Source of the DNA: Clostridia bacterium
Lineage (GTDB): Bacteria > Bacillota > Clostridia > Christensenellales > Borkfalkiaceae
Assembly: GCA_017507045.1 (NCBI GenBank)
Contig: JAFWBP010000007.1
Location: 62,001 to 126,000 of the forward strand
Length of the DNA: 64,000 nt
Reading direction: 5' to 3'
Shown here: positions 1-64,000 of the stretch, piece after piece
Layout of the letters: each line of letters starts with the position of its first letter
Numbering within the stretch: the stretch's first letter is position 1
Program-made: the position numbers and the translations under genes
Notes under the pieces: generated by a model
Told to the model about the DNA's origin: nothing
The model's database searches: none
The model's input: only the letters and a program-made list of their open reading frames with translations

Positions 1-1083
1 TTCACAGATAGCGGCGATGCCTTTACAAATAGCACGCTCAAGATCTTTCATTCAAACGAAATACCCTTCCCTGTAACCTATTTCGGGCAGGAAAAAACTG
101 CACTTTCAGCAAATGAATTTATCGTGCCGAGTTACTATCTCAGCGTCTATTACGAAGCCCATCACGGTTCGTCGCCCGAGGAGCAGCAAGCCTACGAGGC
201 GTTCGTAAAACAAATGCGTATTTGGGCGGAAGGTAGAATCTCTGTAACGAACGGCGCGGGAGCCACCGTCAACCGCGAGGCAACGGAAGCGGAGATAGCG
301 GCGGCGGAGATCGCCGTAACAAGCTACGTTGCAACCCACCCAATGGCATGGCGCGTAAAACCGCATGGCGAAGCTGCACGTTCCGCAACAGTCGTCGGCG
401 CCTATCGCAGTGTCCGAGGGCACCAAGCGGAAAGCGTACTTTGCTCGCAGGAATTTTACGAGCACGTGGGCGGTTACCCTGGGCCGCTACACGAAACGAA
501 CTACGTTCCGGAGGCAGATGCCTCCTATAGCTGGGCTTTCGTCCCCTTAGAAAAAACGGAAAAGGCATTCGGCGCGCTCTCCGCACGGCTGGGTGCATAC
601 GACGAAGCAGACGTTGCATACCTTCTCCATAACGTGCTCTACGAGAACGTGACGCTCGTCAATTCCATCGTAGAGGCTCTCTCTGCTCTCTTCCTCGGAG
701 CAGGTATCGTGCTCGCGTTTTTCGCCTCTCTTTTACTCTTCAACTTTATCACGGTAAGCATCACCAGCAAAAAGAAAGAGATCGGTATTCTCCGTGCCTT
801 GGGCGCAAGAGGAGCGGATGTATTTAAAATCTTTTTTGCCGAATCGGGCATCATTGTTGGCGCTTGCACCTTAATCTCTATCGTAGGAACGGCGGCGGCA
901 ACCGCCTTACTGAACGGTATTCTGCGCGCTGCCGCAGGGATAGACGTCACGCTATTCGTGTTTGGCCCTTTCTCCGCAATCGTTATGCTTTCCGTAGCAG
1001 TTGTTGTAGCTTTCCTTTCCACCTTCCTACCCGTCTACTTCACGGCGCGAAAAAAGCCCGTAGAGAGTATACGGGCATTGTAA
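1..1083 (+). CDS. ABC transporter permease, FtsX-like, C-terminal part (5' truncated by window)
   Basis: The reading frame is open from base 1, so the gene begins before the window and only its last 360 codons are visible. The final 160 or so residues hold three hydrophobic segments in the FtsX/MacB permease arrangement. Between the first two lies a conserved cytoplasmic loop (SKKKEIGILRALGA) that in this family contacts the ATPase. The preceding region is an extracytoplasmic domain without a motif I recognise. The protein ends ARKKPVESIRAL, the usual end of these permeases. The partner ATPase would lie upstream, out of view, and the substrate is unknown. A strong terminator follows at 1123-1153. 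Confidence 0.9.
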   Translation, partial: FTDSGDAFTNSTLKIFHSNEIPFPVTYFGQEKTALSANEFIVPSYYLSVYYEAHHGSSPEEQQAYEAFVKQMRIWAEGRISVTNGAGATVNREATEAEIAAAEIAVTSYVATHPMAWRVKPHGEAARSATVVGAYRSVRGHQAESVLCSQEFYEHVGGYPGPLHETNYVPEADASYSWAFVPLEKTEKAFGALSARLGAYDEADVAYLLHNVLYENVTLVNSIVEALSALFLGAGIVLAFFASLLLFNFITVSITSKKKEIGILRALGARGADVFKIFFAESGIIVGACTLISIVGTAAATALLNGILRAAAGIDVTLFVFGPFSAIVMLSVAVVVAFLSTFLPVYFTARKKPVESIRAL

Positions 1084-1111
1084 GTTTATCATCATATTCA
1101 TGGTGCAAAAA

Positions 1112-2053
1112 CTATCCGCCAAGCCCTGCGCGCAAAACGCGCAGGGCGTTTTTATATGCAATCTTCTCTGTAATATATTCCCCGAACGTGCGAGAAAAAT
1201 CGGCTAAAAGCTCGGGCATGGCAGCAGCGTTTTTCATGTAAGGATTTTCGGGGATCCCATCGAAATCGCTCCCGAGCGCAAGAACTTCTTCTCCGCCCAC
1301 CTTGAGTACGTGCCGTGCGTGCGCGAGAAGTGCCGTACGTTGCCCTTCCAAAGAACGGTCTTCTCCGATAAAATCGGCGCAAAAATTGAGGCCGATCACA
1401 CCGCCGCAATCGGCGACCGTGCGAATCTGCTCATCGGTAAGGTTGCGCGCCCTTGAGCAGAGCTTAGCGGCACACGAATGGCTGGCAACAAAGGGGATCT
1501 TTGCCGCTTTGCTCCACTTCGCAACGTCGAAAAAAAGCTTATCGCTTCCGTGCGAAACATCTACGATCATTCCCAGCTCCCCCATCCGCTGCACGACTTC
1601 CCGGCCAAACCGCGTGAGCCCTCGCTCGCCCTCGCGCTCGGCAATTGGAGCGACTTCTCCCTTCTTCCACTTGGAATATCGGCGTAAATTCGGGTAGCCA
1701 AGCTCATTGGGATAATTCCACGTAAGCGTTGCCATGCGCACGCCACAATGATAAAGAATCTCTATCTTTGCAAGGTCGCCCTCGAACATGCCCCCATCCT
1801 CGAGGGTAAGCATGGCGTTGATCTCACCCTTTTTAATATCGGAAGCCTTGCATACGGGGTGATATCCCTCTTCGGCGCACATCGCATCAAACCTTTCGGC
1901 AAAGCGAAGCGCTCGCTCAAATTTATGGGGACCCTCGAGAAAAATGGCAAAGCACTGCAGAAGGCACCCCCCTTTCTCAAGCAACCCCCTTGAAACTTGA
2001 AGGACGCCCTCCGTTTTCGTGAGGGCGTCCGTATGCAGATCAATATATTTCAT
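1112..2053 (-). CDS. Membrane dipeptidase-like zinc hydrolase (peptidase family M19)
   Basis: A 313-residue metal-dependent dipeptidase of family M19 (renal dipeptidase type), which cleaves dipeptides including D-residue and dehydro forms. The start DLHTD supplies the first metal ligands. Further family landmarks are TWNYPNELGYPN near residue 120, IVDVSHGSD near 180, ASHSCA near 205, and GSDFDG near 275. There is no signal peptide, so it should be cytoplasmic. The ATG at 2053 has only AAAGG directly against it. It overlaps the stop codon of a 21-codon upstream ORF that has a strong ribosome binding site, so translational coupling is likely (inference). It is convergent with the ABC permease gene. 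Confidence 0.9.
   Translation of the reverse strand: MKYIDLHTDALTKTEGVLQVSRGLLEKGGCLLQCFAIFLEGPHKFERALRFAERFDAMCAEEGYHPVCKASDIKKGEINAMLTLEDGGMFEGDLAKIEILYHCGVRMATLTWNYPNELGYPNLRRYSKWKKGEVAPIAEREGERGLTRFGREVVQRMGELGMIVDVSHGSDKLFFDVAKWSKAAKIPFVASHSCAAKLCSRARNLTDEQIRTVADCGGVIGLNFCADFIGEDRSLEGQRTALLAHARHVLKVGGEEVLALGSDFDGIPENPYMKNAAAMPELLADFSRTFGEYITEKIAYKNALRVLRAGLGG
1123..1153 (+). terminator. Rho-independent terminator of the ABC permease unit
   Basis: A perfect 10-bp stem (GCCCTGCGCG / CGCGCAGGGC) with a CAAAA loop is followed by GTTTTTA on the plus strand. It lies inside the last codons of the convergent dipeptidase gene, so one sequence serves both as coding DNA and as the neighbour's terminator. 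Confidence 0.8.
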
Positions 2054-2115
2054 CCTTTGTAGAAGATTCTCATGATGAGCCGCAAAAGTTTCGGCGGCCG
2101 AACGCAGATGATCAT
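2050..2115 (-). CDS. Short upstream ORF, 21 residues, overlapping the dipeptidase start
   Basis: This ORF has the best ribosome binding site of the region (AAGGAGGAGAG directly before ATG at 2115). Its TGA overlaps the dipeptidase ATG as ATGA. The peptide is basic and hydrophobic (starts MIICVRPPKLL, ends RIFYKG). It may act as a leader peptide that loads ribosomes for the downstream gene, because the dipeptidase has no properly spaced site of its own. No homology is recognised. It could also simply be a chance ORF beneath a strong Shine-Dalgarno sequence. Confidence 0.5.
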   Translation of the reverse strand: MIICVRPPKLLRLIMRIFYKG

Positions 2116-2174
2116 CTCTCCTCCTTCACTTCTTTCCCTCGATTGCACGAATGCGCCCGGCTCTTTTGCGCGTT

Positions 2175-2780
2175 TTACACGATCCTCTCATTTACAACTA
2201 CAAGAACCGTTCCTTCCGAATAAAAAACCGCACCTTCTTCGCTTGCGATCACGTTAGAAATTCCGCGCGTGGAGCCATAGCGTAGCCATAAATCCTCCAT
2301 CGGATATTGAAAGCCGCTACTATGCAGTATATGCGCGTCACCGCCAAAAGGGATAATTGAAACGGTTTTCCCCTTTGCACAGCTCAGCGTGCGTAAGTGT
2401 TCGGAAATAGAAAGTTGCGCGCGTTCGGTAAACATAACCGCCTCAGCACCGTACTTGTGCGCCTTATAAAGCAGGTGAAGATTGCCCAAAAAGTGATCCT
2501 CACGCAATCCGCCACCGCCATAAATTGCAATGAATGAGGCACCCATGTCCAAGGCATGCTCTAATGCAAGCTCACCGTCCGTCGCATTCTTCTCTACGGG
2601 AAAGCGGTTCACGGCAACACCCTCGGGAAACGCAGAGAGGGAATCGAAATCACCAAGCAGCTCATCAATATGCACTTTGTACTTTGCCCATTCGTAGGCA
2701 CCGTCGCAACAGATAACGTAATCACCTTCTATCATTCCGCCACAGTACGGCTCGCCGTTCAAAAGAATTGCCGCTTTCAT
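2175..2780 (-). CDS. thiN: Thiamine pyrophosphokinase
   Basis: A 201-residue cytoplasmic enzyme that transfers pyrophosphate from ATP to thiamine, giving thiamine diphosphate. Family signatures are VICCDGAYEW near residue 27, LLGDFDS near 41 (an acidic metal and ATP site), EKNATDGELAL near 63 and GGGGLREDH near 88. Length is normal. The start overlaps the rpe stop by 4 bp (ATGA), so the two are co-translated. In Firmicutes this gene closes the priA-to-rpe cluster, as it does here. No TPP riboswitch is visible upstream. Confidence 0.95.
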   Translation of the reverse strand: MKAAILLNGEPYCGGMIEGDYVICCDGAYEWAKYKVHIDELLGDFDSLSAFPEGVAVNRFPVEKNATDGELALEHALDMGASFIAIYGGGGLREDHFLGNLHLLYKAHKYGAEAVMFTERAQLSISEHLRTLSCAKGKTVSIIPFGGDAHILHSSGFQYPMEDLWLRYGSTRGISNVIASEEGAVFYSEGTVLVVVNERIV

Positions 2781-3430
2781 CCTCTGAGCCTTGCAATCGT
2801 TTCCGCCATATTGGAAGAGTTGAAAACGGCGCTGCCCGCAACGATCACGTTTGCACCTGCCGAGATCACGCCCTTTACGTTTTCAACGTTAATGCCGCCA
2901 TCAACCTCGATATCAAGCTCCGGACGCCCGATCTTTACGCAATAATCACGCAATTTCTCGATCTTTTTCAGGCTCTCGGGAATGAATTTCTGCCCACCCC
3001 AGCCCGGGTGAACGCTCATCACGAGAAGCATATCCGAAAGCTCGCACGCAGGGAAGATCGCTTCGATATCTGTTTCCGGATTTACGACTGCACCGGCTTT
3101 CACGCCCAGCGCGTGAATCTTTTCGATGAGATTTGTCGTTTTTTCTCCGCACGCTTCAACGTGCACGGTGATATAATCCGCACCCGCCTTCACGAAGTCT
3201 TCCACATGCGTTTCGGGATGCAGCACCATGAGGTGACAATCGAGCGGAAGGCGCGTATGCGGGCGAAATGCCTGCACCGCCTGCGCACCGAAGGTGATGG
3301 GCGGAACAAAATTACCGTCCATTACGTCGCAGTGAACGAGATCTGCCCCGTTTTCCTCCAAGAGCTTCACCGTTTCACCCAATTTTGCAAAGTCGCTCGC
3401 CAAAATGCTCGGTGCGATTTTAATCTTCAT
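2777..3430 (-). CDS. rpe: Ribulose-phosphate 3-epimerase
   Basis: A 217-residue TIM-barrel enzyme interconverting ribulose 5-phosphate and xylulose 5-phosphate in the pentose phosphate pathway. The start KIAPSILASDF, the catalytic and metal motif HCDVMDGNFVP near residue 34, LMVLHPE near 67, MSVHPGWGGQKF near 139, and EVDGGIN near 173 are all canonical. AAGGAG lies 7 nt before ATG. It sits 31 bp downstream of rlmN. In related genomes stp, prkC and rsgA usually occupy this junction, and they are absent here. Confidence 0.97.
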   Translation of the reverse strand: MKIKIAPSILASDFAKLGETVKLLEENGADLVHCDVMDGNFVPPITFGAQAVQAFRPHTRLPLDCHLMVLHPETHVEDFVKAGADYITVHVEACGEKTTNLIEKIHALGVKAGAVVNPETDIEAIFPACELSDMLLVMSVHPGWGGQKFIPESLKKIEKLRDYCVKIGRPELDIEVDGGINVENVKGVISAGANVIVAGSAVFNSSNMAETIARLRG

Positions 3431-3461
3431 TTTATTCTCCTTATACCTTTTCCTTAAAAAA

Positions 3462-4505
3462 CTATTCGTTTCCGTTCTCTAAGTATGCCGCCCTCAGCTG
3501 CCCGCACGCACCGCCGATATCGGCACCCATGCTGCGGCGAAGGGTTGCGGAAATTCCATTTTTTTCTAAAATTTCCAAAAACTTTCGTGCTGTTCGCTCA
3601 TCCGTACCCTTGAGATTTCTCTCCTTCACGGCGTTGAGGCGAATAAGGTTCACGTGGCAAGGCCTTCCCTTGAGGAGAGCACAGAGCGCAAGGGCATGCG
3701 CTTCATCCGCATTTTCTCCCTCGATGAGGCTATATTCGAAGATGTAGCGCCGCCCCGTCTTTTCAAAGTACTCGCTACATGCGGCAAGAATTTCTGCAAT
3801 AGAATACTTGTTTGCGATCGGCATTGTGCGCCGTCGCTGCTCATCCGTTATCGCATGCAACGAGATGGTGAGGTTGAGCGGAATTCCTTCCTCAGCAAAT
3901 CTTCTCATTTCGGGCACTAGGCCGCAGGTGGAAAGGCTCACGTTTCTGGCGCTGATATGAATACCTCCCTCGGCGGTAAGATTGCGCAAAAATTTCACAA
4001 CATTCTCATAATTATCGAAGGGCTCACCGCTTCCCATGAGAACGACGTTTGTAACAGCACGCTCCCTCAAAGTTCCGCCCTCGAGGCGGTTGACGGCAAG
4101 GATCTCACAGAGGATCTCACCTGCCGTTAGGTCTCTGAGCCTTCCGCCCAAAGTAGAAGCGCAAAATTTGCAGCCCATGCGGCAGCCCACCTGCGTGGAA
4201 ACGCACTGTGTGTTGCCATACTTATATTTCATGAGCACGCCTTCTATAAGGTTGCCATCTGCAAGTTCAAAGAGAAATTTTTTCGTTCCGTCTTGCGAAG
4301 TGAAGATTTCACGGATCTTTACCGGTTCGTCTTCATACATATCCAGCAGTTTTGCACGCAGCGGTGCAGACACGGGTAGCTCGGAGATCTTCTTCCCCTG
4401 CATAAGCCCCTCAAAGATCTGCTTTGCACGAAAGGCCTTCTCGCCGCAAGCATTCACCAGCGCGGCAAGCTCTTCGTATGATAAATCCTGCAAGATCTTC
4501 TTCAT
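3462..4505 (-). CDS. rlmN: Dual-specificity 23S rRNA/tRNA (adenine-C2) methyltransferase RlmN
   Basis: A 347-residue radical SAM enzyme that methylates A2503 of 23S rRNA and A37 of some tRNAs. The 4Fe-4S cluster motif CRMGCKFC lies near residue 107. Catalytic cysteines are expected near 107-115 and in the C-terminal GACGQL, both visible. Other markers are LMGSGEPFDNYENV near 155 and STCGLVPEM near 193. The start overlaps the end of rsmB by 4 bp. The enzyme is cytoplasmic and acts during ribosome assembly. Length and motif order are normal. Confidence 0.97.
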   Translation of the reverse strand: MKKILQDLSYEELAALVNACGEKAFRAKQIFEGLMQGKKISELPVSAPLRAKLLDMYEDEPVKIREIFTSQDGTKKFLFELADGNLIEGVLMKYKYGNTQCVSTQVGCRMGCKFCASTLGGRLRDLTAGEILCEILAVNRLEGGTLRERAVTNVVLMGSGEPFDNYENVVKFLRNLTAEGGIHISARNVSLSTCGLVPEMRRFAEEGIPLNLTISLHAITDEQRRRTMPIANKYSIAEILAACSEYFEKTGRRYIFEYSLIEGENADEAHALALCALLKGRPCHVNLIRLNAVKERNLKGTDERTARKFLEILEKNGISATLRRSMGADIGGACGQLRAAYLENGNE

Positions 4506-5716
4506 AGCTTCCTCAATTTACTTATGTAAAACCCGGCGCCAAAGGCAGTATCGGGCAAAAATTGAAGCCCGAAATCCGTCTTTTCGTGCGCAAGCAAACA
4601 TTCCGCCCTCTCGATCTGAAAGTTGGAATGCGATTTCAAAAATGCTTCAACGGTGCCGTCGTTCTCCTCAGGGAGAATGGAACACGTAGAATAATAAAGG
4701 CATCCGCCCGGCCTAACGTAGCGAGCGCAGTTGGTGAGAATTTCCAGTTGCAACGCCGTAAGTGCAGACATGCCCTCCTCCGTTTTTCTCAAAGGAAGAT
4801 CCGGATTCTCCGCCACGGTGCCAAAGCCAGAGCAGGGCGCATCCACGAGCACGCCATCAAAAGCACCCTCAAATTCCGCTCGGAATAGAGCTGAATCGGC
4901 ACAAACCGCCGCCACGTTTTCCGCGCCCATCCGCGCTTTATAGCTTTCAATAAGGTTCACGCGGTGCGGGTGGATTTCGCACGCCGTAACGAAGCCGCAT
5001 TTTTTTGCAAGCAGCACGCTCTTGCCGCCGGGCGCAGCGCACGCATCGAGTAAGCGCTCACACGGCTCTATCACGGAGCAGATCGCAACGCTTCCCACCG
5101 ATTGAAAGGTGTAATCTCCGCGCGAAAAGCCTTCGTCGCGTGTGAATTTTTTGTATATTTTTACGTCCTGAAAGGGCGTATCTTCATGCGGGAGATCTTC
5201 GTATTTCTCCGCGTTCCGCTCGAAACGTACGCTAACGCCACGGCTTTTTGCAAGAAGAATTGCTTCTGCGCGCGATCCGTACGCTGCCACGATCTTTTGG
5301 GCGGCAAACTGCGGAAAATTACTGCGCACACAAAGCCCTTCTATCCCTTCCGGAATTTTTACGGCCACGTTATCAAAGGCGCGCAGCGCGGCGTTGATGA
5401 AGCCCGCAGCGCCTCCTTTCCCGATCGATCGTGCAAGCTCCACCGCTTCAGAAACGGCAACGGGGCGAGGCATGTCCGCAAACAGCACGCTGTATAGCGC
5501 AATTTTCATTATGAGGCGCACGGCGGCCTTAGGAGATTTTTGCGCAACGGATCTCACACAGAGATTCAAATATCCGTCGTTTTCCAAAACGCCGTAGCAT
5601 ATTTTCACCGTTCTGCCGTGCTCGCCCGAGGCAAGCTCCGAAAGGGCAATTTTGAGGTGCGCCCCCTCCGAATAAACGCGCGTAAGCACGCGATACGGCT
5701 CAAGAAAGACGTTCAA
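4502..5716 (-). CDS. rsmB: 16S rRNA (cytosine-967-C5)-methyltransferase
   Basis: A 404-residue SAM-dependent enzyme that makes m5C967 in 16S rRNA. The N-terminal 130 residues form the NusB-like RNA-binding domain. The Rossmann methyltransferase domain carries LDACAAPGGKSVLLA near residue 226 (SAM site), VDAPCSGFG near 295 and STCS near 349, which holds the catalytic cysteine. The start overlaps fmt by 17 bp. The overlapping chain def-fmt-rsmB-rlmN indicates a single translationally coupled operon. Confidence 0.96.
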   Translation of the reverse strand: MNVFLEPYRVLTRVYSEGAHLKIALSELASGEHGRTVKICYGVLENDGYLNLCVRSVAQKSPKAAVRLIMKIALYSVLFADMPRPVAVSEAVELARSIGKGGAAGFINAALRAFDNVAVKIPEGIEGLCVRSNFPQFAAQKIVAAYGSRAEAILLAKSRGVSVRFERNAEKYEDLPHEDTPFQDVKIYKKFTRDEGFSRGDYTFQSVGSVAICSVIEPCERLLDACAAPGGKSVLLAKKCGFVTACEIHPHRVNLIESYKARMGAENVAAVCADSALFRAEFEGAFDGVLVDAPCSGFGTVAENPDLPLRKTEEGMSALTALQLEILTNCARYVRPGGCLYYSTCSILPEENDGTVEAFLKSHSNFQIERAECLLAHEKTDFGLQFLPDTAFGAGFYISKLRKL

Positions 5717-6623
5717 ATTTCATCCCCTTTTGCACTTTTCTGCCGCTCAAAAAGGCGGTATCGGGCATGCGTTTTCCACCTGCCGGTTGTAACTCTGAAA
5801 TGCGTACGGCGCCCTCGCCGCACTTTACGATAAAGCCCGTTTTCACGCAATCAGAGAGCACGGTGCCCGCAGGAGCCTCCTCCTCGCAAGCTACTTCCTC
5901 CGCTTGATAAAAATTGAGCGGAAGCCCGTTAATTACTGCAAACGAGCCGGGCGCAGGCGAAAGTCCGCGAATGAGGCAAGAGATTTCTCGTGCAGACATC
6001 GCAAAGTCTACTTCAGTGCGCTGAACCTTTTTGCAAACCTGCCCCTCGCCCTGCTTGATCAGCGCAAAGTTACCGCTTTCGATGCGCGCAAGCGCCTCGG
6101 CAATCATCTCCGCGCCGAGTGCAGAGAGCTTCTCGGATAGGCTACCTGCCGTATCCATGTCTGAGATCGCGATCGATTTCGCGCACAAAATATCTCCCGT
6201 ATCCAGGCCGATATCCGTCTTCATGATAGTTATCCCCGTTTCCCGTTCACCCTCGATAACGGCGCGCGGAATGGGCGCAGCACCGCGGTAAGCGGGAAGC
6301 AATGAGGCGTGGATATTCCACACGCCCATGGGGAACAGATCGAGTACTTCCTGCGAAAGGATCTGCCCGTATGCACAAGTTACCATGAGATCGGCACCAA
6401 CCGCTTTGAGCGCGGAGTAATCCGCACGTAGCTTTTCAGGCTGAAGAACGGGGATGGAAAGCGCCTCCGCCGCAACCTTCACGGATGATGGCGTTAAGAT
6501 GCGCTTTCTGCCCTGCGGCCTATCGGGCTGCGTTAACACGGCGGCAACTTCATATCCTGCGCCGCAAATTTTTTGCAAGGCCGGCACTGCAAATTCGGGA
6601 GTTCCCGCAAATACGATCCGCAT
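5700..6623 (-). CDS. fmt: Methionyl-tRNA formyltransferase
   Basis: A 307-residue cytoplasmic enzyme that formylates initiator Met-tRNA with 10-formyl-THF. The hydrolase domain starts MRIVFAGTPEFAVPAL. The signature WNIHASLLPAYRGAAPI near residue 105 contains the catalytic Asn, His and nearby residues. The substrate-binding C-terminal domain follows (QRTEVDFA onward). The ATG overlaps the def stop by one base. Pairing with def is functional, because Def later removes the formyl group. Confidence 0.97.
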   Translation of the reverse strand: MRIVFAGTPEFAVPALQKICGAGYEVAAVLTQPDRPQGRKRILTPSSVKVAAEALSIPVLQPEKLRADYSALKAVGADLMVTCAYGQILSQEVLDLFPMGVWNIHASLLPAYRGAAPIPRAVIEGERETGITIMKTDIGLDTGDILCAKSIAISDMDTAGSLSEKLSALGAEMIAEALARIESGNFALIKQGEGQVCKKVQRTEVDFAMSAREISCLIRGLSPAPGSFAVINGLPLNFYQAEEVACEEEAPAGTVLSDCVKTGFIVKCGEGAVRISELQPAGGKRMPDTAFLSGRKVQKGMKFERLS

Positions 6624-7078
6624 TACGCATCCTCATCGCGGATGTTTTCCGCCTTATCAGTATAGAGCACCCCATCGAGATGATCAAGTTCGTGGCAAAT
6701 TGCACGGGCAAAGAAATCACGTGCAACGAGGGAGTATTTATCTCCGTTCCGATCCTGGAAGATGATCTTCACCTTGGAAGGGCGCAAAACGGAGCCCGAT
6801 TTTCCGCGAACGGAAAGGCAGCCCTCACTGCCGTATTGCTCCCCCTTCTGCCACACGAAAATGGGGTTGATAAATTCAAAGTAACCCTCCTCAACGTCCA
6901 CTACAACAACGCGGAGCGAAACGCCAATCTGCGGTGCGGCAAGGCCTGCACCAACTGCGTCTTTCAGCGTCTCCTTCATATCTTCAAGAAGCACGGAAAG
7001 CGATTCATCAAAACGGGTTACCGGATCACATTTTTTGCGGAGAACGGGATCTCCTACTTGAACGATTTCTCTTATCAT
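6623..7078 (-). CDS. def: Peptide deformylase
   Basis: A 151-residue metalloenzyme that removes the N-formyl group from nascent proteins. All three motifs are visible: GAGLAAPQIG near residue 41, EGCLS near 89 (metal-binding Cys) and HELDH near 130 (HExxH metal and catalytic site). AGGAG precedes the ATG at good distance. It sits 8 bp downstream of priA and overlaps fmt by one base, forming one operon. Confidence 0.97.
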   Translation of the reverse strand: MIREIVQVGDPVLRKKCDPVTRFDESLSVLLEDMKETLKDAVGAGLAAPQIGVSLRVVVVDVEEGYFEFINPIFVWQKGEQYGSEGCLSVRGKSGSVLRPSKVKIIFQDRNGDKYSLVARDFFARAICHELDHLDGVLYTDKAENIRDEDA

Positions 7079-7086
7079 AAAATCTC

Positions 7087-9255
7087 CTAACTTAAATTCG
7101 AAGGATTTTCCTCCACGTAAATCAGCACGTTTTTATGGTGTTCCTCCGCACAGATATCGTAAATTTTCTTCAAAACCTTACCATCGGTGAGGCGCATTAA
7201 AACCTGGTAACGGAATTTATTCTGAATGCGCTTGATGGGTGAGTGCATGCGGTTGAAGAAGAGGAACTCTTCGGAATGCGCGGCATATACACGTTGCAGT
7301 TTTTCATATACCGCTTTAAGCGCCTCGAGCGTCTCTTTTTCATCCTCCCCCGTTACCATCACGCGAATAATCTTGGCAAAGGGCGGAAACATCGTTGCCG
7401 CACGCATAGAAATTTCGTGTGCATAGAAGCCCTCGTAATCGTAATGCGCCGCAAAGCGAAGGATATAGTTCTCCGGGTCGTACGTTTGCAGCACGACTTC
7501 GCCCGGCTCCTGCGCCCTGCCGCTTCTGCCTGCAACCTGGGTTACAAGCTGAAAGGTACGCTCGCCGCTTCGGTAATCGGCAAAATGCAAACTCATATCC
7601 GCATCGAGAATGCCCACGAGCGTGACCTGCGGAAAATCGTGCCCCTTTGCTACCATCTGGGTGCCAACGAGGATATCCGCCTCACGGGAGGAAAACTGCT
7701 TAAGGATGCGATAATGCCCCTCCTTTCCGCTCGTTGTATCCACGTCCATGCGCAGAATGCGCGCACGGGGATATAATTTTTTGAGATCACTCACCACGCG
7801 CTGTGTGCCCGTTCCCATGTAGCCGAGGTGCTTGCCGCCGCACGCAGGGCAGGCGGGCGGCATGCGATAGCGCGCACCGCAGTAGTGGCACTTGAAGCAA
7901 TCCTCATCGCTGTGATAGGTAAGCGAGATATCGCAATTCTCACACTTTGCCGTATAGCCGCAATCGCGGCAAATAACCATCTGCGAAAAGCCACGCCGAT
8001 TGAGAAAAAGAATCGCCTGATTGCCCTTTTCAAGGCATTCGGAAAGCTTCTCGCGAAGCGTTAAAGAAAACGCAGAAACATTACCGCGACGCACCTCTCG
8101 GCGCATATCAACGATACGTACCTCGGGCATGGGGCGTGCGTTGATTCTCTCGGATAACTTAATAAGCTCAAATTCTCCGCCAGTTGCACGGCGATATGTC
8201 TCAATCGAGGGCGTGGCGCTGCCCAGCACCAATTTGCAGCCGTTGTGGCGCGCGCGGAGCAGTGCGATATCGAACGTGGTGTAACGCGGCGAGTTTTCGG
8301 AAATGTAGCTTCCATCGTGTTCCTCATCAATAACGATGATGCCAATATTCTCTATGGGGGCGAATACCGCGGAACGCGCACCGATGGCGATGCGTGCGCT
8401 TCCCTCGCGCAGACGCATCCATTCATCGAAACGTTCCCCTGCCGAAAGCCCGCTGTGCAAAATGGCTGCAAAGCTTCCGAATCGGGCGCGAAGCTGCATG
8501 AGCATTTGCGGTGTTAAAGAGATCTCCGGAACGAGGAAGATCGCCGTCTTTCCGGCTTTCAAAGTATCGGCAATCAGGGAAAGATAAATCTCCGTTTTGC
8601 CGCTTCCCGTTACGCCGTGCAGAAGGGAAACGGTTTTTTCAGTAGTTTTTATCCTTTCAAAGGCGCTTTGTTGCAGGGGGGTGAGTTTGCGCTCAACTTT
8701 TTCCCCCTCTTCTCCGCGGTAAGGATCGCGAAGCACGCGCCGCTTTTGCATGAGAATAATTCCTTTCTCTTGGAGCGTTTTGAGCGCCGCACCAAACCGT
8801 TCGCGCAGGTGTGCAGAATCAGCCTCACCTACCTCTTTGAGGTATGCAACAAGGGCATGCTGTGCCTTAGCACGCTCTGCAAGCGTAAACGGCTCTTTTG
8901 TTAAAGTACAAATATTGCGGTAGCGCTTCGCCACTTTGCCCGTGCGCATTTCGGCGGGGAGGAAGAGGCGGAGCGTGAGCGCCATGGGCACGCGATAGCG
9001 CGCCGTGATAGTTTCCGCCAGCCGCAAAGTTTCCGCCGTGAGAGCGGGGAAATCTTCGTCAGTGCGCAGAACCTCGCGCAGCTTATCGGGGGGGACTTCG
9101 GTATTTTCTTTCACCCGCATAACAAAGCCCGTCACCACGCTCCTTCCAAAGGGCACGGTAACGCGCATTCCGGGTACGATCTCCTCCCCGCAGGCATAAT
9201 CGAAAATTTTATCAACGTCGCTATGCGCGATGTCTACGATAACTTCCGCAAACAT
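7087..9255 (-). CDS. priA: Primosomal replication restart helicase PriA
   Basis: A 722-residue superfamily 2 helicase that reloads the replisome at collapsed forks. The N-terminal DNA-binding domain covers residues 1-180. Walker A is GVTGSGKTE near 217 and the DEAH-type box is IDEEHD near 310. The two zinc sites are visible as CRDCGYTAKCENC and CHYCGARYRMPPACPACG near 432-475. The helicase C-domain has GTGTQRV and VAGRSGRAQEPG. It is probably the first gene of the priA-def-fmt-rsmB-rlmN-rpe-thiN run. The coaBC gene that often precedes it is absent, and a terminator (9333-9356) separates it from rpoZ. Confidence 0.97.
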   Translation of the reverse strand: MFAEVIVDIAHSDVDKIFDYACGEEIVPGMRVTVPFGRSVVTGFVMRVKENTEVPPDKLREVLRTDEDFPALTAETLRLAETITARYRVPMALTLRLFLPAEMRTGKVAKRYRNICTLTKEPFTLAERAKAQHALVAYLKEVGEADSAHLRERFGAALKTLQEKGIILMQKRRVLRDPYRGEEGEKVERKLTPLQQSAFERIKTTEKTVSLLHGVTGSGKTEIYLSLIADTLKAGKTAIFLVPEISLTPQMLMQLRARFGSFAAILHSGLSAGERFDEWMRLREGSARIAIGARSAVFAPIENIGIIVIDEEHDGSYISENSPRYTTFDIALLRARHNGCKLVLGSATPSIETYRRATGGEFELIKLSERINARPMPEVRIVDMRREVRRGNVSAFSLTLREKLSECLEKGNQAILFLNRRGFSQMVICRDCGYTAKCENCDISLTYHSDEDCFKCHYCGARYRMPPACPACGGKHLGYMGTGTQRVVSDLKKLYPRARILRMDVDTTSGKEGHYRILKQFSSREADILVGTQMVAKGHDFPQVTLVGILDADMSLHFADYRSGERTFQLVTQVAGRSGRAQEPGEVVLQTYDPENYILRFAAHYDYEGFYAHEISMRAATMFPPFAKIIRVMVTGEDEKETLEALKAVYEKLQRVYAAHSEEFLFFNRMHSPIKRIQNKFRYQVLMRLTDGKVLKKIYDICAEEHHKNVLIYVEENPSNLS

Positions 9256-9332
9256 GTTCCCTATTTACACACGATCTACGTCGCTCCAAAATAGGTGCGC
9301 CGCAGGTGATATAGGCCAAACTGCCTATTTTG

Positions 9333-9356
9333 AAAAAAACGCCCCGATGGGGCGCA
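9333..9356 (-). terminator. Terminator of the yicC-gmk-rpoZ operon
   Basis: On the minus strand GCGCCCC-AT-CGGGGCG is followed by seven Ts, directly after the rpoZ stop. A larger imperfect inverted repeat (CCTATTTTG at 9324-9332 and CAAAATAGG at 9289-9297) lies between it and priA and may belong to the priA leader. Confidence 0.85.
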
Positions 9357-9360
9357 GTTT

Positions 9361-9582
9361 TCAATCCTTCACGCTCTTGAATTTGCCGTTCATAACCTCA
9401 TTGCAGGCAACGACAATTTCCTTCTGCTTTCCCGGAAGCTCCGTTGCGCCCGTGGATTGCATCTGTTCAATGATCTGCCGCGTACGCTTAGAGATGAGCA
9501 CGCACAGCTCATAGCGCGAAACGGGTTCCTGTTCGCTACCCAACTTTCTCACCAATGCATCTACCGAAGGTTCGTTAATCAT
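9361..9582 (-). CDS. rpoZ: DNA-directed RNA polymerase omega subunit
   Basis: A 73-residue subunit that binds and stabilises the beta-prime subunit. The family core is visible as SRYELCVLISKRTRQI at residues 22-37, followed by a polar tail. The start overlaps the gmk stop by 4 bp, with GAGGTG as ribosome binding site inside gmk. The position after gmk is the standard one in Firmicutes. Confidence 0.9.
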   Translation of the reverse strand: MINEPSVDALVRKLGSEQEPVSRYELCVLISKRTRQIIEQMQSTGATELPGKQKEIVVACNEVMNGKFKSVKD

Positions 9583-10172
9583 GTATTCACCTCTTTCTTG
9601 TTTTTTTCACGTTCTATAATTTCGCGGAGCGCCCGCTTAGCTTCTTCCAAGTCATCGTTGACGACGATGTAATCGTATTGTCTTCCCGTAGAAAGCTCCA
9701 TCTCCACGCGTGCTCTGCGCGATTTCAACTGCTCCGCACTCTCCGCACCGCGATGGGCAAGCCGTTTTTCAAGCGACTCCATATCGGGCGGAGCGATCAT
9801 GATCAGCACAACGGGCACGCCCGCCTCTCCCTTTTCACGCTCTCCATCGCGGACGTGGATGCCTCCAACAACGTCTATCTCCAAAATTACCGAGCGCTCG
9901 TTCAGCGCACTCACAACCCAAGAACGGGGGGTGCCGTAGTAATTTCCGAAGTGCTCATCGTACTCTAAAAAATCGCCCGATTCCCTTCTTTTATCAAACT
10001 CCTCTCTTGTAAGAAAGAAATATTCCACACCGTGCCGCTCACCTGCGCGCGGAGCACGCGTTGTGCAGGAAATAGAAAGCGCAAGTGTGGGGTCCTCTTC
10101 AAGAAGCGCCTTTACGAGCGTCCCCTTCCCCACGCCGGAAGGGCCGGATATCACGAACAAGCTATTTTGCAT
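9579..10172 (-). CDS. gmk: Guanylate kinase
   Basis: A 197-residue nucleotide kinase (GMP + ATP to GDP + ADP). The P-loop GPSGVGKGTL lies near residue 9. The GMP-binding segment SCTTRAPRAGERHGVEYFF lies near 36 and the lid region SRRARVEMEL near 146. An upstream in-frame GTG exists at 10178, but the ATG at 10172 has GGAG at proper spacing and gives the usual N-terminus. It lies 2 bp after yicC and is translationally coupled to rpoZ. Confidence 0.96.
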   Translation of the reverse strand: MQNSLFVISGPSGVGKGTLVKALLEEDPTLALSISCTTRAPRAGERHGVEYFFLTREEFDKRRESGDFLEYDEHFGNYYGTPRSWVVSALNERSVILEIDVVGGIHVRDGEREKGEAGVPVVLIMIAPPDMESLEKRLAHRGAESAEQLKSRRARVEMELSTGRQYDYIVVNDDLEEAKRALREIIEREKNKKEVNT

Positions 10173-10174
10173 AA

Positions 10175-11047
10175 TCACTCCAAATTCTGAATCTGCTCGC
10201 GCACCTTCTCGATCTCATTCTTCATCTCGAGGCCGAACGTGGTGATCTCAGCATCGTTCGATTTACTGCAGATCGTATTACATTCGCGGTTGAATTCCTG
10301 CACGAGGAAATCAAGCTTTCTGCCCACTTGCTCGCTTGCAGAAATCGCCCTGAACTCCACGATGTGGGAAGCAAGGCGCGTAAGCTCTTCATCGATATTG
10401 CACTTATCCGCAAAAACTGCCGCTTCTGTTAAAATGCGCGTTTCTTCCACCTTGCCCGAAAGATACTCCGCGATGCGCTGTGAAAGCCTTTCGCGGTACT
10501 CCTCTGCAACCATGGGTGCCCTTTTTGCGATTTTCTCGCGGAGCTCGGCAATTTTATCCATTCGGGAAAGAAGATCCGCTTTCAAGCGCTCACCCTCTGC
10601 AAGACGCATTGCCTTATGGTTTTCAAGCGCAACGGCGAGCGCCGCTTTGAATGCTTCCACGAGCGCTTCATCATCCCCTGCCGCATCCTCTTGCTTCACA
10701 ACATCCTGCTGGCGCAGAAGGTAGGCGATCGTTACGTCGTTTTCAAGCTCGGAAAATGCGCCTTTCAGCTCGTTTGCAGCCGCCACGTAGGCACGCGCAA
10801 GATTGATATCCACGGTGAATGTGCGCTCTTTTTCGCGCTTATCGGAATAGGAAACGAACACATCCACGTGTCCGCGGGAAATGCTTCCCCGCACCATACT
10901 GCGCGTGAGATCCTCACACGAAAGAAAGATGCGCGGGCTTTTTATGGCAAGATCGAGATAGCGGTTGTTCACCGATTTCACCTCTACGGTGAGTTCCAAG
11001 CCGCCTTCACAATACACGCCCTTCCCGTATCCCGTCATGCTGTACAT
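10175..11047 (-). CDS. yicC: YicC/YloC family endoribonuclease-like protein
   Basis: A 290-residue cytoplasmic protein of the YicC family. E. coli YicC has endoribonuclease activity, and the Firmicutes role is less defined. The hallmark MYSMTGYGKG start, VEVKSVNNRYLD near residue 22 and the C-terminal FLVQEFNRECNTICSKSND are conserved. It is the first gene of the yicC-gmk-rpoZ operon, driven by the promoter at 11126-11154. The small remA gene that often sits between yicC and gmk is absent. Confidence 0.93.
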   Translation of the reverse strand: MYSMTGYGKGVYCEGGLELTVEVKSVNNRYLDLAIKSPRIFLSCEDLTRSMVRGSISRGHVDVFVSYSDKREKERTFTVDINLARAYVAAANELKGAFSELENDVTIAYLLRQQDVVKQEDAAGDDEALVEAFKAALAVALENHKAMRLAEGERLKADLLSRMDKIAELREKIAKRAPMVAEEYRERLSQRIAEYLSGKVEETRILTEAAVFADKCNIDEELTRLASHIVEFRAISASEQVGRKLDFLVQEFNRECNTICSKSNDAEITTFGLEMKNEIEKVREQIQNLE

Positions 11048-11125
11048 AAAACTTTACCTCTTCCGTTTGCCCATTCCGTGAGAAAAACCCTACCGATTAA
11101 ATGGCGCTGAAAATTTTTCCAATAC

Positions 11126-11154
11126 ATTATACCACGCGGGCGCGCGAATGGCAA
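11126..11154 (-). promoter_or_regulatory. Sigma-70 promoter of yicC-gmk-rpoZ
   Basis: TTGCCA (11149-11154), a 17-nt spacer and TATAAT (11126-11131), with TG in the extended -10 position. The predicted start near 11119 gives a leader of about 72 nt. Confidence 0.8.
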
Positions 11155-11200
11155 GTGATTTCGAAAAATTTTTCACTCGCTCGATGAAGCGAACAATTTA

Positions 11201-11230
11201 AAAACACCCTCGTCTAAAAAGACGAGGGTG
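11201..11230 (-). terminator. Terminator of pcrA-ligA
   Basis: On the minus strand CACCCTCGTC, a T-rich loop and GACGAGGGTG are followed by TTTTTAAATT, 24 bp after the ligA stop. Confidence 0.9.
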
Positions 11231-11254
11231 CGAAATTGGGTTTGCTTCTACAAA

Positions 11255-13216
<1,962 letters not shown>

Positions 13217-13229
13217 TCACCAATCACGC

Positions 13230-15548
13230 TCAATCAAGTATCTCAAGCGGCGCCAAAGCCGCCGCCAAATCTTTGTTCCCCACCGTTTGGAAGTGCACGG
13301 TTATAATCAGGTTTTTCCCTTCGCCGCGCACGGCGATCACACTGCCCTCTCCAAAGCGAATATGCCGCACACGCACGCCCACACGATACCCCGAGGTATC
13401 CTTGCGCGCCTTTTCTGCGGTTCCGGTTTCAGACATGCCTACCCCACCGAACCTCACAGGCGGCTTTGAACTTCCGCCAAACGAAGCGTACGATTCGCTC
13501 CCGTGCACATCACTACCCGTACGCCGCACGGCGGCGTATTCCGAGCGACCGCGCTCGTAGCCGTAGCCGGGCGAACCGAACCTCCTGCCACTATAATCGT
13601 CGCGCCCCGTATAATCTCCCGTATACGTTCTAAAAACAGGTCTCTGTTCGGGAATAGCAAGCTCTTTTTTAAGTTCTTCCACGAACTGCGATCGCATGGA
13701 AGGCTCACGCCTTCCGTAAAGGTAGCGGCTCTTGGAACGAGTGAGCCAAAGCCGTTCCCTCGCCCGCGTAATGGCTACGTACATGAGCCGCCGCTCTTCC
13801 TCTATGCCATCTCTTTCTTCCAATGCGCGCGCGGTAGGCATAACGTTTTCTTCAAGCCCGATGAGAAAGACGCAACGGAATTCCAGCCCTTTCACGGCGT
13901 GAATCGTGGCGATCGTAACGTATTCGCTTTCATCCATTTCATCGGTATCCGAATAGAGGGTGATCTGCTGGAGGTAATCGGAAAGCTCTGCCTCCTCGTT
14001 CATGCGCACGAATTCATCCACCGAATTTTGAAATTCATCGAGGTTGGCGCGCTTCGTAACGCTCTCATCGGAATTATCGGCATACTGCTCGTAGATGCCG
14101 GCGCTTTCCAAAATGTGTTTTACAAGCTCGTTTACGGGCATGAGCTGTGCGCGCACAACGAGATCTTTAATATAACTGCCAAAGGCGCGAAGTTTTTCCT
14201 TTGCGGCAGCGCCAAGGGGCAGCATGTCCGCAGCGAGCACCGCGTCGTACACCGTGAGGTCGTTTTTATCAGCGTAATCGAGAAGCGTTTGCACCGTTTT
14301 ATCGCCGATGCCGCGGCGCGGCACGTTAATGATGCGAAGAAGTGCTTCGCTATCGAAAGGGTTGGAAATGAGCCGCAGATAGGCGAGAATATCTTTAATT
14401 TCCTTGCGCTCGAAGAACTTGAATCCGCCGAACACTTTGTAGGAAATACCGTACTTAGTGAACTCTTGCTCGTAGGCGCGCGTTAAAGCGTTGATGCGCA
14501 TGAGCACGGCAAAATCGGAGAGCTTATACCCCTGCCTGCACAGCTCGGAAATGAGACGGGCACAGTATAGCGCCTCGCCAAGCTCCTCATCCGCCTCGTA
14601 ATACACGGGGCGGTCGCCCGTGGGCGCCTCCGTCCAGAGCTTCTTGCCCTTGCGCATGCGGTTATGCGCGATAGAAGCGTTCGCAAGCGCCAAAATGGCA
14701 CCCGTGGAACGGTAATTGCGTTGTAGCTTATAGATCTTCGCTTTGGGATACACTCGCTCGAAGTGTAGGATATTTTCAATCTGCGCTCCACGCCAACCGT
14801 AGATGGATTGATCGTCGTCTCCCACGACGAAGAGATTCCCGTGAACGGAAGCGAGCAGTTTTACGATATCGAACTGAACGGCGTTGGTATCCTGAAACTC
14901 ATCGACGTGGATATACTGAAAGCGCCCGGCAAGGTATTCGCGCGCCTCCTCATCCTCCAGAAGCAGTGCGCGCGCCTCCGTGAGAAGATCATCGAAATCG
15001 AGGGCGTTATATGCCTTAAGGTGCGCCGTGTATTTTCGGTATACCTTCATCGCACAATCGATCCCACGCTCGTAGGAATGCTTCTCGGCATATTCCTCGG
15101 CGTCCAGCCCAAGCATCTTTGCGTTGGAAATGTGGAACTTTACCGATTTTAAGAGCGATTCCTCATCATAGCCCAGCTCTTTGAACGCCTGCTTGATGAT
15201 AGCAGAACGTTCCTGCTCCGAATAAATGGAAAAGTTCTCCTGAATTCCCCTGCGCTCGGGGAACATGCGAAGAATTTTCACGCACATGGAATGAATGGTG
15301 CAAACCCACATGCGGCGCACGTCGCACACGCGCTCGAGGCGCGCTTTCATCTCTGCCGCCGCCTTGTTGGTGAAGGTGATGGCAAGAATGCTCTCGGGCA
15401 TAACGTCCTTTTCCGAGACGAGGTATTCAATTCGGGAGGTGAGAACACGCGTTTTTCCGCTTCCGGCGCCCGCGAGAACGAGCACCGCGCCCTCAGTATC
15501 GAGGACGGGCGCAAGCTGTTCTTCGTTGAGAAATTTCAGGGAGTCCAT
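13230..15548 (-). CDS. pcrA: ATP-dependent DNA helicase PcrA/UvrD
   Basis: A 772-residue superfamily 1A helicase acting in repair, plasmid replication and removal of RecA or stalled polymerase. Visible motifs are Q-motif LNEEQLAPV near residue 7, Walker A GAGSGKTRVL near 29, DEFQDTN near 222, QSIYGWRGA near 249, and ATIHAVKGLEF near 560. The C-terminal 140 residues are Gly/Arg/Tyr-rich, as in other PcrA tails. The ATG lies just 8 nt after a TATAAT box and has no leader room for a ribosome binding site, so a leaderless or nearly leaderless mRNA is predicted. Confidence 0.96.
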   Translation of the reverse strand: MDSLKFLNEEQLAPVLDTEGAVLVLAGAGSGKTRVLTSRIEYLVSEKDVMPESILAITFTNKAAAEMKARLERVCDVRRMWVCTIHSMCVKILRMFPERRGIQENFSIYSEQERSAIIKQAFKELGYDEESLLKSVKFHISNAKMLGLDAEEYAEKHSYERGIDCAMKVYRKYTAHLKAYNALDFDDLLTEARALLLEDEEAREYLAGRFQYIHVDEFQDTNAVQFDIVKLLASVHGNLFVVGDDDQSIYGWRGAQIENILHFERVYPKAKIYKLQRNYRSTGAILALANASIAHNRMRKGKKLWTEAPTGDRPVYYEADEELGEALYCARLISELCRQGYKLSDFAVLMRINALTRAYEQEFTKYGISYKVFGGFKFFERKEIKDILAYLRLISNPFDSEALLRIINVPRRGIGDKTVQTLLDYADKNDLTVYDAVLAADMLPLGAAAKEKLRAFGSYIKDLVVRAQLMPVNELVKHILESAGIYEQYADNSDESVTKRANLDEFQNSVDEFVRMNEEAELSDYLQQITLYSDTDEMDESEYVTIATIHAVKGLEFRCVFLIGLEENVMPTARALEERDGIEEERRLMYVAITRARERLWLTRSKSRYLYGRREPSMRSQFVEELKKELAIPEQRPVFRTYTGDYTGRDDYSGRRFGSPGYGYERGRSEYAAVRRTGSDVHGSESYASFGGSSKPPVRFGGVGMSETGTAEKARKDTSGYRVGVRVRHIRFGEGSVIAVRGEGKNLIITVHFQTVGNKDLAAALAPLEILD

Positions 15549-15556
15549 ACCCCTAT

Positions 15557-15585
15557 ATTATAACATAAATCGATTCATTTGGCAA
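15557..15585 (-). promoter_or_regulatory. Sigma-70 promoter of pcrA abutting the start codon
   Basis: TTGCCA (15580-15585), a 17-nt spacer and TATAAT (15557-15562) with TGT before it. Only 8 nt separate the -10 box from the pcrA ATG, so the transcript should begin 0 to 2 nt before the start codon. Confidence 0.75.
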
Positions 15586-15658
15586 GGGAAAATGCAAAAC
15601 CCGTGTTGTTGAGGCGTAGTCAAAAGCCTTCCGTATGATGCGCACGGCGGCGAGGGAT

Positions 15659-16051
15659 TTATCCTCTTCCCCTAATCTCAAATTCATATTCGCGCTTAAA
15701 GCGCTCCAAGGCGCGCAGATACCGTTCGGAAAGATCCAAATTGTAGCGCTGTTTTTCAGAATAGGAGAGTGTGGCGTAGTACTTTTTATCGGTAAGCCGG
15801 CCGATCGCATCGGAAACCTCCCCCTCCTCTAAAAGAAGCTTCTTCACTTTCAAATAGAAATCATCGGGAGTTTCTCCCTTGATCTCGGCGCCCACCTTAT
15901 CGCGGAAGTAGAGCTCAAGTTTGCTCTCGTTGATGCCCTGTTCTTTGGCATGGGTGCGCTCGCTTTCGAGCCGCTTTTCACACTCCTGCCAAAAGCCACG
16001 CTTCATTCTGCTCTTCGCCTCTTTTGCAAGTGCCTTTAATGACCGTTCCAT
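15659..16051 (-). CDS. Conserved hypothetical protein downstream of rpsU
   Basis: A 130-residue, highly charged, mostly helical soluble protein without signal peptide or membrane segment. I do not recognise a named domain. The C-terminal half (GEVSDAIGRLTDKKYY, then SEKQRYNLDLSERY) reads like a conserved motif block, with alternating charged and aromatic residues that suggest a helical bundle. GGAGG sits 8 nt before the ATG. It follows rpsU and its terminator, so it is expressed by readthrough or a weak promoter of its own. A link to ribosomes or stress is only suggested by position. Confidence 0.75.
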   Translation of the reverse strand: MERSLKALAKEAKSRMKRGFWQECEKRLESERTHAKEQGINESKLELYFRDKVGAEIKGETPDDFYLKVKKLLLEEGEVSDAIGRLTDKKYYATLSYSEKQRYNLDLSERYLRALERFKREYEFEIRGRG

Positions 16052-16090
16052 TTTCGCCTCCGATAGCTTGTTTTCGACTTTTTTTGCAAG

Positions 16091-16120
16091 AAAAAATCCG
16101 TAACTCTCGTTACGGATTTT
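16091..16120 (-). terminator. Rho-independent terminator after rpsU
   Basis: AAAATCCGTAAC, loop GAGA and GTTACGGATTTT form a perfect 12-bp stem running into TTTTTTC on the minus strand, 3 nt after the rpsU stop. Confidence 0.9.
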
Positions 16121-16122
16121 CC

Positions 16123-16299
16123 TTAGTTTCTAGATCTTTTTCTTGCCGCTTCAGACTTCTTTCTCTTCTTCACAGAGGGCTTCTCGTAGAACTCCTTCTT
16201 GCGGAGGTCACCGATGATGCCGTCGCGCGAGCACTTTCTCTTAAACCGACGCAATGCGGATTCAAGATTCTCGTTATCGCCAACCTTGATCGTGGACAT
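16123..16299 (-). CDS. rpsU: 30S ribosomal protein S21
   Basis: A 58-residue basic protein, too short for many gene finders. The translation starts [20 protein letters not shown] and continues [20 protein letters not shown], matching S21, with a lysine- and arginine-rich tail ending KRSRN. AAGGAGGG precedes the ATG. It has a consensus promoter at 16340-16368 and a terminator at 16091-16120, so it forms a short, strongly expressed unit. S21 assists 30S binding to mRNA during initiation. Confidence 0.95.
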
Positions 16300-16339
16300 A
16301 TTTCAACCCTCCTTCGCCGAAGCACTTATTTACCCGTTT

Positions 16340-16368
16340 ATTATAGCAAAAGCGGAAAAGCTTGTCAA
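16340..16368 (-). promoter_or_regulatory. Consensus sigma-70 promoter of rpsU
   Basis: TTGACA (16363-16368), a 17-nt spacer ending TGC, and TATAAT (16340-16345). This is a perfect match to the consensus with an extended -10 TG. The leader is about 35 nt. Confidence 0.9.
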
Positions 16369-16463
16369 ACGCTTTCGCGCGCTTTTCGAGGAAAATTTTT
16401 CCGCTTTTATACTACCTGCTGAAAAGGACGGTTGCGCTATGCCGAGGCAAACAATCCCGTTTT

Positions 16464-18185
16464 TTACCCTTTCACGCTTTCCAAAAGCGCAGCTACGTCC
16501 TTTTTCACTTCTTCCAAAACTGCATTCGCTTCCGCTTCGTTTGCCGCCTTCACGGAATAATAGATCTTGAGCTTGGGTTCGGTGCCCGAAGGGCGCACAC
16601 AGATGAATCCGCCGCCCACAAGCTCGTAGTAAACGCAGTTGCACTTGGGAATATCAAGCCTTTCTTCCATGCCCGAAGCTACGGCCCTTCTCACGGAAGC
16701 AGAATAATCGCGCACAGCCTCAATGGCAAAGGGCCCGAATTTTTTCACAACGGCACTCTTCAACCCATCTACAACGGCGTTCATCTCCTTCATAGCGTTG
16801 AGCCCGGAATATTGAATAGAGATGTTCTTATCGAGCACGAAACCGTATTTTTTATAGATCTCCTGCAATCTGCCCCAAACCGATTTGCCGATGTAGGTGT
16901 AGTAACAAACCATTTCAGCGCACAGCATAGACGCAACAACTGCATCCTTATCGCGGGCATGGGTACCACGAAGATAGCCGCAGCTCTCCTCAAACCCGAA
17001 GACGTACGTATGCGCGCCATCCGCTTCCCAGAGCTTGATCTTCTCACCGATGAACTTGAAACCAACGGGTGTTTCAAAAAGGCTTACGCCGAACTCCTCG
17101 CAAATGAGCTTTGCCATACCCGTTGTAACGAACGATTTGACGACAGCGGCGTTCAAGGCAAGCGCATTTTCTTCCTTGAGGCGCGTGAGCACATAGTCAA
17201 GAAGGAGAATGCCAACTTGATTGCCCGAAAGCGCCAAGAAGTTCCCCGCTTCATCCTTCACGGCAACGCCCAAACGATCGGAATCGGGATCGGTTCCGAA
17301 AACGACGTCTGCATCGATCTCGTTCGCAAGCGCGATGCCCATTGCAAGCGTCTCTTTGAATTCGGGATTGGGCACGGCTACCGTGGAGAACGAGGGGTCT
17401 TCCGCCGTCTGCTCTTCCACAACCGTAACGTTAATGCCGAGTTTTTTAAGGATCGTTGTAACGGGAATATAACCGGAGCCATGCACAGGCGTGTAAACGA
17501 GTTTCAGATCCTTGCCGCACTTTTCAACCGCTTCTTTCGAGAGGGTGAGCGCTGCAAGCTCTTCGATGTAATCTTCATCGAGCTGCGCAGGCACGGGCAC
17601 CACAAGCGAGCTATCTTCCTCTCCTGTAACGGAGAGATAATCTGTGATCTGATTGATGAATCCAACGACGACCTCCGTCGCCTCGGGGGACATCTGCGCC
17701 CCGTCTTCCCCATACACCTTGTAGCCGTTATATTCCTTCGGGTTGTGCGATGCGGTGATCATGATGCCTGCTACCGTTTTAAGGTAGCGAACGGCGTAGG
17801 AGAGCATGGGAACGGGATGAACGCGATCGAAAAGATAAGCCTTCACGCCGTTCTTTGCGAGTACGCCGGCTGCCGCCTCGGCAAAAAGGCGAGAGTTCTT
17901 GCGCGTATCGTAAGAGATAACCACGCCCCGCTCTTTTGCACCCACAGGAAGCGTTGCGATATACTCTGCAAGCCCCTGGGTGGCGCGGCGTACGGTGTAT
18001 ACGTTCATCATGTTTATACCGCAACCGATGATGCCGCGCATGCCGGCCGTACCGAATTCAAGCTCGCCGCCAAAGCGGTATTCCTTTTCCTTCTCGTTTC
18101 CCGAAATTTCCTGCAGCTCCGCACGGTCTGCCTCAGCAAGACGCGCATCGCTCAGCCAGCTTTCGTATAACGCTTGATAATCCAT
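16464..18185 (-). CDS. pgcA: Alpha-phosphoglucomutase / phosphomannomutase family protein
   Basis: A 573-residue alpha-D-phosphohexomutase, most like PgcA, which interconverts glucose 1- and 6-phosphate for glycogen and cell-envelope sugars. Family features are GTAGMRG near residue 47, the active-site phosphoserine loop ITASHNPKEYNGYK near 142, the metal loop DPDSDRLG near 299, the sugar loop GFEESCGYL near 395 and the phosphate loop RPSGTEPKLK near 527. The ATG at 18185 is preceded by GGAGG. Specificity for glucose over mannose is inferred from length and is not certain. Confidence 0.92.
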   Translation of the reverse strand: MDYQALYESWLSDARLAEADRAELQEISGNEKEKEYRFGGELEFGTAGMRGIIGCGINMMNVYTVRRATQGLAEYIATLPVGAKERGVVISYDTRKNSRLFAEAAAGVLAKNGVKAYLFDRVHPVPMLSYAVRYLKTVAGIMITASHNPKEYNGYKVYGEDGAQMSPEATEVVVGFINQITDYLSVTGEEDSSLVVPVPAQLDEDYIEELAALTLSKEAVEKCGKDLKLVYTPVHGSGYIPVTTILKKLGINVTVVEEQTAEDPSFSTVAVPNPEFKETLAMGIALANEIDADVVFGTDPDSDRLGVAVKDEAGNFLALSGNQVGILLLDYVLTRLKEENALALNAAVVKSFVTTGMAKLICEEFGVSLFETPVGFKFIGEKIKLWEADGAHTYVFGFEESCGYLRGTHARDKDAVVASMLCAEMVCYYTYIGKSVWGRLQEIYKKYGFVLDKNISIQYSGLNAMKEMNAVVDGLKSAVVKKFGPFAIEAVRDYSASVRRAVASGMEERLDIPKCNCVYYELVGGGFICVRPSGTEPKLKIYYSVKAANEAEANAVLEEVKKDVAALLESVKG

Positions 18186-18198
18186 ATTTTTCCTCCGA

Positions 18199-18239
18199 AA
18201 AAAATTCTAACCCGCCACGTTGCCAAAGCAGGGCGGGTG
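18199..18239 (-). terminator. Terminator after the membrane protein pair
   Basis: On the minus strand ACCCGCC and GGCGGGT pair around a 15-nt loop and are followed by TAGAATTTTTTTC. It lies between the membrane protein gene and pgcA. Confidence 0.65.
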
Positions 18240-18250
18240 ATTTCCCTATT

Positions 18251-19201
18251 TTATGCCTCTTCCGGCTCGGCTATTGTGTTTCGATCCACGAAGTACTTCT
18301 TACCTTTTGCCTCGTAGTAGTTCACAAACTGCATCGAGAGAAGGAAGAGATAAGAGAGCGGAACGGTGAGGAATACGCCGCTACCCGCCGTACAAAGCGC
18401 AAAGCCAACGTTCACAAACACGATGAGATAGCACGCAACCAAGAATCCGGCGAAGCGGTGCAGAGCCCCCTTCCGTGCCTTAAAGGCATCCTTAAGCGCA
18501 TCCGTTACAGACATGCCCCCCACGATCATTGCCGGCATCCAACCCGAGACAATCGTCATCTTAAATGCTTGCAGGATGATCATCATAGTTACCGTCAGCC
18601 CAATGGCAAGCACCACGGAAAGCACGCCCCAAATCGGCAAGAAGGAAGGCACGTAGAAGAACAGGAACCAGCAAACGAGCACTGAAAGAAGATCGTAAGC
18701 GAAGGAAAAAGGCACGTACAGAAGCTGATAGAGTGCCGCTTTACCGATATTGCGGAAATAGGAAACGGAAAAGCGCGTTTTGGCAAAAACACTCATGCGA
18801 TCGTTCACCGTACTACCAATTGCAAATACCGCAAGCCCATTCACGAAGCGCTGCAAAAGGTACATCGCAGCAACCCCGAGAACGGAGCCGATTATCGAGC
18901 CGATATTAGCAACAAGCAACGCAATAAAATTTCCAAGTGCCGTATGGAACAGCGTTTGGAACTCCATCAGCGCTGAGAAATCACCGCTCAAAAGCGCATT
19001 TGCAACTGCCTGGAAGAAATCCCCGATGAGCGAGCCGAGCACGGCAAGCTCGTTGCTTTCCATAATAAAGGCAAGCCCGTACCACAAAATAAGGTAGATG
19101 AGGCTATAAAAGATAATATCCGTTACTAAGCGGTACAAAAAGAGCTTAAATACGGAAGAAAATCGATCGATGGTGAGATTAACTGCTCGCTTAAATCGCA
19201 T
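18251..19201 (-). CDS. Polytopic membrane protein, unknown function (second of a pair)
   Basis: A 316-residue protein with about six strongly hydrophobic segments and short loops, lacking catalytic motifs I can recognise. The usable start is the ATG at 19201, because AAGGAG 9 nt upstream lies within the end of the preceding gene; an in-frame TTG at 19207 is less likely. The layout (hydrophobic pairs joined by amphipathic stretches, C-terminal EAKGKKYF) resembles the upstream protein in size, so the two may be diverged paralogues or partners. It is co-transcribed with that gene. Function is unknown. Confidence 0.8.
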   Translation of the reverse strand: MRFKRAVNLTIDRFSSVFKLFLYRLVTDIIFYSLIYLILWYGLAFIMESNELAVLGSLIGDFFQAVANALLSGDFSALMEFQTLFHTALGNFIALLVANIGSIIGSVLGVAAMYLLQRFVNGLAVFAIGSTVNDRMSVFAKTRFSVSYFRNIGKAALYQLLYVPFSFAYDLLSVLVCWFLFFYVPSFLPIWGVLSVVLAIGLTVTMMIILQAFKMTIVSGWMPAMIVGGMSVTDALKDAFKARKGALHRFAGFLVACYLIVFVNVGFALCTAGSGVFLTVPLSYLFLLSMQFVNYYEAKGKKYFVDRNTIAEPEEA

Positions 19202-19203
19202 GA

Positions 19204-20025
19204 TCAATACTCCTTGTAGCTATGCAAAATATCTTCCCGATCAAGCTTATCCGTTTCAAAATAGATGGTCTCCATGCGAATGCAGAAGCTCAAAAAGAGT
19301 GCCGCAAAGATGATAACCGAAGCAATACGGAAGGCATATCCCGGGAGAAGAGAGGCGCAGATGAGCAAAAATATGCCACCCATGTACGAGATCGTAAAGG
19401 AGAGCACGAGCCTCCAACGCACACCAATCATGAGCCGATAGGAATAGAGGAAGGCATCGTAGAAGCCGAAACCGGTCATCTGGCGGCAGGGGAGCCACAG
19501 ATAGAATGCCGTTGCAACGTACAAAAGCGCAAAGGTGAAAATCAGTACTACGGTGATGGAAAAAATGTACACCGCCGGCGTTGCCTCAATGGCGGAGATC
19601 GTAAAGAGCAACGCTGAAACGAGGAGTGCCCAAACCTCATAGAGCGCAGCATACACGAAGGTGATGAGTATGGAGGCAGGAAGAACGTTGCAAAATCCTG
19701 CAAAGACGCCCGAAAAAGAGCGCTTACCGATGCGCAGGTGCTTTTCAACAAACGTGAGCATTAATGCCGCGAAGATGGCAATAAAGAGGAAAGCAATCAA
19801 GCTAAAGATGCCACCAAGCCAAGAATCGAATCGGAAAAGGCTCCACGCGTTGAAGTAGCCCATGAAATCGAGGCGCGGATTCCCCGTGAAAAAGCCGATG
19901 ATTAGTGTGCTAATTGCGGAATAATCGAGCGACAACGCTAAAAAGACGGCAGGCATGACCGCAAACGGTAGTACAAACCAGACGTTTTTTAAAATGTATT
20001 TCCAGCTCTCAAATAAGTTCTTCAT
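19204..20025 (-). CDS. Polytopic membrane protein, unknown function (first of a pair)
   Basis: A 273-residue integral membrane protein with six or so hydrophobic segments, starting MKNLFESWKYILKNVWFVLP. The frame is open further upstream, but that stretch carries the promoter (20116-20144) and a leader hairpin, so the ATG at 20025 is preferred; its ribosome binding site is weak. The stop overlaps the Shine-Dalgarno region of the downstream gene, making a two-gene operon. No enzyme or transport motif is recognised. Confidence 0.75.
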   Translation of the reverse strand: MKNLFESWKYILKNVWFVLPFAVMPAVFLALSLDYSAISTLIIGFFTGNPRLDFMGYFNAWSLFRFDSWLGGIFSLIAFLFIAIFAALMLTFVEKHLRIGKRSFSGVFAGFCNVLPASILITFVYAALYEVWALLVSALLFTISAIEATPAVYIFSITVVLIFTFALLYVATAFYLWLPCRQMTGFGFYDAFLYSYRLMIGVRWRLVLSFTISYMGGIFLLICASLLPGYAFRIASVIIFAALFLSFCIRMETIYFETDKLDREDILHSYKEY

Positions 20026-20115
20026 AATGGACCATCTAATATTGAAGCCGAACTCTTGCACCCTCTCCCCATCGCGGGAAGCCGCATGGGGAATGAGCAC
20101 ACAAACTCCATCTCT

Positions 20116-20144
20116 ATTATATAACAAATCGACCGCGCTGTAAA
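20116..20144 (-). promoter_or_regulatory. Promoter of the membrane protein pair
   Basis: TTTACA (20139-20144), a 17-nt spacer and TATAAT (20116-20121). The leader of about 85 nt contains a stem CCCCAT / ATGGGG extended by GCGG / CCGC with a CTTC loop and one bulged G. Confidence 0.7.
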
Positions 20145-20175
20145 GTATTTTTCGAAAAATTCCTCTCAACGCGCG

Positions 20176-20199
20176 TAGAAAGCCCGCTAACCCTCGGGC
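20176..20199 (-). terminator. Terminator after the flavodoxin-like gene
   Basis: GCCCG and CGGGC pair around an 8-nt loop and are followed by TTTCT on the minus strand, just past the stop at 20205. The stem is short, so strength is uncertain. Confidence 0.55.
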
Positions 20200-20204
20200 C
20201 ATTC

Positions 20205-20825
20205 TCAATTGATGAAGTTAGTAGAGATGCGCGGCTCTTGCTCGGGGAATGCGATCCCCTCCCGCTTTCCCGCCTCTATACACCGAAGTAGCCATGCGGT
20301 GTTGCGTGCAAGCGTGCGCATCGTTTGCAGACCCTCGCCGTCTTTTTTCACGTCCTCCGGTGTGAAGCCGTGTACCATGTTCCAATATTGGGAGGAAACG
20401 ATAGGCATTGAGTTGATTGTGAAGTATTTATTCAACCGATCAAAGGAAGCAGTAGCCCCACCCCTTCTGCAGCTTACAACGGCCGCGCCAAGCTTGCCGG
20501 CAAAGCCTCTGCCGGCATAAAACATACGATCTAAAAACGCGGTAAGCTGACCAGCCGGGCCGCCATAGTACACCGGCGAACCGACGATGATTGCATCAAA
20601 TTCATCCTTTCGCGCAAGCAGGGTGTTAACCCCATCCTCGAATACGCATTTTTTATTCGTTTTACAATACCTGCAGGCAATGCAACCGGCAATCGGTTTT
20701 TTCCCGATCCAAAAGATTTCCCATTCGATCCCCTCCTTTTCAAGGGTTACGGCGATCTCGGCAAGCGCAGTGTAGGTGCAGCCCTTTTCATTCGGGCTAC
20801 CGTTGATCAACAGTACTTTCATCAT
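20205..20825 (-). CDS. Flavodoxin-family NAD(P)H-dependent oxidoreductase
   Basis: A 206-residue FMN-binding protein of the multimeric flavodoxin (iron-sulfur flavoprotein/WrbA-like) group. The start KVLLINGSPNEKGCTYTAL is the FMN phosphate-binding loop. A cysteine cluster CIACRYCKTNKKC near residue 47 could bind an iron-sulfur cluster or act in redox chemistry. GSPVYYGGPAGQLTAFLDR near 83 is the second flavin loop. It is cytoplasmic. Such proteins reduce quinones, nitro compounds or metals in anaerobes, and the substrate here is unknown. GGAG precedes a double ATG at 20825 and 20822. Confidence 0.88.
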   Translation of the reverse strand: MMKVLLINGSPNEKGCTYTALAEIAVTLEKEGIEWEIFWIGKKPIAGCIACRYCKTNKKCVFEDGVNTLLARKDEFDAIIVGSPVYYGGPAGQLTAFLDRMFYAGRGFAGKLGAAVVSCRRGGATASFDRLNKYFTINSMPIVSSQYWNMVHGFTPEDVKKDGEGLQTMRTLARNTAWLLRCIEAGKREGIAFPEQEPRISTNFIN

Positions 20826-20916
20826 AATCTCCTTTTCAAAGTCATTTTATTATATAATAATTTCCGCGCAAAGTAAAGGTATTTGGTAAATTTCTTTTTT
20901 TCTCAACAAAGCGGAA

Positions 20917-20952
20917 TGCAAAAAAATACCCACCCTCACGGGTGGATATTTT
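20917..20952 (-). terminator. Terminator of the large surface protein A gene
   Basis: ATATCCACCC, loop GTGA and GGGTGGGTAT form a long stem followed by TTTTTTTGC on the minus strand, directly after the stop at 20965. Confidence 0.9.
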
Positions 20953-20964
20953 TAAATTTCACGA

Positions 20965-23900
20965 TTACTCGTCGTCTTCCGCGGAATCATCGCTGAAGGA
21001 GTTGAGCTCTACTTCAGGAAGAGCGGGAATGTTTTCAAGGATCACCGATGCATCCATATTCCAGAATACGGGTGCGGGAACCTTCTTCTCCTTGATCTCG
21101 CCATCGGCAATGAGCTGCTCGTTGGATTTGTAAGGTACCGTGTAATCAACCGTCGGGATCTCGGTTTCCCGTTCAATCTCAAGCTTCGCCATCACTGCAT
21201 CGATGATAAGCTTCGCATACTTAAGCGAACGAGGGCTGCGAAGCTTGAGCTTCGTAGGAACATCCTTGTACTTCGCCGTCTTGGAAACATCTCTGTGGTG
21301 ATATCTCGCACTGAGCTCGTTCGGATCAATTGCCGCGTACATAACGAGCGACTTGCCCTTGAGCTGGAACTTAGCGATCTTGTTTCTACCCTTGTTGAAA
21401 GTATCGTACTTCCAGCTTACGCGCGAGCGCACGTACTTGAAGGAGAGAATGTAGTTCTTCATCTCGGAGTACATCTGCTGCGTTGCTCTATCTACCTGGC
21501 TGAGGCGAGCCATGAAGCTTCTATCGAGGATGGACATCATCTCTTCCTCGGGAGCCACTACCGGCTGTTCTTCTTCCTCTTCCTCGGCAACCGGGGCAAC
21601 GATAGGTGCGATCTCTTCAGCCGCTTCTTCAGCGGGCTCTTCTACTACTTCTTCCGTAGCCTCTTCTTCAACCGCTTCTTCAGCTACTTCTTCCGCAGCC
21701 TCTTCTTCAACCGCTTCTTCAGCAGTTTCTTCCGTAGCCTCTTCTTCAACGGGCTCTTCAACTACTTCTTCCGTAGCCTCTTCTTCAGCAGTTTCTTCAA
21801 CTACTTCTTCCGTAGCTTCCTCTTCAGCAGCTTCTTCTACAAGTGCTTCAGGCTCTTCTTCAACGGGTTCTTCGGTTACCTCTTCCGTCTTCTCAAGCTT
21901 CACCTTCGCGATGAGAATGAGTACAACGATGAGTGCAATGAAGAGAAGGCCTGCAACCGCAACGAGGAGGATGAACAGCCACATGGGCATTCCGAGGAAT
22001 TCAGTGGTGAAGAAGTTCTCTTGCTCGTAGCTTACCGCAACGAAATCGGAGAAGCTCGTGACGGTGAATTCAAGCACACCGCCTTCAAGCACGGCTTCCG
22101 TATCGGAAACTTCGCCATTGTGGATGTGGAGAACGGTAACGGTGCCCTTCGCATTGCTCAGATCAACATTGATCTTTACGGTGAAGGTAACGCCGTTCGG
22201 CGTGTAGTCAGCACCGGTATGATCGGTAACATTGATGTCGTATGCGAAACCAAGAGGAGTTACCTTGTAGCCCTTGAAGAGCTCTGCAAGCTGATCCTGA
22301 ATGTTATCGAGTGCGTAGTTTTTCTTCGCGATGTTAACGGTGCAATTGGTGGGAAGATTGCCGTTTACGGTAACCTCAACCTCGCCGTTGGCGCCGGTGA
22401 ACACCTTGTTTGCATCCCAGTAGTGAACTACGATCTTATAGTTAACGCTCACATTGACGGAAGCGCCCTTCTTGTTTCCGTTTACAAGCACGTAGTTCTG
22501 AGCGTACTGATTCTTGAGCGAAACAGCAACGGTTTCGGTGTACTCACCTACATCAACGCGGGAGAAGCTCGTAGGCGCGTAGGAGATCCAGTTCGCATAA
22601 TTCGATGCAATGTTGATACCGGTTACGTTGAACGTGATCATGCTTCCGGTGTATTCAGCCTGCGTCTTATCAAGATTCACACCGCTGATTGCGATTTCCG
22701 CAGGGATGATCTTAAGCTCAGCATCTGCAAGGTTGCAGTTTACTTCATAACCGAGGTTTTCAGGAACGATGAGCTTAACGGTATAGGTGCCAACGTTAAC
22801 GGGCGCACCGTTCATTTTGTTATTCGATGCATCGAAGTAGGTGATCCAGCCGAGAACTTCTGCCTTCTGATCGTTGGAGATCTGCATGTTTCTCGGGAAG
22901 GTGATGCTTGCCGTTTTTGCCTGACCGTTGTAGGTGACTTCACCAACGCCCGACCAACTGATACCCGTAAGATCGAGAACTTCCTCTTCTTCAGGCTCTT
23001 CTTCAACAACGATCGTTGCCGTGAACTCAAACTCAACTTCACCCGATCCGTTCACGTAGCCATCAACCAAGGAGAAGGTTACCGTAACGGTGTAGGTGCC
23101 TGCCGTAGCGCTGATCTCTGCAGGCGTCTTCGCGTTCTCTTCTGCATCAGCATAAGTGTATACGGGTTCGGTGAAGGCTGCCGCATCGGCCGCAGGGATA
23201 CCCGTGTACTCAACGACGATCTCATCGCCAACGGTGAATACGTACTCGTTATCCGCCGTCCAGTTTTCGCCGGCCCAGCTGTTCGTGGGATCGGTAACTT
23301 CGCCAATCGGCACGATCTCCCAAACAAGGGTATCGTTCACAATTTCGCCAAGTTCAAAGTTCGCTTCATCTGCAAGCGCTACGGTAGCAACTACTTCATA
23401 CTCACCGATCACGGTTGCTACGTAGTAACCGGTATACGCAATATTACCGAGAAGCGTTGCTTCCATGCCTGCAAAGGCGCTCTGAGGATCGATCTTTGCG
23501 GTAGCAGTAACGGTGTACAGCTCGCCGCTGTAGGTGAACGAAGCAGGGCCCCACTCGAACACGATATCAAGAATCGCCTTTTCAATCTCCCACTTCTGCT
23601 GGGCAGTAAGCTCGCCGCTTACTACAACGTTGCCTTCATATTCAGCCTTGAGTGCAAGAGCAAGCGTAAGCGTGTATTCACCCACATTCTTCTCCGTGCT
23701 GCTCATCGCTTCGTAATCGAACAGATCTTCCCAGGTGAAGGTCATGTTCGGATCATTCGCTTCGATCTCAACGATCCAAGCAACGGTCTTATCCGTGCCG
23801 TCGTAGGTGTAGAGCTCTTCGCCATCGAATTCGTAGGCAACTTCGATTTCAAGCGCCTCGATCTCCCATGCGAACGCTTCTGCATATTCCTGCACCTCTT

Positions 23901-26595
23901 CTTCGTTTACGATGAAGGTGTAGTTTGCAAACGCCTCGTCGGTGAGGGCGATCGCCCAGGTTGCATTGTACTGTCCAACGTTTTTCGCCGGCTCGCCAGC
24001 AAATACGGGAGCCTCGAAGAGCGATTCATCTGCTGCTTCGTATTCAGCAGCAACCGTATGCTGTTTACCGTTGTAGATGAACGCCGTCTCGCCGGTGTAG
24101 GCGGTTTCGCCGTCAACCGTCCAGGTAACGGTTACTACCACTTCTTGCTTTTCGATATTCACTTCGAACTGCTCGAAAGCTACAACGTAGCCGGTGAACG
24201 TATCGGTTACAACAACGGTGTAAACGCCGCTATCCTTTACTTCGCTTACGGCAATTTCATTGCCCTCTACAGCAAGCTCTTCACCGTTGTACGCCCATAC
24301 GTAATTATAGGTCGCGTACGAAGCGCCTGCCGCTTCAACGGAGAGAACGTACTCCTCAGCTGCATTATAAGTAGCTTCCACCGTGTTGCCCGCTTCGCCG
24401 TTGACGTATGCGTTTACTGCGAACTCGGTAACAGGGTAAAGAACGATATCGGCAGCGGGCATGGTAGCGCCCGTTTCGCTGAGATAGATCTTTTCGCCGT
24501 TCTCGATATAGAACCAATCGAGAACTTCGTAGCCTTCAACATCTGCGATGTTGGCAAGCGTTGCAAGGGTGTTGGCGGAGGTTCCCACAGGAAGAAGACC
24601 TGCGCGGTAAGCCTCTGCTTCGGGATCCATCTTATATTCAACGCGGTAAACGTTGGGGATCGTGAGCTCAAGGGAGAGGTTCACAGTGAAATTTCTGCCG
24701 CCGAGCAACTCATATGCGCGCTCAACGTACTCAGCGATCGAACCGAAGCCGCGGTTTTCAAGCACGGAAACGATCTTCGCAAGGATACGGTCGGCAGGAA
24801 TATTATAGGTGCCGTTGTGCGAATATTGGGTGTTGCCATCATAAAGATCAAGGATGGAACCGCCCTTTACGCGCTCGGGAAGGTAGCTGAAGAGCTGCTC
24901 TGCGTAAGCAACGAGCTTTTCGTAGATGCCTTCTGCGTTATGTCTTTCAAGGAAGCCCTCGAAGCGCTCGATGTAGCTCTCAACGGTATCATTGAAATTC
25001 TCGCCGGCAACGATCTCACGAACGTATTCTGCATTGAACTTCTGCCAATCGATGCGGTTGACGATGTTCATGAGCTTGTTTACGGCAGCCTCGATGCGCG
25101 CTACGGGCAGCTTGCTTACGAGCGTATCAAATCCGGGGATGTATTGCTCGAGGAAGTTGTAAGCGGAATCGTACGTCCAGCCCTTCGCCGCGATCTGCGC
25201 TGCTCTCGAGGAGAACGCGTTGATAACGCGGTCGATATCGCTATCGGCAAGCTCTCTGCCGAAAACGCTCTTGATGTAGTTGCCGAAGTATGTATTGATG
25301 AAATCGGCACTGAGGAAGTTCTGGAACCACGTCTGATAATCTCTACCCTTGAAGAAGTTGAGAATATCCTGATATCCGTACTCCGTTACCTTATCGAAGA
25401 TCTCGCTCGTCGTCTTGCCGAACACGGAGAAGAGCATATTCTTCGTTTCAGCGGAGAAGCGGTTAGATTCGATGAGCTTGCGGTATGCCTTGGTGAAGAT
25501 CTCGGGAACACGAGCGGAAGCGCTGAGGGTGTTTCCATCGATCGAAACTGCGAAGTAATCAGCAAGAACACCTGCTACCTTCTGGATCGCACGCGTTTCA
25601 CCGAAGAAACCGAAGGTGAAATCGAAAGCGATATCGCCGTACGTCGTGCCAACGCTGATGTTCGCCGTGATGAGATTGCGAAGCTCCTCTTTGCCCATTT
25701 CAGCAATTTCCGCAGGACGGGGAATGAGGGTGAGCAGATAGCGCACATTTGAAAGGGTGAGGCCGTTCTTCTTGGAATAGAGCTCTTTGCCGTCTACGGA
25801 AATGCTCTGGAAGGCCTGGATGAGATCCTTGATGCCGATGGATGCCTGACCGCCGTTCTCATAAACGGCCTCCACGCGCTCAGCAACCTTGTTATCGCTC
25901 TCCGCCTTCTTTTCTGCCATGGCGGCTTCCTTATCTTCCGCCTTGATCTCGCCGTTCAGGATCTTTTCGTCAACGATATTTTCAATCGCTTCTTCGATAA
26001 CGTCCTGCATGGCGCCTTCGATCTTGTTGTAAACTTCTTCAAGCTCAGCCTGCGTGATGTTACCCTGGCTCTGAACGTAGTTCCCAATGGCGTAATCGAT
26101 AAGCATATCGTATTCGCCATCCATAAACTTATCGAATTCATCGGGAGCGCTGAGACGGTCAACGACGTAATCTCTGAACTGCTCAAGAAGCGCGTTATCG
26201 CTCCAGTTGAAATCGCCCATGGAAGCGCCGCCGGGGATAATTACAACCTCCCTGCTGAGAGTACGAGCGTTTGCATTCAACGCGCCGTTGCCCGTGAGGA
26301 TGCTCTGCATAACGATTTCCTTAACGGCATCCACTACCCCGTTAACGAGATCGGATGCTTCGTTGCGGTTCGCATCGAGATACTCGCGGTAATTATCGCT
26401 CAAGCGGAACTCAAACGTATTCTGCGAGTACTTCAACTCATACCAATCGGATTCAACGACGGTTTGTTGCGTACTATTGGCGCCATCTTCTGCGTTTACC
26501 TTAGTGGGTGCCAGCGCCATTGCGCCACTGAGCACCATCACGAAGGAAAGCAAAACGAGAAAGAAAAGCGTCAACTTTCTGCCAATCTGTTTCAT
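20965..26595 (-). CDS. Giant single-pass surface protein A with Ig-like repeats, Glu-rich repeat and novel cytoplasmic domain
   Basis: An 1876-residue protein. Residues 1-36 are a signal peptide (hydrophobic core LFFLVLLSFVMVLSGAMAL). Residues 37-640 are mainly helical and unrecognised. Residues about 647-724 resemble an InlB-type beta-grasp repeat (GYEVLDWFY). Residues about 724-1370 hold a series of Ig-like/MBG-type modules with recurring NGKQHTV or YSGELYTV near the start and NVGEYTLT-like ends. A charged module follows. A transmembrane helix lies at about 1533-1563 (WLFILLVAVAGLLFIALIVV). Inside the cell there is a glutamate-rich 13-residue repeat (about 1569-1683), then a basic domain of about 190 residues (starts ILDRSFMARLSQVD, includes KGKSLVMYAAIDP) and an acidic end. 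There is no LPxTG, so it is membrane-anchored. It has its own promoter and terminator. A link from surface adhesion to an intracellular function is inferred. Confidence 0.88.
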   Translation of the reverse strand: MKQIGRKLTLFFLVLLSFVMVLSGAMALAPTKVNAEDGANSTQQTVVESDWYELKYSQNTFEFRLSDNYREYLDANRNEASDLVNGVVDAVKEIVMQSILTGNGALNANARTLSREVVIIPGGASMGDFNWSDNALLEQFRDYVVDRLSAPDEFDKFMDGEYDMLIDYAIGNYVQSQGNITQAELEEVYNKIEGAMQDVIEEAIENIVDEKILNGEIKAEDKEAAMAEKKAESDNKVAERVEAVYENGGQASIGIKDLIQAFQSISVDGKELYSKKNGLTLSNVRYLLTLIPRPAEIAEMGKEELRNLITANISVGTTYGDIAFDFTFGFFGETRAIQKVAGVLADYFAVSIDGNTLSASARVPEIFTKAYRKLIESNRFSAETKNMLFSVFGKTTSEIFDKVTEYGYQDILNFFKGRDYQTWFQNFLSADFINTYFGNYIKSVFGRELADSDIDRVINAFSSRAAQIAAKGWTYDSAYNFLEQYIPGFDTLVSKLPVARIEAAVNKLMNIVNRIDWQKFNAEYVREIVAGENFNDTVESYIERFEGFLERHNAEGIYEKLVAYAEQLFSYLPERVKGGSILDLYDGNTQYSHNGTYNIPADRILAKIVSVLENRGFGSIAEYVERAYELLGGRNFTVNLSLELTIPNVYRVEYKMDPEAEAYRAGLLPVGTSANTLATLANIADVEGYEVLDWFYIENGEKIYLSETGATMPAADIVLYPVTEFAVNAYVNGEAGNTVEATYNAAEEYVLSVEAAGASYATYNYVWAYNGEELAVEGNEIAVSEVKDSGVYTVVVTDTFTGYVVAFEQFEVNIEKQEVVVTVTWTVDGETAYTGETAFIYNGKQHTVAAEYEAADESLFEAPVFAGEPAKNVGQYNATWAIALTDEAFANYTFIVNEEEVQEYAEAFAWEIEALEIEVAYEFDGEELYTYDGTDKTVAWIVEIEANDPNMTFTWEDLFDYEAMSSTEKNVGEYTLTLALALKAEYEGNVVVSGELTAQQKWEIEKAILDIVFEWGPASFTYSGELYTVTATAKIDPQSAFAGMEATLLGNIAYTGYYVATVIGEYEVVATVALADEANFELGEIVNDTLVWEIVPIGEVTDPTNSWAGENWTADNEYVFTVGDEIVVEYTGIPAADAAAFTEPVYTYADAEENAKTPAEISATAGTYTVTVTFSLVDGYVNGSGEVEFEFTATIVVEEEPEEEEVLDLTGISWSGVGEVTYNGQAKTASITFPRNMQISNDQKAEVLGWITYFDASNNKMNGAPVNVGTYTVKLIVPENLGYEVNCNLADAELKIIPAEIAISGVNLDKTQAEYTGSMITFNVTGINIASNYANWISYAPTSFSRVDVGEYTETVAVSLKNQYAQNYVLVNGNKKGASVNVSVNYKIVVHYWDANKVFTGANGEVEVTVNGNLPTNCTVNIAKKNYALDNIQDQLAELFKGYKVTPLGFAYDINVTDHTGADYTPNGVTFTVKINVDLSNAKGTVTVLHIHNGEVSDTEAVLEGGVLEFTVTSFSDFVAVSYEQENFFTTEFLGMPMWLFILLVAVAGLLFIALIVVLILIAKVKLEKTEEVTEEPVEEEPEALVEEAAEEEATEEVVEETAEEEATEEVVEEPVEEEATEETAEEAVEEEAAEEVAEEAVEEEATEEVVEEPAEEAAEEIAPIVAPVAEEEEEEQPVVAPEEEMMSILDRSFMARLSQVDRATQQMYSEMKNYILSFKYVRSRVSWKYDTFNKGRNKIAKFQLKGKSLVMYAAIDPNELSARYHHRDVSKTAKYKDVPTKLKLRSPRSLKYAKLIIDAVMAKLEIERETEIPTVDYTVPYKSNEQLIADGEIKEKKVPAPVFWNMDASVILENIPALPEVELNSFSDDSAEDDE
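21600..21840 (-). repeat. Tandem 39-bp repeat encoding 13-residue Glu-rich units
   Basis: About six degenerate units of the form EE-x-x-EEEATEE-V-V repeat in frame just inside the membrane segment of surface protein A. At the DNA level the words CTTCTTCCGTAGCCTCTTC and close variants recur every 39 bp. Near-identical units make copy number variation by slippage likely. Confidence 0.8.
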
Positions 26596-26723
26596 AGTGA
26601 CATTCTCCCTAATTAGTTTCTATCTACCCTATGCGGCTGCATACCGGTATTCGGTTTGCCGCCGAAATAGCCCTTTTATCTCCCCATATTATTCGGGGTA
26701 TGACATTACATGATATTGTCACA
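26596..26723 (-). promoter_or_regulatory. Structured 5' leader of surface protein A with alternative pairings
   Basis: The predicted transcript starts at or next to GUGACA (26717-26722). That hexamer can pair with UGUCA (26701-26705) close by, or with UGUCAC (26597-26602), which lies 1 nt before the start codon. Between them are three more hairpins: CCCC/GGGG around GAAUAAUAU, UAUUUCGG/CCGAAUA with loop CGGCAAA, and UAUGC/GCAUA with loop AGCC. The last two loops contain complementary GGC and GCC. It fits no riboswitch class I can name. Confidence 0.5.
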
Positions 26724-26729
26724 AACTAT

Positions 26730-26757
26730 ATTATAATGTTTTTTTTTGAGTTGTCAA
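26730..26757 (-). promoter_or_regulatory. Sigma-70 promoter of surface protein A
   Basis: TTGACA (26752-26757), a 16-nt spacer containing a run of A on the minus strand, and TATAAT (26730-26735). The leader is about 128 nt. Confidence 0.8.
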
Positions 26758-26846
26758 TAGGAAATCGACAAAAACTTTTCATATATAGCACTTTTTTTAA
26801 AAAACGCGTCGAAAAACAGCTCTTGAAAGACAAAAAAAACAGCATA

Positions 26847-26892
26847 AGCGCCCGTAGTGAGAGAAAATTCCCCACTACGGGCGCTCTTTTTT
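26847..26892 (-). terminator. Terminator after surface protein B (bidirectional shape)
   Basis: A 13-bp stem AGCGCCCGTAGTG / CACTACGGGCGCT encloses an A/T-rich loop. Minus-strand readout continues into TATGCTGTTTTTTTT, and the plus-strand side has CTTTTTT. It lies about 55 bp past the stop at 26947. Confidence 0.8.
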
Positions 26893-26946
26893 GCGTTTTG
26901 TGCGAGATATGTGCTTTCTTTTTCTGCTGCGGCCACCCTCTCACCG

Positions 26947-29900
26947 TTATTCTTCGTGCGATTTTGGCGCATCGGGCACATCCGTTTGCGGAAACGCGGC
27001 CACTACTAAGGGATCGGGAACGGCCTCCGAGGGAGCAGGCTCACAAAAATCACCGTCTAATCCGTACATGGGTGCCGGATCTGCATTCTCATCAAGCTGC
27101 GGATACAAAGCGTGCACCTCCTCGATGGGTGCATGCGCAAGCGCTGCGTTGCCGTTTGAAGACTGTGCTTTTGTTGGCACGGTATCGCTATTTTTTGACG
27201 CACGGATGCGGAGCACAATCAGCGCCGCCATGATCCCCAAAAGCAGAACCAAGTAAACGGGTACTGCAACGTAAGCAAAACGGATAATCTTCGTGAGAGC
27301 CGTTTCCGGCGTGATGCGTTCGGGCAGGGGAGATTCGGTAAATACCGCATGAAATTCCACATCCCCCGTAACCGTGCCAAGCGGCTTATCCCAGCCTGCA
27401 AAGGTGTATTCGTAGGTATCATCAGAGGCCTTCACGGGATCGGATGGCGGCAAGATCTCTGCGCCGTAAGGAAGCGTTCTCGTTACGAGCGTTTTGCCTT
27501 CCGATTTGAAAACGATCTGATATTCCAGCCAATCGAGCCCAACGCCCACGGTAACGGCGCAAGCCGGCATAGTGAACCCAGTGCCGTCGAATGCGATCTC
27601 TTCACCGTTTTCTGCTCGGATATAAACGGATCGCATGAACATGCCTGCCGGCAATGCTCCGAATGCAAGCTCAACTCGCTCCCCTGCACCCGCGCGATTG
27701 CAACTTGCGAAAATTTCCATATGCTCCAAAGGCATGATTCCCACCGCATATTGAGGATAAAGCTCGTAGCGAATACCCGGGTTGAGCGTAAAGTTGATCT
27801 CACTTTCCGTAACAAATACGCCTGAATTTATTTCTGTAACAGTTCCTGCGCCGTCCTTTGCAACGAGATAGGAATTATCCGCATCAAAAACGCCCGAAGC
27901 ATTGATCTGTACGCCGCAATCAAGCGCAACGATCTTCCCCGCTCCGTCTGTAAAATTCAGCCCGAAACGATAGCGGTTCGTACCCGTCTGCATAACGTCG
28001 ATCGTAAGTTTCTGCATACCGCTTGCGGACACGGTACGCACGGATGCGATGGAGAAGGTGAATTTTCCGCCCGAAAAGGCGATGATCACACCTGCATTTT
28101 TCAATGCTGCAAGTTCAAATAGTCCTGCGCAGGAAATGGGCGATGCGCCCACGTTCATCGCACCAGCGGCGTAAGCGCCCTCTTCTTCCAACCAAGATAC
28201 GCTGCTGCCGCCCCCGGAAAATCCGATGAGATACTCCGCATCAAAGATCGCAGTATACGTCACGTCCCCCACTGCAGGAGCGATCGGCTTATCCCATCCG
28301 CTAAAGGTGTAGCGATATCGGGAATCCACCGCCTTTTCAGGGATCTTGCCGTATTCGGGCACCTCCCCCCTCCACACAGGCGCGCGCAAAATATCGCCTG
28401 CAATCGACCAAGTGACAACGTAACTCTCTTCAAAGACGGCGGTATATACTGTAATCCTTGTTGCCATGCACGGAAGCTCATCTTCGGCATATGTGGTATT
28501 CCCGTGTTTCCACCCAATAAAGCGGTAGAGGCGAACGCCCGGGCGTTCTTTCGCAAGTGCGCCGAAGGAATCCTCATCGTACATAGGTTGCGCGCCGTAA
28601 GCACACGTGCTGTAATAATTATTACCGTCTACACTCCATACGACAGTGCAGGAAATAGGTATTTCGTTGAAATGCGGATAGAGGTGCAAATCGCCCGAGA
28701 TGCCTTCGGGCAACGCAAGGCGATTGAGATCAATCAAATTTCCTGCTCCATCCATCCAGCCGTCAAACGAGTATTCGTATCCCTCTCGCTCCTCCGCCTT
28801 GGGCTCCTTGCCCTCGTATTTAACGTAAGAGCCGATATCGGCGCTCTCAACCACGTAAGCGTAATCGCTGAGCGGCTCATCTCGATTTAAATGGAAATAA
28901 ATGGTAACCGTTTGTGCGTTGCGGAAATATTTTACAACCTGTGCCGTGATCACAAAGAAAAAGCTTTGATCAAGCAAAATGCGTTCCTTGAGCTCCCCTT
29001 TCTCGAATGCGCCAGCGAGAGCAGATTCCATTTCAGTTGGTTTGTAAGCCGTAGGCGCCGTAGGTTCATCCACCTTCTCTGGCATGGTAGGCTTCTCCAC
29101 CGTCTTTGGAGCCGAGCCGGGATCTGCCACTGAGGGCGGCGGCGCACCGGGATCGCGCGGTGGCGCAGGCGGATTGCCGGGATCTGTTACGGGCGTGGGC
29201 AATACGGGCTCGGCCGGAAGATTCGGGTAACCGGAATCAAGGGGAAGCGCGTTATTTTTATCTTCCAGCACACCATCCGCTCCTACGACTGCCGCAGGCG
29301 TGCGCTTACCGCTTCCAATGCGGTATGCGCTATCGTAGTAATACGCCCCCGTCTTGTTCGTTTTGTATTCGTGAATGTAATTGCCAACAGGATTATTTTC
29401 GAGTGCATTGCAAAGGTAGTACAGCTGAGCAAGTAAGATCTCATACTGTTCTACGCGATTGCGCCTTTTAATCTCCATACGCACGAGATCGTAATCGTAG
29501 AAATAATCGAGTGTGCGAAGAAGCGCACAGAAGTTAAAGCGGAGCTGCTCGTAGCAGGTGATGTAGAACATATACCGCTCTTCATCCGTCGTTAATTCGT
29601 TATATCGGGTGAGGAGATCGCGCAGCACAACGGTTGCATCGTTGGCGCGATTGACGGCGGAGCGTTCTGCACCTGCAAGCACGAGTGCCTCCGTCTGTGC
29701 GAGCACCTGCGTCACCGAATCGCCCAGTATGGCCCCCGATATGGTGCGGCTGAGGGAAGTGACGGGTTTCGTCATATATTTCAAAATCGAAAGCTGATAG
29801 AGCGCAGTTTGCGCCGCAGGAGAGGCCGTATCCTTTTCATACTGTGCTACCTTCTCCGCGTAGATTTCCAGATCGGTGAGATATTGCTGATAACGGGCAA

Positions 29901-30705
29901 GATCGGCATAATATTCTTTTAACGCGTTATCGTAGTTATCAAACGCTGCCTTTTCTTTTTGATATTGCTCAAGATCCGCCAAATACTTGGTGTAGTGGCG
30001 GTTCTTTTCCGCCCATTCCCTATATTCTACGGTGTAGCGTTCGTATGCCGCACTCTGCGCCTCAAATTGATCCTGCTCTTTTAAATAGCGCTCGTATAAT
30101 GCCCGGGCCTTTTCATATTCCGCAAGCTCGCCCTCGTATCGTTCACGTTCGCCCTCGAGTTTTTCCGAGGCACCCATGCCCGCTACGTATGCCGCATTAA
30201 GGAAAGAATTTACTTCGCGCACGTTGATAGGAAGCGCCGCTTCGTATTCTACGGTAACGGCATCGCCACTGCCCAAAGTTACGTCCGCGGTCCACGCACC
30301 GTCTACATGAGCGAGCTCTGCCCCGCCGAGAAAGGCACGTTTCGGCGTCCACGTTATCACACTTCGATTGGATGCCGTATATGAATAAGGGCGTGCGGTA
30401 ACGGTAAGCTTGCCCGCTTCCGCACCCTCCGGAAACTCCGTAGCAACGTAGGAAGCGCCAATTGCCGCGCTGTAATGAAGCTCAAATTTATCTTGCGTGG
30501 CGAGATAGGCCCTCTCGGTTTCTCCGAGCGGAGTACCGAGATATTGCTCAAGAACATCCGCAGCGTACACAGCAGTATAGCCCACGTCGCCCGGACGGGC
30601 AAAATCGTTCCCAGCGCTTACGGCAGCCTGTGCAGACATGGGTGCCTCAAAAAACACGAGTGCACAGAGCACCGTAGAAACCGCAAGCATTGCAAGCTTC
30701 TTCAT
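26947..30705 (-). CDS. Large surface protein B with tyrosine-rich coiled coil, Pro-rich linker and InlB-type repeats
   Basis: A 1252-residue protein. It has a signal peptide (residues 1-28, ending MSAQAAVSA). A charged, tyrosine-rich coiled coil spans about 179-292 (many Y every 7-10 residues, for example YERYLKEQDQF). A helical region follows to about 490. A proline-rich linker covers about 496-563 (PTPVTDPGNPPAPPRDPG). Two adjacent InlB-B/Flg_new-type repeats span about 686-826 (FIGWKHGN, FSGWDKPI). A beta-rich region follows, then another such repeat (FAGWDKPL) near 1062-1129. A single transmembrane helix lies near 1144-1168, with a cytoplasmic tail of about 85 residues. It is adjacent to and codirectional with surface protein A but separately promoted. 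A role in adhesion or envelope bridging is inferred only. Confidence 0.88.
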   Translation of the reverse strand: MKKLAMLAVSTVLCALVFFEAPMSAQAAVSAGNDFARPGDVGYTAVYAADVLEQYLGTPLGETERAYLATQDKFELHYSAAIGASYVATEFPEGAEAGKLTVTARPYSYTASNRSVITWTPKRAFLGGAELAHVDGAWTADVTLGSGDAVTVEYEAALPINVREVNSFLNAAYVAGMGASEKLEGERERYEGELAEYEKARALYERYLKEQDQFEAQSAAYERYTVEYREWAEKNRHYTKYLADLEQYQKEKAAFDNYDNALKEYYADLARYQQYLTDLEIYAEKVAQYEKDTASPAAQTALYQLSILKYMTKPVTSLSRTISGAILGDSVTQVLAQTEALVLAGAERSAVNRANDATVVLRDLLTRYNELTTDEERYMFYITCYEQLRFNFCALLRTLDYFYDYDLVRMEIKRRNRVEQYEILLAQLYYLCNALENNPVGNYIHEYKTNKTGAYYYDSAYRIGSGKRTPAAVVGADGVLEDKNNALPLDSGYPNLPAEPVLPTPVTDPGNPPAPPRDPGAPPPSVADPGSAPKTVEKPTMPEKVDEPTAPTAYKPTEMESALAGAFEKGELKERILLDQSFFFVITAQVVKYFRNAQTVTIYFHLNRDEPLSDYAYVVESADIGSYVKYEGKEPKAEEREGYEYSFDGWMDGAGNLIDLNRLALPEGISGDLHLYPHFNEIPISCTVVWSVDGNNYYSTCAYGAQPMYDEDSFGALAKERPGVRLYRFIGWKHGNTTYAEDELPCMATRITVYTAVFEESYVVTWSIAGDILRAPVWRGEVPEYGKIPEKAVDSRYRYTFSGWDKPIAPAVGDVTYTAIFDAEYLIGFSGGGSSVSWLEEEGAYAAGAMNVGASPISCAGLFELAALKNAGVIIAFSGGKFTFSIASVRTVSASGMQKLTIDVMQTGTNRYRFGLNFTDGAGKIVALDCGVQINASGVFDADNSYLVAKDGAGTVTEINSGVFVTESEINFTLNPGIRYELYPQYAVGIMPLEHMEIFASCNRAGAGERVELAFGALPAGMFMRSVYIRAENGEEIAFDGTGFTMPACAVTVGVGLDWLEYQIVFKSEGKTLVTRTLPYGAEILPPSDPVKASDDTYEYTFAGWDKPLGTVTGDVEFHAVFTESPLPERITPETALTKIIRFAYVAVPVYLVLLLGIMAALIVLRIRASKNSDTVPTKAQSSNGNAALAHAPIEEVHALYPQLDENADPAPMYGLDGDFCEPAPSEAVPDPLVVAAFPQTDVPDAPKSHEE

Positions 30706-30736
30706 GGCGTCCTCCTTTTAGGATATGTATAGTGGT

Positions 30737-30765
30737 ATTATAGCACATCCCTTTTACAAAATCAA
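30737..30765 (-). promoter_or_regulatory. Sigma-70 promoter of surface protein B
   Basis: TTGATT (30760-30765), a 17-nt spacer ending TGC, and TATAAT (30737-30742). The leader is about 25 nt with AGGAGG before the ATG. Confidence 0.8.
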
Positions 30766-30821
30766 CAATATTCTACAGGATATGCAAAGAAGCGCGCGTT
30801 TGCCCATTGCTATATTATAAG

Positions 30822-30847
30822 AAAAAACACCCCGCAGGGTGTTTTTT
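30822..30847 (-). terminator. Terminator of rpoB-rpoC
   Basis: AAAAAACACCC, loop TGC and GGGGTGTTTTTTC on the minus strand, about 20 bp after the rpoC stop. Confidence 0.9.
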
Positions 30848-30865
30848 CTTTCTATGGTTGATTTT

Positions 30866-33800
30866 TTAATCTTCCATTGCGGCGGCATTCTCTTCCGCTT
30901 CACGGTATCCCGTAACGGGAAGAACGCCAATATCCTTATAATCGCGCATGCCCGTTCCTGCAGGAATGAGCTTGCCGATAATGACGTTCTCCTTGAGGCC
31001 GATCAGGGGATCGCGCTTGGTGCAGATTGCAGCCTCGGTGAGAACGCGCGAAGTCTCCTGGAAGGATGCGGCGGAGAGGAAGGAATCGGTAGCAAGCGCC
31101 GCCTTAGTGATGCCGAGCAGCACGCGCTTTGCCGTGGCAGGGACGCCGCCTTCCATGATCGTCTTCTCGTTCTGCGATTCAAAGGTGAACATATCCACGA
31201 GCTGGCCGGGAAGCATCTCCGTGGTGCCTGCGTTTTCGATGCGAACCTTTCTGAGCATCTGGCGCACGATGATCTCAACGTGCTTATCGTTGATATCAAC
31301 GCCCTGCGAGCGGTAAACGGATTGCACCTGCTCGAGAATGTAATCCTGAACGCCCTTCACACCCTTTACGCGGATAATATCCTGCGGATTAACGGAACCG
31401 GTGTTAAGCTGCGTACCGGGCTCCACAATATCGCCCGTACGAACCTTCAGCTCTGCGTTGAAGGGAAGCTCGTAATCCTTGAGCTTCTCGCCTGTATCCA
31501 TGTCCGAAACGATAACGTGCTTTAAGTTATCGGAGTCGTCGATCGTTACCTTTCCCGCGAACTCACAGATCGTAGCCACACCCTTCGGCTTTCTTGCCTC
31601 GAAGAGCTCCTCAACGCGGGGAAGACCTTGCGTGATATCGCCCGTGGCAGCAATACCGCCCGTGTGGAAAGTACGCATGGTAAGCTGAGTACCGGGCTCA
31701 CCGATGGATTGCGCCGCGATAACGCCAACTGCCTCACCCACCTTGATGGGAAGCGTTGTAGCCATGTTCTTGCCGTAGCACTTTGCGCATACGCCGTAGC
31801 GAGAATTGCAAGTGAAGATGGAGCGAATGGAAACGCCCTTTTCGGCATACTTCGGAATGGAAGCAATGCGCTTTGCCATGCTTTCCGAGATCATTTCGTT
31901 CACGGGAACGAGCACATCACCGTTTTCATCGGTAACCTCTTCTGCCGTGAATCTACCCGTAAGGCGATCTTCAAGGCTTTCGATGGTTTCACCGTTCACA
32001 CCAAGAATTGCTTTGAGTTGCGTGCCGCGCGGGCGTCTGCCTGCAGCACAATCTTCCTCGCGCACGATAACGTCCTGCGAGACGTCAACAAGGCGGCGAG
32101 TGAGATAGCCCGAGTCAGCCGTTTTAAGCGCCGTATCGGCAAGACCTTTACGGCCACCGTGCGAGGAAATGAAGTATTCGAGAACGGAAAGGCCGTTTCT
32201 GAAACAGGATTTAACGGGAACTTCTATCTTTTTACCCTGCGGGTTAACCATGAGTCCGCGCATACCGGAGAGCTGCTTGATCTGGTCGATAGAGCCGCGG
32301 GCGCCCGAATCTGCCATCATCCAGATAGGATTAAACTTATCGCGCTTGCCCTGCTCTTTGAGAAGGGTTGCAACCTTATCGGTCGCATCGTCCCACACGT
32401 CGATCACGGCGTGGTAACGCTCGTCTTCCTTCAAAAGGCCGCGTGCGTACTTTTTGGAGATCTTTGCAACCTGCTCTTCCGCCGCGTGCACGATCTCATC
32501 CTTCTCGCCCGGGATCTTCATATCGAAGACGGACGTGGTGAGTGCCGCAATGGTGGAATACTTGTAGCCGCGCTCCTTAATGGCATCCAAAACAGCCGAA
32601 GCCTTGGGTGCGTAACCCGTTTTGAAGCAAGCCTCAACGATTTTGGAAAGATGCTTTTTGCCGATTGCGCGCGCCCCGCCGATGAACTCGGAGGAAAGCT
32701 CGAGCTTGAGGTAATCCTCAGGATTTTCGCGCTTCACGAAATCGAGATCCTGCGGCATGCCCTCGTTGTAGATGATGCGGCCAACCGTCGTTTTGATGGT
32801 ACCGCTCACGAACATGGTACCCTCTTCGTTCTTCCAAACGGTTACGCGACCTCTCAATCCATTGTTCGCAGGAGCTTCTTCGAAATACTTCTCATAGGGA
32901 AGCTCAAGATCTTCAAACTTGCCTTCAGGCAGCTGCACCGTGCGGCGAACGTAGAGTTCATCCTGGCAGTGGATCTCCTTGAGCTGATAGCTCATGAGTG
33001 CCTCATCGAAGGAGGCGTAAATGGGCGGTACGTACTCCTCTCCCTCCTCGGAAAGGCGGTTGAATTCGTTGTACTTTTTGCCCTCTTCACGGCGGAGAAT
33101 GGTGAGATAGTAGGCGCCGATAATCATATCCTGCGTGGGACTCATAACCGATTTACCGTCAGCGAGCTTAAGGATATTATTTGCGGAAAGCATTAAGAAG
33201 CGTGCTTCCGCCTGCGCCTCAATGGAAAGCGGAAGGTGAACGGCCATCTGGTCGCCATCGAAGTCCGCGTTGAAGGGTCCGCAAACGAGCGGAGAAATTT
33301 TAATTGCTCTGCCCTCGATGAGAACGGGTTCAAATGCCTGAATGGAGAGGCGGTGCAGCGTGGGAGCGCGGTTCAAAAGCACGGGGTGCTCTTTGATGAC
33401 CTCTTCGAGGACGTCCCACACGAAATCCTTCCCTTTTTCAACGGTGCGCTTTGCACTCTTGATGTTGTGGCTCTTGCCCGTTTCAACGAGCCGCTTCATT
33501 ACGAAGGGCTTGAAGAGCTCAATTGCCATCTCCTTGGGAAGGCCGCACTGATAGATCTTGAGTTCAGGGCCTACGACGATAACAGAACGGCCCGAATAAT
33601 CTACACGCTTGCCGAGAAGGTTCTGCCTGAATCTACCCTGCTTCCCGCGAAGAAGGCCGGAAAGCGATTTGAGCTCGCGGTTGGAAGGGCCGATGAGGGG
33701 TTTGCCTCTTCTGCCGTTATCTATGAGAGCATCTACCGCTTCCTGCAGCATGCGCTTCTCGTTCTTTACGATCATTTCAGGAGCGCCAAGCTCGATCATG

Positions 33801-34618
33801 CGCTTTAAGCGATTGTTGCGGTTGATAACCCTTCTGTATAAGTCGTTCAGATCGGAGGTGGCGAATCTGCCGCCATCCAGCTGCACCATGGGGCGAAGAT
33901 CGGGCGGAATGACGGGTAGAACCGTCATCACCATCCATTCGGGCTTGTTGCCGCTCTTTCTGAAGGATTCAATGATCTCAATGCGCTTGATCGCCTTCAC
34001 GCGCTTTGCGCCCGTGGCGTTTTCTTCGAGGATACGCCTGCAGTCCTCGCTTTCTTTATCGAGGTCCACTGCCATCAAGAGCTCGCGAATCGCCTCTGCG
34101 CCCATGCCCACCTTGAGGCCGGTATCGGTGCCGAGCTCATCCTCGAGATCGCGAAGTTGCTTATCGTTGATAACTTGCTTGTACTCAAGCCCCGTCGTAC
34201 CGGGATCGAGAACGACGTAAGCCGCGAAGTAGATGACCTGCTCAAGGGGCTTGGGGCCCATATCGAGAAGGAGGCCGATCTTGGAGGGAATTCCGCGGAA
34301 GTACCAGATGTGCGAAACGGGCGCCGCAAGCTCAATGTGCCCCATGCGCTCTCTTCTCACTTTGGCGCGCGTTACTTCAACGCCGCACTTCTCGCAGATC
34401 ATGCCCTTATAGCGAATGCGCTTATATTTACCGCAATGGCACTCCCAATCCTTCGTCGGTCCGAAGATCTTCTCGCAGAAGAGTCCGTCTCGCTCAGGCT
34501 CTTGGGTGCGGTAGTTGATGGTCTCAGGCTTGGTTACCTCACCGTACGACCATTCCCTGATTTTCTCGGGGGATGCGATGCTGATTTGAATGGAATTGAA
34601 ATCGTTTAATTCGTACAT
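30866..34618 (-). CDS. rpoC: DNA-directed RNA polymerase beta-prime subunit
   Basis: A 1250-residue catalytic subunit. It carries the N-terminal zinc finger ([20 protein letters not shown] near residue 60), the catalytic metal loop [12 protein letters not shown] near 455, and the trigger-loop region with [17 protein letters not shown]. The second zinc site, CAAGRRPRG and [13 protein letters not shown], is near 850-940. Length is typical of Clostridia. It begins 21 bp after rpoB in the same operon and is followed by a strong terminator. Confidence 0.98.
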
Positions 34619-34639
34619 ATTCTCACTTCCTCCCTTTGA

Positions 34640-37600
34640 TTAGTCCTCGTCGTCACCGAACAGGTCAGACATGGTATCATCATTTTCGGTCTTGGAGTCT
34701 ACTTCGTCATCGAAGAGAACGCCGAAAGAGCCATCCTCATCGATATCGGAGAAGTCATCCTCCTCTTCCTCTGCATCTGCTCTGAAGAGATCTTCGGAAA
34801 CGAAATCCTCGTCCTCGCCGGCATCCTCGTCCTCGAAGATGGAGCCGAGATCGCCGAGATCTTCCTCTTCTTCGGAAGCACCGAAATCGAAATCCTCTTG
34901 CTCCTCGCGAACGGGCTCGGGGCGCTTCGGCTCGTTGTCCTCGTCCTCGAACTCGCGAATGATGAGTTCTTCGTTGTTTTCCGTGAGTACCTTTACGTCA
35001 AGCGCGAGCGATTGAAGTTCCTTGAGGAGCACCTTGAACGCCTCAGGGATACCCGGCTCGGAGATATTGTTCCCCTTCACGATGCTCTCGTACGTCTTTA
35101 CACGGCCTACGATATCATCCGATTTTACGGTGAGAATCTCCTGAAGGATGTGCGCTGCGCCGTAAGCCTCGAGCGCCCAAACTTCCATTTCACCGAAGCG
35201 TTGGCCGCCGAACTGCGCCTTACCGCCGAGCGGCTGTTGCGTAACCATACTGTAGGGGCCGATCGAGCGTGCATGGATCTTGTCATCAACGAGGTGGATG
35301 AGCTTGATCATGTACATGATACCGATCGTAACTTTGTTCTCGAAGGGTTCACCCGTGCGCCCATCGAAGACTTGGAACTTACCGTCTACCACGCCTTCGG
35401 GGCCAACGAGGTTGTTCTCCTCAAAAAGCTTTCTGATATCCTGCTCGGTTGCGCCGTCGAATACGGGCGTTGCGATTTTCCAGCCGAGCTGACGGCAAAC
35501 GTAACCGAGGTGCACCTCGAGGACCTGACCAATGTTCATACGGGAAGGCACGCCGAGCGGATTGAGAAGGATCTGCAAAGGCGTTCCATCGGGAAGGAAC
35601 GGCATATCGCTCTGCGGAAGTACGCGGGAAATAACGCCCTTGTTTCCGTGGCGGCCTGCCATCTTATCGCCCACCTGGATCTTACGCTTCTGCGCAATGT
35701 ACACGCGCACGAGCTTATTGACGCCGGGAGAGAGTTCATCTTTGTTTTCGCGGGTGAAGATCTTCACGTCCACGACGATGCCGCCTTCCCCATGGGGAAC
35801 GCGGAGGGAGGTATCGCGCACTTCTCTCGATTTCTCGCCGAAGATCGCACGGAGAAGGCGCTCTTCAGGCGTGAGCTCAGCTTCGCCCTTAGGCGTTACC
35901 TTGCCAACGAGGATATCGCCGCTCGTTACCTCTGCACCGATGCGTACGATACCATCCTCATCGAGATCTTTGAGAGCGTCGTCGCCAACGTTGGGGATAT
36001 CGCGGGTGATCTCTTCTTCACCAAGCTTGGTGTCACGCGCTTCCGTTTCGTGCTCCTCAATGTGAATGGAGGTAAACACGTCGTCCTGCACGAGCTTTTC
36101 GGAGATGAGGATAGCGTCCTCGTAGTTATAACCCTCCCATTCCATGAAGCCGACGAGAATATTCTTGCCCAGTGCAAGCTCGCCGTTGTTGGTGGAGGGG
36201 CCGTCTGCAATTACTTCACCCTTCTCAACGCGGTCACCCGTTGTAATGATGGGGCGCTGATTGAGGCAGGTTCCCTGGTTGGAACGCTCGAATTTCTTTA
36301 ATTTATATTCCGTTTCAAAGCCACTTTCCTCGCGGATGACGATGCGATCGGAGGAAACGGCAACAACCGTACCCGCCTCTTTCGCATGCACCATGACGCC
36401 GGAATCGCGTGCAATTGCTGCTTCGATACCCGTTGCAACGATGGAGGGCTCAGTTTTGAGAAGGGGCACTGCCTGGCGCTGCATGTTCGAACCCATGAGG
36501 GCGCGGTTGGTATCGTCGTTCTCAAGGAAGGGAATGAGCGCGGTTGCCACCGAAACGAGCTGCTTGGGGCTTACGTCCATATAATCAATGCGCTCTCTCG
36601 GCATCTCGGTGATGAGATCGCGGTGGCGGCAACCCACGCGTGCATTGATAAAGTGTCCGTTTTCATCCAACGGCTCGTTCGCCTGAGCAACCCAATAACG
36701 GTCCTCTTCGTCTGCCGTAAGATAATCTACGAAATCGGTAACAACGCCCGTCTCCTTATCCACTCTGCGGTAGGGCGACATGATGAAGCCGTATTCGTTA
36801 ACCTTGGAGAAGGTTGCAAGCGAGGAGATAAGGCCGATGTTCTGGCCTTCCGGCGTTTCGATCGGGCACATTCTGCCATAGTGGGAGTGGTGAACGTCGC
36901 GAACTTCGAAGGTTGCGCGATCACGGTTGAGGCCACCGGGGCCGAGTGCGGAAAGCTTACGCTTGTGCGTGAGCTCGGCGATCGGGTTCGTCTGATCCAT
37001 GAACTGCGAGAGCTGGGAAGAACCGAAGAACTCGCGAATAACTGCGGAGATCGGGCGTACGTTGATGAGGTTCGAAGGAGTAACCTCCATGGGATCAGCC
37101 GTTGCCATGCGCTCCTTAATGAGGCGCTCGAGCCTGGACATGCCTATGCGCAATTGGTTCTGAAGGAGCTCACCAACGGAACGAACGCGGCGGTTACCGA
37201 GGTGATCAATCTCATCCACGGTGCCGATGCCGTAACGCAAGTCGAGGTTGGTGGAAACGGCGGCAACGATATCATCCACCGTAATGCACTTATGATTGAG
37301 CTTTTCAATGAGGGGGCGAATCGCCTTCTTTTCTGCAGGCGTCACACCCATCACGCGCGCTTCTGCCTCTAAATCAACAGGCGCATTCGCATTTACCGCG
37401 TCGTCGCGCTCCAAAAGCTCATGGAACACTCTGCACGCCGCAACAAAGTTGAGGCGGGCAAGGCGGCGCTTCTCGCGGTTCTTCTTTTCTTCCTGCTTCT
37501 CATCGGCATCGGGCGGCGTTTCACGGGTGTAGTGAATGGCGTTAATCTCATCGAGGAATTGATTCGCAACCTCCTCGTCCGTCATCGTCTTGCACGCCTC

Positions 37601-38752
37601 GGCAATCTTCTTACTGAATACGAAGTTGGGGTAGTAAACCGTTTTCAAAAGGCCGAAAGCTTTCGGATTCTTATTTGAGAGTGCGGAAAAATCTACCGTG
37701 TTGTTCGAAATGATCTTGTGAGGGATCTCGCCGCTCTCGGGATCGTTCACGAGCACGAAAACCTCGCCAATACCTGCATTTTGCACGGCCCTCGCCTGTT
37801 CTTCAGACATGGGTACGCCCTTTTCTGCGAGCAACTCACCCGTTTCGGGGTGGAAGATGTTATCTGCAGGGCGGCATCCGGGAAGACGGAAGGCGAGATT
37901 GAGTTTTTTATTGAACTTATAGCGCCCCACCTTCGCCACGTCGTAGCGGCGCGGATCAAAGAAGAGGTTGGTAAGATGCTGGCGCACCGATTCCTCGGTA
38001 GGCACTTCGCCGGGGCGAAGCCTTCTGTACAGCGCAATGAGGCCATCCGATTCCGAGCGAATGGGCGGATTATCATTCTCATCCTTTGCGATCGTGGCGG
38101 CAATCATCTTGTCCCCACCGAAGAGATCTTCAAGGGCGCGGTTGGAACCGAAGCCGAGCGCACGCAAAAGCACGGTGGCCGTGAGCTTTCTTCTCCGATC
38201 CACGTTCACCCAAAGAACGCCCTGCGCATCCTGCTTGAATTCGAGCCATGCGCCGCGGCCGGGGATAACCGTCGTCTCATACATTTCTTTACCCGTCTTG
38301 TCCGTTTCGGAAACGTTATTCACGCCGGGCGAGCGTACGAGCTGAGAAACGATGACGCGTTCAGCACCGTTGATGATGAAAGAGCCGTTATCCGTCATGA
38401 GCGGAAAATCGCCCATGAACACGTCCGATTCAATGACCTCATCCTTCACCTTGTTCACGAGGCGAGTTCTCACCTTGAGCGGAAGCGCGTAGGTTGCATC
38501 GCGATTGCGGCACTCCTTCTCATCGTACTTGGAGCTCTTCCCGAATTCGTGATCAAGGAAGTAGAGCTCAAAGTGATCGGAAAAGTCGGTAATGGGAGAA
38601 TAATCCTCAAAGATCTCAGCTATCCCTTCGCTGATGAAAGCATCGTAGCTTTCCTTTTGGATCTCAACGAGATTGGGGATATCAATGACTTCATTGATCG
38701 AACCGAACTTTCTTCTCTCCGTTTTGCCGTACTTTTGAATTGGTAAATTCAT
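34640..38752 (-). CDS. rpoB: DNA-directed RNA polymerase beta subunit with long acidic C-terminal tail
   Basis: A 1370-residue beta subunit. Canonical regions include the rifampicin pocket ([30 protein letters not shown] near residue 585, in two adjacent blocks), [14 protein letters not shown], and [15 protein letters not shown] near 1040. The usual beta end ([18 protein letters not shown]) is followed by about 105 extra residues, more than half Asp or Glu, ending FGDDED. In most Firmicutes the protein stops soon after that block. The rplJ-rplL genes that often precede rpoB are not here; it has a promoter at 39013-39041 and a leader of about 255 nt. Confidence 0.98.
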
Positions 38753-39006
38753 CCGTCAAATAACTCCTTTTATGATGTTATCACTTGACGGTCTACCGAG
38801 TATATCTTTTCATCGATAAAAACCGAAATGTCCGAAATAATTTTTTCCGCTTTTCCTTTACAAACGCACCTATTTGCGTTATAATAATGGGGCAGTCTTT
38901 TGCATGCCTTTGCCCTTTTCAGGTGAGAAGCACCCAAAAGAGCATCGCAAAGCAGCTCAAAACCGCAAAAACGGCACAAAACCTCATTCTAAACATAATG
39001 ATACAG
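38753..39006 (-). promoter_or_regulatory. Long 5' leader of rpoB
   Basis: About 255 nt lie between the predicted start and the rpoB ATG. The leader includes a 25-codon hydrophobic ORF (38919-38996, starts MFRMRFCAVF) without a visible ribosome binding site, and a GGGCA/TGCCC hairpin without a U-run. AGGAG lies 11 nt before the rpoB start. An open frame of 69 codons at 38770-38979 has no coding signature and is not called as a gene. Confidence 0.5.
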
Positions 39007-39012
39007 TATGAA

Positions 39013-39041
39013 ATTGTACCACGCCGTGCACAAGATGTCAA
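39013..39041 (-). promoter_or_regulatory. Sigma-70 promoter of rpoB-rpoC
   Basis: TTGACA (39036-39041), a 17-nt spacer ending TGG, and TACAAT (39013-39018). Nothing clear was found for a plus-strand promoter in 39042-39248, the stretch before rqcP. Confidence 0.85.
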
Positions 39042-39248
39042 CCGCTTTTCGCCTCTTTATAAAATTTTTTTAGAAAATCGACAAAAAAAGTATGCTTTCG
39101 CGGTTATTCTAATGGGCGCGCGCGTAGCTGCATTATCTTCTTGCGATCGCTTACTCTATCCTTCCGAGCATATACACACGCTCACTGCCCTCATTTCAAG
39201 GGGGTAGGACCCCGTGAGGATCCCCAAAACACGAAATCCGAGGTACCC

Positions 39249-39491
39249 ATGCGCATTGATAAATTTTTGAAAGTTTCCCGCATTCTAAAGCGCCGCACGG
39301 TGGCACACGATGCCGCAGAGGCCGGCAAGATCTCCGTAAACGGCAAGGAGGTAAAGCCCTCCTATCGCTTGAAAATCGGCGACGTAGTTGAGGTCTCCTT
39401 CGTTTCGGGCACGCTGAAATTCCGCGTTCTCGAACTCAAGGAAACCGTGAAAAAAGATGAAGCCGCCAACCTCTACGAAGTAATCGCGTAA
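39249..39491 (+). CDS. rqcP: S4-domain RNA-binding protein RqcP (YabO)
   Basis: An 80-residue S4 domain protein. MRIDKFLKVSRILKRRTVAHDAAEAG and GKISVNGKEVKPSYRL form the S4 RNA-binding fold, in the arrangement of YabO/RqcP, which binds 23S rRNA and tRNA and assists RqcH in C-terminal Ala tailing of stalled nascent chains. The ATG at 39249 has GAGG upstream; the frame is open further back, but that stretch reads as noncoding. It leads the plus-strand group rqcP-ispDF-radA. Confidence 0.9.
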   Translation: MRIDKFLKVSRILKRRTVAHDAAEAGKISVNGKEVKPSYRLKIGDVVEVSFVSGTLKFRVLELKETVKKDEAANLYEVIA

Positions 39492-39514
39492 ATTGTATCC
39501 AATAAATTTTTATT

Positions 39515-40630
39515 ATGATAACTGCCATCATCTGCGCCGCCGGAAGCGGCACGCGTGCGCAATTGCCCGAAAACAAAATATTTCACGAGTTGAATGGGCT
39601 CCCCGTTTTATGCCATTCTCTTTCCGCCTTCGCCCCCTATGCCGATGAGCTCCTCGTTGCCTGCCGAAAGGAAGATGAAGCGCGCGTAAAGGCGCTTCTT
39701 TCTCCCTATCCAAACGCACACACCGTGATCGGCGGCGCAACGCGTATGCAGAGCGTATACAACGCTTTGCAGAGGGCAACCGCAGACATGGTACTCATTC
39801 ACGATGCGGCTCGCCCCTTCGTAACCGCGAAAATCATTGAGGAATGCATCGCAAGCGTGAAGGAATACGGAAGCGGTGTTTGCGCACTCGCTGCCCTCGA
39901 TACCACCGTTTTGGAAGATCACGGCAAAATCATCTCCGTGCCCGATCGAAGCTGCGTTTACACCGTGCAAACTCCGCAGGGATTTCTCACCGAACGTCTG
40001 CTTAAAGCACACGAGGAGGCGCGCGCGGAAGGTGAGGAATTCACCGATGATAGCGGCTTGTACGCTAAATACATCGCACCGCCTCACCTCTTTGTGGGTG
40101 ATCGCCACAACCGCAAGCTTACCCTTGCGGAAGATTTTCGCCCGGCCGAGCGCATCGGCTTCGGCATTGATACACATGCTTTTGCGAAACGCAATTTAGA
40201 GCAACCCTACACCCATTGTATTACCCTCGCCGGCGCAAAGATTCCCTCTCACGCACCCCTACTTGCCCACAGCGATGGCGACGTGATCACCCACGCCCTC
40301 ATGGATGCACTTCTTAGCGCCATTGGGAAGCGCGATATCGGCTATTACTTCCCGGATAGCGATCCTACCTATTCAGGCGCGGATAGTATGCGTCTCCTAT
40401 CGCAAGTTTTGGACATGGTACGCGCCCAATCGCTTTCCATTCATAACGTGAGCATTTCCGTTCTTGCCGAAACACCACGCCTTTCCCCCTATATCGAAGA
40501 AATGCGCGAAAACCTCAAAGCCGCCCTTTCCTGTGAAAACGTGGCAATTGCCGCCGGAACAAACGAGAAGCTCGGCTACGTTGGCGAAGGGAAAGGCATC
40601 ACGGTTTACGCCGCGGTGCTTCTAAAATAA
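39515..40630 (+). CDS. ispDF: Bifunctional IspD-IspF isoprenoid enzyme
   Basis: A 371-residue fusion. Residues 1-215 are IspD (CDP-ME synthase), with AAGSGTR near 8, IHDAARPFV near 94 and DDSGLY near 178. Residues 216-371 are IspF (MECDP synthase), with the zinc-binding GFGIDTHAF near 217, LLAHSDGDVITHALMDA near 252, FPDSDPTYSGADS near 281 and the C-terminal AGTNEKLGYVGEGKGI. The two enzymes catalyse steps 3 and 5 of the non-mevalonate pathway. No Shine-Dalgarno is evident before the ATG, 23 nt after rqcP. Confidence 0.95.
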   Translation: MITAIICAAGSGTRAQLPENKIFHELNGLPVLCHSLSAFAPYADELLVACRKEDEARVKALLSPYPNAHTVIGGATRMQSVYNALQRATADMVLIHDAARPFVTAKIIEECIASVKEYGSGVCALAALDTTVLEDHGKIISVPDRSCVYTVQTPQGFLTERLLKAHEEARAEGEEFTDDSGLYAKYIAPPHLFVGDRHNRKLTLAEDFRPAERIGFGIDTHAFAKRNLEQPYTHCITLAGAKIPSHAPLLAHSDGDVITHALMDALLSAIGKRDIGYYFPDSDPTYSGADSMRLLSQVLDMVRAQSLSIHNVSISVLAETPRLSPYIEEMRENLKAALSCENVAIAAGTNEKLGYVGEGKGITVYAAVLLK

Positions 40631-40700
40631 TTCCAAAACGCAAGGCAACGCCCATTAAGTGCAACGAACTCTATCGAATTAATAAAGGATTTTCATTCTT

Positions 40701-42059
40701 ATGCCCAAAGCTACCACGCAATTCGTATGTTCCGAATGCGGCTACACTTCCCCGAAATGGATGGGAAGATGCCCCGATTGCGGAAAGTTTAATACCCTCG
40801 TTGAAGAGGTGATAGCCCCCACCCCCGCCAAAAAGGCAGGCACCATGTCGAAGCCCTCGCGCGCTCTTCCCTTGAGCAAAGTGACGTTCGAAAAGTACGC
40901 GCGCACATCTTCCGGCATATCTGAGCTTGATATCGTTCTCGGCGGCGGTATCGTGCGCGGATCCCTCGTTCTCGTGGGCGGCGATCCCGGCATCGGGAAA
41001 TCCACCCTTCTCACGCAGGTGGCGGCGCACCTTGCAAAGGAGCACCGAGTGCTCTATCTCTCCGCGGAAGAAAGCTGCTCGCAGGTGAAGCTGCGTTGCG
41101 AGCGCCTCGGGCTCAATTCCGATAACCTGCTTCTATTGAATGAAACGAATTTGGAGGCGGCAGAAGAGAGCTTCTACGACGTGGAATACGTGGTCGTTGA
41201 TTCCATTCAGGCAATCTACACTGATAGCCTCACTTCCGCGGCAGGCAGCGTTGGGCAGGTGCGCGAATGCGCCTCTAAACTCATGCGCATTGCAAAAAGC
41301 CGCGGCATCACCTTCTTTATCGTGGGGCACGTAACGAAGGAAGGCACGCTTGCAGGGCCAAAAGTTTTGGAACACATTATGGATGCGGTGCTCTACTTCG
41401 AAGGTGAGCGCACGGAGAACTTTAAAATTTTGCGTGCTGTGAAAAATCGCTTCGGCTCCGTGCAAGAAGTAGGCGTGTTCGAGATGACGGGCGAAGGTAT
41501 CTTCGGCGTTTCCGATTACTCCACCCTCTTCCTTTCCGATTCGCGCGGTGTGGCAGCAGGTGCCGTGGTTACCCCGAGTGAAACGGGCAACCGTTGTATG
41601 ATGGTGGAAATTCAAACGCTCATGGCGAAAACGGCGTACGGACTTCCGCGCAGAATGTCGATTGGCGTAGATCTCAACCGCCTCGTGGTGCTCATCGCCG
41701 TCCTTGAAAAGCGATGCGGCGTTGCCCTCGGCATGCAGGATGTTTACCTCAATGCGATGGGCGGCATTCGCCTTGGCGAGCCGAGTGCGGATCTTGCAGT
41801 ATGTGCAGCACTCGCTTCCGCCGAACGCATGACGGCCGTAGATAAATTCACCGCCGTGTTCGGCGAAGTGGGGCTTACGGGCGAGGTTCGCGGCGTAAGC
41901 TTTGCGGATAAGCGCGTGAACGAGTGCCTCAAAATGGGCTTTAAGCGCGTGATCCTCCCCGCCAAGAATATGAAAGCGTGCGAAAAGTTTCAGAATAAAA
42001 TTGAGCTCATTCCCGTAACCTACGTCACCCAGATGATTAAAGCGCTGTTCCCATGTTGA
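40701..42059 (+). CDS. radA: DNA repair protein RadA
   Basis: A 452-residue RecA-like helicase that promotes branch migration in homologous recombination. An N-terminal zinc finger (CSECGYTSPKWMGRCPDC near residue 9), Walker A GGDPGIGKSTLL near 91, the RadA-specific KNRFG motif near 245 and the C-terminal Lon-protease-like domain (GVALGMQDVYLNAMGGIRL) are all present. It is the last gene before the shared terminator with trmB. Confidence 0.97.
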   Translation: MPKATTQFVCSECGYTSPKWMGRCPDCGKFNTLVEEVIAPTPAKKAGTMSKPSRALPLSKVTFEKYARTSSGISELDIVLGGGIVRGSLVLVGGDPGIGKSTLLTQVAAHLAKEHRVLYLSAEESCSQVKLRCERLGLNSDNLLLLNETNLEAAEESFYDVEYVVVDSIQAIYTDSLTSAAGSVGQVRECASKLMRIAKSRGITFFIVGHVTKEGTLAGPKVLEHIMDAVLYFEGERTENFKILRAVKNRFGSVQEVGVFEMTGEGIFGVSDYSTLFLSDSRGVAAGAVVTPSETGNRCMMVEIQTLMAKTAYGLPRRMSIGVDLNRLVVLIAVLEKRCGVALGMQDVYLNAMGGIRLGEPSADLAVCAALASAERMTAVDKFTAVFGEVGLTGEVRGVSFADKRVNECLKMGFKRVILPAKNMKACEKFQNKIELIPVTYVTQMIKALFPC

Positions 42060-42100
42060 GGTAAAATAAACTCGTCAACCACCTTCCATAAAGAAAACGA

Positions 42101-42135
42101 ACACGCGGCCGTGCAAAAATTGCACGGCCGCGTGT
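42101..42135. terminator. Bidirectional terminator between radA and trmB
   Basis: CACGCGGCCGTGCAA and its complement pair around AAATT. The plus side continues TATATTTTAATC, the minus side TTCGTTTTCTTT. Confidence 0.85.
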
Positions 42136-42163
42136 ATATTTTAATCTCTCCTCTTTTTGCAAA

Positions 42164-42841
42164 TTAATCTTTTACGGCAACCGCCATAAAAATCGGCTTA
42201 CCTTGCTTTAAAAAGTTCGCCTCGTACTCGGTTATAATATTCCCCTCTGCATATGCGCTATTGTGAAGATCACGCGTCATTTCGCGGACATGGTAGCCGC
42301 TTAATGCGTACTGCTCCAAGGAAAAATCGAAAAACGGTTCGCTATCCGTCTTCTGAGCGATCTCTCCGCCCTCCGTGAGAAGGTCGCGGTAAATATTTAA
42401 AAACCGTGAAGACGTTAAGCGTTGGCGCGCGTGCGTGGAGCCGGGAAGGGGTGTGGAAAAATTGAGATAGATTTTACGAACGCTACCCTTCGGCACGTAG
42501 CACGGAAGAATTTCCGCAGGCACATTCAAGAAGCGCACGTTTTCAATTCCCTCCCGCGCGATGCGCTCCATCGCCGTAAGCACGACGTTCGTGCACACCT
42601 CAACTGCGAGATAGTTCACGTTTGGATTGCGGCGTGCAAGTTCTGCAATAAAGCCTCCGTTTCCGCAGCCAACCTCAAGCTCTACGGCATTCTCATTGCC
42701 AAAGAGCGCCGAGGAATCAATAAGATCACGGAATGTTTCCGCCGCCTCTTTTAAGTTGAGGCAGGGCCTGCCGCGCGCAACCAACAGCGCCGCGCAATCC
42801 TCCATGCGCGGCTCAAGGTTACGCTTTCTACGCATCCGCAT
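42164..42841 (-). CDS. trmB: tRNA (guanine-46-N7)-methyltransferase
   Basis: A 225-residue SAM-dependent enzyme producing m7G46 in tRNA. EVGCGNGGFIAELARRNPN near residue 56 is the SAM site. VRFLNVPAEILP and KIYLNFSTPLPGSTHARQRL near 130 correspond to the usual NFPDPWPKKRH segment, here altered to NFSTPLPGS. Overall length and the C-terminal NIITEYEANF match TrmB. The start lies 3 bp after dut, with GGAAGG as the ribosome binding site. Confidence 0.88.
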   Translation of the reverse strand: MRMRRKRNLEPRMEDCAALLVARGRPCLNLKEAAETFRDLIDSSALFGNENAVELEVGCGNGGFIAELARRNPNVNYLAVEVCTNVVLTAMERIAREGIENVRFLNVPAEILPCYVPKGSVRKIYLNFSTPLPGSTHARQRLTSSRFLNIYRDLLTEGGEIAQKTDSEPFFDFSLEQYALSGYHVREMTRDLHNSAYAEGNIITEYEANFLKQGKPIFMAVAVKD

Positions 42842-42844
42842 CGC

Positions 42845-43276
42845 TTAAGCCTTCCCCGTGGAGCCAAAGCCGCCCTCGCCGCGAACGGTTTCGGAAAGTT
42901 CCTCGGCAAAAGTGAATTCAGCAGTATAGTAGGGCGCGATCACGAGCTGAGCCACGCGATCGCCGCAGGAAACAGTTCTCGTTTCCTTTCCGTGGTTGTG
43001 AAGGGCAACCATCACTTCGCCGCGGTAATCGCAATCAATAACGCCCACCTTGTTTGCAGGAGCCAGATCCTGCTTGCATGCAAGGCCGCTTCTCGCATAA
43101 ATAAGCCCTACCATGCCCAAGGGGAGCTCGATTGCAATGCCCGTTTTCACGAAGCGCGTCTCCCCGGCTGGAATCGTGTATTCCTCTGCGGAATAGAGAT
43201 CGGCACCGGCGGCATACGAAGAGCCGTAAGTGGGAAGTTTCGCGTTCTCGTTTAATTTTTTAACGTTAACTTGCAT
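42845..43276 (-). CDS. dut: Deoxyuridine 5'-triphosphate nucleotidohydrolase
   Basis: A 143-residue trimeric dUTPase that hydrolyses dUTP to dUMP. The five motifs are visible: AGADLYS near residue 20, ARSGLACK near 64, GVIDCDYRGE near 79, RVAQLVI near 106 and the C-terminal RGEGGFGSTG. ATG at 43276 has AGAGGA upstream and gives the normal N-terminus; the longer open frame upstream is noncoding. It is followed immediately by trmB. Confidence 0.96.
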   Translation of the reverse strand: MQVNVKKLNENAKLPTYGSSYAAGADLYSAEEYTIPAGETRFVKTGIAIELPLGMVGLIYARSGLACKQDLAPANKVGVIDCDYRGEVMVALHNHGKETRTVSCGDRVAQLVIAPYYTAEFTFAEELSETVRGEGGFGSTGKA

Positions 43277-43344
43277 AACTTTTTCCTCTGCTTCGAATAT
43301 TTTACGCCACCTTTGTACGGCGGCGTAAGGGAACATACTTCAAA

Positions 43345-45009
43345 TTACTCTTTAACGGTTTTTGCCACATTGATCAAGTGATCAGCAATACGTTCCACAT
43401 TGGCAGAGAGTGAGAGGTATTGCGCACCCACTTCTGGCGTGCAATCTCCCCTACCGAGCCTCACAATGTGATTTTTATTCATTTCCGCCGTGAAATTATC
43501 CACGCGATCCTCTATTTCATTTGCTCCATCAAGCGCAACGAGATCACGATCCTTGTATGCCTTCATCACCTTTTCATAGAGGCGCTCGATGAGCGATCTC
43601 AAATCGTACACCTCTTTAATCGCTAAATTCGAGAAAGCCATTTCCGCGCTCTTGAGTTTATCGGCATATTCAACGATATTTTCTGCGTAATCGCCAATAC
43701 GCTCTAAATCGGAAACGGAACGAATCGCCGTCGTAAGATAATTGCGGTCCTTGTCGCCAAGTTCACAACGCATCAGCTTGGCTATAAACGCCACGAGCTC
43801 TCTATTTAAGAAATTCAATTCGTCTTCATTTTTACGGAACTTCTCGATATCCGCGTAATCCAACGTTGAGATGATATCAAACGAGATGCGCAGGTTCTCC
43901 ATTGCGATCTCAGCCATATTCATAACTTCGTTTTTCACCTGTTGAACGGCAACCGTAGGGGTGGCGAGCATGTGCTCATCAACGTAGTACGAACGCGGCC
44001 CTTGCTCAACCGCCTCTAACTTTTTATCGGGAACGATCTTCGTAACGAGCTTCACGAGCAGGTTTGTAAGCGGCAGAACGATGATAACGGTAGCAACGTT
44101 GAATATCGTGTGGAACATTGCAAGCTGCATCTGCGGCGCTCCCGGGAACATTGACTCAAAGATGAACCCGTAATTGATATTGCCGATGCTTAGGAATACC
44201 CCCAAGAGCATGAAGATCAGAACGCCGCAGGTATTGAAGATAAGGTGAATGAGCGCAGTACGCTTCGCATTCCTGCCGCTCGTGATACCTGCAATGAGCG
44301 CCGTAACGCACGTACCGATATTCGAGCCCATCGTAATATATACGCCTTGATTGAGCGAAATAAGCCCGGTGACGACCATCGTAATCGCCATGGATGTCAT
44401 CACGGAGGAGCTTTGAATAACTGCCGTTAAAATTGCACCGATGAGCACAAGCAAGAGCGGATTTTCAAAGAGTGCAAGGAAGTTTCGCACCGATTCCTGC
44501 TCTGCAAACGCCTTCATGGAATTGCTCATGAGGGAAAGCCCCACGAAGATCATACCAAAGCCTGCCAAAATGCCACCGATCTTCTTCCAAACATCTTTCT
44601 TTGCGAAGGTAGTAATGAAAGCACCGATTCCTGCAAGCGTTGCAAAAATAACTGAGGTGGAAATTGCAGAACCGCCGGAAAAACCGAGCGCTACGAGCTG
44701 ACCTGTAATCGTAGTACCGATATTCGCACCGAAGATTACGGTTGCCGCCTGCGCGAGGGACATAATGCCCGCATTCACAAAGCCGATAACCATGACGGAG
44801 GTAGCACTCGAACTTTGAATTACCACCGTGGCAACCGTACCCACGCCCACGCCGAGCAATTTGCTATTTGAAGTTTTTGCGAACAGCGCTTTCATGCGGC
44901 GGCTTCCGAGCGATTCGAGGTTGGAACTCATCATCGTACACGCAATCAAAAAGACGCCCACACCCGCAATCAAGGATAAAATTGACGTGGTAATTATAAT
45001 TGGATCCAT
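43345..45009 (-). CDS. Na/Pi symporter with C-terminal PhoU-like domain
   Basis: A 554-residue NptA/NptII-type sodium-phosphate cotransporter. Two inverted halves each contain the substrate motif QSSSAT (near residue 65) or QSSSV (near 200), with GANIGTT and GSNIGTC helical hairpins. About eight hydrophobic segments end near residue 330. Residues 350-554 are a PhoU-like helical regulatory domain. AAGGAG precedes the ATG. It lies 63 bp downstream of glnN, possibly in the same transcript. Confidence 0.93.
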   Translation of the reverse strand: MDPIIITTSILSLIAGVGVFLIACTMMSSNLESLGSRRMKALFAKTSNSKLLGVGVGTVATVVIQSSSATSVMVIGFVNAGIMSLAQAATVIFGANIGTTITGQLVALGFSGGSAISTSVIFATLAGIGAFITTFAKKDVWKKIGGILAGFGMIFVGLSLMSNSMKAFAEQESVRNFLALFENPLLLVLIGAILTAVIQSSSVMTSMAITMVVTGLISLNQGVYITMGSNIGTCVTALIAGITSGRNAKRTALIHLIFNTCGVLIFMLLGVFLSIGNINYGFIFESMFPGAPQMQLAMFHTIFNVATVIIVLPLTNLLVKLVTKIVPDKKLEAVEQGPRSYYVDEHMLATPTVAVQQVKNEVMNMAEIAMENLRISFDIISTLDYADIEKFRKNEDELNFLNRELVAFIAKLMRCELGDKDRNYLTTAIRSVSDLERIGDYAENIVEYADKLKSAEMAFSNLAIKEVYDLRSLIERLYEKVMKAYKDRDLVALDGANEIEDRVDNFTAEMNKNHIVRLGRGDCTPEVGAQYLSLSANVERIADHLINVAKTVKE

Positions 45010-45072
45010 CTAAATTCTCCTTAGTATTTCAACGATTGGAACACACTCATAATCGCTTGTTCCCCGTTTTGT

Positions 45073-47151
45073 TTATCTCACCGAATACATCAAATCCGTG
45101 TATGTAGGATACGGCCAATGGCTGGATGCCGTAAGCTTTTCCAGCTTATCCGCACAGCGGCGCACCTCCTCCATATCGGGCACGATCACATGCGCCATCA
45201 CCTGCGATGCAGGAACTTCTCCCGCCGGCACTTCGAAAAGATCCTTTTCCAGCTTATCAACGGCCGCCATCATGGCGTCGTTCACGGTGGAGAGCTTTTC
45301 TGCAAGCACCATGTCTGCATTCACAGCAAGTTTTTCACTCACAGCGCGCTTCGCAACAATTGCCGAGCAAAGCTCCGTTACGTATGCGTTCACCGCCGGG
45401 AAGATATCCTTCTGCGCCATTTCAATCATCGTGAGCGCTTCGATGTTGATCGTTTTCGTATAGTTCTCGAGAGCGATATTTGCACGGGCGATCACTTCCT
45501 TTTCCGTGTACACACCCTGCCTTACGAATACGTCGATCGCCTCGCGCTTGAAGAACTCGGGCACGGCGTCGGCAGTCGTTTTATTGTTGAGCAGCCCTCT
45601 GCGCTCCGCCTCCGGCTCCCAATCGGGGCCGTAGCCGTTGTAGTTGAAGATGATGCGGTAATGCTCTTTGAGGAGCTTTTCCGTGTAAGCCTTGCACGCC
45701 TTTGTAAAATCCTTCGCGCCTTCCAATGCTTCCACGGCTTCGGAAAATGCCTGCGCAACAATGGTGTTGAGCACGATGTTGGGATCGGCAACGGATGCCT
45801 GCGAACCGAGCATGCGGAACTCGAACTTATTGCCCGTAAAGGCGAAGGGCGAGGTGCGGTTTCTATCCGTGGTATCAATGGGGAAGATGGGCGATTCGGG
45901 CACGCCGATGGAACCGGGTACCGCCTTCTTCGGCACGTACTGCCTGCTGTACACGATGCTATCTACAAGCGCGCCAAGCTGATCGCCAAGGTAAACGGAG
46001 ATGATCGCCGGCGGCGCTTCATCCGCACCCAAGCGGTGATCGTTTCCTGCCGAGGCAACGGAAGCACGCAGAATTCCCTGGTAGTTATCAACAGCCGCAA
46101 TCACGCAGGCAAGCACGAGCATGAAAAGCGGATTATTCTCGGGCGTTTCGCCCGGATCGAGAAGATTGAGTCCGCCATCTGTGGAGAGCGACCAATTATT
46201 ATGCTTACCCGAGCCGTTCACTCCCTCAAACGGCTTTTCGTGAAGAAGACAAACAAGGCCGTGCTTCTTTGCAACCTTTTTCATAAGCTCCATCGTGAGC
46301 TGGTTGCTATCCACGGCAACGTTCATCGTCGTGAACACGGGGGCAAGCTCGTGCTGTGCAGGCGCTGCTTCGTTGTGCTTCGTTTTGGCAAAGATGCCGT
46401 AGCTCCAAAGCGTTTCATCGAGATCGCGCATGAAATCGGCAATACGCGTTTTGAGGGCGCCGAAGTAGTGATCTTCCAGCTCTTGTCCGCGTGAAGGCGG
46501 CGCGCCGAATAACGTTCTGCCCGTGAGAACCAAATCCTTTCTCTGATTGAAAACTTCTTCATCCACAAGGAAGTATTCCTGCTCAGGGCCAACCGTCGTA
46601 GAAACCTTTCTGCATTCGATGCCGAAGAGCTTCAAAAGCCGCTTCGCCTGCAGATCGAGCGCCGTCATCGCCTTAAGGAGGGGAGCCTTCTTATCGAGCG
46701 TTTCGCCCGTATAGGATACGAACACGGTGGGAATGTAGAGCGTTCCCTCTTTCACGAAAGCGGGGGAAGTAGGATCCCAAGCGGTGTAACCGCGGGCGGC
46801 GGCGGTAGCGCGCGTACCACCCGAGGGGAAAGAGGAAGCATCCGGCTCGCCCACGATAAGATTTTTGCCCGTGAGCTGGAGAATAACCTTATCGCCATCC
46901 GGCTCGATGAAACTATCGTGCTTTTCCGCAGTGAGGTTGGTGAGGGGCTGGAACCAGTGTGTATAGTGGGTGGCACCTTTCGAAACAGCCCAATCCTTCA
47001 TCGCATTTGCCACGGCGCTGGAGATGGAATTATCGAGCGGTTTGCCCTCGTCGATCGTCTTTCTGAGGGACTTATACACCTCTTTGGGCAACAGATTCTT
47101 CATGACTTCGTCATGAAACACGTTGCTCGCAAACAGCTCGGTTACGTTCAT
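45073..47151 (-). CDS. glnN: Type III glutamine synthetase
   Basis: A 692-residue GSIII that joins ammonia to glutamate using ATP. Characteristic features are [19 protein letters not shown] near residue 100, [11 protein letters not shown] near 185 (metal site), [14 protein letters not shown] near 275, [13 protein letters not shown] near 315 and [17 protein letters not shown] near 440. ATG at 47151 has AAGGAGAG upstream and matches GSIII N-termini. The promoter overlaps a pair of 13-bp direct repeats, suggesting nitrogen-responsive control (inference). GSIII is typical of Bacteroidetes, cyanobacteria and some Clostridia. Confidence 0.96.
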
Positions 47152-47212
47152 ATGTGCTCTCCTTGTAAGAAAAATGTAAATGGGTAGGAATTTCCCGCTC
47201 ACCACACGCTAT

Positions 47213-47268
47213 ATTATAGTTTTTTCCCCTTTGAAAGTCAAACGTTTGATGAGAAAAAGTCAAACGTT
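47213..47268 (-). promoter_or_regulatory. glnN promoter with paired 13-bp operator repeats
   Basis: TTGACT (47236-47241), a 17-nt spacer and TATAAT (47213-47218). Two identical 13-mers on the minus strand, AACGTTTGACTTT, occupy 47234-47246 and 47256-47268. They are 22 bp apart, so they lie on the same DNA face, and the proximal one overlaps the -35 box. TCAAACGTTTGA in the proximal copy is itself palindromic. No GlnR-type box (TGTNA-N7-TNACA) is seen. Confidence 0.7.
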
Positions 47269-47277
47269 CATAAGAAA

Positions 47278-47306
47278 TTGCGGCATAGGAGTGCCCTTTG
47301 CCGCAA
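47278..47306 (-). terminator. Probable terminator of sigK
   Basis: TTGCGGCA and TGCCGCAA pair around a 13-nt loop, followed by TTTCTTATG on the minus strand. The T-run is weak. Confidence 0.5.
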
Positions 47307-47359
47307 TAAACCGTGTTTATTTCGCATGAAATGAAGTATTTTCACATGCAACTCCTTTT

Positions 47360-48058
47360 TCACTCGAAAAAATCCTCGCGCCTGAGCCGTTCTTTGAGTT
47401 TTTCGAGCGCCTTTTTCTCGATACGGGAAACGTAGGAACGGGAAATTTTCATCTTTCTTGCAACCTCACGCTGCGCCATTGGCACTTCTCCTTTCAGCGC
47501 GTAGCGCATACAGATCACTTCGCACTCTCGCTCGGAGAGCACATTCTCAACTGCGGCGAGAAACTTTTCCTGCATGAGACTCTTTTCCACGCCGGCAAAC
47601 ACCTTATCCTCTTTCTCGAACAAAAGATCCATAATGGTTAGCTCGTTGCCGTCTTTATCCGTTCCAACAGGGTCACTTAAGGACATGGTGCTCTTATGCT
47701 TCTTCCCGGCACGGATAAGCATGAGAATTTCGTTCTCAATACAACGCGCCGTGTAAGTTGCGAGGCGGGTACCATGTCCGAGTTGGTAGGTGTTGATCGC
47801 CTTGATGAGTCCGATGCTGCCCACGGAGATCATATCGTCCGTTTCGGCAGCTCCCGTGTATTTTTTTGCGATATGCACAACGAGACGCATATTGTGGCGA
47901 ATGAGTTTTTCCTTAGCAGCTCTATCCCCCTCCTTGGCGAGTTTTAGGCATTTTTCCTCCTCTTCCTTGGAGAGCGGTTTGGGATAGGAGCTTCCATCTG
48001 AAAGCTTTCCTGTGAAGAAAAACAGTTTGCAAAGCAGGGCATAAAAAAAGCTCCACAT
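47360..48058 (-). CDS. sigK: Sporulation sigma factor SigK (mother cell, late)
   Basis: A 232-residue sigma-70 family factor. An N-terminal hydrophobic pro-sequence (about 20 residues, FFYALLCKLFFFTGK) as in pro-SigK is followed by region 2 (LIRHNMRLVVHIAKKY, then DDMISVGSIGLIKAINTY). Region 4 carries helix-turn-helix MAQREVARKMKISRSYVSRIEKKAL. SigK directs late mother-cell genes for spore coat and maturation after cleavage by SpoIVFB. The gene is uninterrupted, with no skin-type element. AAGGAGGTGA precedes the ATG, and a SigE-type promoter lies at 48076-48105. Confidence 0.94.
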   Translation of the reverse strand: MWSFFYALLCKLFFFTGKLSDGSSYPKPLSKEEEEKCLKLAKEGDRAAKEKLIRHNMRLVVHIAKKYTGAAETDDMISVGSIGLIKAINTYQLGHGTRLATYTARCIENEILMLIRAGKKHKSTMSLSDPVGTDKDGNELTIMDLLFEKEDKVFAGVEKSLMQEKFLAAVENVLSERECEVICMRYALKGEVPMAQREVARKMKISRSYVSRIEKKALEKLKERLRREDFFE

Positions 48059-48075
48059 ACTTCACCTCCTTGGCT

Positions 48076-48105
48076 ATTGTATGCGGAGCAAAAGTTGTCC
48101 TATGT
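48076..48105 (-). promoter_or_regulatory. SigE/SigK-type sporulation promoter of sigK
   Basis: The -10 element CATACAAT (48076-48083) matches the SigE consensus CATACANT. ACATAGG (48099-48105), 15 nt upstream, is an acceptable -35. No sigma-70 -10 box is seen before sigK. This agrees with mother-cell control of sigK in Bacillus. Confidence 0.6.
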
Positions 48106-48120
48106 TATGAGCCCTCAGCA

Positions 48121-49872
48121 CTATTTCTTATCTACAATTTGAATATGCACGTCGTCGAGCTGCTTTTTCTCAACGGGCGAGGGTGCGTTCATCATGAGAT
48201 CGCGCGCCTTGGCGTTCATCGGGAATGCGATAACCTCGCGGATATTCACGGTGTTCGAAATGAGCATGACCATGCGATCCACGCCGGGCGCAACACCTGC
48301 GTGCGGAGGCGCACCGTACTCGAACGCATGGTAGAGTGCGGGAAACTTGCTTTCAACAACGTCCTTTCCCATTCCCACGAGGGAGAACGCCTTGAGCATG
48401 ATTGCGGGATCGTGATTTCTCACCGCGCCCGAAGAAAGCTCCACACCGTTACACACGATATCGTATTGATACGCGAGGATATCCAAAGGATTCTGCTCCT
48501 CAAGCGCCTTCATTCCGCCTTGGGGCATGGAGAAGGGATTGTGGCAGAACTCAAGCTCGCCGCTCTCTTCACCGATTTCGTACATCGGGAAATCCACGAT
48601 CCAGCAGAAGCGGAACACATTCTTTTCGAGAAGATCAAGCCCCGTTCCGAGCATAGTGCGAAGCACGCCGGCACGCTTTTGTGCAAGCCCGAGCTTTTCT
48701 TCCGCAACGAGAGCAACGAAGCTTCCCGCTTTCAGCCCGAGCGCTTCCTTGAGGCCTACGATCTTTTCCGTAAGGAACTTGGAGATGCCGCCCACGAGGT
48801 TTTCGCTTTCATCAAGGCGGAACCAATACATCTGGCCCCCCTCCGTTTTCACCTTGAAATCCTCGCCGAGTTTATCAATGAACTTGCGCGTCTGCGTAAA
48901 TTCCGGCACCGCAATTGCCTTCACAGTTTTGCCTTCAAGAGCGCCGAAGCCGCTACCATGTACGAGATCGGTTACATCGGAAATCAAAAGCGGATTGCGA
49001 AGATCGGGCTTATCCGTGCCGTACTTTTCCAGCGCTTCACGGTAGGGAACGCGCGCAAACGGCGGCTTATCCGCATCCCAACCCGAATACTTTGCAAACA
49101 CGGGCGGAAGCACGCGTTCTAAAACCGCGAATACGTCCTCCTGGGTTGCAAACGCCATCTCGATATCGAGCTGATAGAATTCCCCGGGAGAACGATCAGC
49201 ACGCGCATCCTCATCGCGGAAGCAGGGTGCGATCTGGAAATACTTATCGAAACCCGAACACATGAGCAGTTGCTTATACTGCTGCGGCGCCTGCGGAAGT
49301 GCGTAGAACTCACCCGGATAAAGGCGGCTGGGCACGATGTAATCGCGCGCGCCTTCGGGAGAGGACGAAGTGAGAATGGGCGTGGAGATTTCGTAGAAGC
49401 CCTCCTCCGTCATGAGCCGGCGCAGATCGGCAATGATCTTGGAACGAAGCACGATCTTTTCCTTCACGGCAGGGTTGCGCAGATCGAGGAAGCGGTAGCG
49501 AAGGCGCGCATCCTCACCTGCATCGAGGGAATGGGAAACCTCAAAGGGCAGAGCCTGCGTCAAGCGGCGCCCCAGCACCTCTACTTTTTCGGGTACGATC
49601 TCAATAAGCCCCGTGGCCAACTTTTCGTTGGGCGCGGAACGCAGTACAACAGTGCCTTCCACCGACACGGTAGATTCCGTTGGGATCTCACGGAATACGG
49701 AAAGGCAGGGCTCCTCGGAACAGACGATCTGCGTCGTTCCGTAAAAATCGCGCAAAACCGCGAAAAGCAAGCCGCCCTTATCGCGCTTACTATCCAACCA
49801 TCCTGCAAGGCGGACTTTCTTGCCCACGTCCTCTGCACGAAGTTCGTTACAATTGTGCGTTCTGTAATTCAT
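48121..49872 (-). CDS. aspS: Aspartyl-tRNA synthetase
   Basis: A 583-residue class II synthetase. The N-terminal OB-fold anticodon domain covers residues 1-130. The class II motifs are FLDLRNP near 140, FYALPQAPQQYKQLLM and RDEDARADRSPGEFYQLD near 190-230, then the bacterial insertion and motif 3 GVAPGVDRMVML near 535. ATG at 49872 with GGAGGAAAT is the correct start; the promoter and leader occupy the upstream open frame. Whether it also charges tRNA-Asn (non-discriminating) cannot be told from this window. Confidence 0.97.
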   Translation of the reverse strand: MNYRTHNCNELRAEDVGKKVRLAGWLDSKRDKGGLLFAVLRDFYGTTQIVCSEEPCLSVFREIPTESTVSVEGTVVLRSAPNEKLATGLIEIVPEKVEVLGRRLTQALPFEVSHSLDAGEDARLRYRFLDLRNPAVKEKIVLRSKIIADLRRLMTEEGFYEISTPILTSSSPEGARDYIVPSRLYPGEFYALPQAPQQYKQLLMCSGFDKYFQIAPCFRDEDARADRSPGEFYQLDIEMAFATQEDVFAVLERVLPPVFAKYSGWDADKPPFARVPYREALEKYGTDKPDLRNPLLISDVTDLVHGSGFGALEGKTVKAIAVPEFTQTRKFIDKLGEDFKVKTEGGQMYWFRLDESENLVGGISKFLTEKIVGLKEALGLKAGSFVALVAEEKLGLAQKRAGVLRTMLGTGLDLLEKNVFRFCWIVDFPMYEIGEESGELEFCHNPFSMPQGGMKALEEQNPLDILAYQYDIVCNGVELSSGAVRNHDPAIMLKAFSLVGMGKDVVESKFPALYHAFEYGAPPHAGVAPGVDRMVMLISNTVNIREVIAFPMNAKARDLMMNAPSPVEKKQLDDVHIQIVDKK

Positions 49873-50015
49873 ATTTCCTCCTACTCTTCCCAAAGGGAAG
49901 GCGGCACGGCAATGCGTACCCGTTGGAGCGCGCAACCGTGCGCCCCGCTGCCCTCGCAAAATTGAAAGCCTCCCCAACAGCGAAAAGCCCTTTTCTGCTT
50001 TGAACGACTCTTATT

Positions 50016-50044
50016 ATTCTACCCCTATCGGTAAATTTTGTCAA
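50016..50044 (-). promoter_or_regulatory. Sigma-70 promoter of aspS
   Basis: TTGACA (50039-50044), a 17-nt spacer and TAGAAT (50016-50021). The leader of about 137 nt has a GC-rich hairpin (GGGGCGC with GCGCGCTCC) but lacks T-box landmarks. Confidence 0.8.
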
Positions 50045-50122
50045 GTCCTTCGAAGGAGTTTTTCAATTCCAGCGCCTTCTCGCAATAAAAAAATGCGCCC
50101 TTTTTATCAAAATCGGAGCGCA

Positions 50123-51391
50123 TTAGCGAATAATAACAAGTTTTTTCTTCGCCCTCGTGATGGCGGTATACAGCCAGGAAGCACCATCCTCAAAGAACCT
50201 GCTCTCATCGAACACGACCACGAAATCATACTCCGAGCCCTGCGCCTTATGGCAGGTTACGGCGTATGCGAACTCAAATCGGCAAACGGTATCCTCTCGC
50301 CGTACGCGGAAGCGGCGCAAAATTTCAAAGTTATCTTCATGCACCAGCTTTCCGTTATCAAGAAGCCACGCCTTAGCGCCGTAATCGTGAAAATGTTTTC
50401 CCTGTGTAAAAATACCCATATCGAAGGGTAGATCGTACACCGTGTCGGAAAGGAAATCGGCGCGAAAATCGAGCTGGCCAAGCCCATCCTCCTGCTCACG
50501 TACGTTATAGCAAGTGCCGATAATCCCGTTCACGAGGTGGAAATCCCCATTCGGATCGAGGAGCTTCGACCAATCGTTGAGCGTGCAAACAAGCTTCTCG
50601 CCATCTACGGGAAGAAGTGCTTCGGGCGGAATTCCGCGGTATTGCCGAATTTCCTGATTGATGTGCGCACGCATCCTGTTCGTGCCCACGATCACCTGAT
50701 CGGCTTCCGTAAGGAGCTTCTTCCGCATCTCGGGAGAAATGCGCTTTGCTGAAACTACGGCAGCCGCATCGCCGTATTTTCCGTATTCTAAAATTCCGCC
50801 TCGGCGCACCTCCTCCGCCATGCGTACGATGGCGCTTCCTTCCTCCTGCCGCACGATTTCCTGCAGGGTGATCGCGGGCATGGATAGGAGATTATTCGTT
50901 CCGCCCACGGGCGGAAGCTGTGCAGGATCGCCGCAGAGCAGGCATTTAATGCCATAGGAAAAGAGATCGGAGATAACCTCATCTGAAACCATTGAGGTTT
51001 CATCCACCACGATAAGCTTGATCTCGGAAGATAGTTTTTCTTTCTTTACGAAACGCAAAAACCGCTCGGAAATGATCTCGCCGTCTTCATTGACCTCGAT
51101 ATCCTCCTCGCGGATATAGATGAGGCTATGCACCGTGCTTGCAGGCGTGCCGCCGCGAATAAGCACAGAGGCGGCCTTCCCCGTGGGCGCCACGAATACG
51201 GCGCTCTCCCCCGGAACAAGCCCGAGCTTGCGTACGATATACTCAACGAGAAAGGTCTTCCCCGTGCCGGCAAAACCGCACAGCACGAAGTACTGATAGT
51301 TCATATTCAAAAACCATTCCTCTATGAGTGCCGCCGCATCTTCCTGCCCCGGCGTGAGCCGAATCTGCGGCACGGGCTTGAAATTCTTCAT
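50123..51391 (-). CDS. RecD-like superfamily 1B helicase
   Basis: A 422-residue helicase with Walker A CGFAGTGKTFL near residue 36, Walker B VVDETSM near 126, GDPAQLPPVG near 152 and the C-terminal UvrD_C2 motif YAVTCHKAQGSEYDFVVV near 375. It ends AITRAKKKLVIIR. It lacks the long N-terminal region of RecD2, so it is a short stand-alone RecD/Dda-like enzyme; its repair or mobile-element role is undefined. The ATG at 51391 is 6 nt after the -10 box, with no ribosome binding site, predicting a leaderless mRNA. Confidence 0.9.
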   Translation of the reverse strand: MKNFKPVPQIRLTPGQEDAAALIEEWFLNMNYQYFVLCGFAGTGKTFLVEYIVRKLGLVPGESAVFVAPTGKAASVLIRGGTPASTVHSLIYIREEDIEVNEDGEIISERFLRFVKKEKLSSEIKLIVVDETSMVSDEVISDLFSYGIKCLLCGDPAQLPPVGGTNNLLSMPAITLQEIVRQEEGSAIVRMAEEVRRGGILEYGKYGDAAAVVSAKRISPEMRKKLLTEADQVIVGTNRMRAHINQEIRQYRGIPPEALLPVDGEKLVCTLNDWSKLLDPNGDFHLVNGIIGTCYNVREQEDGLGQLDFRADFLSDTVYDLPFDMGIFTQGKHFHDYGAKAWLLDNGKLVHEDNFEILRRFRVRREDTVCRFEFAYAVTCHKAQGSEYDFVVVFDESRFFEDGASWLYTAITRAKKKLVIIR

Positions 51392-51397
51392 GCCGCT

Positions 51398-51426
51398 ATT
51401 ATAGCATAAAAAACAAATTATTGCAA
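51398..51426 (-). promoter_or_regulatory. Promoter of the RecD-like helicase, leaderless geometry
   Basis: TTGCAA (51421-51426), a 17-nt spacer ending TGC, and TATAAT (51398-51403), then six bases (AGCGGC) and the start codon. Confidence 0.75.
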
Positions 51427-51502
51427 GCATCTTCCCTGCATCCCCTTTCTGCCATCCGAAAGCGAAGGGCGCAAGGACTCTCATGCGAAATCCGCCACAC
51501 TC

Positions 51503-51940
51503 TTACATTTTGAATTCCGCAAACAAATTCTTGCCTAAAAAATTTCCGTCTATTAGAATAGAACCATCCTGCATACGATAGGTGCGTGAAAGCTCTGCTA
51601 TGCCATTCCCTGCAGACATGGTTATCTCCTCGCGCGCCGCATCCAAACGGTAAGTTCCGCTCAGCTCATCTTTTACTCCCTGCGACGTTTCATAGGAAAG
51701 GGTGAACGTTCCGCCGTAACCGAGCTCGAGGCGAAGGTATTCGAAATCACCCTTGCGATCCTCCGCACCGAGCATAAGGCGCTCGCATTCATAAACACCC
51801 GTATACGGTTTCGAAAGCTCCTCCAGCGAGCTCATCTTGGAAACCTCGCACGCCGAAAGCGTGCATACCGACATAAAAATCCCGATCACAAGCAATAATT
51901 TCCACATACGCAGAGTATTCGCACTTTGCAAAGAAATCAT
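51503..51940 (-). CDS. Small predicted lipoprotein, unknown function
   Basis: A 145-residue protein. The ATG at 51940 with GGAAGG upstream gives a basic short N-terminus, a hydrophobic stretch (WKLLLVIGIFMSV) and the lipobox LSAC with Cys31 as the lipidation site. The mature part is about 115 residues with beta-strand-like repeats such as YGGTFTLSYE and GTYRLDAAREEITM, resembling small lipocalin-like META/DUF-type proteins. No function is recognised. It is divergent from acpT. Confidence 0.75.
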   Translation of the reverse strand: MISLQSANTLRMWKLLLVIGIFMSVCTLSACEVSKMSSLEELSKPYTGVYECERLMLGAEDRKGDFEYLRLELGYGGTFTLSYETSQGVKDELSGTYRLDAAREEITMSAGNGIAELSRTYRMQDGSILIDGNFLGKNLFAEFKM

Positions 51941-52041
51941 ACCCGCCTTCCGCCCCTCTCCGCTATCCCGGAGCGCGAAGCGATATGCTTGCCCCCCACC
52001 GCGAGAAAACTTAGCGCAATGCAAATCTCCCTACGCACCGT

Positions 52042-52070
52042 TTGACTTTTTCTACCATCTATGCTATACT
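52042..52070 (+). promoter_or_regulatory. Promoter of acpT, leaderless geometry
   Basis: TTGACT (52042-52047), a 17-nt spacer ending TGC, and TATACT (52065-52070), then GCACAT and the ATG. Confidence 0.75.
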
Positions 52071-52076
52071 GCACAT

Positions 52077-52565
52077 ATGACGATCTTTTACACAACAGAG
52101 CCCGTGGAGAGCGCAGTTATGATCCGCACCGCTCTGCGTCTTTCGGGGATGCAAGCGCCCATTGAAATTGTAAGGAACGCGCACGGCAAACCTTTCTGCC
52201 CAAACTGTATTTTCCACTTTAGCCTCACCCACACGGAGGGTCTCACGGCAATCGCCGTAGGAAATCGGGAAGTGGGATTCGATGCCGAGCGCATAAAGGA
52301 GCGCAATTTTGATGCCATCAAAAGCCGCCTTACGCCCGCGGAGCGCGAAGAAAATTTTTTCAAACTCTGGACAGCAAAGGAATCTTACGTAAAATATCGC
52401 GGCGAATCGCTCGCAACCCTTCTCCCCACGCTTATATATGAAAAGGGCGCACTGCACGTTGGCGGTGCACCCTTAAATATCGTTTTGCAGCATTTCGAGC
52501 TTGAGGGCTGTACCCTCTGCCTCTGCACGAAAACGGAAGAAAACGTTACGTTCGTGAAAATTTAA
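52077..52565 (+). CDS. 4'-phosphopantetheinyl transferase (Sfp/AcpT family)
   Basis: A 162-residue transferase that loads the phosphopantetheine arm of CoA onto carrier proteins. The magnesium-binding VGFDAERI near residue 67 and the signature WTAKESYVKYRGESL near 98 are diagnostic. It is shorter than Sfp (about 220), like compact AcpT types. Whether its client is the fatty acid ACP is unknown, since no AcpS or ACP is seen here. The ATG at 52077 starts 6 nt after the -10 box. It is convergent with the next gene, with one base between the stops. Confidence 0.9.
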   Translation: MTIFYTTEPVESAVMIRTALRLSGMQAPIEIVRNAHGKPFCPNCIFHFSLTHTEGLTAIAVGNREVGFDAERIKERNFDAIKSRLTPAEREENFFKLWTAKESYVKYRGESLATLLPTLIYEKGALHVGGAPLNIVLQHFELEGCTLCLCTKTEENVTFVKI

Positions 52566-52566
52566 T

Positions 52567-53361
52567 TTATTGCGAACGCGAAATTTCATACCATTCACCT
52601 TCCTGCGGCACGATTACGCACCCCTCGGGAAGGTGTTTTTTTACAACGTTTATGCCTTTTTTCACGTTCATGGTGTGCGTGAAGGGTGGAAACGCATCGT
52701 CGAAATGATCAAACAAAACGCCCTTCGGCTCAAAAATTTGGAGAAATTTTTCAAGTTGTTTGTGCAGATCTGCACGCCCCTGATAGGGAAATACGAGCAA
52801 ATCGCACCCCTTCGGATAGCACTCCTTTGGATCGTAGCCCGCAGAACCCAGCACCATCACCCGGCTTTGTTCATCAAAGATCTCGAGGGCGTAGATATCG
52901 CCGCGCATGCGAAATGCTAAGAAATCCTTAACGAGCTTCACGCCCCGAAAAGCGTGTTTAAAATAGGTTCGCGGCGAAAACACCACGCCGAGCACCGTGC
53001 GCGCATCGAACCTGCAATGGCGGCTATGATAGGTTTTTACTGTGAAGTTTCCAATCGTATAGCTGTTATTTGCAGACATGGGTACCATACAATCCGTCTG
53101 GATCGCATTTTTATACGCCTGCTCGATTGCGTTTTCAGAAGCATAAACCGTGCGTGCTCCGCCGTTTTTTGTAAACACCGCGATATCTTTGAAGTGATCG
53201 AAATGTGGGTGCGTTATGAAGATCGCATCCGAATCTCTCACCTCTTGCACGTCAACGGGAGGGAGCTTTTTATTGTATTCCTTTAGATAGGGATCAATCG
53301 CAAGCCGCGTTTCGCCGCTCTCCAATAGGAGGGAGGCCGTGCCGTACCACTTAATCTTCAT
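52567..53361 (-). CDS. MBL-fold metal-dependent hydrolase (UlaG-like)
   Basis: A 264-residue metallo-beta-lactamase-fold protein. MKIKWYGTASLLLESGETRLAIDP is the UlaG-type start. THPHFDHFKD near residue 56 is the metal motif, and further His and Asp ligands follow (YHSRHC near 116). Substrate is unknown; UlaG itself is a lactonase. ATG at 53361 has GGAGCG upstream. The promoter lies at 53390-53418. Confidence 0.85.
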   Translation of the reverse strand: MKIKWYGTASLLLESGETRLAIDPYLKEYNKKLPPVDVQEVRDSDAIFITHPHFDHFKDIAVFTKNGGARTVYASENAIEQAYKNAIQTDCMVPMSANNSYTIGNFTVKTYHSRHCRFDARTVLGVVFSPRTYFKHAFRGVKLVKDFLAFRMRGDIYALEIFDEQSRVMVLGSAGYDPKECYPKGCDLLVFPYQGRADLHKQLEKFLQIFEPKGVLFDHFDDAFPPFTHTMNVKKGINVVKKHLPEGCVIVPQEGEWYEISRSQ

Positions 53362-53389
53362 AGCGCGCTCCAAAAAATTCTTTGGGCAT

Positions 53390-53418
53390 ATTATAGCACA
53401 GCTGGGGGCGATCCGCAA
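53390..53418 (-). promoter_or_regulatory. Promoter of the MBL hydrolase
   Basis: TTGCGG (53413-53418), a 17-nt spacer ending TGC, and TATAAT (53390-53395). The leader is about 22 nt. Confidence 0.75.
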
Positions 53419-53446
53419 CCTTTTCGAGAAATTTCATAAAACGTTA

Positions 53447-53485
53447 AAAACAACGAAGCGAAGGGCAATGCTCTTCGCTTCGTTT
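53447..53485 (-). terminator. Terminator of the ferritin-like gene
   Basis: AACGAAGCGAAG and CTTCGCTTCGTT pair around a 9-nt loop, followed by GTTTTTAACG on the minus strand. Confidence 0.85.
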
Positions 53486-53500
53486 GATTTTATGAGGCTA

Positions 53501-54748
53501 TTACTTGCCCTTTACTCTTGCAATATCAATATTATCCTTCTTCCGATCGGCAAGCGCGCGAACGGGGTGATCGGCGTTCTGCACACGGTAATCCTGCCCG
53601 AGGCTCGTGATTGCCTTTTCGATGACGGTGTGCGTTCCCACGGTTTGCGGCTTGCCGTTGATCCTTGCATTGTAGCCGAAGTAGCGGAAGGAATCGGGAA
53701 CCTTATCGAGCTCTTCCCAGCCTTCTTCAACACCAGTAAGGCGCACACTCTTGAGCACCTCACGCACGTACTCCTTCTGTGGACGAAGCTTCAAAAGCTC
53801 GGGGAACTCGCCGCCCTCAGGCATAACCTGCTGCCATACCTTACCCTCGTACTTTTTGAGAAGATCCGCCGCCTCGTGCAGGTGCGCAACCTCCTCCTCG
53901 AAGTGCTGTTCCCAGATCGCCTTGATCCTTTCATCTTTCTCATCTTCATAGCAGCTGTAATAGAGGTAGCACTCGGTATACTCGTTCATGAGCAAGCATT
54001 CCCACCAGGTAGCAGTGGGATCTTTGAGGCTCCCATAGCCCGTAACGTGCTGCTCCTCGATCATTGCGATCTCATTATAAAGCTTTCTGCCGAGGGGGGA
54101 AGCGTAGAGGTTGGCAACGTTCATATAATAGTTCATCGTCTGCTGCTCCGCCGCAGTGATGATGTTGATATTGAGCTTTGTTTTGGGATCGTTGAGATAG
54201 TTGTTGATATAAAATCTCACGTCGTCGTGCGGATCGCGATACTCGGCAACGGTGGGCCTTCCGGGCATGATTTCGGTGTAACTGCCCACGAGGCGCTTGG
54301 GATCCCCTCCCTTTTCAAATTCCATGAGATTGGCATAACGGTACAAGTGATCGAAGTCCTCAAGAAGCGCGAAATCGAGCTGCTTTTTAACGTAAGAGTT
54401 TTTCTCCGTGACGGCAAGGTTCGCGGTGAGATCTACGGCGAGCTGCTCGTAGCCGATCGTTTGCTCGAGAACGCTCTCGTTTGCCGGCTTGAGGCTCGCC
54501 ACGCGCTTTTGCTGAATTTGCTCTCCACGGCGCATCACGGCAAGCCGCCTTCTTACGTCGTTATTCGGGCAGTGGCGTGTAAAAGCATGGGAAAGCCTCA
54601 CGCTCTCAAACTCAGTGCCGGACATCAGAATAACCCGCGTACGGGTGTAGGGATCGACGGTGTTCTTATCATAGGGCTTGACGAGAACCTTATTCCAGGA
54701 AGTAAAAACCTTGTCCGCTTTCTGCGGCTTCAAATCAAACGGATTCAT
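53501..54748 (-). CDS. Large ferritin-like (predicted di-iron) protein
   Basis: A 415-residue soluble helical protein. Helices carry Glu and His pairs typical of di-iron carboxylate proteins: LLEDFDHLYRYANLMEFE near residue 150, MIEEQHVTGYGSL near 250 and HFEEEVAHLHEAADLL near 300, so it probably binds two metals in a ferritin-like bundle. The first 50 and last 90 residues are extra to that fold. Rubrerythrin or manganese-catalase relatives are much shorter, and I cannot name the family. ATG at 54748 has AAGGAGG. It is divergent from mtnN. Confidence 0.8.
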   Translation of the reverse strand: MNPFDLKPQKADKVFTSWNKVLVKPYDKNTVDPYTRTRVILMSGTEFESVRLSHAFTRHCPNNDVRRRLAVMRRGEQIQQKRVASLKPANESVLEQTIGYEQLAVDLTANLAVTEKNSYVKKQLDFALLEDFDHLYRYANLMEFEKGGDPKRLVGSYTEIMPGRPTVAEYRDPHDDVRFYINNYLNDPKTKLNINIITAAEQQTMNYYMNVANLYASPLGRKLYNEIAMIEEQHVTGYGSLKDPTATWWECLLMNEYTECYLYYSCYEDEKDERIKAIWEQHFEEEVAHLHEAADLLKKYEGKVWQQVMPEGGEFPELLKLRPQKEYVREVLKSVRLTGVEEGWEELDKVPDSFRYFGYNARINGKPQTVGTHTVIEKAITSLGQDYRVQNADHPVRALADRKKDNIDIARVKGK

Positions 54749-54844
54749 TTGATCCTCCTTTCCGTTTTTTTGGATGAGCGAAGCAATCAAGCTTGGCTTA
54801 CCCTCCACAAGTTTCGTCGCTTTTTAAAAAAAGTATTCCTACGG

Positions 54845-54873
54845 TTGCAAATTTTCAAAAAAGATGTTACAAT
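54845..54873 (+). promoter_or_regulatory. Promoter of mtnN
   Basis: TTGCAA (54845-54850), a 17-nt spacer ending TGT, and TACAAT (54868-54873). It is a leadered promoter with GGAAGG before the ATG. Confidence 0.75.
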
Positions 54874-54898
54874 AGAAAAAAACGCGGAAGGAAATTTT

Positions 54899-55555
54899 AT
54901 GATAGGCATTGTAACCGCTATGGATTCGGAAGCCGGAATCCTCCTCGAATCCCTCAACACGGAAAATACCCATACCATGTACGGGAAGAAGGTGTACCTC
55001 GGCAAAGCTTTTGGTAAAGACGTTGCGCTCGTTGTGTGCGGTGTTGGCAAGGTAAACGCCGCCGTGGGCGCATGCGCTGCAATCGCGCTGGGCGCCGATG
55101 TTATTTTAAACTTCGGTGTTGCCGGCGGATTGAAGGCAACGCAAACTGAAGTTGCCGGAGTGTACCTCATTGATAAAGTCGTGCAATACGATTTTGATCT
55201 CGTACAGCTCAACGGAGGAAAAATGGGCACTCTGGATGGCGAAGAGGAGAATTTTTTGCCGCTCTACTGCCCGCCCGCACTCGCCCTTGAAAAGCGTACG
55301 CTCGGCACGGGAGATCGCTTCAACGATTCCCCCACCGATCACGCGCTCCTTTTAGAGCTCGGGTGCGATATCCGTGAGATGGAAATGGGTGCAATCGCGC
55401 AGGTATGTAAATATGCAAATATCCCTTGTGCATCCGTGAAATCCATTTCCGATGTGCACGAAAGCGGCTCCACCACCGAGCAATTTATGAAGAACTTAAA
55501 GCACGCTCTTTCGGCTCTCAAAGCGCGCCTTTTTGAGATTTTTGCAAGCCTGTAA
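54899..55555 (+). CDS. mtnN: 5'-methylthioadenosine/S-adenosylhomocysteine nucleosidase
   Basis: A 218-residue nucleosidase that cleaves the glycosidic bond of MTA and SAH for methyl-cycle recycling. MIGIVTAMDSEAGILLESL holds a catalytic glutamate. GVGKVNAA near 48, NFGVAGGL near 68, and EMEMGAIAQV near 160 (ribose-binding Met-Glu) are typical. The start at 54899 gives the standard N-terminus, although the frame is open far upstream. ung follows 40 bp later. Confidence 0.94.
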   Translation: MIGIVTAMDSEAGILLESLNTENTHTMYGKKVYLGKAFGKDVALVVCGVGKVNAAVGACAAIALGADVILNFGVAGGLKATQTEVAGVYLIDKVVQYDFDLVQLNGGKMGTLDGEEENFLPLYCPPALALEKRTLGTGDRFNDSPTDHALLLELGCDIREMEMGAIAQVCKYANIPCASVKSISDVHESGSTTEQFMKNLKHALSALKARLFEIFASL

Positions 55556-55595
55556 AATCTCTCTCTATTCCCCGATGAGCACAAAGGAGATACCC

Positions 55596-56279
55596 ATGAT
55601 CGATCTCGGCAGCTGGAATGCGCCTCTCGCGCCTCTTTTTTTCGATGAACGCTATCAAAAAATCCGAGAATTCTTAAAGCACGAATATTCGAACTGCGTC
55701 GTCTATCCCGATATGTACGATATCTTTAACTGCTTCCGCTTTACACCCTTTGAAAATGTGAAAGCAGTGTTGCTCGGGCAGGATCCCTATCACAACGAAG
55801 GGCAAGCGCACGGGTTGTGCTTTTCGGTTAAAGACGGCGTAAAATTCCCGCCCTCTCTCGGAAATATGTTCAAAGAACTTACGGCCGACACGGGATTTGA
55901 AGCACCCACATCCGGAAATCTCACGAAGTGGGCAAAAGAAGGCGTGCTTCTTCTCAACACGTCTCTCACCGTGCGGGAGCATCAGCCAAACAGCCACGCA
56001 ACGTGCGGCTGGAGCTGGTTTACCGATTCCGTTATCGAGCTTCTCTCGTGCGAGAAGGAGCACCTCGTATTCCTTCTCTGGGGCGGAAACGCGCGCAAAA
56101 AAAAGCCTCTCATTGATAAATCGAAACACCTCATCTTAGAGTGCGCACACCCCTCCCCCCTTTCAGCATACAACGGCTTCTTCGGTTGCCACCACTATAC
56201 GAAAACGAACGCCTACCTCAAAGCGCACGGCATTTCTCCCATTGATTGGGATCTTCGCGCAAATGAATCAAAAAAATAG
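55596..56279 (+). CDS. ung: Uracil-DNA glycosylase
   Basis: A 227-residue family 1 UDG that removes uracil from DNA. The water-activating loop GQDPYHNEGQAHG near residue 63, the uracil-binding phenylalanine and asparagine regions (LLLNTSLTVREHQPNSH near 122) and the leucine-intercalation loop HPSPLSAYNG near 188 are intact. AAAGGAG precedes the ATG at 55596. Together with dut in this window it covers uracil exclusion from DNA. Confidence 0.97.
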   Translation: MIDLGSWNAPLAPLFFDERYQKIREFLKHEYSNCVVYPDMYDIFNCFRFTPFENVKAVLLGQDPYHNEGQAHGLCFSVKDGVKFPPSLGNMFKELTADTGFEAPTSGNLTKWAKEGVLLLNTSLTVREHQPNSHATCGWSWFTDSVIELLSCEKEHLVFLLWGGNARKKKPLIDKSKHLILECAHPSPLSAYNGFFGCHHYTKTNAYLKAHGISPIDWDLRANESKK

Positions 56280-56305
56280 CTCCGTTTCAGACATGGTACC
56301 AATTG

Positions 56306-56348
56306 AAAGCGCCGCGCGAGGCAAATTGCCTCGCGCGGCGCGCTTTTT
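56306..56348. terminator. Terminator between ung and clpC
   Basis: GCGCCGCGCGAGGCAA and its 16-nt complement form a near-perfect stem with a minimal loop. The plus side continues GCTTTTT, and the minus side CTTTC. It mainly serves ung. Confidence 0.85.
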
Positions 56349-56351
56349 GTA

Positions 56352-58811
56352 TTACATAAATAAAAACTTCTCGCCATCGAAATCCACCGTAACGCTGCCA
56401 CCCAGGCGAACGTGCCCCGTGAGGATCTCTTCGGAAAGCCTATCCTCAATGAGCCGTTGCACCGTGCGCTTTAAGGGGCGAGCACCCAGCTCCTCATCGT
56501 AGCCCTCCTCCACGAGCTTGCGCCGAGCCGTTGGCGTAACGGCAAGCGTTACGCCCCGCTCTTTGAGCCTTCTTGCAAGAGCGTTTAAAAGGCGCTCACA
56601 GATCATTTCGGCATCCTCCTTGGAGAGCTTATGGAAGATGACGATTTCATCAATGCGATTCAAAAATTCAGGCTTAAACTGCTGTTTGAGAGCGCTCTCT
56701 ATGCGTTCTTTCATCTCTGTGTACGCATCGCCGCCGCCCGATGCTCCGCCAAAGCCCAGCGTGCTCTCCTTCACCTCGTGGGCACCCACGTTGGAAGTGA
56801 GAATTACAACGGTATTCTTGAAGGAAACGACTCTTCCCTTGCTATCCGTTAGGCGCCCGTCGTCCAAAATCTGCAAAAGGATATTAAATACATCCGGATG
56901 CGCCTTTTCGATCTCATCGAACAGAACTACGGAATACGGTTTTCTGCGCACCTTTTCAGTGAGGCAGCCTTGCGTATCATCGTAGCCAACGTAGCCGGGA
57001 GGCGCACCGATGAGCTTGGTGATCGAGCCCTTTTCCATAAATTCAGACATATCGAGGCGAATCATCATGCGCTCATCGCCGAAGAGGCTCTCGGCAAGCG
57101 CCTTTGTAAGATCGGTTTTACCTACGCCCGTGGGCCCTACGAAGATGAAGGAACCGATGGGGCGGTTGGGATCGCCCAGGCCTGCACGCGCCCTTCGAAT
57201 CGCGCGTGCAACGGCGGCAACCGCATCGTTTTGGCCAACGATACGCCTATGCAGATCCTCCTCGAGGCTCATAAGCCGCATGCTCTCCTCCTCGGTGAGC
57301 TTGGATACGGGCACGCCCGTCCAATCGCTTACGATCTCCGCAATTTCCTCGGCCCTGATAGAAAGGTGCGTCGTATTCCGTGTACGGTTCCACTCCTCGC
57401 GTAGGGTACTGCTCTGCTGCTGAAGCTCATCGATCTGACGGGAAATTGCAGCGGCACGCGTGAAATCCTTCCACTTCACCGCCTTATCCCGATCCGCCGT
57501 AAGGCGTTCCGCCTTATCCTCCAACTCTCTCAGCTCCGCCGGGCCGTTATACGAATTGAGTCGGGCGCGGGAAGCCGCCTCGTCAATGAGGTCGATCGCC
57601 TTATCAGGCAAAAAACGATCGGTAACGTAACGATCGGAAAGCTTCACCGCGGCCTCAATCGCCGCATCGGTGATCACCACGTCGTGATGCGCCTCGTACT
57701 TATCCTTGAGTCCGTGCAGGATGACAATGGCATCCTCCACGCTCGGCTGATCTACGGTGACGGGCGTAAAACGCCGTTCGAGCGCCGCATCCTTTTCAAT
57801 GTACTTGCGGTATTCCTCCGTTGTGGTAGCGCCCACCGTTTGCAGCTCGCCGCGCGCGAGCATAGGCTTTAAGATATTGGAGGCATCCATATTATTTTCG
57901 GAAGAACTGCCCGCCCCCACGATCATATGGATCTCATCAATGAAAAGAATGATGGATTTATCCTTGGTGATGGCATCGGTAACAGATTTTAAGCGCTCTT
58001 CAAAATCACCTCGGTACTTCGCGCCTGCAAGCAAACCTGTTAAATTGAGGGAGAATACCTTCTTCCCACGCAAAAGCTCGGGTACCTCGCCCTTTACGAT
58101 CGCCTGCGCAAGCCCCTCGATAACTGCGCTCTTGCCCACACCCGGCTCACCCACGAGCACGGGATTGTTCTTCGTTCTGCGCGAAAGGATTTGAATAACC
58201 TTTTCAATCTCCTTGTGTCGCCCGATAACGGGATCCAACTTCCCCTCTCTCGCCTTTTTGGTGAGATCGGTGCCGTATTGCGTGTACGCCTGCACCTCCT
58301 CATCCTCTTGCACGGCGGGGCGTTGTGCAAATCCCTTAAAGGGAGTTTGGCGGCGAGGCGCCTCGCGCTGGGGTGCGATGTCAGGCGTAGATTGTACGAA
58401 GCCGCTCACATCATCTTCAAGCGCCTCCAGATCCACACCGATACTCTGCAGGAGCGCCACCGCGAGGCACTCATCAATGGAAAGTATGGCAAGCAGAACG
58501 TGCTCCGTTCCAATAAGCATACTGCCGTTCTCAAGAGCAAGCTCCCAAGCGCGGTCGATGAGCTTTTTCGTGCGGGGCGTGTAGCCGTATACGGGCGTAT
58601 CCGGGTTCACAGTACGCTTAAAAGCATCGGTGTAGCGGGAAAGGGAAACCCCTGCCGTTTTCAGTTTTTTGCCTGCAGTGCAATCGTTCACGCAAAGCAT
58701 GCCCAAAAGAATATGCTCACTGCCGATGTACGTTGTGTTGTAACGCTTCGCCACTTCTTCAGCAACGAGCAATACCTGTTCTAAATGTGCGGAAAATTTC
58801 GATGAATCCAT
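56352..58811 (-). CDS. clpC: ATP-dependent Clp protease ATP-binding subunit ClpC
   Basis: An 819-residue Hsp100 unfoldase. Two Clp_N repeats lie in residues 1-150. The first AAA+ module has [14 protein letters not shown] near 220. A UVR-like coiled middle domain lies near 415-450 ([12 protein letters not shown]). The second AAA+ has [14 protein letters not shown] near 565. ClpC with ClpP degrades arginine-phosphorylated proteins. The neighbours mcsA and mcsB make the arginine phosphate mark. The usual repressor gene ctsR is not upstream of mcsA. Confidence 0.97.
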
Positions 58812-58839
58812 AGTACCTTACTTTCCCGAATAATTTGAA

Positions 58840-59886
58840 TTACGATAGGAGCCCCATCTCTTTGATCTTCTTCGCCACGTATTCAGCGCGGAAGATTGCG
58901 CCCTCCTCTTCGCCAAGCTCGCATCCGGCAAGTGCACGGATGCTCGCAGGGCGCATAGCGATTGCAAGCTGATCCAGCTCAGACATGCTCCCCTCTCTTC
59001 CCATATAACCGAGCACTGTGCCCAGCTTGAGATCGGATATGCGCGCAGAGAACTCCTTCTCTTTGAGCCTACAGCAACTTGATAAAATTCCGTAAGAACG
59101 GAAGATTTTATCCTTAAGCTCGATCCCTTCTTCTGCCTTCATACGGCCGCGTTCTAAAAGCTCCGTTTCCACAATAATGGAAACGGCCTGCTCCACGCCG
59201 AAAAGGAGCTCCTCTTCATCCAGCCCCAGCGTGATCTCGTTGCTTATCTGAAACAGATCGCCCTCTGCACCGCTTCCCTCACCGAAAACGCCGCGCACTG
59301 TAAGCCCGAGCCGCGTGAGTGTGGGGATAATGCGTTTCATGCGCCCCCTTCTTGCAAGCGCGGGTAAAAAAAGCATCACGGAGGCTCTGAGCCCGGTTCC
59401 GAGGTTTGTGGGGCAGGCGGTGAGATAGCCCAGCTTCTCATCGTATGCAAACGGAATAGAATCGGAGATGATATCGTCGATGCCCGCAATGCGCTCGTAG
59501 GCGCGATGCAGATCATACCCTTTCATGAAATACTGCACGCGGAGATGATCCTCCTCGTTGATCATCACGGAGATGCTTTCGTCTCGCGAGATGAGGGCGG
59601 CGGAAATCTTCCTGTTGCGCATGAGCTCGCGAGAGATAAGGTAACGCTCTTTAAGGCGTGCCGCCGTCTCCTCCGGTATGCTCTCCATTTCGTAGAGCGT
59701 GAAATCCTCCACGCCGGCAAGCGCCGCGGAAAGCAGGCGTATCATCTCACCCGATTGTTCTGCCGCGTGCGGATCGGAAAGAAGCCGCCCCGGGAAGGGA
59801 TAATCTTTAAAGTTGCGCGCAAGGCGCATACGCGTAGAAACGGCAACCGATTCGTATTCGGCGCGAATGCGTTTTTCCCCCATCAC
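58840..59886 (-). CDS. mcsB: Protein arginine kinase McsB
   Basis: A 348-residue phosphagen-kinase-like enzyme that phosphorylates arginines to mark proteins for ClpCP. ESVAVSTRMRLARNFKDYPFPG near the start is the phosphagen-kinase N-lobe motif. LISRDESISVMINEEDHLR near 105 and LTACPTNLGTGLRASVML near 155 are the ATP and guanidino regions. The start overlaps the mcsA stop by 4 bp, and clpC follows at 28 bp. Confidence 0.96.
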   Translation of the reverse strand: MMGEKRIRAEYESVAVSTRMRLARNFKDYPFPGRLLSDPHAAEQSGEMIRLLSAALAGVEDFTLYEMESIPEETAARLKERYLISRELMRNRKISAALISRDESISVMINEEDHLRVQYFMKGYDLHRAYERIAGIDDIISDSIPFAYDEKLGYLTACPTNLGTGLRASVMLFLPALARRGRMKRIIPTLTRLGLTVRGVFGEGSGAEGDLFQISNEITLGLDEEELLFGVEQAVSIIVETELLERGRMKAEEGIELKDKIFRSYGILSSCCRLKEKEFSARISDLKLGTVLGYMGREGSMSELDQLAIAMRPASIRALAGCELGEEEGAIFRAEYVAKKIKEMGLLS

Positions 59887-60362
59887 TGCGCCCCCTCGCC
59901 AAGCAGGCGCATAACCGTTTCAAGCTCTGCCTTCAATCGGCTTACTTCCGCCTCATTACGTACATGCTCCGCCTCTTTAATGCGTGCTTCAAGCTCATTC
60001 TGTTCGCGGATAAGATCATATCGTTCCTCCGCATCGCCGCTTGGCGCCTTGCCGGAGTGCTTGGTTTTCCCCTGCACGTAGCGAATGGTGGGCATAAGCT
60101 CCTCACGAAATACACTGTAACAATCGGCGCATCCCAAAAGCCCCGTCAAGCGAAAATCTTCAAGAGTTGCACCGCAAGAGGTGCACGATTTCACGCGAGA
60201 AACACTCGTATGCCCCACGAAGGATGTGAAAAAATCCCCGGCCTCCCTTTCCGGATAAAGCCTCGCGTAGCAATCGGAGCAAAGTGTGAGCGAAATCTCA
60301 CGCCCCTCCGCCTTTCGTATGTAAGTTTTTGCGCGGTCGTTTCCGCAAATCGTACAGAGCAT
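59883..60362 (-). CDS. mcsA: McsB activator McsA
   Basis: A 159-residue zinc protein that activates McsB. Four cysteine pairs are visible: CTICGN near residue 3, CSDCY near 28, CTSCGA near 62 and CADCY near 78. They are followed by a helical UVR-like domain (EARIKEAEHVRNEAEVSRLKAELE). It is cytoplasmic. GGAGG precedes the ATG. No CtsR or CIRCE box is seen in the 55 bp upstream, so control differs from Bacillus or comes from further up. Confidence 0.93.
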   Translation of the reverse strand: MLCTICGNDRAKTYIRKAEGREISLTLCSDCYARLYPEREAGDFFTSFVGHTSVSRVKSCTSCGATLEDFRLTGLLGCADCYSVFREELMPTIRYVQGKTKHSGKAPSGDAEERYDLIREQNELEARIKEAEHVRNEAEVSRLKAELETVMRLLGEGAQ

Positions 60363-60417
60363 ACGGCCTCCAAGATTTGTTTACGTTCTGCTTTAAGGGC
60401 AACCCAAGGTAGTTTTC

Positions 60418-60648
60418 CTACCCTTCTATCAGTTCAAACCGAAACTTTTGCTCCACTGTGGGGTACTTACTCCTATCCACCTCGGAGAGAAACATTCCAA
60501 GCGGGCGTGCCCAAAGATCTTCTTCTCCGTAGAGCGCTCGGTACAAAACGAGCAATTCACCCGTCTCGCTATCCTTCGCCGTTCCTTCAACGCGGTATAA
60601 ATTCCCTTTAAAATGGCGATATGCTCCGCCAATTTTCAGCTCTCTCAT
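60418..60648 (-). CDS. DUF1653 domain protein
   Basis: A 76-residue protein. [25 protein letters not shown] and [26 protein letters not shown], read in sequence, are the DUF1653 core, a small beta-rich domain of unknown function. GAGGGG lies before the ATG, 3 bp after the upstream gene. Position before mcsA is probably incidental. Confidence 0.9.
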
Positions 60649-60651
60649 GCG

Positions 60652-61707
60652 TTACCCCTCACACTTTTCTGGGAAATTCTCTATTAAACACTCCCATGCA
60701 CCCTCTGCGCGGGGGAAGTGATAAAATCCGTAGGCGCACTTTACTGCAAGCAGAGGAAGCCCATCTTTTTGCTCCGCTGCAATGCACTCGATTTCCTCCC
60801 ATTTCAAAAACGCACTCTCCGCACGGCTTGCTTCCTGCCAGAAGATGCCCTCTTTGTACACGCCGAATACGGCGCGGGCGCGCACGAACGATAAAATCCC
60901 ACGCACACCGAACAAAATTCCGAATACGCCGAGAAGCGCCCCTATGGCAACTTCCCAAAGAATTCCGAGAACAACCGCCAAAACAAGCAGTACCATGCCC
61001 ACGGAAAGCGTTATAAGCGCGCTCTTTCTCTTACTTTGATCGGGCAAAGAAAAGAGCTTTTTCGGCGTAAAGCGTACATCTTCCTTACTCGTGGGCATTT
61101 CGCCCAAAAGCTGTAAATTATGCCGCTCTATCACCCGATACAGGCGTTCCTTGCCGTCTGTTTGAATGAGTGCCGGCGGATCGTTTTCCTTTCCATCCTT
61201 TATGAGGTAGTGCGCCGGGACCTCAAACACAACGGACCACTCTCCTCTTTCGCGCGCCCTCTTACGCGTGCAAACGGAAAGAAAGCGGATTTGTCGGTAG
61301 GGGATATGGATGCGCTTGGCTGTTTCCTCTCCGTGGAATACGAGGCCATCTTTTTCAAACGTAGCAAACGTGCCTTCGCCTACGAAGAAGCTCTCTTCCC
61401 CATCGCATCGCTCTAAAAAATCATTCCTGCGTTTTTCGAGAGAAGGAGAAAGGTGCACAAGAAAAAAAGCGATCAACGCAAACGCAACGGCTCCAACGGC
61501 AAGCCCGCTCAGCACCGCCAATATAACTTCCTCGGGAGCATCTCCGAATTGATATATAAACGCAAGAATTACTACGCCGAATAAAGCCAATATTGCAAGA
61601 ACCGCAAAGGCAAAGGCGCCGGCAGTACAAACAGAGCACCGAAGCGCGAGCACTCTCCCCCGCTGCTCCTGCTCTGCTTTCGTTTTCGGAATACTGCTTT
61701 CGTACAT
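60652..61707 (-). CDS. Membrane protein with two helix pairs, unknown function
   Basis: A 351-residue protein starting MYESSIPKTKAEQEQRG, with ATG at 61707 and GGAGG upstream. Two hydrophobic hairpins lie near residues 22-75 and 230-275. A cytoplasmic-type PH-like or YcxB-like beta domain lies between them (FATFEKDGLVFHGEETAKRIHIPYRQI), and a similar one follows (GVYKEGIFW then WEEIECIAAE). The duplicated layout suggests an internal repeat. Function unknown. It follows the XRE regulator by 84 bp. Confidence 0.75.
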   Translation of the reverse strand: MYESSIPKTKAEQEQRGRVLALRCSVCTAGAFAFAVLAILALFGVVILAFIYQFGDAPEEVILAVLSGLAVGAVAFALIAFFLVHLSPSLEKRRNDFLERCDGEESFFVGEGTFATFEKDGLVFHGEETAKRIHIPYRQIRFLSVCTRKRARERGEWSVVFEVPAHYLIKDGKENDPPALIQTDGKERLYRVIERHNLQLLGEMPTSKEDVRFTPKKLFSLPDQSKRKSALITLSVGMVLLVLAVVLGILWEVAIGALLGVFGILFGVRGILSFVRARAVFGVYKEGIFWQEASRAESAFLKWEEIECIAAEQKDGLPLLAVKCAYGFYHFPRAEGAWECLIENFPEKCEG

Positions 61708-61791
61708 GGGTACCTCCAATTTCCCTTTCGCTATCACGATGAGGGAATTCCTCAATAACGCAAACCGCGCCCGTATAGGCGCGGAAAGAAT

Positions 61792-62406
61792 TTATTTTTC
61801 GCCGCCCGTGCGCTTCCACCACACGAAGAAGAAGAGCGCCAAAAGCTCGAGCGGAATACCGATCATAAAGATAAGCCAGAGCGTGGGATACGGCCCGATA
61901 ATGGCGAGAACAGTGAGATAGATGCAGGCAAGCACCGTCCAGATGAGCACGGTGATACTCAAAATACGCATGTGGCGGTAATGCCAGATGCAGCTGAACA
62001 CGAGCACGACGATCGCCGAAGCAGGCACGGCATATAAAAACGCCAGCCAAAGAGCAGGAGCATCCGGTGAAATGAGCGCGCCGAGCGTGAAGCAAACCAC
62101 AGCGGTAAGCCAACACAAGCCAACGGAAAGAAGAATGATGATGAGTCGCCGAATGCGCTTCGTTCGCTTGGGCATCACGGGCTTTTCAGGATGTTCATGG
62201 ACGAGATCATCCAGCGAAACGTTAAAAAATTCCGCAAGCTGCACGAGTGTGCGCACGTCCGGAATCCCATTCCCCTGCTCCCATTTTGAAACGGATTTAT
62301 CCGAATACCCAAGCTTATCTGCAAGTTCGAGTTGCGTCATACTCGTCATTTTACGAAGACGCATAATGTTTTTTCCAACGACTGTTGCGAGTCTTTCTTC
62401 TTCCAT
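61792..62406 (-). CDS. Membrane-anchored XRE-family transcriptional regulator
   Basis: A 204-residue protein. Residues 1-70 are a Cro/C1-type helix-turn-helix (NIMRLRKMTSMTQLELADKL, then YSDKSVSKWEQGNGIPD). Residues 93-200 hold four hydrophobic segments (for example LIIILLSVGLCWLTAVVCF and LWLAFLYAVPASAIVVLVF), so the regulator is tied to the membrane and may respond to envelope state. ATG at 62406 lies 6 nt after a consensus promoter, predicting a leaderless mRNA; an upstream in-frame GTG at 62412 would fall inside the core promoter spacing. Palindromic half-sites lie beside its promoter and next to the divergent small RNA. Confidence 0.88.
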   Translation of the reverse strand: MEEERLATVVGKNIMRLRKMTSMTQLELADKLGYSDKSVSKWEQGNGIPDVRTLVQLAEFFNVSLDDLVHEHPEKPVMPKRTKRIRRLIIILLSVGLCWLTAVVCFTLGALISPDAPALWLAFLYAVPASAIVVLVFSCIWHYRHMRILSITVLIWTVLACIYLTVLAIIGPYPTLWLIFMIGIPLELLALFFFVWWKRTGGEK

Positions 62407-62412
62407 ATTCAC

Positions 62413-62441
62413 ATTATAACATTTTCTTGCAGATATGTCAA
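62413..62441 (-). promoter_or_regulatory. Perfect-consensus promoter of the XRE regulator, leaderless
   Basis: TTGACA (62436-62441), a 17-nt spacer ending TGT, and TATAAT (62413-62418), then six bases and the ATG. Confidence 0.85.
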
Positions 62442-62445
62442 CGGT

Positions 62446-62522
62446 TCTACTCCGAGTAGAGTGAGGATTTCACACTCTACCCGTCGAAATTTCACGAATA
62501 GAGCGGCGCGATAAAAGAGTAG
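62446..62522. promoter_or_regulatory. Operator cluster between the XRE gene and the small RNA
   Basis: TCTACTC-C-GAGTAGA (62446-62460) is a perfect palindrome. GTAGAGTG (62456-62463) pairs with CACTCTAC (62473-62480). A lone GAGTAG (62517-62522) touches the -35 box of the small RNA promoter. The half-site CTACTC/GAGTAG is therefore next to both divergent promoters, as expected for an autoregulator. Confidence 0.6.
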
Positions 62523-62523
62523 G

Positions 62524-62552
62524 TTGCAATTTCCTCAGCGCTATGCTACAAT
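62524..62552 (+). promoter_or_regulatory. Promoter of the candidate small RNA
   Basis: TTGCAA (62524-62529), a 17-nt spacer ending TGC, and TACAAT (62547-62552). The start is expected near 62559. Confidence 0.8.
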
Positions 62553-62558
62553 CAAGGG

Positions 62559-62688
62559 GAAGGCGGCAGTCCCAGCTACCCCTTCACCTCTCCAAAGTGA
62601 AGACCCGGCGCCCCGCCGGGTCTTCTTACTTGATCTTCTCACTGCAACCATTGTAAAAGGACGGGCAGATGCCCGTCCTCTTTTTTTT
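62559..62688 (+). ncRNA. Candidate small RNA of about 130 nt, no ORF
   Basis: An orphan unit with its own promoter and two strong hairpins. The 5' part folds as GGGG...CCCC around AGGCGGCAGUCCCAG. Next, CUUCAC/GUGAAG closes a C-rich loop CUCUCCAAA that is complementary to Shine-Dalgarno sequences. GAAGACCCGGCG/CGCCGGGUCUUC follows and competes for the same GAAG. The 3' end, AGGACGGGC/GCCCGUCCU plus C and eight U, is the terminator (62658-62688). No start codon with a ribosome binding site is present. It matches no RNA family I can recall (not 6S, SRP, tmRNA or a T-box). It may also terminate the convergent rubrerythrin gene on the other strand. Confidence 0.65.
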
Positions 62689-62737
62689 CGCAATTGTTTC
62701 GTGGGAACTCAGCCTCGAATGAGGAGATTAGTGGCGC

Positions 62738-63256
62738 TTAAAAGTATCTCTTCAAAAGCCCCTTGAACCCTGCGCCGTGGCGAGCTTCATCCTTTGCCAT
62801 TTCGTGCACGGTATCGTGGATCGCATCGTAACCGAGCTGCTTTGCGCGCTTTGCAAGGTTCAACTTGCCTTCGCATGCACCGGCTTCCGCAGCGGCGCGC
62901 ATCTCGAGGTTCTTTTTTGTAGAATCGGTAACCACCTCGCCCAAAAGCTCTGCAAACTTCGCTGCGTGCTCTGCCTCTTCGAATGCGTAGCGCTTGTATG
63001 CCTCGGCGATTTCAGGATAGCCTTCGCGCTCCGCCACTCTCGACATGGCAAGATACATCCCCACCTCCGTGCACTCTGCCGTGAAGTTGGCGCGAAGCCC
63101 TTCCATAACCTCTTCATCCTCTACCTTGCCATCACCCACGTGATGCTCGCAAGCAAATCCCTTCTCCTCGATGGGCTCAAACTTTTTCGCTCTGCAAACG
63201 GGGCAAACTTCAACATCATCCGCAACGATCTCGCCGCAAACAACACATCTTTTCAT
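62738..63256 (-). CDS. Reverse rubrerythrin (N-terminal rubredoxin domain)
   Basis: A 172-residue peroxide and oxygen detoxification protein. An N-terminal rubredoxin-like iron site ([18 protein letters not shown], residues 4-21) precedes the ferritin-like di-iron domain, with motifs [18 protein letters not shown] and [10 protein letters not shown]. This domain order, reversed relative to classical rubrerythrin, is that of clostridial revRbr. It reduces hydrogen peroxide, usually with NADH-linked partners. AAGGAG precedes the ATG. No PerR box is evident at the promoter. Confidence 0.93.
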
Positions 63257-63286
63257 TTTAAAATCTCCTTAAAATATATTTTTTCA

Positions 63287-63315
63287 CATTATATCATATT
63301 CGCGATCCGTTTTCA
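63287..63315 (-). promoter_or_regulatory. Promoter of reverse rubrerythrin
   Basis: TTGAAA (63310-63315), a 17-nt spacer ending TGA, and TATAAT (63287-63292). The leader is about 24 nt. Confidence 0.75.
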
Positions 63316-63386
63316 ACGGGTTTACGTAATTTTTTCCCAAATTTTTTTATCGGCACATTTTATTAATAAAGCAAATTGAAAAAGAG

Positions 63387-63426
63387 AAGGGCGCGTCCTT
63401 TCGAAGATTCGAAAGGACGCGCCCTT
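63387..63426 (-). terminator. Terminator after the HAD phosphatase
   Basis: A perfect 19-bp stem (AAGGGCGCGTCCTTTCGAA and complement) with a two-base loop precedes CTCTTTTTC on the minus strand. Confidence 0.9.
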
Positions 63427-63435
63427 CATTTTAAT

Positions 63436-64000
63436 TTATCTAAGAAACCGTTCCAACTCGCCGGGTTGGGAAATAAATGTGCGCGCACCTGCTTCTTCCA
63501 GCACCTTTCGTGAGCGATAGCCCCAGAGTACGGAGACACCTACCATGCCCGCGTTCTTCGCCGTAAGAACGTCTGTTTCGCCGTCGCCGATGAACAGGCA
63601 ATTCTTCCTTGCAACACGCATTGTGAGCGCGGCGTAGAAAGTGAGGCTGGGATCTGGCTTGCAGGGAAATGCACCGCTATCACCGCCAACGAAGTCAAAA
63701 GTGTTTGGAAAAAACTTTTCGATAACCTTTTCGGTAGAGGCCTGCAGCTTATTGGTAACTACGGCGAGCTTCACCCCCCGTGCCTTAAGATCGGAAAGAA
63801 GCTCATATATTCCCGGATACACCTTCGTGAGCGCGTTATCGCTCTTTGCGTAACGTTCGGCGAAGCTTTCCAGAATTCGGTCGATATTCGCCCCCTCGGG
63901 TGCGGCACGCTCGATAAGTTTTCTCGCTCCGTTCCCCACGTACGCCACCGTCTCTTCGTAGCTCACGGCGGGATACCCGAAATCCGCAAGTGCACCGTTC
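63436..64000 (-). CDS. HAD-superfamily phosphatase, phosphoglycolate phosphatase-like (5' truncated by window)
   Basis: The frame is open to the window edge, so the N-terminus with the nucleophilic DxD motif is missing; 187 codons are visible. The cap domain (VAYVGNGARKLIERA) and then the HAD core appear: AVVTNKLQ (motif II) near visible residue 86, KPDPSL (motif III lysine) near 118, and FIGDGETDVLTAKNAG (motif IV) near 136. GVLWGY-like SVLWGYRS follows, typical of Gph-type enzymes. Substrate cannot be stated. Confidence 0.88.
   Translation of the reverse strand, partial: NGALADFGYPAVSYEETVAYVGNGARKLIERAAPEGANIDRILESFAERYAKSDNALTKVYPGIYELLSDLKARGVKLAVVTNKLQASTEKVIEKFFPNTFDFVGGDSGAFPCKPDPSLTFYAALTMRVARKNCLFIGDGETDVLTAKNAGMVGVSVLWGYRSRKVLEEAGARTFISQPGELERFLR

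Follow-up and report, generated by a model that had tools for sequence, protein, structure and literature searches.

The gap between an XRE-family regulator gene and a rubrerythrin gene in a Clostridia genome appears to be the control region of a membrane-anchored regulatory circuit, in which the XRE protein would act through a palindromic operator, O1, and helically phased half-site arrays on a small RNA (sRNA), a DegV gene, an HlyIII gene, and its own gene. We give this reading a probability of about 0.7. Its operator logic is strongly supported by the comparison of sequences, and direct binding of XRE to O1 and the arrays is likely; the signal, the sign of regulation, and the targets of the sRNA are what we infer. 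The locus lies in a 64-kb window (the whole stretch of 64,000 nucleotides analyzed) of a genome of 1.2 Mb in 17 contigs, with a completeness of 98.9%, whose nearest relatives with named records are uncultured Clostridia of the rabbit gut (host taken from the isolate names) and Candidatus Gallimonas. Re-reading of the coordinates gave a gap of 331 bp (62407–62737), as in a preliminary description that had proposed a compact module of an envelope-tethered repressor controlling itself and a small RNA.

The XRE Regulator

Residues 9–70 of XRE form an HTH_3 domain (PF01381, 53.5 bits against a Pfam cut-off of 23) that matches ImmR and P22 C2 in sequence. An AlphaFold2 model from 66 homologues (mean pLDDT 95) revealed four long helices C-terminal to the HTH, all of them hydrophobic enough for membrane spanning, with Kyte-Doolittle peaks over 19 residues of 2.3–2.7. 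Model and hydropathy agree with the four membrane segments described earlier, and four hydrophobic segments were found in 150 of 169 homologues. With an HTH and predicted transmembrane helices in a single chain, XRE has the make-up of a transmembrane one-component regulator. A fold search of the membrane domain against solved structures produced matches to the HTH alone.

A close orthologue, one per genome, is present in 36 of the 37 genomes of the genus. Of 396 genomes of the order, 123 have a homologue, and the regulator occurs there in ∼20 families, with DegV as a frequent partner. A membrane protein gene of unknown function (60652–61755, minus strand; 31–50% identity) adjoins XRE in nearly all genus loci, with a terminator-like hairpin (61765–61784) between the two genes.

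Promoters, Operator, and Half-site Array

The gap had been described as holding two strong, divergent promoters, and both are present (Table 1). The adjective suits the XRE promoter, which matches the consensus at 12 of 12 positions, but not the sRNA promoter, which matches at 9 of 12 and has a TG ahead of the -10 element. The TATAAT of XRE is separated by 6 nt from the ATG (62406), so that its mRNA is predicted to be leaderless, starting at or beside the ATG; among 82 loci, 60 have this spacing of 6 nt and 16 have one of 7 nt (76 together).

Table 1. Features of the XRE–rubrerythrin locus (window coordinates)
Feature	Position	Strand	Remarks
XRE (HTH_3) regulator, 204 aa	61792–62406	-	HTH ∼9–70; predicted TM helices 80–112, 121–140, 144–170, 176–200
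XRE promoter, TTGACA-17-TATAAT	62413–62441	-	-35 62441–62436; -10 62418–62413
Palindromic operator O1, TCTACTCCGAGTAGA	62446–62460	.	Genus consensus TCTACTCACAGTAGA; TCTACTC-C-GAGTAGA
Inverted pair GTAGAGTG/CACTCTAC	62456–62480		Present as first described
Half-site TCTAC (inverted)	62476–62480	-	One 21-bp step from O1
Half-site ATAGA	62498–62502	+	O1 offset 52; additional to the sites first described
Half-site GTAGG (within GAGTAGG)	62519–62523	+	O1 offset 73; fused to sRNA -35
sRNA promoter, TTGCAA-17-TACAAT	62524–62552	+	O1 center to -35, 70–71 bp in 68/68 loci having the promoter
Small RNA	62559–62631	+	Predicted start and end, ∼73 nt; read-through to ∼62690 possible
C-rich hexaloop UCCCAG, hairpin 1	62570–62575	+	CC invariant, CAGC at least 90%; stem covaries
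Unpaired conserved CUCUCC, anti-Shine-Dalgarno type	62588–62593	+	Invariant in 52 sequences picked partly by motif
sRNA terminator hairpin	62599–62625	+	All 8 counted pairs changed on both sides
Bidirectional terminator, probably of rubrerythrin	62658–62690	.	Hairpin 62658–62679; similar in sRNA-less loci L008, L043, L102
Rubrerythrin gene	62738–63256	-	Convergent with sRNA; neighbor outside the regulon

The 15-bp palindrome, the inverted pair, and the GAGTAG at 62517–62522 were all found where the preliminary description had placed them. Half-sites follow O1 at offsets of 10, ∼31, 52, and 73, and the final GTAGG abuts the TTG of the sRNA -35 element. GAGTAG is rare in the window (four copies, where 14 would be expected), three of these copies lie inside the gap, and TCTACTNNNAGTAGA is found at only two places genome-wide, with no one-mismatch copies in the whole genome. 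Free variation of the half-sites among relatives, named beforehand as grounds for doubt, was not observed; O1 is near-invariant across ∼80 related loci, and in 80 of 84 distinct genus loci at least 12 of its 15 positions agree with the consensus.

The distance from the O1 center to the XRE -35 element takes only the values 11–12, 21–23, and 32–34 bp (64, 12, and 6 loci, respectively). These distances change by whole helical turns, which suggests that proteins bound at O1 need to be on a single face of the double helix relative to the promoters. Were the final half-site to form the right half of a 15-bp operator, that operator would have its center near -43. Positions around -43 are those bound by lambda CI and class II activators.

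Arrays Upstream of DegV and HlyIII Genes

The second copy of O1 in this genome precedes a gene of the DegV family on contig 16 (L112). The genome has four DegV genes, one of them with an array, and one FakA-type kinase domain (Dak2); arrays were found at the XRE/sRNA locus and this one DegV gene only. Three other promoter-like matches to TAGGKTG are without arrays, and a search for further arrays gave 26 two-mismatch O1 sites against 81 in the control. An array also precedes DegV in about a dozen relatives, and the second O1 sites of other genus genomes, G020 set apart, nearly all stand before DegV or HlyIII.

HlyIII is absent from this genome and was found in 49 of 61 genomes. When the HlyIII genes were taken as the starting point and their upstream regions read, O1 with an array was found upstream of 29 of 30, at a distance from the promoter of mostly 70–72, 91–92, or 112–113 bp, i.e. 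in 21-bp steps. In these arrays, a spacing of 20–21 bp was measured for 24 of the 25 half-site pairs, and the 29 arrays contain 29, 22, 25, 19, and 25 sites at offsets 10, 31, 51–52, 72–73, and 93–94, respectively, against 0.24 per offset elsewhere. Pfam scores for DegV and HlyIII are far above cut-off for the target proteins, and the operators shared by these lipid-related genes point to a putative fatty-acid/membrane-lipid regulon. The proposal of a self-contained module is thereby not borne out, the same arrays being found at two or more kinds of lipid/membrane gene elsewhere.

Three other observations concern O1 at its further sites. Upstream of HlyIII in L118, L121, L122, and L147, O1 has been extended into a larger inverted repeat that has a T-run and may double as the terminator of the neighboring gene. 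G020, which has lost the sRNA, carries about ten copies of O1 in a dispersed repeat (GATGCGCCCCGATCCATATCTACTCACAGTAGAATTCTATCATC; L126–L130, L133, and L135–L137), possibly a mobile or decoy element bearing the operator. In L140 and L146, O1 is present and a clear target is absent.

The arrays also bear on the sign of regulation. Activation of the targets is favored because the final half-site directly adjoins a poor -35 element, because the arrays, besides being long and phased, are confined to the upstream side, and because the number of 21-bp repeats varies while the phase stays fixed. Of the envelope-tethered repressor first proposed, the (predicted) membrane tether stands, and repression is not supported, as the last half-site runs into the -35 element at the sRNA, DegV, and HlyIII promoters alike, an activator-like position. 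That XRE is an ordinary repressor, silencing its own gene as well as the promoters of the sRNA, DegV, and HlyIII until membrane signals relieve the block, is an unlikely reading. Autorepression is common in XRE/CI-type proteins, O1 lies just upstream of the XRE -35 element, and a half-site fused to a target -35 element could occlude sigma; however, the arrays reach 70–113 bp upstream of the targets in fixed helical phase and stop directly upstream of an imperfect -35 element (TTGNNN), as activator sites typically do, and no half-sites were seen between the -10 element and the transcript start. At the XRE promoter, which is already perfect, self-activation is not obvious and repression is possible.

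An input of oxidative or general envelope stress in place of lipids was also considered, as rubrerythrin and mcsA/mcsB lie close by, with synteny of rubrerythrin and McsB in the genus. This seems very improbable: O1 occurs in this genome only at XRE/sRNA and one DegV gene, no rubrerythrin turned up within ∼2 kb of XRE in loci outside the genus, and in many relatives it is up to several kilobases away or unseen. Its varying distance to XRE rules out rubrerythrin as a part of the module.

A Conserved Small RNA

In most genus loci, the region past the divergent promoter encodes a hairpin with a UCCCAG loop, followed by ACUCUCC and a terminator. The helices covary among 52 sequences: two-sided changes occupy 119 cells, compared with 36 in shuffles, and the covariation score is 0.51, slid pairings reaching no more than 0.15. 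The UCCCAG loop and CUCUCC served to choose these sequences, so that the invariance of the motifs is partly built in and the covariation is not. The longer form of the RNA (62556–62690) has a fold z of -5.9. A conserved and covarying structure, its own promoter, and a terminator together mark the predicted transcript as a putative regulatory sRNA. A covariance model gave a single strong match per genome, which neighbors XRE in those genomes where the two could be located, and no match in several genomes of the genus; the covariance-model (R1) search did not find the RNA near XRE outside the genus. In Rfam, no family reached its threshold in the window or the gap (FsrA, 21 bits against 80). Four loci (L017, L019, L053, and L065) keep ACTCTCC and the terminator, with the C-rich hairpin loop altered or lost.

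The terminator-ended RNA of the preliminary description is supported as real, and its end at 62690 has been revised, being ∼60 nt too far. The conserved hairpin at 62599–62625, which stands earlier, probably serves as the terminator of the RNA itself, and the hairpin at 62658–62679 is read as that of rubrerythrin because similar hairpins follow rubrerythrin in loci without the RNA. Read-through to ∼62690 is possible, since the U-tract past 62625 is poor here. That the RNA is the leader of a downstream gene was ruled out by the sequence past the terminator, which differs among loci.

The C-rich motifs would pair at ribosome-binding sites, their complements being AUUGGAGAGU and CUGGGA. Alternatively, the RNA could be a by-product, and what matters for control of XRE would be its being transcribed, or else the divergent promoter as such. 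In favor of this are its absence from several genomes and its very variable 5′ part; no target was found, predicted duplexes with DegV leaders being no better than shuffles. We consider it rather improbable, as the covarying hairpin keeps its C-rich hexaloop and the unpaired ACUCUCC genus-wide, neither of which is needed for promoter activity.

Conservation Across the Order

O1 was found directly upstream of XRE in most homologues across the order, down to ∼35% identity. Among 45 loci with O1 outside the genus, DegV is divergent to XRE in 28 by BLAST and in five more by eye, one of the eye-read calls being confirmed by Pfam. An XRE|DegV-HlyIII order is found in L310 and L317 (two genomes of one family). 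The divergent gene context is independent of the motif and ties the regulator to lipid genes. A GDSL/SGNH hydrolase takes the place of DegV divergent to XRE in L267, L276, and L305 (one confirmed by Pfam), and this acyl hydrolase may be a further member of the regulon. In L304 and L309 the divergent gene encodes a membrane protein, with no Pfam match in L304, the one tested; it is possibly another type of target. The ancestral form looks like XRE divergent to degV(-hlyIII), with the sRNA holding the old place of DegV in the genus.

Three homologues, from two families only, have SRW in place of SKW in the HTH, and in these both half-sites of O1 are changed; among ∼39 homologues with SKW there is one clear case of such change. 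This link is suggestive of direct binding by XRE. In place of the probable binding by XRE, an unlinked regulator might bind O1 and the arrays, with XRE as one of its targets. This is highly unlikely, given the position of O1 directly upstream of most homologues, its alteration where the HTH has SRW, and the usual layout of a regulator gene next to its own operators.

Proposed Mechanism

In the membrane-anchored circuit that we favor, the cytoplasmic HTH would bind the palindrome O1, and an XRE oligomer would extend from it over the GTAGA half-sites, whose 21-bp spacing corresponds to two helical turns. Where the array ends beside the -35 element of a target, XRE would touch RNA polymerase and activate the promoter. 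The targets would be the ∼75-nt sRNA, one DegV/FakB and, in most relatives, HlyIII/TrhA (PAQR). From the other side of O1, XRE would regulate its own leaderless gene, positively or negatively. In the genus, the sRNA would have taken the divergent slot, and degV and hlyIII each have an array of their own.

The likely input is some feature of the membrane or of its lipids that the four-helix domain would sense, a role we infer from that domain and the targets. FakB proteins bind fatty acids for phospholipid synthesis. A streptococcal DegV is co-regulated by FabT with fatty-acid synthesis genes, and in S. pyogenes a DegV protein affects the amount of lipid (PMC10138225). TrhA of E. coli belongs to the FabR (unsaturated-fatty-acid) regulon and has effects on membrane energetics as well as on fatty-acid profiles (PMC9017321). 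The fuller proposal, that the XRE family senses lipids, polymerizes from O1 along the 21-bp half-sites, and couples FakB, TrhA, and the genus sRNA to the membrane, is tentative and has slightly less than an even chance of being correct.

Comparison with Known Systems

XRE resembles ToxR, TcpP, and CadC (PMC10269533) in that a DNA-binding domain is tethered to the membrane (here by prediction) with no kinase. Unlike these proteins, which have a winged helix, one membrane helix, and a periplasmic domain, it has an N-terminal HTH_3 and four membrane helices; the paper on transmembrane regulators (PMC10269533) makes no mention of XRE. With lambda CI and P22 C2 it shares the HTH_3 domain, a 15-bp palindrome between divergent promoters, and a site immediately ahead of a -35 element, and it differs from them in its membrane domain, its 21-bp half-site arrays, and a chromosomal lipid-gene regulon. 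The cI mRNA from PRM is leaderless, as is predicted for XRE. FabT, FabR, and FapR, in contrast to XRE, are soluble proteins of other families and, to our knowledge, none of them controls an sRNA from a shared array. The control of DegV/FakB by FabT (PMC10138225) and of trhA/yqfA by FabR (PMC9017321) is nonetheless of the same lipid-regulator type.

RsaE/RoxS, FsrA, and IsrR (PMC9410917, PMC8216469) are short RNAs with a C-rich loop, a second C-rich single strand, and a 3′ terminator. Their C-rich loops pair with ribosome-binding sites. The present sRNA has the same layout, a likeness that we treat as resemblance, and differs in being found only in the genus, falling below the Rfam thresholds, and being under different control. 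Searches of open-licence PMC papers gave no description of an XRE and DegV/FakB system or of DegV-HlyIII control by a membrane XRE, and the 21-bp arrays, the sRNA family, and the whole combination were not found there.

The locus bears on how Clostridia without a characterized FapR/FabT-type circuit match fatty-acid uptake to membrane upkeep and on the role of bacterial PAQR (TrhA) proteins. It also offers a natural case of a membrane-fixed DNA-binding protein that has to reach several loci via long phased arrays, and, with one regulator joining FakB, TrhA, and an sRNA through an unusually clear operator geometry, direct tests are possible. The components, namely a transmembrane regulator, an XRE protein, FakB, TrhA, and a C-rich sRNA, are all of kinds already known; the combination, the arrays, and the sRNA family had no counterpart in the papers searched, and together they look like a so-far undescribed membrane-care circuit in uncultured gut Clostridia.
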